Made by a program: the position numbers and the translations under genes. The notes below the pieces were generated by a model that worked only from the letters and a program-made list of their open reading frames with translations, was not told the DNA's origin and made no database searches. A stretch of DNA of 18,713 nt. It comes from Xenorhabdus eapokensis (GTDB lineage: Bacteria > Pseudomonadota > Gammaproteobacteria > Enterobacterales > Enterobacteriaceae). The first letter of the stretch is position 1. Each line of letters opens with the position of its first letter. This document shows, piece after piece, positions 1 through 18,713 of the stretch. The stretch spans positions 1 through 18,713 of the forward strand of contig NZ_MKGQ01000033.1 in the NCBI RefSeq assembly GCF_001908105.1. Direction: 5' to 3'.

Positions 1-98
1 CTATCTACCACCGTTGGGATACCCAATGTTCTCACTCCACCGTCTGGTTTTGGGATGTCCATTTTACGTATCGCTCGGGGGAGATATTCTCCGGCCAT
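1..98 (-). pseudogene. Group II intron reverse transcriptase/maturase fragment (N-terminally truncated, runs off the left edge)
   Basis: Reading the minus strand from 98 to the window edge gives a peptide of about 32 residues containing [18 protein letters not shown]. This is the hallmark conserved block at the start of the reverse-transcriptase domain (RT0/RT1) of bacterial group II intron-encoded proteins (LtrA family). An in-frame TGA at 110-108 lies just upstream, so the roughly 70-80 residues that normally precede this block are absent. Immediately upstream, the sequence switches to intron RNA domain I instead of the protein's own N-terminus. The ORF is therefore broken at its 5' end. 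Whether the rest of the RT is intact beyond the window cannot be seen. The family call is firm from the motif; the exact intron class is not. Confidence 0.75.
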
Positions 99-251
99 TT
101 TCAGATTTCACCTCACGATGAACACCCTTGCCGTTCAGCTAACACTTCCCCTTGCCGGGTGTGTAGAGGACTTTCACCTCCAAGTCGTCGGTTAACCACC
201 ACAGTTAACTAACAACGCCAATCAAGGCGCTACGCGCCATGCTCGGCGCAC
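1..251 (-). mobile_element. Remnant of a group II intron: 5' ribozyme end fused to an internal part of its RT gene
   Basis: On the minus strand the element opens at 251 with GTGCGCC, the usual 5' end of group II introns. It continues with domain I-like stretches such as GAGGTGAAAGTCCTC, AGCTGAACGGCAAGGGTGT and the GTGAGG...ATCTGA segment. These resemble the domain I of bacterial (class C-like) introns. In an intact intron the RT gene lies in domain IV, several hundred nucleotides downstream. Here the RT coding block begins only about 150 nt after the 5' end, so the middle of the ribozyme and the RT N-terminus are deleted. The element lies in the same orientation as rpoH, about 7 nt past the T-tract of the rpoH terminator. 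That agrees with the known preference of class C introns for the downstream side of intrinsic terminators. It cannot self-splice in this form. Confidence 0.7.
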
Positions 252-257
252 CACCAT

Positions 258-290
258 AAAAAAAAGCGATAAACAGATTATCGCTTTTTA
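258..290 (-). terminator. Rho-independent terminator of rpoH
   Basis: A perfect 12-bp stem (261-272 pairing with 278-289) has a 5-nt loop. On the minus strand it is followed by an uninterrupted run of T residues (complement of the A run 258-268). It sits 29 bp past the rpoH stop codon, so it fits a classical intrinsic terminator for rpoH. The mobile intron remnant begins just beyond it. Confidence 0.85.
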
Positions 291-318
291 ATCCAGCAAG
301 TTTTGTTCAGCTAAGACA

Positions 319-1176
319 TTACGCTTCAATCGCCAGTCGCAATTTCTTCATAGCATTTTTTTCTAGCTGTCGAACACGCTCAGCAGAGACACCATATTTA
401 TCTGCCAATTCTTGCAAGGTGGTTTTATTGTCATCATCCAACCAACGAGAACGAATGATGTCTTGGCTACGTTCATCCAGCCCTTCCATCGCCACCGAAA
501 GTTTATCCGCTGCGTGGGTTTCCCAGTTATCTTCTTCAATGCCATCGGCAAAGTCAGAAGCCTTGTCCTGCAAATACAGCACCGGAGCCACGGGATGACT
601 ATCATGATTATCATCGTCAGAAGACATATCAAATGCCATATCCTGCGCTGACATACGGGATTCCATCTCTCGGACATCTTTGCTGGTCACGCCTAACTCT
701 TTGGCAACCAGTTCAATTTCATCCTGATTGAACCATCCCAGACGTTGTTTAGCCTTGCGCAAATTAAAGAATAGCTTACGCTGAGCTTTTGTCGTTGCGA
801 CTTTCACAATACGCCAATTACGTAATACATATTCATGGATTTCTGCCTTAATCCAGTGAACAGCAAAAGAGACCAAACGTACGCCCACTTCTGGATTAAA
901 CCGACGAACTGCTTTCATCAGGCCGATATTACCTTCCTGAATTAAATCCGCCTGCGGCAGACCATAACCGGCATAACTGCGAGCAACATGAACAACGAAG
1001 CGCAGGTGAGAAAGAATCAGCTTTTTCGCTGCATCCAGATCTCCCTGGTAATGCAGCCTTTCTGCCAGTTCCTTTTCTTCCTCTGCAGAAAGCATAGGAT
1101 AAGCATTGGAAGCACGGATATATCCTTCCAAACTACCTTGTGGAACTAATGCCAAAGTTTGCATTTCTTTTGTCAT
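319..1176 (-). CDS. rpoH: RNA polymerase heat-shock sigma factor sigma-32
   Basis: This 285-residue protein, against 284 in E. coli, directs RNA polymerase to heat-shock promoters. Region 2.1/2.2 is visible around residues 53-93 ([17 protein letters not shown]). The RpoH box QRKLFFNLR at 132-140 separates this sigma factor from other group 3 sigmas and is involved in control by chaperones and FtsH. A region 4.2 helix-turn-helix lies at about 256-280 ([20 protein letters not shown]). A GAGAG Shine-Dalgarno precedes the ATG. It is the last gene of the ftsY-ftsE-ftsX-rpoH arrangement but has its own 212-bp upstream region with promoter elements, as in E. coli, where several promoters plus an mRNA thermosensor control it. 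That control is family knowledge; only a sigma-70-like promoter is seen here. Confidence 0.97.
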
Positions 1177-1388
1177 TCAAATTCTCTCAAAATTAGATCC
1201 AAATTGATGGCCTTCAAGTTTGCCTGAGTTAACCAATAAGGTTTATTCAAGCCAAAGTGGCGTCTATTTTACCACCATAGAGATCATATTCAAATCGTCT
1301 CAGTTGTGTGGATATCAATACAAAACCATAACTGTGACTTTGGCAACAATTAACCTCAAAAGTTCATTGGCAAGCCCTGAAAATACCT
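1177..1388 (-). promoter_or_regulatory. rpoH upstream region with a sigma-70-like promoter (about 1266-1293)
   Basis: The 212 bp between ftsX and rpoH hold no gene. On the minus strand a TTGAAT box (1293-1288) is followed after 16 bp by TAAAAT (1271-1266), a good sigma-70 promoter candidate about 90 bp before the rpoH start. In E. coli this interval carries several promoters, including a sigma-E one. A GAACTT motif near the ftsX end could be part of a sigma-E promoter, but I cannot see a convincing -10 partner. Confidence 0.5.
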
Positions 1389-2363
1389 TTATTCCGGCCT
1401 GAAACGACGTAAATGCTGAATTGTCGCAAACCATGCAGCAATCCAACCAATCATACCCGAAATAAGCACTAATAAGAGTGATTCATCCCACTCCAAACCA
1501 TGCAATATAAAACGTGTTCCGAAAATACTTGCCACTTCCGTGACTACATTGGAAAGTTTCCACACTAGCAGGGAGGAGAGGATCAAGGAAAATACTGCGC
1601 CCAAAATCCCTAATAAGGCTCCGCCATTGAGGAAAGGACGCAAAATAAAGCCATCCGTTGCCCCAATCAGCTTCATGACGTTAATCGTCTCACGACGGCT
1701 AAAGATACTCAGCCGGACACTATTTCCAATGACCAAGAGCAGCGCAACCACCATCAAGATACCTATCACGGCAGCAATTCTGCCAACGAGGTCAGCCAAT
1801 GCGGTCAGGCGGGCGAACCAACTATCATCCATCCTGACTTCTTCGATACCTTTAATCCGTGCAACTTGATCGCGCAATGTTGTTAGCGCCTGAGAGTCCT
1901 GGAAATTCAGTTTAGGAGAGACTATAGCGACTGCCGGCAGAGGGTTTTCCTCCAGCAGATCCAATGCGCTGGCAAAACCTGACCATGCACGGAATTCGTT
2001 TACCGCTTCCTCACGGGAAAGGTAATTTACCGACTTCACGCTATCCATGCCTTGCAACTGATCAATGACCTGTTTGACGCTATTGTCATTCAATGACTTA
2101 TCCAAATAGACCGTGAGTTGTGGGATGGGATACCACTGCATCACTGCTTGATTGACGTTTTTCCAAACGATATAAAACACACTCGGCAAGGTCAGTGAAA
2201 TAGCTATCACCATCACAGTCAGCAACGTTGCCAGTGGTTGGCGGAACATATCGGAAAGAGTACTTTTCCACGCATAACGCCACTGTACACGCCACCCCCC
2301 TTTTAATGACTTGGATTTTGCGGACTGTGTTTTTTTCGCTGAATGACGGACATGCTTAGCCAT
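1389..2363 (-). CDS. ftsX: Cell division ABC transporter-like membrane subunit FtsX
   Basis: This 324-residue inner-membrane protein of the FtsEX complex couples divisome assembly to activation of peptidoglycan amidases through the EnvC family. Four membrane spans are readable at about residues 44-68, 197-215, 248-268 and 295-315. A large periplasmic loop lies at about 70-190 and a basic cytoplasmic N-terminus precedes the first span. The FtsX permease core, with [14 protein letters not shown] after TM2, is intact. The ATG overlaps the end of ftsE by 8 bp, with an AAGGAGG Shine-Dalgarno inside the ftsE 3' end, which points to translational coupling. The protein is somewhat shorter than the 352-residue E. 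coli FtsX, with the difference in the variable cytoplasmic N-terminus. Confidence 0.95.
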
Positions 2364-3021
2364 GATGTCCTCCTTGCATACGTCCCTGATTCAGGGTCAA
2401 GATACGATATTTTCTTCGTTCAATGAGGGCGGTATCATGGGTAGCCATCAGAACCGTCACGCCAACTCGGTTAAATTCTTCAAACAGACGCATGATCCCC
2501 TCTGATAATGCCCCATCCAAATTTCCCGTCGGCTCATCTGCCAACAATACGGTTGGCTTATTTACTACTGCGCGGGCGATACCTACACGCTGTTGCTCTC
2601 CTCCAGAAAGCTGAATGGGGAAATTTTTCGCTTTGTCCAGTAAGCCGACCTTATCCAACGCCGCAGATACCCGTCGACGAATGTCTTCAGCACTTGCTCC
2701 TGAGATGATCAGCGGCATAGCGACGTTTTCATATACGGTGCGATCCAAAAGCAGGTGATGATCCTGAAAAATCATGCCGATCTGACGGCGTAGAAATGGG
2801 ATCTCTCTGGATTTTAGTCGGCTGATGTCATGACCAGAAAACCAAATATGGCCTGCGCTGGGGCGTTCGATACCACAGATAAGTTTCAAAAGTGTACTTT
2901 TACCAGCCCCTGAGTGACCGGTTAAAAATGCCATTTCTCCTGGAAGTAGATGAAAATCCACCCCTTGCAGCGCCTGCCGACCTCCCAGATAGGCTTTACT
3001 AACCTGTTCAAAGCGAATCAT
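2356..3021 (-). CDS. ftsE: Cell division ATP-binding protein FtsE
   Basis: This 221-residue ABC ATPase is the cytoplasmic partner of FtsX and binds FtsZ/FtsA at the division site. All ABC motifs are present: Walker [10 protein letters not shown] (35-43), Q-loop glutamine near 86, signature LSGGEQQ (138-144), Walker B VLLADEPT ending with catalytic Glu163, D-loop, and the H-loop histidine near 195 (ATHD). Its length matches the family (222 in E. coli). It starts 6 bp after the ftsY stop and overlaps ftsX by 8 bp, so ftsY-ftsE-ftsX form one transcription unit. Nothing unusual is seen. Confidence 0.97.
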
Positions 3022-3027
3022 TGATAG

Positions 3028-4791
3028 TTAATCCTCTTGGGCAAAAAGAGCCTCAATAAAATCATCTGCCTTAAATGGACGGAGATCTTCAATGCCTTCA
3101 CCCACACCAATGTAGCGGATTGGGATCTCAAATTGGTCGGCAATCGCGAAGATAACTCCGCCTTTCGCAGTACCATCCAGTTTGGTCAGTGAAATACCCG
3201 TCAACCCCACAGCTTCATGGAATAGTTTAGCCTGACTTACTGCATTTTGACCTGTACTGGCGTCCAGAGTCAGCATAATTTCATGAGGTGCCTCTTCGTC
3301 CAGTTTTTTCATTACTCGAACGATTTTTTTCAGCTCTTCCATTAAGTGAGATTTGTTCTGCAAGCGCCCTGCGGTATCTGCAATCAGGACATCAATACCT
3401 TTAGCCTTGGCTGACTGGATGGCGTCAAAAATCACGGACGCTGAATCTGCCCCCGTATGTTGGGAAATCACAGGGATTTTGTTGCGATCTCCCCAAACCT
3501 GTAACTGCTCTACCGCGGCTGCACGGAAGGTATCCCCAGCCGCCAGCATGACGGATTTGCCCTGGGACTGATATTGACGCGCCAATTTACCAATAGTGGT
3601 CGTTTTACCAACACCATTCACTCCCACCATCAGAATGACATAAGGTGATTTGCCTTCGATCTCCAACGGTTTATCAACTTTCGCCAGAATGTCTGACATC
3701 TCTTCTTTCAGTTTAGCGTAAAGCGCTTCCGCATCTTTCAATTCTTTACGACTCGCGTGAGCTGTCAGGTTAGTAATGATCTTACGGGTAGTTTCAACGC
3801 CGACATCGGCAATCAATAACTGTTCTTCCAGCTCTTCAAACAGATCATCATCAATTTTCTTGCCGCGGAATAGTCCCAAGAAACCGGAGCCAAGATTTTG
3901 ACGGGTCTTAACTAAGCTGCGTTTCAGACGAGTAAAGAATCCTTCTTTGGTTGGCCGTTCTTGTTCCTTAGGTAATGCCGCCTGTTCTTCTGCTAAACGC
4001 TGCTGTTCTGCTTCTTTTTCTGCTGCGCGACGGGCAGTTTCCTCCGCCAAACGTTGCTGCTCCGCTTCCTCTTCTGCTGCGCGACGGGCGGTTTCCTCCG
4101 CTAAACGCTGCTGTTCTGCTTCTTCTTCTGCTGCGCGACGGGCGGCTTCTTCCGCCAAACGCTGCTGCTCCGCTTCTTTTTCTGCTGCGCGACGGGCGGT
4201 TTCCTCCGCCAAACGCTGCTGCTCCGCTTCTTCTTCTGCTGCGCGACGGGCGGCTTCTTCCGCTAAACGCTGCTGTTCTGCTTCTTCTTCTGCTGCGCGA
4301 CGGGCGGCTTCTTCTGCCAAACGTTGCTGCTCTGCTTCTTCTGCTGCTGCGCGACGGGTAGCTTCTTCCGCTAAACGCTGCTGCTCTGCTTCTTTTTCTG
4401 CTGCGCGACGGGCGGTTTCCTCCGCTAAACGCTGCTGCTCCGCTTCTTTTTCTGCTGCGCGACGGGCAGTTTCCTCCGCCAAACGCTGCTGTTCTGCTTC
4501 TTCTTCTGCTGCGCGACGGGCGGCTTCTTCCGCTAAACGCTGCTGCTCCGCTTCTTCTGCTGCTGCGCGACGGGCGGCTTCTTCCGCTAAACGCTGCTGT
4601 TCTGCTTCTTTTTCTGCTGCACGACGGGCGGTTTCCTCCGCCAAACGCTGCTGCTCCGCTTCTTCTGCTGCGCGACGGGCGGCTTCTTCCGCAGCGACTC
4701 TTTCTTGTTCAGCTTGTTCCTCTTGCTGTTGCTTATCTTGACGACCAAGTCCAAACCAAGAGAAGAAACCTCTTTTTTTCTCTTTTGCCAT
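3028..4791 (-). CDS. ftsY: Signal recognition particle receptor FtsY with an expanded repetitive A domain
   Basis: This GTPase docks SRP-ribosome complexes at the inner membrane for co-translational insertion. At 587 residues it is longer than E. coli FtsY (497). Residues 1-26 include a hydrophobic/basic start (RGFFSWFGLG). Residues 27-276 form an acidic, almost perfectly repeated region with an 18-residue period. From about 284 a conserved amphipathic segment (GFFTRLKRSLVKTR) leads into the N domain. The G domain follows with GVNGVGKTTT near 390-399, DTFRAAA, DTAGR, TKLDG and the closing GVGEG. All GTPase motifs are intact, so the protein should be functional. Only the A domain is unusual; this region is known to vary among bacteria and to aid membrane/translocon contact. 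A GAGGAG Shine-Dalgarno lies 11 nt before the ATG. Confidence 0.96.
   Translation of the reverse strand: MAKEKKRGFFSWFGLGRQDKQQQEEQAEQERVAAEEAARRAAEEAEQQRLAEETARRAAEKEAEQQRLAEEAARRAAAEEAEQQRLAEEAARRAAEEEAEQQRLAEETARRAAEKEAEQQRLAEETARRAAEKEAEQQRLAEEATRRAAAEEAEQQRLAEEAARRAAEEEAEQQRLAEEAARRAAEEEAEQQRLAEETARRAAEKEAEQQRLAEEAARRAAEEEAEQQRLAEETARRAAEEEAEQQRLAEETARRAAEKEAEQQRLAEEQAALPKEQERPTKEGFFTRLKRSLVKTRQNLGSGFLGLFRGKKIDDDLFEELEEQLLIADVGVETTRKIITNLTAHASRKELKDAEALYAKLKEEMSDILAKVDKPLEIEGKSPYVILMVGVNGVGKTTTIGKLARQYQSQGKSVMLAAGDTFRAAAVEQLQVWGDRNKIPVISQHTGADSASVIFDAIQSAKAKGIDVLIADTAGRLQNKSHLMEELKKIVRVMKKLDEEAPHEIMLTLDASTGQNAVSQAKLFHEAVGLTGISLTKLDGTAKGGVIFAIADQFEIPIRYIGVGEGIEDLRPFKADDFIEALFAQED
4012..4659 (-). 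repeat. In-gene tandem repeat of ftsY: 12 units of 54 bp (18 residues)
   Basis: Twelve in-frame units of exactly 18 codons span FtsY residues 45-260, with consensus AEQQRLAEEAARRAAEEE. A degenerate unit precedes them (residues 27-44) and a partial thirteenth follows (261-276). Units fall into a few types, ending ARRAAEKE, ARRAAEEE or RRAAAEE, and starting AEET or AEEA. The order of types suggests block duplication instead of simple single-unit slippage. Length is always a multiple of three, so copy-number change would keep the frame. The predicted protein structure is a long charged helix. Confidence 0.95.
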
Positions 4792-4830
4792 CGGCTACTA
4801 CACTCCTCGCGGTTAAGTTAGATATATGCT

Positions 4831-4859
4831 GTTATATCTACTGAGATAGGTTCTAACAA
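4831..4859 (-). promoter_or_regulatory. Predicted sigma-70 promoter of ftsY-ftsE-ftsX
   Basis: On the minus strand TTGTTA (4859-4854) is followed after 17 bp by TATAAC (4836-4831). The match is 4/6 and 5/6 to consensus with ideal spacing, about 40 bp before the ftsY ATG. It lies in the 227-bp divergent interval shared with rsmD. Confidence 0.5.
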
Positions 4860-5018
4860 TGATGAATCCAGTCTAACATTTTCATCACACCACAACACAT
4901 ATCTATAGCGGTTTTCGTGGTAAATTAATCAAGGGATATCTTCGTTTTCACTCACTTTTTGTCTCCGTCAGATATTATTTAGCAGCGTCGGATGACAAAT
5001 ATTTAAGTTATGTAAATT

Positions 5019-5597
5019 ATGACTAAAAAACCACAACGCGCGTCTTTCGGACAAATCCGCATTATTGGCGGAAAATGGCGCGGGAGAAAATTGCCGGTTC
5101 CTGATAGTGATGGCCTGCGTCCAACAACAGATCGTGTCCGCGAGACACTTTTTAACTGGCTGATGCCAACTATTCAGGGATCTCGCTGCCTGGATTGTTT
5201 TTCAGGTAGCGGAGCACTCGGATTGGAGGCTTTATCACGTTATGCAAGTCACGCTACCTTAATTGAATATGATCGCAATGTAGCGAAACAACTATCGGCT
5301 AACTTAGCCTTACTAAAAGCTGAAAATGCCAATGTGGTGCAAAGTAATGCACTACAATACCTTAACGGCACCGGAACACCGTTTGATGTGGTTTTCCTCG
5401 ATCCACCATTCCGCAAGGGGATGTTGACTGAAACAATCAATTTATTGGAATCCAATGGCTGGCTAGCAAAAGAAAGCTGGATTTATGTTGAGGCAGAAAC
5501 AGAATCTGCTGCGACAGAAGTTCCCCCAAACTGGCAACTGCATCGGGAAAAAACCGCCGGACAAGTTGCTTATCGGTTATATATTCGCCACCAATAA
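5019..5597 (+). CDS. rsmD: 16S rRNA (guanine(966)-N2)-methyltransferase
   Basis: This 192-residue Rossmann-fold methyltransferase uses S-adenosylmethionine to make m2G966 in 16S rRNA of the 30S subunit. The RsmD pattern is complete. It includes an N-terminal RIIGGKWRGRKLP, then RPTTDRVRETLFNWL (34-48) and the SAM-binding motif I LDCFSGSGALGLEAL (58-72). The catalytic DPPF sits at 128-131. Length agrees with the family (198 in E. coli). It diverges from ftsY, the standard enterobacterial arrangement, and is followed 41 bp later by the DUF1145 gene, probably co-transcribed. Confidence 0.96.
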   Translation: MTKKPQRASFGQIRIIGGKWRGRKLPVPDSDGLRPTTDRVRETLFNWLMPTIQGSRCLDCFSGSGALGLEALSRYASHATLIEYDRNVAKQLSANLALLKAENANVVQSNALQYLNGTGTPFDVVFLDPPFRKGMLTETINLLESNGWLAKESWIYVEAETESAATEVPPNWQLHREKTAGQVAYRLYIRHQ

Positions 5598-5638
5598 TCG
5601 GGTGTCGGAACGGCTTAAACACGATTTTGGAGTCGATG

Positions 5639-5920
5639 ATGTTTATTCTATTAGGAAGAGCGATCATGATCTTAGTTTGGGGTATCATGATCTTCAATTT
5701 GTTTCACCCATTCCCTAAGCCATTGAGATATTTTATGGATATTGCAATGGTATTTACGGTAATCATGCATGCTTTTCAGTTACTGCTGCTGAAAAACTCC
5801 CAGCCTAAAGATCAAAAACTGTCTGGTTTTCTCCAGACTAAAATCTTCTTTTTTGGCGTCTTTGAATTATTAGCCTGGCAGAAAAAACAACTAAAAGAGA
5901 AACAACGGGAGAAAAAATAA
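5639..5920 (+). CDS. Small DUF1145 (YhhL-like) inner-membrane protein
   Basis: This 93-residue protein has two hydrophobic segments (about residues 6-22 and 31-49) and a very basic C-terminus ending in lysine/arginine-rich residues. Position directly after rsmD and the pattern FHPFPKP between the spans match the DUF1145/YhhL family of unknown function. I chose the ATG at 5639 because GGAG (5629-5632) lies 6 nt upstream. The frame is also open from an ATG at 5636 and a TTG at 5627. It is followed by a strong hairpin terminator, so rsmD and this gene likely form a two-gene operon. The neighbours usually found next in E. coli (yhhM, yhhN) are absent. Confidence 0.75.
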   Translation: MFILLGRAIMILVWGIMIFNLFHPFPKPLRYFMDIAMVFTVIMHAFQLLLLKNSQPKDQKLSGFLQTKIFFFGVFELLAWQKKQLKEKQREKK

Positions 5921-5957
5921 CGTCACATATCCAGTGACTCCGCTTATTTTCTTCTTT

Positions 5958-6004
5958 CGTCAATGAGTAATTAACGTAATTACTCATTGACGTTCTTTGT
6001 TTTT
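5958..6004 (+). terminator. Strong hairpin terminator after rsmD-DUF1145
   Basis: A perfect 15-bp stem (5958-5972 with 5978-5992) and a 5-nt loop are followed by a T-rich stretch (TTCTTTGTTTTT). It lies 38 bp past the DUF1145 stop and just before the zntA promoter, insulating the two units. Confidence 0.8.
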
Positions 6005-6051
6005 GATAAAGTTGATAGCACAAATCATCAAAAGAATTTCTCTTATTGGAT

Positions 6052-6083
6052 TTGACTCTGGAGTTAACTCCAAAGTGTAGAGT
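6052..6083 (+). promoter_or_regulatory. MerR-family (ZntR-type) zinc-responsive promoter of zntA
   Basis: TTGACT (6052-6057) and TAGAGT (6078-6083) are separated by 20 bp. This overlong spacer is typical of promoters activated by MerR-family regulators through DNA distortion. The spacer contains a perfect 14-bp palindrome (TGGAGTTAACTCCA, 6059-6072), extended to a 22-bp dyad with one mismatch (6055-6076). It closely resembles the E. coli ZntR operator at zntA as I recall it. The regulator gene itself is not in this window. Confidence 0.88.
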
Positions 6084-6125
6084 TAATGCTAACGATTGAA
6101 ATTAGCTCTAGTTAAGAGGTCGCCT

Positions 6126-8480
6126 ATGTTATCCACGTCCAAAAAACATAAGCAATCACAGCACGAACCTTTATCTTTCCATAAAGATGAACATCAGAAT
6201 ATCGCCAATAATGTAAGTGAGCACTCGCATAATTCCCCTGATCCACATCATAGCCATTCTTGTTGCTCTACTGGCACAACGCATTCCCATAAACATTCTC
6301 ATGAACATTCCCATGAAAAAAATAGCAGCGCGCACTGTTCACACGATCATGCACATGCCATACAGGACAATGCTCTGACTGAATTAACCGCGAGACAACG
6401 TTTTAATTGGATTATTCAAGGCATGGATTGCCCAAGCTGTGCAGGAAAGATCGAAAATGCCGTGAAAAAACTGCCAGAAGCCAAGCAGGTCAAGGTTCTG
6501 TTTGCAACAGAGAAACTGGTGGTCGATGCCGATACTGATATTCGGGCTGCTGTTGAACAAGCGGTAAAACAGGCTGGCTTTGAAATCAAGGCGGCAAATT
6601 CGGCATCTAAATTGCCTCCCGCGGTCAATCATTGGAAGACTTTTTCCCCAATATTGATTCTGGCTGTCTTGATGTTGGTCAGTTGGGGAATATCGACAAT
6701 CAATGCTCCCACAGGGCAGATCGCTTTCATTATCACTACATTAATTGGGTTATATCCGGTAGCAACCAAAGCCATCAAGCTAATCCGTTCTGGCACGCCT
6801 TTCGCCATTGAAACTTTAATGAGTGTGGCTGCTATTGGTGCCTTGTTTATTGATGCCACCGCAGAAGCGGCAATGGTTATTCTCCTGTTCAAGTTAGGGG
6901 AAATCCTGGAATCCTATGCCGCCGGACGCGCACGTCGTGGCGTCAGTGCCTTAATGGCATTGGTGCCTGAGCAAGCCTTGCTGGTTAAAGATGGAAAAAA
7001 GGAAACCGTGCCAGCGGCAGATCTGCGTCCTGGCGATATTATCGAAATCGCCCCTGGTGCTCGCTTACCTGCCGATGCTGAACTACTCAGCCCATTTGCC
7101 AGTTTTGATGAAAGTGCTCTTACCGGTGAATCTGTTCCGGTTGAGCGGCAGCAAGGAGAGAAAGTCGCCGCGGGTTGTCTTTCTGTCGATAGCGCTGTGC
7201 AAATGAAGGTGATCTCTGAACCTGGCCACAGTGCCATTGACCGCATCTTGCAACTGATTGAAGAAGCCGAAGAGCGCAGGGCGCCGATTGAGCGCTTTAT
7301 CGACCGATTCAGCCGCATCTACACTCCGCTGATTATCTTGTTCTCAGCATTGATGGTATTGATCCCACCCCTGTTTTTTGCCGGCTCATGGGAAACTTGG
7401 ATTTATCGTGGCCTGACTCTGCTGTTAATCGGTTGTCCTTGTGCCTTGGTTATCTCGACGCCTGCCGCCATTACTTCCGCGCTGGCCGCTGCCACCCGTC
7501 GTGGTTCCCTAATCAAAGGAGGGGCTGCCCTGGAACAACTTGGTTCAGTACACACAATTGCACTGGATAAAACCGGAACCTTGACCGAAGGAAAACCCCA
7601 AGTTACTGAAATTGAACCTGTGGAAAATATCAGTGCAGAAACTTTGCTGGCGCTGGCTGGTGCCGTAGAAAGTGGCTCTCATCACCCACTGGCAAAAGCT
7701 ATCCTGAATGCCGCAGAAAACCAAAATGTGGTAATTGTTGAGGCTGAACATCGTAAGGCACTGGCTGGGATAGGGGTGGAAGGGCAATTATCGGGGCAGA
7801 GAATTCTCGTCGCAGCCCCTGGAAGATTGCCGGCAAATACCTTATCCGAGCGATGGAAACAGAGAGTCACAGAGCTGGAAAACAGTGGAAAAACAGCGGT
7901 TGCAGTCACTCGCAATGGGCAATTGATGGGGCTGATAGCCATGCAAGATACCTTACGTCAGGATGCCATAGACGCTATCCGTACTCTGAAAAAACAAGGT
8001 GTCGAGGCCATAATGCTGACAGGAGATAATCCCCGTGCCGCAGCAGCTATTGCGAATCGGCTGGGCATTGATTATCGCGCAGGATTGTTGCCTGAAGATA
8101 AAGTGAAAGCGGTCACAGAGTTGAACCAAAAACACCGTACCATGATGGTCGGCGATGGCATCAATGATGCTCCGGCCATGAAAGCCGCCAGTATCGGCGT
8201 TGCTATGGGTAGTGGCACTGATGTTGCGCTGGAAACAGCCGATGCTGCCCTGACGCATAACCGACTGACTGGTTTACCTGAAATTATCGCTTTATCTCGA
8301 ACAACCCATTATAACATCCGTCAAAATATCACCATTGCGTTAGGTTTAAAGGCGATATTTCTTATTACGAGTCTATTGGGTATTACCGGACTCTGGATGG
8401 CAGTGCTGGCCGATTCGGGAGCTACGGCATTGGTAACAGCAAACGCAGTTCGGCTACTTAGGAATAAGCCACAGAAATAA
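6126..8480 (+). CDS. zntA: Zn(II)/Cd(II)/Pb(II)-exporting P1B-type ATPase with a histidine-rich N-terminus
   Basis: This inner-membrane pump exports excess Zn, Cd or Pb using ATP. From the ATG at 6126 it has 784 residues (732 in E. coli). Residues about 32-78 hold 15 histidines and 3 cysteines in S-H/E-H runs, followed by a heavy-metal-associated domain with GMDCPSC (99-105). Core motifs are TGES (333-336), the membrane CPC triad (437-439), DKTGT with the phosphorylated Asp481, the HP pair (520-521) and GDGIND (676-681). The last helix carries the Asp (near 763, VLADSGA) known as a metal ligand in ZntA. AAGAGGT lies 5 nt upstream of this ATG. An in-frame TTG at 6096 would begin almost at the expected transcription start, so I reject it. 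Expression should be zinc-induced from the ZntR-type promoter. Confidence 0.95.
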   Translation: MLSTSKKHKQSQHEPLSFHKDEHQNIANNVSEHSHNSPDPHHSHSCCSTGTTHSHKHSHEHSHEKNSSAHCSHDHAHAIQDNALTELTARQRFNWIIQGMDCPSCAGKIENAVKKLPEAKQVKVLFATEKLVVDADTDIRAAVEQAVKQAGFEIKAANSASKLPPAVNHWKTFSPILILAVLMLVSWGISTINAPTGQIAFIITTLIGLYPVATKAIKLIRSGTPFAIETLMSVAAIGALFIDATAEAAMVILLFKLGEILESYAAGRARRGVSALMALVPEQALLVKDGKKETVPAADLRPGDIIEIAPGARLPADAELLSPFASFDESALTGESVPVERQQGEKVAAGCLSVDSAVQMKVISEPGHSAIDRILQLIEEAEERRAPIERFIDRFSRIYTPLIILFSALMVLIPPLFFAGSWETWIYRGLTLLLIGCPCALVISTPAAITSALAAATRRGSLIKGGAALEQLGSVHTIALDKTGTLTEGKPQVTEIEPVENISAETLLALAGAVESGSHHPLAKAILNAAENQNVVIVEAEHRKALAGIGVEGQLSGQRILVAAPGRLPANTLSERWKQRVTELENSGKTAVAVTRNGQLMGLIAMQDTLRQDAIDAIRTLKKQGVEAIMLTGDNPRAAAAIANRLGIDYRAGLLPEDKVKAVTELNQKHRTMMVGDGINDAPAMKAASIGVAMGSGTDVALETADAALTHNRLTGLPEIIALSRTTHYNIRQNITIALGLKAIFLITSLLGITGLWMAVLADSGATALVTANAVRLLRNKPQK

Positions 8481-8495
8481 TAGATGGAACAAATC

Positions 8496-8528
8496 GAAAA
8501 GGTGCATGTTAATCCTCTGCACCTTTTC
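8496..8528 (+). terminator. Hairpin terminator after zntA
   Basis: A perfect 11-bp stem (8496-8506 with 8518-8528) starts with an A-run and ends with TTTTC. It stands 15 bp past the zntA stop, between zntA and the convergent tusA. The T-tract is short, and the symmetrical A/T arms could let it serve both directions. Confidence 0.65.
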
Positions 8529-8670
8529 AAAATTATAATGAATTACAAAGATTACTATTAAAGGAAAAAGAAAATATGGCATCCAGCGAGGTGATAATTG
8601 ACCAAATGCCACATTTAAAGCCTAGCATAGTCCATTTTTTCTGCCAGTTGGTTATATAAACTTTTCTCGA

Positions 8671-8925
8671 TTAAATAGAATTTTCGCTTTTTCTGAGCAG
8701 GTATCGATAAGGAGTTTGCGCTGTCTCCTGGGCGAGCAATGCATGATCCATAAAGCGACAGAACCCCGGAATATCTCTGGTTGTTGCCGGATCATCCGCA
8801 ATGATCAACAACGTCTGACCAGCAGTCATATGACGGACTGTCTTGCGCACCATCATTACTGGCTCAGGGCAACGTAATCCCAACGTATCAAGTGTTTTGT
8901 CGGGATTGGCAAAAACATCGGACAT
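8671..8925 (-). CDS. tusA: Sulfur-carrier protein TusA
   Basis: TusA accepts persulfide sulfur from IscS and passes it to TusBCD for the 2-thiouridine modification of tRNA wobble positions. The 84-residue protein starting at the ATG at 8925 is nearly the same length as E. coli TusA (81). It keeps the active cysteine at residue 19 in [17 protein letters not shown], and the [13 protein letters not shown] block. The reading frame is open further upstream to 9129, but that extension has no TusA homology and overlaps the start of yhhQ, so it is not used. An AGAG Shine-Dalgarno lies upstream. It is divergent from yhhQ, as is usual in enterobacteria. Confidence 0.95.
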
Positions 8926-9092
8926 AACAATCTCTGTAGGTTCAAACAAGCTATGGCAATGGATTATATTACAAAATATCGTCAACTGCCGTACTTTACT
9001 TTTATTACGCAATAAACGTATGATCCGGCAACCTGATCTCAGGGACATTATTTTTTTGGGTTCCCTCACCCCATTCACCAAAAAGGTACAAT

Positions 9093-9761
9093 ATGCTGCA
9101 ATTGACCGCGCAACAGCGAGCCACTGCATTGATTTGGCTTTCGCTTTTTCACATTTTGATCATTACTTCCAGTAACTATCTGGTGCAATTACCCATCTCC
9201 ATTTTTGGTTTTCATACCACTTGGGGAGCATTTACATTTCCCTTTATCTTTTTAGCAACTGACCTGACTGTGCGTATTTATGGCGCACCATTGGCTCGCC
9301 GGATCATTATTTCCGTTATGCTGCCCGCGTTGCTGATCTCTTACCTGATCTCAGCGCTGTTTTTCCAGGGAACCTGGCAAGGGTTCGAAGCATTGGGCAC
9401 TTTTAATCTGTTTGTCGCCCGCATTGCCGCCGCTAGCTTTATGGCCTATGTGCTCGGTCAGATATTGGATGTTGGTGTCTTCAATCGTCTTCGCCAGAAA
9501 CGCCACTGGTGGATAGCGCCGGCTGCCGCCATGTTTTTCGGTAATATGTTAGATACACTGGCCTTTTTCTTTATCGCGTTTTACCGCAGTACGGATGCAT
9601 TTATGGCAACACATTGGGTAGAAATTGCGTTAGTGGATTATGCCTTCAAGCTGTTTATCTGCATGCTGTTCTTCCTGCCCGCTTACGGCATTCTGTTGAA
9701 TTTGATCCTGAAATACTTTTTCGCTCAAACCGAAGTTAACACTCTGGTCAAAGCCCACTAA
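9093..9761 (+). CDS. yhhQ: Queuosine precursor transporter YhhQ (VUT family)
   Basis: This 222-residue polytopic membrane protein belongs to the family that takes up 7-cyano-7-deazaguanine and related queuosine precursors for tRNA modification. Several hydrophobic spans are evident along the whole length. Family features include the early segment [20 protein letters not shown] and the [15 protein letters not shown] stretch in the second half. Length is typical (221 in E. coli). The ATG is preceded by AAGG at suitable distance. It sits next to tusA, the classical neighbourhood. Its proximity to tusA is thematically consistent with tRNA modification, though the two are on opposite strands. Confidence 0.93.
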
Positions 9762-9768
9762 AAAATAG

Positions 9769-9793
9769 CACCCTGACTGAATCACTCAGGGTG
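9769..9793. terminator. Hairpin after yhhQ, terminator-like
   Basis: An 8-bp stem (CACCCTGA 9769-9776 with TCAGGGTG 9786-9793) and a 9-nt loop follow 7 bp after the yhhQ stop. On the plus strand no T-tract follows. On the minus strand the stem is followed by a run of T. It may mark the yhhQ transcript end, but the plus-strand terminator is non-canonical. Confidence 0.45.
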
Positions 9794-9869
9794 TCAATGA
9801 TTTCGCCAATATTTCCTCTTAAATCACTCATTTCCTGCTTTTGCTCATAACTTCTCTGTATATTTTGCC

Positions 9870-9908
9870 GTATAGTGTGGATAGGCAGGTTCGCAACCTA
9901 CGCTATAC
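9870..9908. promoter_or_regulatory. Imperfect palindrome upstream of gldA
   Basis: An outer inverted repeat GTATAG/CTATAC (9870-9875 and 9903-9908) encloses an inner AGGTT-CGC-AACCT hairpin (9887-9899). It stands about 52 bp before gldA in the yhhQ-gldA interval. It could be an operator or a leader structure; I do not recognise the regulator. The first arm overlaps a TATAGT sequence that could act as a -10 box. Confidence 0.35.
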
Positions 9909-9959
9909 CTGTATTGTGACACTCTATGCCTAGTTTCCAGTAAAGAAGGAATATTACTT

Positions 9960-11060
9960 ATGCTGAAAGTGATCCAGTCTCCATCCAAATATATCCAAGG
10001 GCCAGGTGCGTTATCTCACATTGGTCGATACACCAAAATGCTTGCTGACCACGTCTTCGTGATTGCCGATAATTTCGTGATGAACCTTATTGGGGATACC
10101 GTCAGCAAAAGTCTAGAAGAACACGATGTGACCAGCCATTTCGAACTTTTCAATGGTGAGTGCAGCCGCAGTGAAATCCATCGCTTGTCTGCCATTTTGT
10201 TGGAACAGCAATGTCAGGCTGTTATCGGGATTGGGGGAGGAAAAACGATTGATACTGCCAAGGCTGTTGCATACGAATCCAGAATCCCCGTGATTATTTC
10301 TCCTACCCTTGCTTCAACCGATGCACCAACCAGTGCCCTTTCTGTTCTTTATACTGAACTCGGTGAATTCGACAGCTATCTATTCTACCCACAAAACCCC
10401 AATATCGTGCTAATGGATACTAATGTCATTGCCAAAGCACCAGTTCGCCTGCTTATCGCAGGTATGGGGGATGCACTCGCCACCTATTTTGAGGCGCGAG
10501 CCAACAGTGCAGCCCATAAGCCAACCATGGCTGGCGGTGCGACATCCACCACAGGTTTAGCGTTAGCAAAACTGTGTTATGAAACTTTGCTGGCGGAAGG
10601 TTACAAAGCAAAACTGGCGGTAGAAGCCGGTGTCAGTACACCAGCCGTTGAAAATATTGTGGAAGCCAATACCTACTTGAGTGGCATTGGTTTTGAAAGT
10701 GCAGGATTGGCAGCAGCTCACGCTATCCACAATGGTTTTACCGTGCTGGAAGAGTGTCATCACCTCTACCACGGCGAAAAAGTCGCGTTTGGAACCCTGA
10801 CACAATTGGTCTTAGAAAATAGCCCAAGTGAAGAGTTGGAAACCGTGCTTGATTTTTGTGTACAAGTCGGCCTGCCGATCACACTGGAGCAATTGGGTTT
10901 GCGTGATAATGAAGAACTGCGGCAAAAAATCATGCAAGTCGCTATCGCAAGCTGTGCTGAAGGTGAAACTATTCACAATATGCCATTTGCAGTGACACCA
11001 GAGCAGGTTTACGCCGCCATTTTGGCCGCAGATCAGATGGGTAAAGATTGGTTGTATTAA
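9960..11060 (+). CDS. gldA: Glycerol dehydrogenase (NAD+, zinc-dependent), GldA-type
   Basis: This 366-residue iron/zinc alcohol dehydrogenase family enzyme oxidises glycerol to dihydroxyacetone with NAD+ in the cytoplasm (367 in E. coli). The nucleotide-binding GIGGGKTIDTAK lies at about 90-101. The three metal ligands of the family fall at the expected places: Asp171 (GMGDALATYFEA), His254 (AHAIHNGF) and His271 (YHGEKVAFG). A clear AAGGAA Shine-Dalgarno precedes the ATG. It is a single-gene unit flanked by hairpins. Its location beside yhhQ differs from E. coli, so this is a local rearrangement. GldA may also reduce small aldehydes such as methylglyoxal; the physiological substrate here cannot be told from sequence. 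Confidence 0.93.
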   Translation: MLKVIQSPSKYIQGPGALSHIGRYTKMLADHVFVIADNFVMNLIGDTVSKSLEEHDVTSHFELFNGECSRSEIHRLSAILLEQQCQAVIGIGGGKTIDTAKAVAYESRIPVIISPTLASTDAPTSALSVLYTELGEFDSYLFYPQNPNIVLMDTNVIAKAPVRLLIAGMGDALATYFEARANSAAHKPTMAGGATSTTGLALAKLCYETLLAEGYKAKLAVEAGVSTPAVENIVEANTYLSGIGFESAGLAAAHAIHNGFTVLEECHHLYHGEKVAFGTLTQLVLENSPSEELETVLDFCVQVGLPITLEQLGLRDNEELRQKIMQVAIASCAEGETIHNMPFAVTPEQVYAAILAADQMGKDWLY

Positions 11061-11092
11061 GTGATTGCGAAATGGAATGAGGCAGAAATAAG

Positions 11093-11122
11093 ATGGGCAT
11101 GAACCCGCAGGAACATGCCCAT
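11093..11122. terminator. Bidirectional hairpin between convergent gldA and the mbtH-like gene
   Basis: A perfect 9-bp stem (ATGGGCATG 11093-11101 with CATGCCCAT 11114-11122) has a 12-nt loop. It lies 33 bp past gldA and 31 bp past the mbtH-like gene. T-rich but interrupted sequence follows on both strands. It probably ends both convergent transcripts. Confidence 0.55.
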
Positions 11123-11152
11123 AATTTGATTAACGATGTCAGCCAGTGATAT

Positions 11153-11335
11153 CTATTTTGTTGGCTCCGGCCAAATCTTAGCGATATAACTCAAGCATTC
11201 TTCTTTCGTTCCTGTTCTGCCGATTGCCATCCATCCCATCGGGATTTCATACTCAACTGGCCAGACTGAATACTGCTTTTTACCATTCATAACGATCATC
11301 CACTTCATGGCATCGTTTCCGGTTAACCGTTCCAT
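11153..11335 (-). CDS. MbtH-like protein (NRPS adenylation-domain partner)
   Basis: This 60-residue protein belongs to the MbtH-like family, small cytoplasmic proteins that bind the N-terminal core of NRPS adenylation domains and often are needed for their solubility or activity. The family pattern is visible: NGKKQYSVWP, then PMGW, G.TKEECLSYI and IWPEPTK. The conserved tryptophans sit near residues 25, 35 and 55. The start is well supported by AGGGAGG 7 nt before the ATG. That ATG lies inside the 3' end of the NRPS-like gene (13-bp overlap), so the two are translationally coupled. It is slightly shorter at the N-terminus than typical members (about 62-75 residues). Because the NRPS partner is internally deleted, this protein may serve another synthetase elsewhere in the genome. 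Confidence 0.9.
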   Translation of the reverse strand: MERLTGNDAMKWMIVMNGKKQYSVWPVEYEIPMGWMAIGRTGTKEECLSYIAKIWPEPTK

Positions 11336-13383
11336 GATACAACCTCCCTTTTGAAACGTTCTGACAGGGTAGCCGGTAAGAATCCCGTACCGATCAGGTA
11401 ACGCAATACCTGATGGACGTATTCAGCCGTAATTGTCGGGCAACGGATATGACTTCCCGCTAACCCCGCCAGCGTATTTTTCAGTTCCAATTCAGGACGG
11501 AGTTCATCAGCATAAGCCGGATCTAGTGCACAATAAGGTCTTTCAGTTATATCCCTGATCAGTGGGATTAAGGGATACAATGGATGAGTATCATCTAGCG
11601 CCAGGATTTTATCTTTACCCTCATTCAATGGCACCGGATGGAGGATATACCCAAAATCTTGCACCCAATCGAAAAATTGCCGGATAGAAACCTGCTCTGG
11701 GTTGAACAGATTAAAGAATTTCCCATTAGATGCCGGCTGTTTGGAGATATGCACCAATGCAGCCGCCACATAATCAACCGGAACGATATCCAGCAATAGG
11801 GCATAGTCGGGATAAAACCCCATCGCCAAATAACCTTTCAAGGAGGCGACCAGATAATCATTGCCCTGTGCCGCCCCTGTACGGGTATGTCCGAGGATCA
11901 GTCCTGGCCGGTAAATACTGACGGGAACGCCCCTTTGACGGGCAATATTAATGCTCCCTTCAGATACCCATTTACTGCCTGAATAACCGGAAGGATCACA
12001 AACCGACTCACTCATGGCACGATCATCTTCCCTATAAGGACGAGGCGACTGCGTGGCATACAGTGCGTTTACAGAAGAGACATAGTGAAAATGTTTCAAG
12101 CGCACGGTACAGGCCAGCTCCAACGCTGTTCGAGTACCATCAACGTTGATGCTTTTCAAGGCACTATAAGGATAGATGAAATTAACCAACGCTCCGTTGT
12201 GGTAAATAACATCAACCTCTTCTGCCAGTTGTCTCCATGACTCCGGTAACAAACCAAAACGCGGCTGTCCCAAATCACCGATGATAAAATCGACAATCGT
12301 GATACTGGTGTCTGGAATAGGGCCATCCAGTTGAACTTTATCACCTTTTTTCATACAAAACGCCGTTGACCAAATGGTTGTTTCTGTTGGGCCATAGACG
12401 TTCCATAATGTGCCTCCGGTAGCTGTCAATTGATCTGCCAGATCTTGTGACAATGCCTCCCCTCCGCAAAGCATGCCCATTTCCGGGCGAGGTTTCCATC
12501 CCGCATTCAAGGCCATTGACCAGGTAACCGGTGTTGCCTGGGCGAAAGTTAACTGCGGATTTGACAGTATTTCAGACAGCGCCATTGCATCACGTTGGAT
12601 GTCGATTGAAGCGATGTAGATACTGCCACCATGCACTACGGTTAGCAGCAATTCCAGGACTGAGATATCAAAAGAGAACGTAGTCAATGCCAACATCTGG
12701 TCATGCTGGCGGATTGATAACAGCTTGCCAAATCCACATAGGCAAGCAGCCAGATTGTCATGTTGAACTTGCACTGCTTTTGGCAACCCGGTAGAGCCAG
12801 AAGTGAACATCACATAAGCCGGATGATCACCCAACACAGGGATATCAATACGCTCTACTGTTTCAGCTTTGGCTGTCCTCTTTAAAAGAGTCTTCATGGG
12901 AATGAATGTTGATGCTTTAAGCCCCGCCGAGACTGTATCATCAGACACCAAAATACTTTTCGGCAGACGAGCGAGAATATCGTTTAAGCGTTTTTCTGGC
13001 ATCATGGTGTTCAAGGGGATATACACGGCTCCAATTCGCCAAATAGCCTGCATGGTGACAAACCATGAAACACTTCGCTGGGCCGCAATAGCAACATTGC
13101 TGCCCATTTTGGCACCGTAGTGAAGCAAAACATGTGCCGCATTCTCAATACGTTGATCCAATTGACCAAATGTCAGCGTTTCATGAGGATCAGAAACCGC
13201 TATCTCATTAGGTATACCTTTTGCCAACTTAGCTAACCGAGAAGGAACGTTCTCAAACCACGGTTCTAGTTCTGCTGTCATATAACTGATATTACAATTA
13301 AATTCAGGTTCAACAGCAGAGGATTTTTTTTGCCCAGTAGTAAATGCTGTGTGTAATATTGCCTTGTGTGTGTAAGTATTCAT
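11323..13383 (-). CDS. NRPS-like adenylation/thioester-reductase protein with an in-frame internal deletion
   Basis: This 686-residue product (from the ATG at 13383) resembles monomodular A-T-R enzymes that activate an acid, load it on a carrier and release it reductively as an aldehyde. Adenylation motifs A2 (IGAVYIPLN), A3 (AYVMFTSGSTGLPKAV), A4 (FSFDISVLELL) and A5 (NVYGPTETTIWS) are clear. After ...DTSITIVD, near 12289, the sequence jumps to FIIGDLGQPRFGL, the interior of a reductase domain. Motifs A6-A10 including the catalytic lysine, the carrier domain with its phosphopantetheine serine, and the reductase TGxxGFxG loop are missing. The reductase YSGSK (Y-x3-K, about residues 467-471) remains. 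The frame is intact across the join. Catalysis as an A-T-R enzyme seems impossible. The frame is open back to 13482, but GAGAG before 13383 favours this start. Confidence 0.85.
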   Translation of the reverse strand: MNTYTHKAILHTAFTTGQKKSSAVEPEFNCNISYMTAELEPWFENVPSRLAKLAKGIPNEIAVSDPHETLTFGQLDQRIENAAHVLLHYGAKMGSNVAIAAQRSVSWFVTMQAIWRIGAVYIPLNTMMPEKRLNDILARLPKSILVSDDTVSAGLKASTFIPMKTLLKRTAKAETVERIDIPVLGDHPAYVMFTSGSTGLPKAVQVQHDNLAACLCGFGKLLSIRQHDQMLALTTFSFDISVLELLLTVVHGGSIYIASIDIQRDAMALSEILSNPQLTFAQATPVTWSMALNAGWKPRPEMGMLCGGEALSQDLADQLTATGGTLWNVYGPTETTIWSTAFCMKKGDKVQLDGPIPDTSITIVDFIIGDLGQPRFGLLPESWRQLAEEVDVIYHNGALVNFIYPYSALKSINVDGTRTALELACTVRLKHFHYVSSVNALYATQSPRPYREDDRAMSESVCDPSGYSGSKWVSEGSINIARQRGVPVSIYRPGLILGHTRTGAAQGNDYLVASLKGYLAMGFYPDYALLLDIVPVDYVAAALVHISKQPASNGKFFNLFNPEQVSIRQFFDWVQDFGYILHPVPLNEGKDKILALDDTHPLYPLIPLIRDITERPYCALDPAYADELRPELELKNTLAGLAGSHIRCPTITAEYVHQVLRYLIGTGFLPATLSERFKREVVSWNG

Positions 13384-14123
13384 AATGATGCTCTCATTCT
13401 GAGCCCCATTGGTTTCATCATTTTTTGTGATGAATAGAGGCATCAATGCTGGTAGTCGTGATCTTCCAATTTTTGTCTGCATTCAGTATTTTCAAATACC
13501 TTATGTTGACACTAACTGGATCAAAAAATAAATTGCAAAAATTTATTGCGAATTTAATAAATGTATTAATTAATATTAATTTGTAATATTTTGTTAATTA
13601 AACAATCAACTTAAATAAAGCCAATCATTATTTGGAAGACAGAGTGTATTACGCCTATACAATCCGCAACCAAAATCAATTAACATATTGATATTATTGT
13701 ATTTTACTTCAAAAACAGTCATCCAGTCCTACATAAAACCACTATCATGAGCATGAATAACCATTTGTAGTAATATCCATCATTTTGAATTTTAATTTCA
13801 AACACTTTATTTATAACTGCGTTATAAAAAACGCAAAGCATGTAAATAAAAAATAAATTACATGAGAAAATGAGAATGTTATTTAAGACACTATTAAGCA
13901 AAGAATACACAACGGGTTAAAAGAAGCAGACAAAAAGATACCAACAGTTATTTATTAAATAACTTTTATAATAGGAATGTTTGTGTGGGTTATATTTATC
14001 TGACTTTTTCATGATGACTACATCAGACATATTTCCCTAATAATAATGAGCTTTTATTTGGTCGAGAATATATACAAACTTTAAACGTGCAAAAAATAAA
14101 AAATAAGCAAAAAGGCTGTTTAT

Positions 14124-14139
14124 TGTGACAATTATCACA
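14124..14139 (+). promoter_or_regulatory. Predicted CRP-cAMP binding site upstream of glpT
   Basis: TGTGA-N6-TCACA (14124-14139) is a perfect match to the core CRP consensus. It lies about 230 bp upstream of the glpT start, and in E. coli glpTQ is cAMP-CRP dependent. The distance implies a long leader or additional promoter elements; I could not fix a confident -10 box. Confidence 0.7.
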
Positions 14140-14251
14140 CTAACATAAATAAATTGTCTTCAAAAAAAGTGCTAAATCACTCAAAATTATCGACTTTGCG
14201 AAATTATATCTATATGTTAGCGACACCTCACAGTCATACAAGGTTGTTTTC

Positions 14252-14265
14252 AGCTAATATTAGCT
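14252..14265. repeat. Perfect 14-bp palindrome in the glpT leader
   Basis: AGCTAATATTAGCT (14252-14265) is fully self-complementary and stands about 100 bp before glpT, downstream of the CRP site. It does not resemble the GlpR operator consensus. It could be an operator or chance in AT-rich DNA. Confidence 0.4.
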
Positions 14266-14303
14266 TCGATATAGAAAATAAATAGCTAAAATTTTTCGTT
14301 TAA

Positions 14304-14324
14304 CACCATCACTGCTTGATGGTG
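14304..14324 (+). promoter_or_regulatory. Hairpin in the 5' leader of glpT
   Basis: CACCATCA (14304-14311) pairs perfectly with TGATGGTG (14317-14324) across a 5-nt loop, 38 bp before the glpT ATG. No T-tract follows, so it is not a terminator. In the mRNA it would sit just upstream of the GGAG ribosome site and could affect mRNA stability or translation. Confidence 0.4.
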
Positions 14325-14362
14325 GTGATTCGCTCATACAAAAGTCACGTGGAGACAAAAAT

Positions 14363-15715
14363 ATGTTAAGTATTTTCAAGCCGGCGCCTCATAAGGCTCG
14401 GTTGCCTGCGCAGGAAATAGATCCACTCTATCGTCGCTTGCGCTGGCAAATTTTTATAGGGATCTTTTTCGGATATGCAGCTTACTACCTGGTAAGAAAA
14501 AACTTTGCTCTCGCCATACCTTCCTTGATAGAACAAGGCTTTTCTAAGGGAGATCTTGGCTTTGCCTTGTCAGGAATTTCAATTGCATACGGCTTCTCAA
14601 AATTCATCATGGGTTCCGTTTCCGACCGCTCGAATCCACGTGTTTTCCTGCCTGCGGGTTTGATACTGGCGGCTGTAGTGATGTTGATTATGGGCTTTAT
14701 GCCATGGGCCACTTCCAGCATCGCTATCATGTTTTCTCTGCTGTTCCTCTGCGGCTGGTTCCAGGGCATGGGTTGGCCTCCTTGTGGACGTACTATGGTT
14801 CACTGGTGGTCACAGAAAGAGCGTGGCGGAATTGTTTCTGTCTGGAACTGTGCCCATAACGTTGGCGGAGGCGTACCACCATTACTGTTCATGTTAGGTA
14901 TGGCCTGGTTCAATGACTGGAAGGCCGCGTTTTACATGCCAGCCTTTGCGGCTATCATCGTGGCAGTCATCGTTTTCGCTTTAATGCGCGATACCCCACA
15001 ATCCTGTGGCTTACCAGCCATCGAAGAGTATAAAAACGACTATCCACCCGATTATACGGAAAACAACGAAAAAGAACTGACTGCAAAAGAAATTTTCATG
15101 CAGTACGTTTTGCCGAATAAATTGTTGTGGATGATCGCCATTGCCAACGTATTCGTCTATCTGCTGCGCTACGGTATTCTTGACTGGTCACCCACTTACT
15201 TGAAGGAAGTAAAAGACTTTACCATGGATAAGTCTTCCTGGGCTTACTTCCTGTATGAGTACGCAGGTATTCCAGGTACGCTGCTGTGTGGTTGGATGTC
15301 TGACAAAGTATTTAAAGGCAACCGTGGTGCTACGGGCGTATTCTTCATGACCCTTGTCACCATCGCCACTATCGTATTCTGGCTGAATCCAGAAGGTAAC
15401 CCTGATATTGATATGCTCTGTATGCTGGTTATCGGCTTCCTGATTTACGGGCCGGTGATGCTAATCGGCCTGCATGCTCTGGAATTAGCGCCGAAAAAAG
15501 CGGCAGGAACAGCCGCCGGCTTTACCGGTCTGTTTGGCTATCTGGGTGGTTCAGTTGCGGCCAGTATCATCGTCGGCTATACCGTTGACTATTTCGGTTG
15601 GGACGGCGGCTTTATGGTTATGATCGGCGGTAGCATCCTCTCTGTTATTCTGCTGTTGTTTGTTATGTTAAGCGAAAGCAAACATAAGCAGGAAATTGCT
15701 CGCCAAGGTCAGTGA
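14363..15715 (+). CDS. glpT: Glycerol-3-phosphate/phosphate antiporter GlpT
   Basis: This 450-residue major-facilitator inner-membrane antiporter imports glycerol-3-phosphate in exchange for inorganic phosphate and is also the uptake route for fosfomycin (family knowledge). The substrate-binding residues known from E. coli GlpT occur at identical positions: Arg45 (YYLVRKNFA), His165 (NCAHNVGGG) and Arg269 ([11 protein letters not shown]). The MFS loop motif [10 protein letters not shown], near 84-93, is present. Twelve hydrophobic spans are evident, split by a hydrophilic central loop at about 210-245. Length matches E. coli (452). GGAG lies 9 nt before the ATG. It is probably controlled by CRP from the site at 14124, and partners with the downstream glpQ. 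Confidence 0.97.
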
Positions 15716-15748
15716 TATAACGGAAAGACACTGATTAATAACCCGACC

Positions 15749-15781
15749 AATCGCAGTACAACTTTATTGTACTGCGATTTC
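15749..15781 (+). terminator. Strong hairpin between glpT and glpQ
   Basis: A perfect 13-bp stem (15749-15761 with 15767-15779) and a 5-nt loop stand 33 bp past the glpT stop. Only three T residues follow, so it may be an intrinsic terminator or an mRNA-stabilising end. It would uncouple glpT from glpQ transcription wholly or partly. Confidence 0.65.
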
Positions 15782-16159
15782 GTGATTATAAGACAATGAA
15801 GTAGATATGCATCGTTAAATACGTCGCTTACTTTTACTTATGCAGATCTTCTTTATATCCATATTGTATTAATAATCTTTTGCTTTAATACTTGCAAAAC
15901 GTTCAATCGGAATCACAAGAATTACTGGTATATTAAGATGATGATGCAATCCCTATTTTATACGCGCCGTTCTCATATTACGTAAGCTAATGTTTTTCTA
16001 ATAGTTCCTTTATTAGGAATAAAAAACCATTCTATATTATGATATTGTTCATTTAATAACAATTATCCTATTTTATTGACTACTGACGAACAATCAGTAA
16101 AACAATAAATAACATCATTTTTTGTTTAAGATTTTTATTAGCATAAATGGAGAACCTCA
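15782..16159 (+). promoter_or_regulatory. glpQ upstream region with a possible promoter and GlpR-like operator
   Basis: 378 bp of AT-rich non-coding DNA lie between glpT and glpQ. ATTGTTCATT/TAATAACAAT (16044-16063) forms an imperfect dyad (7 of 10 positions) that loosely resembles GlpR operators. TTGACT (16076-16081) with TAAAAC 16 bp later (16098-16103) is a possible sigma-70 promoter about 57 bp before glpQ. ACTGA/TCAGT form a short inverted repeat inside the spacer. I see no gene here. Confidence 0.4.
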
Positions 16160-17236
16160 ATGCAGACCCCTATTAAAGCAATTATGGCCGGTATTCTGTT
16201 AGCATCATCCATGTCAGGCATTGCACATGCAGCAGATAAGATCGTTATCGCCCATCGTGGCGCGAGTGGTTATTTGCCTGAACATACATTACCCGCCAAA
16301 GCAATGGCTTATGCACAAGGTGCGGATTATCTTGAGCAAGATCTGGTTATGACCAAAGATGACCAGCTTATTGTACTGCACGATCACTATCTTGATCGCG
16401 TAACGGATGTCGCAGAACGTTTTCCAGACCGCGCCCGCGCTGACGGTCGCTATTATGCCATCGACTTTACCCTGCCAGAAATTAAGTCACTGAAATTTAC
16501 TGAAGGTTTTGATATCAAGGATGGCAAAAAAGTCCAAAGCTATTCTGGACGTTTCCCAATGGGTAAATCCGATTTCCGCATCCATACTTTTCAGGAAGAG
16601 CTTGAGTTTATCCAAGGCTTGAATAAATCCACGGGCAAAGACATTGGTATTTATCCTGAAATCAAGGCACCGTGGTTCCATCGTCAGGAAGGCAAAGATA
16701 TTACCAGCAAGGTGCTGGAAGTTCTGAAACAGTATGGCTACACCAAAAAGAGCGATAAAGTTTATCTGCAATGTTTTGATGCTAATGAACTCAAACGCAT
16801 CAAAAATGAGTTGGAGCCGAAACTGGGAATGGATCTGAAACTGATTCAGCTTATTGCTTACACCGACTGGAAGGAAACTTACGAACAAAAGTCAGATGGT
16901 ACATGGCAGAATTATAGCTATGACTGGATGTTTAAACCTGGCGCGATGAAAGAAGTAGCAAAATATGCTGATGGCATTGGCCCTGATTACCATATGCTTA
17001 TCGCCAGTGATTCTACGCCAGGCAACATTAAATTAACTGGCCTGGTAAAAGAGGCTCATGCCAGTCATCTGGCGGTGCACCCGTATACCATTCGTATCGA
17101 CCAATTGCCAAAATATGCCACCAGCGGCAACCAATTGTTTGATATCGTTTTCGACAAGGCTAATGTCGATGGTGCATTCACCGATTTCCCTGATTTGGCA
17201 GTGAAGTTCCTGAGAAAACATCATGAACATCAATAA
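16160..17236 (+). CDS. glpQ: Periplasmic glycerophosphodiester phosphodiesterase GlpQ
   Basis: GlpQ hydrolyses glycerophosphodiesters (deacylated phospholipid head groups) to glycerol-3-phosphate and an alcohol in the periplasm, supplying GlpT. The 358-residue precursor (also 358 in E. coli) has a signal peptide with a hydrophobic core at about 7-20 and a likely cleavage after AHA at residue 24. The GDPD catalytic site is clear: AHRGASGYLPEHT with His32 and Arg33, then LEQDLVMTKD with Glu59 and Asp61, and VLHDHYLDR with His74. GGAG precedes the ATG at 7-8 nt. In E. coli glpQ follows glpT closely; here 444 bp separate them, so it may be independently expressed. Confidence 0.96.
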   Translation: MQTPIKAIMAGILLASSMSGIAHAADKIVIAHRGASGYLPEHTLPAKAMAYAQGADYLEQDLVMTKDDQLIVLHDHYLDRVTDVAERFPDRARADGRYYAIDFTLPEIKSLKFTEGFDIKDGKKVQSYSGRFPMGKSDFRIHTFQEELEFIQGLNKSTGKDIGIYPEIKAPWFHRQEGKDITSKVLEVLKQYGYTKKSDKVYLQCFDANELKRIKNELEPKLGMDLKLIQLIAYTDWKETYEQKSDGTWQNYSYDWMFKPGAMKEVAKYADGIGPDYHMLIASDSTPGNIKLTGLVKEAHASHLAVHPYTIRIDQLPKYATSGNQLFDIVFDKANVDGAFTDFPDLAVKFLRKHHEHQ

Positions 17237-17264
17237 TCAGTGTAAATAGCGTAGAAAAACAGAA

Positions 17265-17283
17265 GGGCAGTCCTGGACTGCCC
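17265..17283. terminator. Hairpin between convergent glpQ and epmA
   Basis: GGGCAGT (17265-17271) pairs with ACTGCCC (17277-17283) across a 5-nt loop. On the minus strand it is followed by TTCTGTTTTTC, a fair T-tract, so it best fits an epmA terminator. It also lies 28 bp past the glpQ stop and may act in both directions. Confidence 0.6.
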
Positions 17284-17315
17284 CAATAAATAATTGCATC
17301 AGGTAAATGATTTTG

Positions 17316-18293
17316 TTAAGAGATCCCCACAGGAAAAGCGATAACCTCACTAATCCGTTCAGCACCCAATGCCAGCATAATCAAACGCTCCACCCCTAAT
17401 GCGACGCCTGCACAATCAGGCATTCCGTGAGCAAGAGCAGCAAGCAGGTATTCATCAATCGGTTGCACCGGCAAGCCCATCTCTTCCCGCTTACGGTTAT
17501 CCTGTTCGAAACGAAGACGTTGTTCATTGCTATCGGTCAGTTCACGAAAGCCATTCGCCAACTCCATGCCTTTAAAATAGACTTCAAAACGCTCCGCAAC
17601 ACGGTGATCTTCCTTGCTGATTTCTGCCAATGCCGCTTGAGAGGCTGGGAAATGGTAGATAAACGTTGGTTTTTCAATACCAATCTGAGTTTCTATGCCC
17701 ATAACAAAAAGTAGTTGCAATAAGGTATCCCGATCTTCTTCCTGATCAGCGATATTACTAAGATCGAGTTTCGCCGCCACTTCACGCAATTTTTCTTTAC
17801 TTGCAGTCAGGGGATCAATATCCAGATATCGCATAAAAGCCTGTTGGTAAGAAAGTGATTCAGCACTTTCACAATCCAGGATCTGTTGCAAAAGATCATC
17901 GACTTCATTCATCAGGCGATACATGTCGTAGTGCGGACGATACCATTCCAGCATGGTGAACTCTGGATTATGATGACGGCCCGCTTCCTCATTGCGGAAA
18001 CTTTTTCCCATCTGATAAATAGAACCGCTGCCGGCTGCCAGCAAACGCTTCATGTGGTATTCAGGGCTGGTCATCAGGTACAGAGTCAAGCCATTTGCCG
18101 CTCCTGGCCCAACGAACTGGGTTCGGAAAGGGACTAGATGAACGTCGGTGACAGTCGCCTGACTCATGGCAGGTGTTTCAACTTCCAACACCCCACGATC
18201 TGCGAAAAAGCGCCGTATTCCTGCTAAAATCTCTGCCCTTTTCAATAAGTTGGCGATAGGGGCACTTGGCTGCCAATTCGCGTTTTCGTTCAT
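17316..18293 (-). CDS. epmA: Elongation factor P--(R)-beta-lysine ligase EpmA (PoxA/GenX)
   Basis: EpmA is a class II lysyl-tRNA-synthetase-like enzyme lacking the anticodon-binding domain. It attaches beta-lysine (made by EpmB) to a lysine of elongation factor P, which helps ribosomes through polyproline stretches. The 325-residue length equals E. coli EpmA. Class II motif 2 is seen as [26 protein letters not shown] sequence near residues 96-117, and motif 3 as [12 protein letters not shown] near the C-terminus. AGGAA lies just upstream of the ATG. In E. coli the frd operon lies upstream of it; here the upstream side meets an insertion element instead. Confidence 0.96.
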
Positions 18294-18326
18294 ATTCCTA
18301 TGACTCCAAAATAAAACAAAACGCGC

Positions 18327-18355
18327 AGTTTACCTTCATCAAGCGTATCAGACAA
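18327..18355 (-). promoter_or_regulatory. Predicted sigma-70 promoter of epmA
   Basis: On the minus strand TTGTCT (18355-18350) and TAAACT (18332-18327) are separated by 17 bp, each 4/6 to consensus, about 34 bp before the epmA ATG. The rest of the 18294-18580 interval is AT-rich and shows no gene. Confidence 0.5.
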
Positions 18356-18582
18356 TTCATTGCCCTCAATTTCTTTATCCCCTTATTCTTTATACACTTA
18401 ATTTTTTCATTTGCGGCTTTGTTAACTCTATTCGTTATCTATTTATATTTAATGATAATCTCTGTAATGTATCTTTTATTGTGACAACCTATAAATTCTT
18501 TAGTTTTTAATGCAACAGGGATTCACCTAATTAATTGAAATTATTTTTAGCCTGTTAATATCTAAATTAGCCTCACACTTTA

Positions 18583-18713
18583 GGGCGTGTTGATGTTTTG
18601 TGAGGGATTATTAAACAGCATGATGATTTGGTATAATTACTTTCGCCAAAAAACAACCAGACCTCACCATCATGCCGCGAACTATGTTAACAGATCTCCA
18701 ATGGAATAAGCTA
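18583..18713 (+). mobile_element. Left end of an IS5-family-like insertion sequence (runs off the right edge)
   Basis: From GGGCGTGTTGATGTTTTGTG (starting near 18583, preceded by TTA) to the window edge the sequence looks like an IS left end with about 90 bp of non-coding lead. It then opens a transposase reading frame. The TTA/TA just outside would fit the short TA-containing target sites of the IS5 family. The exact end and the matching right terminal repeat cannot be checked inside the window. Confidence 0.6.
18672..18713 (+). CDS. Transposase, first 14 codons (partial)
   Basis: The frame MPRTMLTDLQWNKL is open to the window edge. It resembles the N-terminus of IS5-family (IS427/IS1031-like) DDE transposases, which commonly begin MPR.MLSD..W.KL. 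Too little is present to name the element or judge whether it is intact. No good Shine-Dalgarno is seen, which is common for IS transposases. Confidence 0.6.
   Translation, partial: MPRTMLTDLQWNKL

Follow-up and report, generated by a model that had tools for sequence, protein, structure and literature searches.

A probably recent, inactivating in-frame deletion in a Xenorhabdus ATRed gene whose frame may be kept for the overlapping mbtH

The closest described systems to the locus considered here are a minimal synthetase, a group of small helper proteins, and a form of coupling between adjacent genes. The ATRed protein of Xenorhabdus indica (xind01729) is a minimal A-T-R synthetase that gives rise to a pyrazine from aminoaldehydes, with phenylalanine as its proposed substrate (PMC7586950). 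MbtH-like proteins assist adenylation domains and are often able to serve other pathways (PMC7593251). Coupling by termination and reinitiation of translation has been linked to overlaps of -8 to +6 nt, and for two E. coli gene pairs a stretch as short as the final 15 nt of the upstream gene is enough (PMC10666635).

The window (the whole stretch of DNA that was analysed, 18,713 nt from Xenorhabdus eapokensis) carries a shortened ATRed gene followed by mbtH, with these features:

13383-11323, minus strand: ATRed remnant, 686 codons plus stop, start ATG at 13383
12289..13383, minus strand: adenylation part kept, codons 1-365, with TSGSTG and YGPTETT present
12289..12295, minus strand: deletion join, the overlap of two aligned blocks, with 1107 bp (369 codons) missing
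11323..12288, minus strand: reductase part kept, codons 366-686 plus stop, without the TGATGYLG nucleotide loop, GYSGSKW present
11343..11349, minus strand: AGGGAGG, a Shine-Dalgarno-like site for mbtH within the stub coding sequence, read by eye
11323..11335, minus strand: overlap of the stub 3' end and the mbtH start, 13 nt
11335-11153, minus strand: mbtH, intact, 60 codons plus stop

The gene shares with X. indica ATRed the genus and, in its intact relatives, the A-T-R architecture; unlike it, the window copy is without a carrier and without parts of both other domains, and its kinship to the X. indica enzyme is putative (PMC7586950). Its neighbour resembles the shared MbtH-like proteins in being a small PF03621 protein beside a synthetase, and in three relatives it is constrained after that synthetase eroded; some MbtH-like proteins are not interchangeable (PMC7593251), and service to a second synthetase is here a possibility. 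As in termination-reinitiation coupling, the stop of the first frame lies within the beginning of the second gene, and a short upstream 3' end can suffice (PMC10666635); unlike in the usual case, the upstream gene of this putatively coupled pair is presumably dead, and the two genes share 13 nt where 4 or 1 is common.

The remnant protein (P0001) has 686 aa, and an alternative in-frame ATG upstream, at 13482, would extend it to 719 aa. In this longer form Pfam places AMP-binding at residues 87-398 (profile positions 5-357 of 384) and NAD_binding_4 at 397-575 (profile positions 63-257 of 258); the carrier domain (PF00550) is absent from the four Pfam families listed for the window protein at E <= 0.001. 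The adjoining product is MbtH-like (PF03621, E 2.2e-16, 59.4 bits against a cut-off of 27). The closest named homologues of the gene are Xenorhabdus proteins. From the translations we take other genes of the window to be rpoH, ftsX, ftsE, ftsY, glpT, glpQ and epmA, which would give the surroundings a chromosomal housekeeping look. A minus-strand ORF at 3028-4791, presumably ftsY-like, contains a 54-bp tandem unit (window 3985-4692, 13.2 copies, 88% matches) that encodes, in the N-terminal region of its protein, a repeat rich in Ala, Glu and Arg. Read by eye, the substrate code of the kept adenylation part (12289-13383) appears to be D-I-L-Q-L-G-V-I-W, seemingly similar to glycine codes. Rfam gave no match in the window at the gathering threshold, and a promoter and terminator scan of the window returned 8 and 1 sites, respectively, no excess over shuffles.

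Aligned with the intact gene of X. thuongxuanensis (L018, the same gene as L001), the window copy falls into two gap-free blocks: nt 1-1095 correspond to reference 1-1095 at 96% identity, and nt 1089-2361, the final portion of which is DNA downstream of the gene, to reference 2196-3468 at 95%. The offset between the blocks is 1107 nt, or 369 codons, and 686 plus 369 gives 1055, the codon length of the intact X. thuongxuanensis gene. In the protein, SITIVD is joined to FIIGDLGQ after codon 365. The preliminary description had proposed, from the letters of the window, an in-frame deletion at SITIVD that ran from the adenylation domain to mid-reductase, cost 350-400 residues and left both the frame and the downstream mbtH overlap in place; the alignment bears this out, with a stop-free frame of 686 codons and an intact mbtH across the 13-nt overlap. 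Short repeats lie at the join, GTCGAT in the left source and GTAGAT in the right, each encoding Val-Asp; the right site reads GTCGAT in two of the intact relatives, L024 and L033, so that the ancestral repeat may have been a perfect one of 6 bp. The genes mbtH, gldA and glpT adjoin the window gene as they do intact copies, and, judged from its sequence, the window gene descends from the ATRed gene that Xenorhabdus carries at the gldA-glpT locus and is an inactivated copy of it.

The deletion removed A6-A10, the carrier domain and the glycine-rich nucleotide loop of the reductase, as the earlier reading had it. The exact patterns TSGSTG, YGPTETT and GYSGSKW are kept by the window protein, and the exact patterns GG[HN]S[IL], TSSGKR and TGATGYLG, found in 23/23, 21/23 and 21/23 intact genes, respectively, are absent from it; among these patterns, we take GG[HN]S[IL] as the carrier serine and TGATGYLG as the reductase nucleotide loop. 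The adenylation domain is incomplete in its C-terminal part, AMP-binding stopping at profile position 357 and TSSGKR missing, and the thioester reductase has no glycine-rich loop, NAD_binding_4 beginning at profile position 63 and TGATGYLG missing. By our own reading of the element list of a structure model of the intact protein, the deleted codons 366-734 encode the last part of the adenylation core and its C-terminal subdomain, the helices of the carrier and, in the reductase, the initial strands and helices. Without carrier, A6-A10 or reductase nucleotide loop, the window product should be inactive. Mean pLDDT is 77.4 for the stub model and 79.1 for the intact protein, and in the stub it falls below 50 at residues 358-365, beside the join; the models show the missing elements and this low-confidence stretch, and are silent on the stability of the stub.

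Between the window gene and L018 there are 23 synonymous and 18 nonsynonymous differences in the adenylation part (omega 0.23) and 27.5 and 24.5, respectively, in the reductase part (omega 0.26); for the same pair, six flanking genes have omega values of 0.02-0.09, and mbtH has 4 nonsynonymous and 1 synonymous differences, 1 of the nonsynonymous ones on the window branch, too few for judging constraint. Six intact relatives served to polarise each changed site of the ATRed gene, and 4 sites stayed ambiguous. On the window branch, the adenylation and reductase parts together took 12 + 10 nonsynonymous and 16 + 14 synonymous changes (22 and 30 in all); on the intact sister branch, the counts were 6 + 13 and 6 + 12 (19 and 18 in all), and the broken copy is not faster-evolving than its intact sister. 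Under neutrality since the split, 69-92 nonsynonymous changes would be expected with the 30 synonymous ones; none of the assumptions tried puts the neutral share of the window branch above about 0.24, and several put it below zero. The window branch thus bears no mark of prolonged decay in its substitutions, so the deletion is recent, in agreement with the first of the explanations that the preliminary description had offered. It is also too young to reveal selection on its own frame. Taken by itself, the statement that the window gene has undergone a recent, real and inactivating deletion is one that we regard as highly probable.

The gene was sought in 30 Xenorhabdus genomes, one per species, with the intact protein as query. 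It is full length in 23 of them, and the remaining seven have an eroded copy; among the 120 homologues listed, the closest 19 beyond the window's own are 1052-1088 aa long. An ancestral short family, the circumstance that the preliminary description had named as telling against a deletion, was considered and rejected, since the full gene is present in 23/30 genomes. In the seven others, the protein search recovered codons 1-565 in G010, codons 521-1054 in G003 and only distant matches (41-52%) in G012 and G025, with no match to the intact protein at E 1e-150 in G011, G016 and G026; the gldA-glpT interval was located in all seven, that of G011 being split over two contigs. The gldA-glpT ATRed locus is one that has been lost repeatedly in the genus. 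Where the gene is full length, its overlap with mbtH is 13 nt in 14/23 cases, 4 nt in 6/23 and 53 nt in 2/23 (taking the start found), and 1/23 has no mbtH. This last is G024 (L069 / L033), which has no mbtH behind its ATRed gene and no MbtH match anywhere in its genome; its ATRed has omega values of 0.12-0.13 against six intact genes, where four other pairs have 0.10-0.14, so ATRed can persist without MbtH.

The eroded copies fall apart in different ways. In four genomes mbtH is truncated or gone. G016 keeps codons 1-99, followed by a scrap joined out of frame, and G010 keeps codons 1-565, followed by an out-of-frame join; G026 has codons 1-80 and 550-581 in frame, the rest not being found. 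None of these three has mbtH at the locus. In G003, codons 1-55 are joined in frame to 520-1054, mbtH is truncated, and gldA lies about 8 kb away. The G003 copy (L052; X. beddingii by L015) has lost most of its adenylation domain and retained carrier and reductase, and there is about 8 kb of extra DNA before its gldA. The other three genomes have mini-stubs with a single frame throughout, of 153 codons in G011 and 101 codons in G012 and G025. Each preserves codons 1-48 at its 5' end and roughly the final 31 codons at its 3' end, and between these lie two short fragments, one from around codons 468-484 and another, longer in G011, that stops near codon 682; none has an adenylation domain, and the 153-codon form has no Pfam domain. 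All three are followed by an intact mbtH, with a 13-nt overlap. The G011 mini-stub protein is also represented by P0121, whose longest contig is 4.56 Mb, and the 101-aa form by P0123, with 7 member sequences. Another protein, P0034 (437 aa, known as protein alone), seems by eye to miss a different internal stretch in frame.

A FastTree tree of five flanking genes from the 30 genomes and the window, 10 of the 30 being without at least one of these genes in the stretch, places the window with G016 (0.997), then with G001 (1.000), next to G005 and a group of G025, G012 and G011 (0.991). Between L050 and L053/L054 (G012 and G011) the flanks differ mostly by 0-2% and the stub and mbtH by about 3-6%, with different stub structures; local recombination or allele exchange at the stub and mbtH has probably occurred in G011/G012, and because of this probable exchange the three mini-stub genomes do not follow a simple tree. 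Elsewhere in G012 and G025, a separate cluster (L043-L046) encodes a C-A-T synthetase of 1071 aa, with 52% identity to the adenylation end of ATRed, and a C-A-T-R synthetase of 1435 aa, with an MbtH match nearby; this cluster might have made ATRed redundant in the two genomes.

Reading frame is where the copies followed by an intact mbtH agree. Their large joins measure 1107 nt in the window, 1257 and 1026 nt in the three mini-stub genomes in common, 396 nt in G011, and 579 nt in G012 and G025, and all are multiples of three, as are small gaps of 9, 15 and 3 nt in G011 (the 15-nt gap, aligned as 8 + 7, was counted as one event, and the 396 and 579 joins are possibly nested steps). A single deletion stays in frame by chance about one time in three. 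At 1/3 each, by our own arithmetic, the probability is 0.004 for 5/5 large joins, 0.012 for 4/4 when the window, picked for being in frame, is left out, and 0.00015 for all 8, although the small G011 gaps may be older than the inactivation. The frame test was conceived after the data were seen, and its counts are small. Among alleles without an intact mbtH, 2/4 internal joins are in frame (G003 and G026 in, G010 and G016 out), and because of these two the contrast between the groups (5/5 against 2/4) is, by our own reckoning, not significant; G010, which has no mbtH, also has an in-frame difference of 12 nt. Avoidance of stop codons in the mini-stubs was a weak test for so few changes, stops arising from only 4-5% of single changes.

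Selection differs between the mini-stubs and the mbtH behind them. Over the stub ends shared by G011, G012 and G025, the ratio of nonsynonymous to synonymous changes is about 21.6:6.4, against 5:8 in mbtH (Fisher p 0.017, on pairwise counts that were halved and then rounded). Over all 101 codons of the G012/G025 stub, omega is 0.83 and 17/23 changes are nonsynonymous, matching neutrality, and for this pair alone the difference between stub and mbtH is not significant (p 0.11). The first 55 stub codons have omega values of 0.51, 0.59 and 1.14 in the three pairs. The ratio of nonsynonymous to synonymous changes is 3.66 in the first 48 codons of the mini-stubs and 1.58 in intact genes, and 2.75 in the last codons against 0.46 in seven intact genes; the mini-stubs look unconstrained. 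By contrast, mbtH is constrained in the three stub-bearing relatives, with omega values of 0.10-0.16 and, without the overlap codons, 4 nonsynonymous and 7 synonymous changes (p 0.002-0.009 against neutrality under three transition biases). This constraint would postdate the loss of the synthetase, because the 1257 and 1026 deletions are common to all three genomes. These genomes have 2, 3 and 3 MbtH copies in all. In the 30 genomes, the locus mbtH is missing or not intact in five (G003, G010, G016, G024 and G026), 4/5 of which have no MbtH match at all; copy number shows no clear association with retention, 11/25 locus-keeping genomes having no other copy.

We hypothesize that the window gene was recently inactivated and that its frame is kept for the overlapping mbtH, an account to which we give, as a whole, a probability of roughly 0.45. 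The 1107 bp would have been lost, probably, by slippage or illegitimate recombination between the short Val-Asp repeats, leaving a remnant that should be unable either to load an amino acid or to release an aldehyde. If the cell still requires mbtH, probably for other synthetases, frame-preserving deletions would be tolerated: translation of the stub would keep the message translated up to mbtH, acting either through coupling at the overlap or by avoiding transcriptional polarity, whereas a deletion that stopped translation early in ATRed would put untranslated message ahead of mbtH. The gene would then erode with its frame locked, with the window near the beginning of this process and the 101-codon stubs near its end. 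That a dead synthetase frame is kept as a translated leader for mbtH, with deletions filtered for frame, is a tentative proposal, to which we assign somewhat less than an even chance. In its favour, the window and the three mini-stub genomes alike have a frame that overlaps the downstream start by 13 nt, and where the frame is broken or its 3' end is gone (G010, G016 and G026) there is no mbtH at the locus. Against it, the 13-nt overlap lies outside the range of -8 to +6 nt, a 4-nt overlap being found in 6/23 intact genes; mbtH has an AGGGAGG of its own; the three mini-stub genomes have further MbtH copies; G003 keeps the frame and yet has a truncated mbtH; and G024 has a full-length ATRed with no MbtH found. 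An occluded mbtH start that requires translation of the stub was considered and is not supported, since the region around this start does not fold unusually in the window allele or in any of the three mini-stub ones (z 0.19 to 0.65).

The window gene could instead be a plain recent pseudogene, in frame by a one-in-three chance, its frame unselected and its mbtH not yet decayed. We consider this a serious candidate, if short of an even bet: the deletion is young, the locus is often lost, mbtH has a ribosome-binding-like site of its own and no occluding fold, and half of the four internal joins in relatives without an intact mbtH are in frame as well. What it leaves unexplained is that all four large joins of the three mini-stub relatives are in frame and that a constrained mbtH lies beside an unconstrained stub. 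Quite unlikely, in our view, is a function for the stub protein itself, for example in binding MbtH or another synthetase through what remains of the adenylation core. The preliminary description had suggested such a non-catalytic role, and the window stub does retain most of that core (codons 1-365), with a mean pLDDT close to that of the intact protein, a prediction that lends weak support because its alignment was built from intact relatives. Binding by this particular stub is thus conceivable; as a general cause, however, binding is not supported, because three relatives keep mbtH behind stubs of 101-153 codons that have no adenylation domain and are seemingly unconstrained, and the pLDDT of the window stub model drops below 50 beside the join. 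A non-catalytic role of another kind, that of a translated mbtH leader, is a better match to the relatives than binding. An assembly artefact, in which the organism would still possess the missing 1107 bp, is very unlikely even though the junction was seen on one contig (P0001, with 2 member sequences), because the join repeat, of about 6 bp, is too short for collapsing an assembly and comparable deletions occur at other junctions of the gene in relatives (P0121, on its 4.56-Mb contig, and P0123, with its 7 member sequences).

Among the matches listed in a literature search that left subscription journals mostly outside, no title or abstract opening described an mbtH kept behind an eroded synthetase. 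If the frame does serve as a translated leader, a dead gene within an operon can have an open frame without any use for its protein, and short 'hypothetical proteins' encoded before mbtH may be leaders. The locus would then offer a natural example of selection on an MbtH that outlasts the loss of its own synthetase, one that bears on how far these helpers are shared. On the plain reading alone, the window would still document that a pathway lost repeatedly in the genus was inactivated here cleanly and recently.
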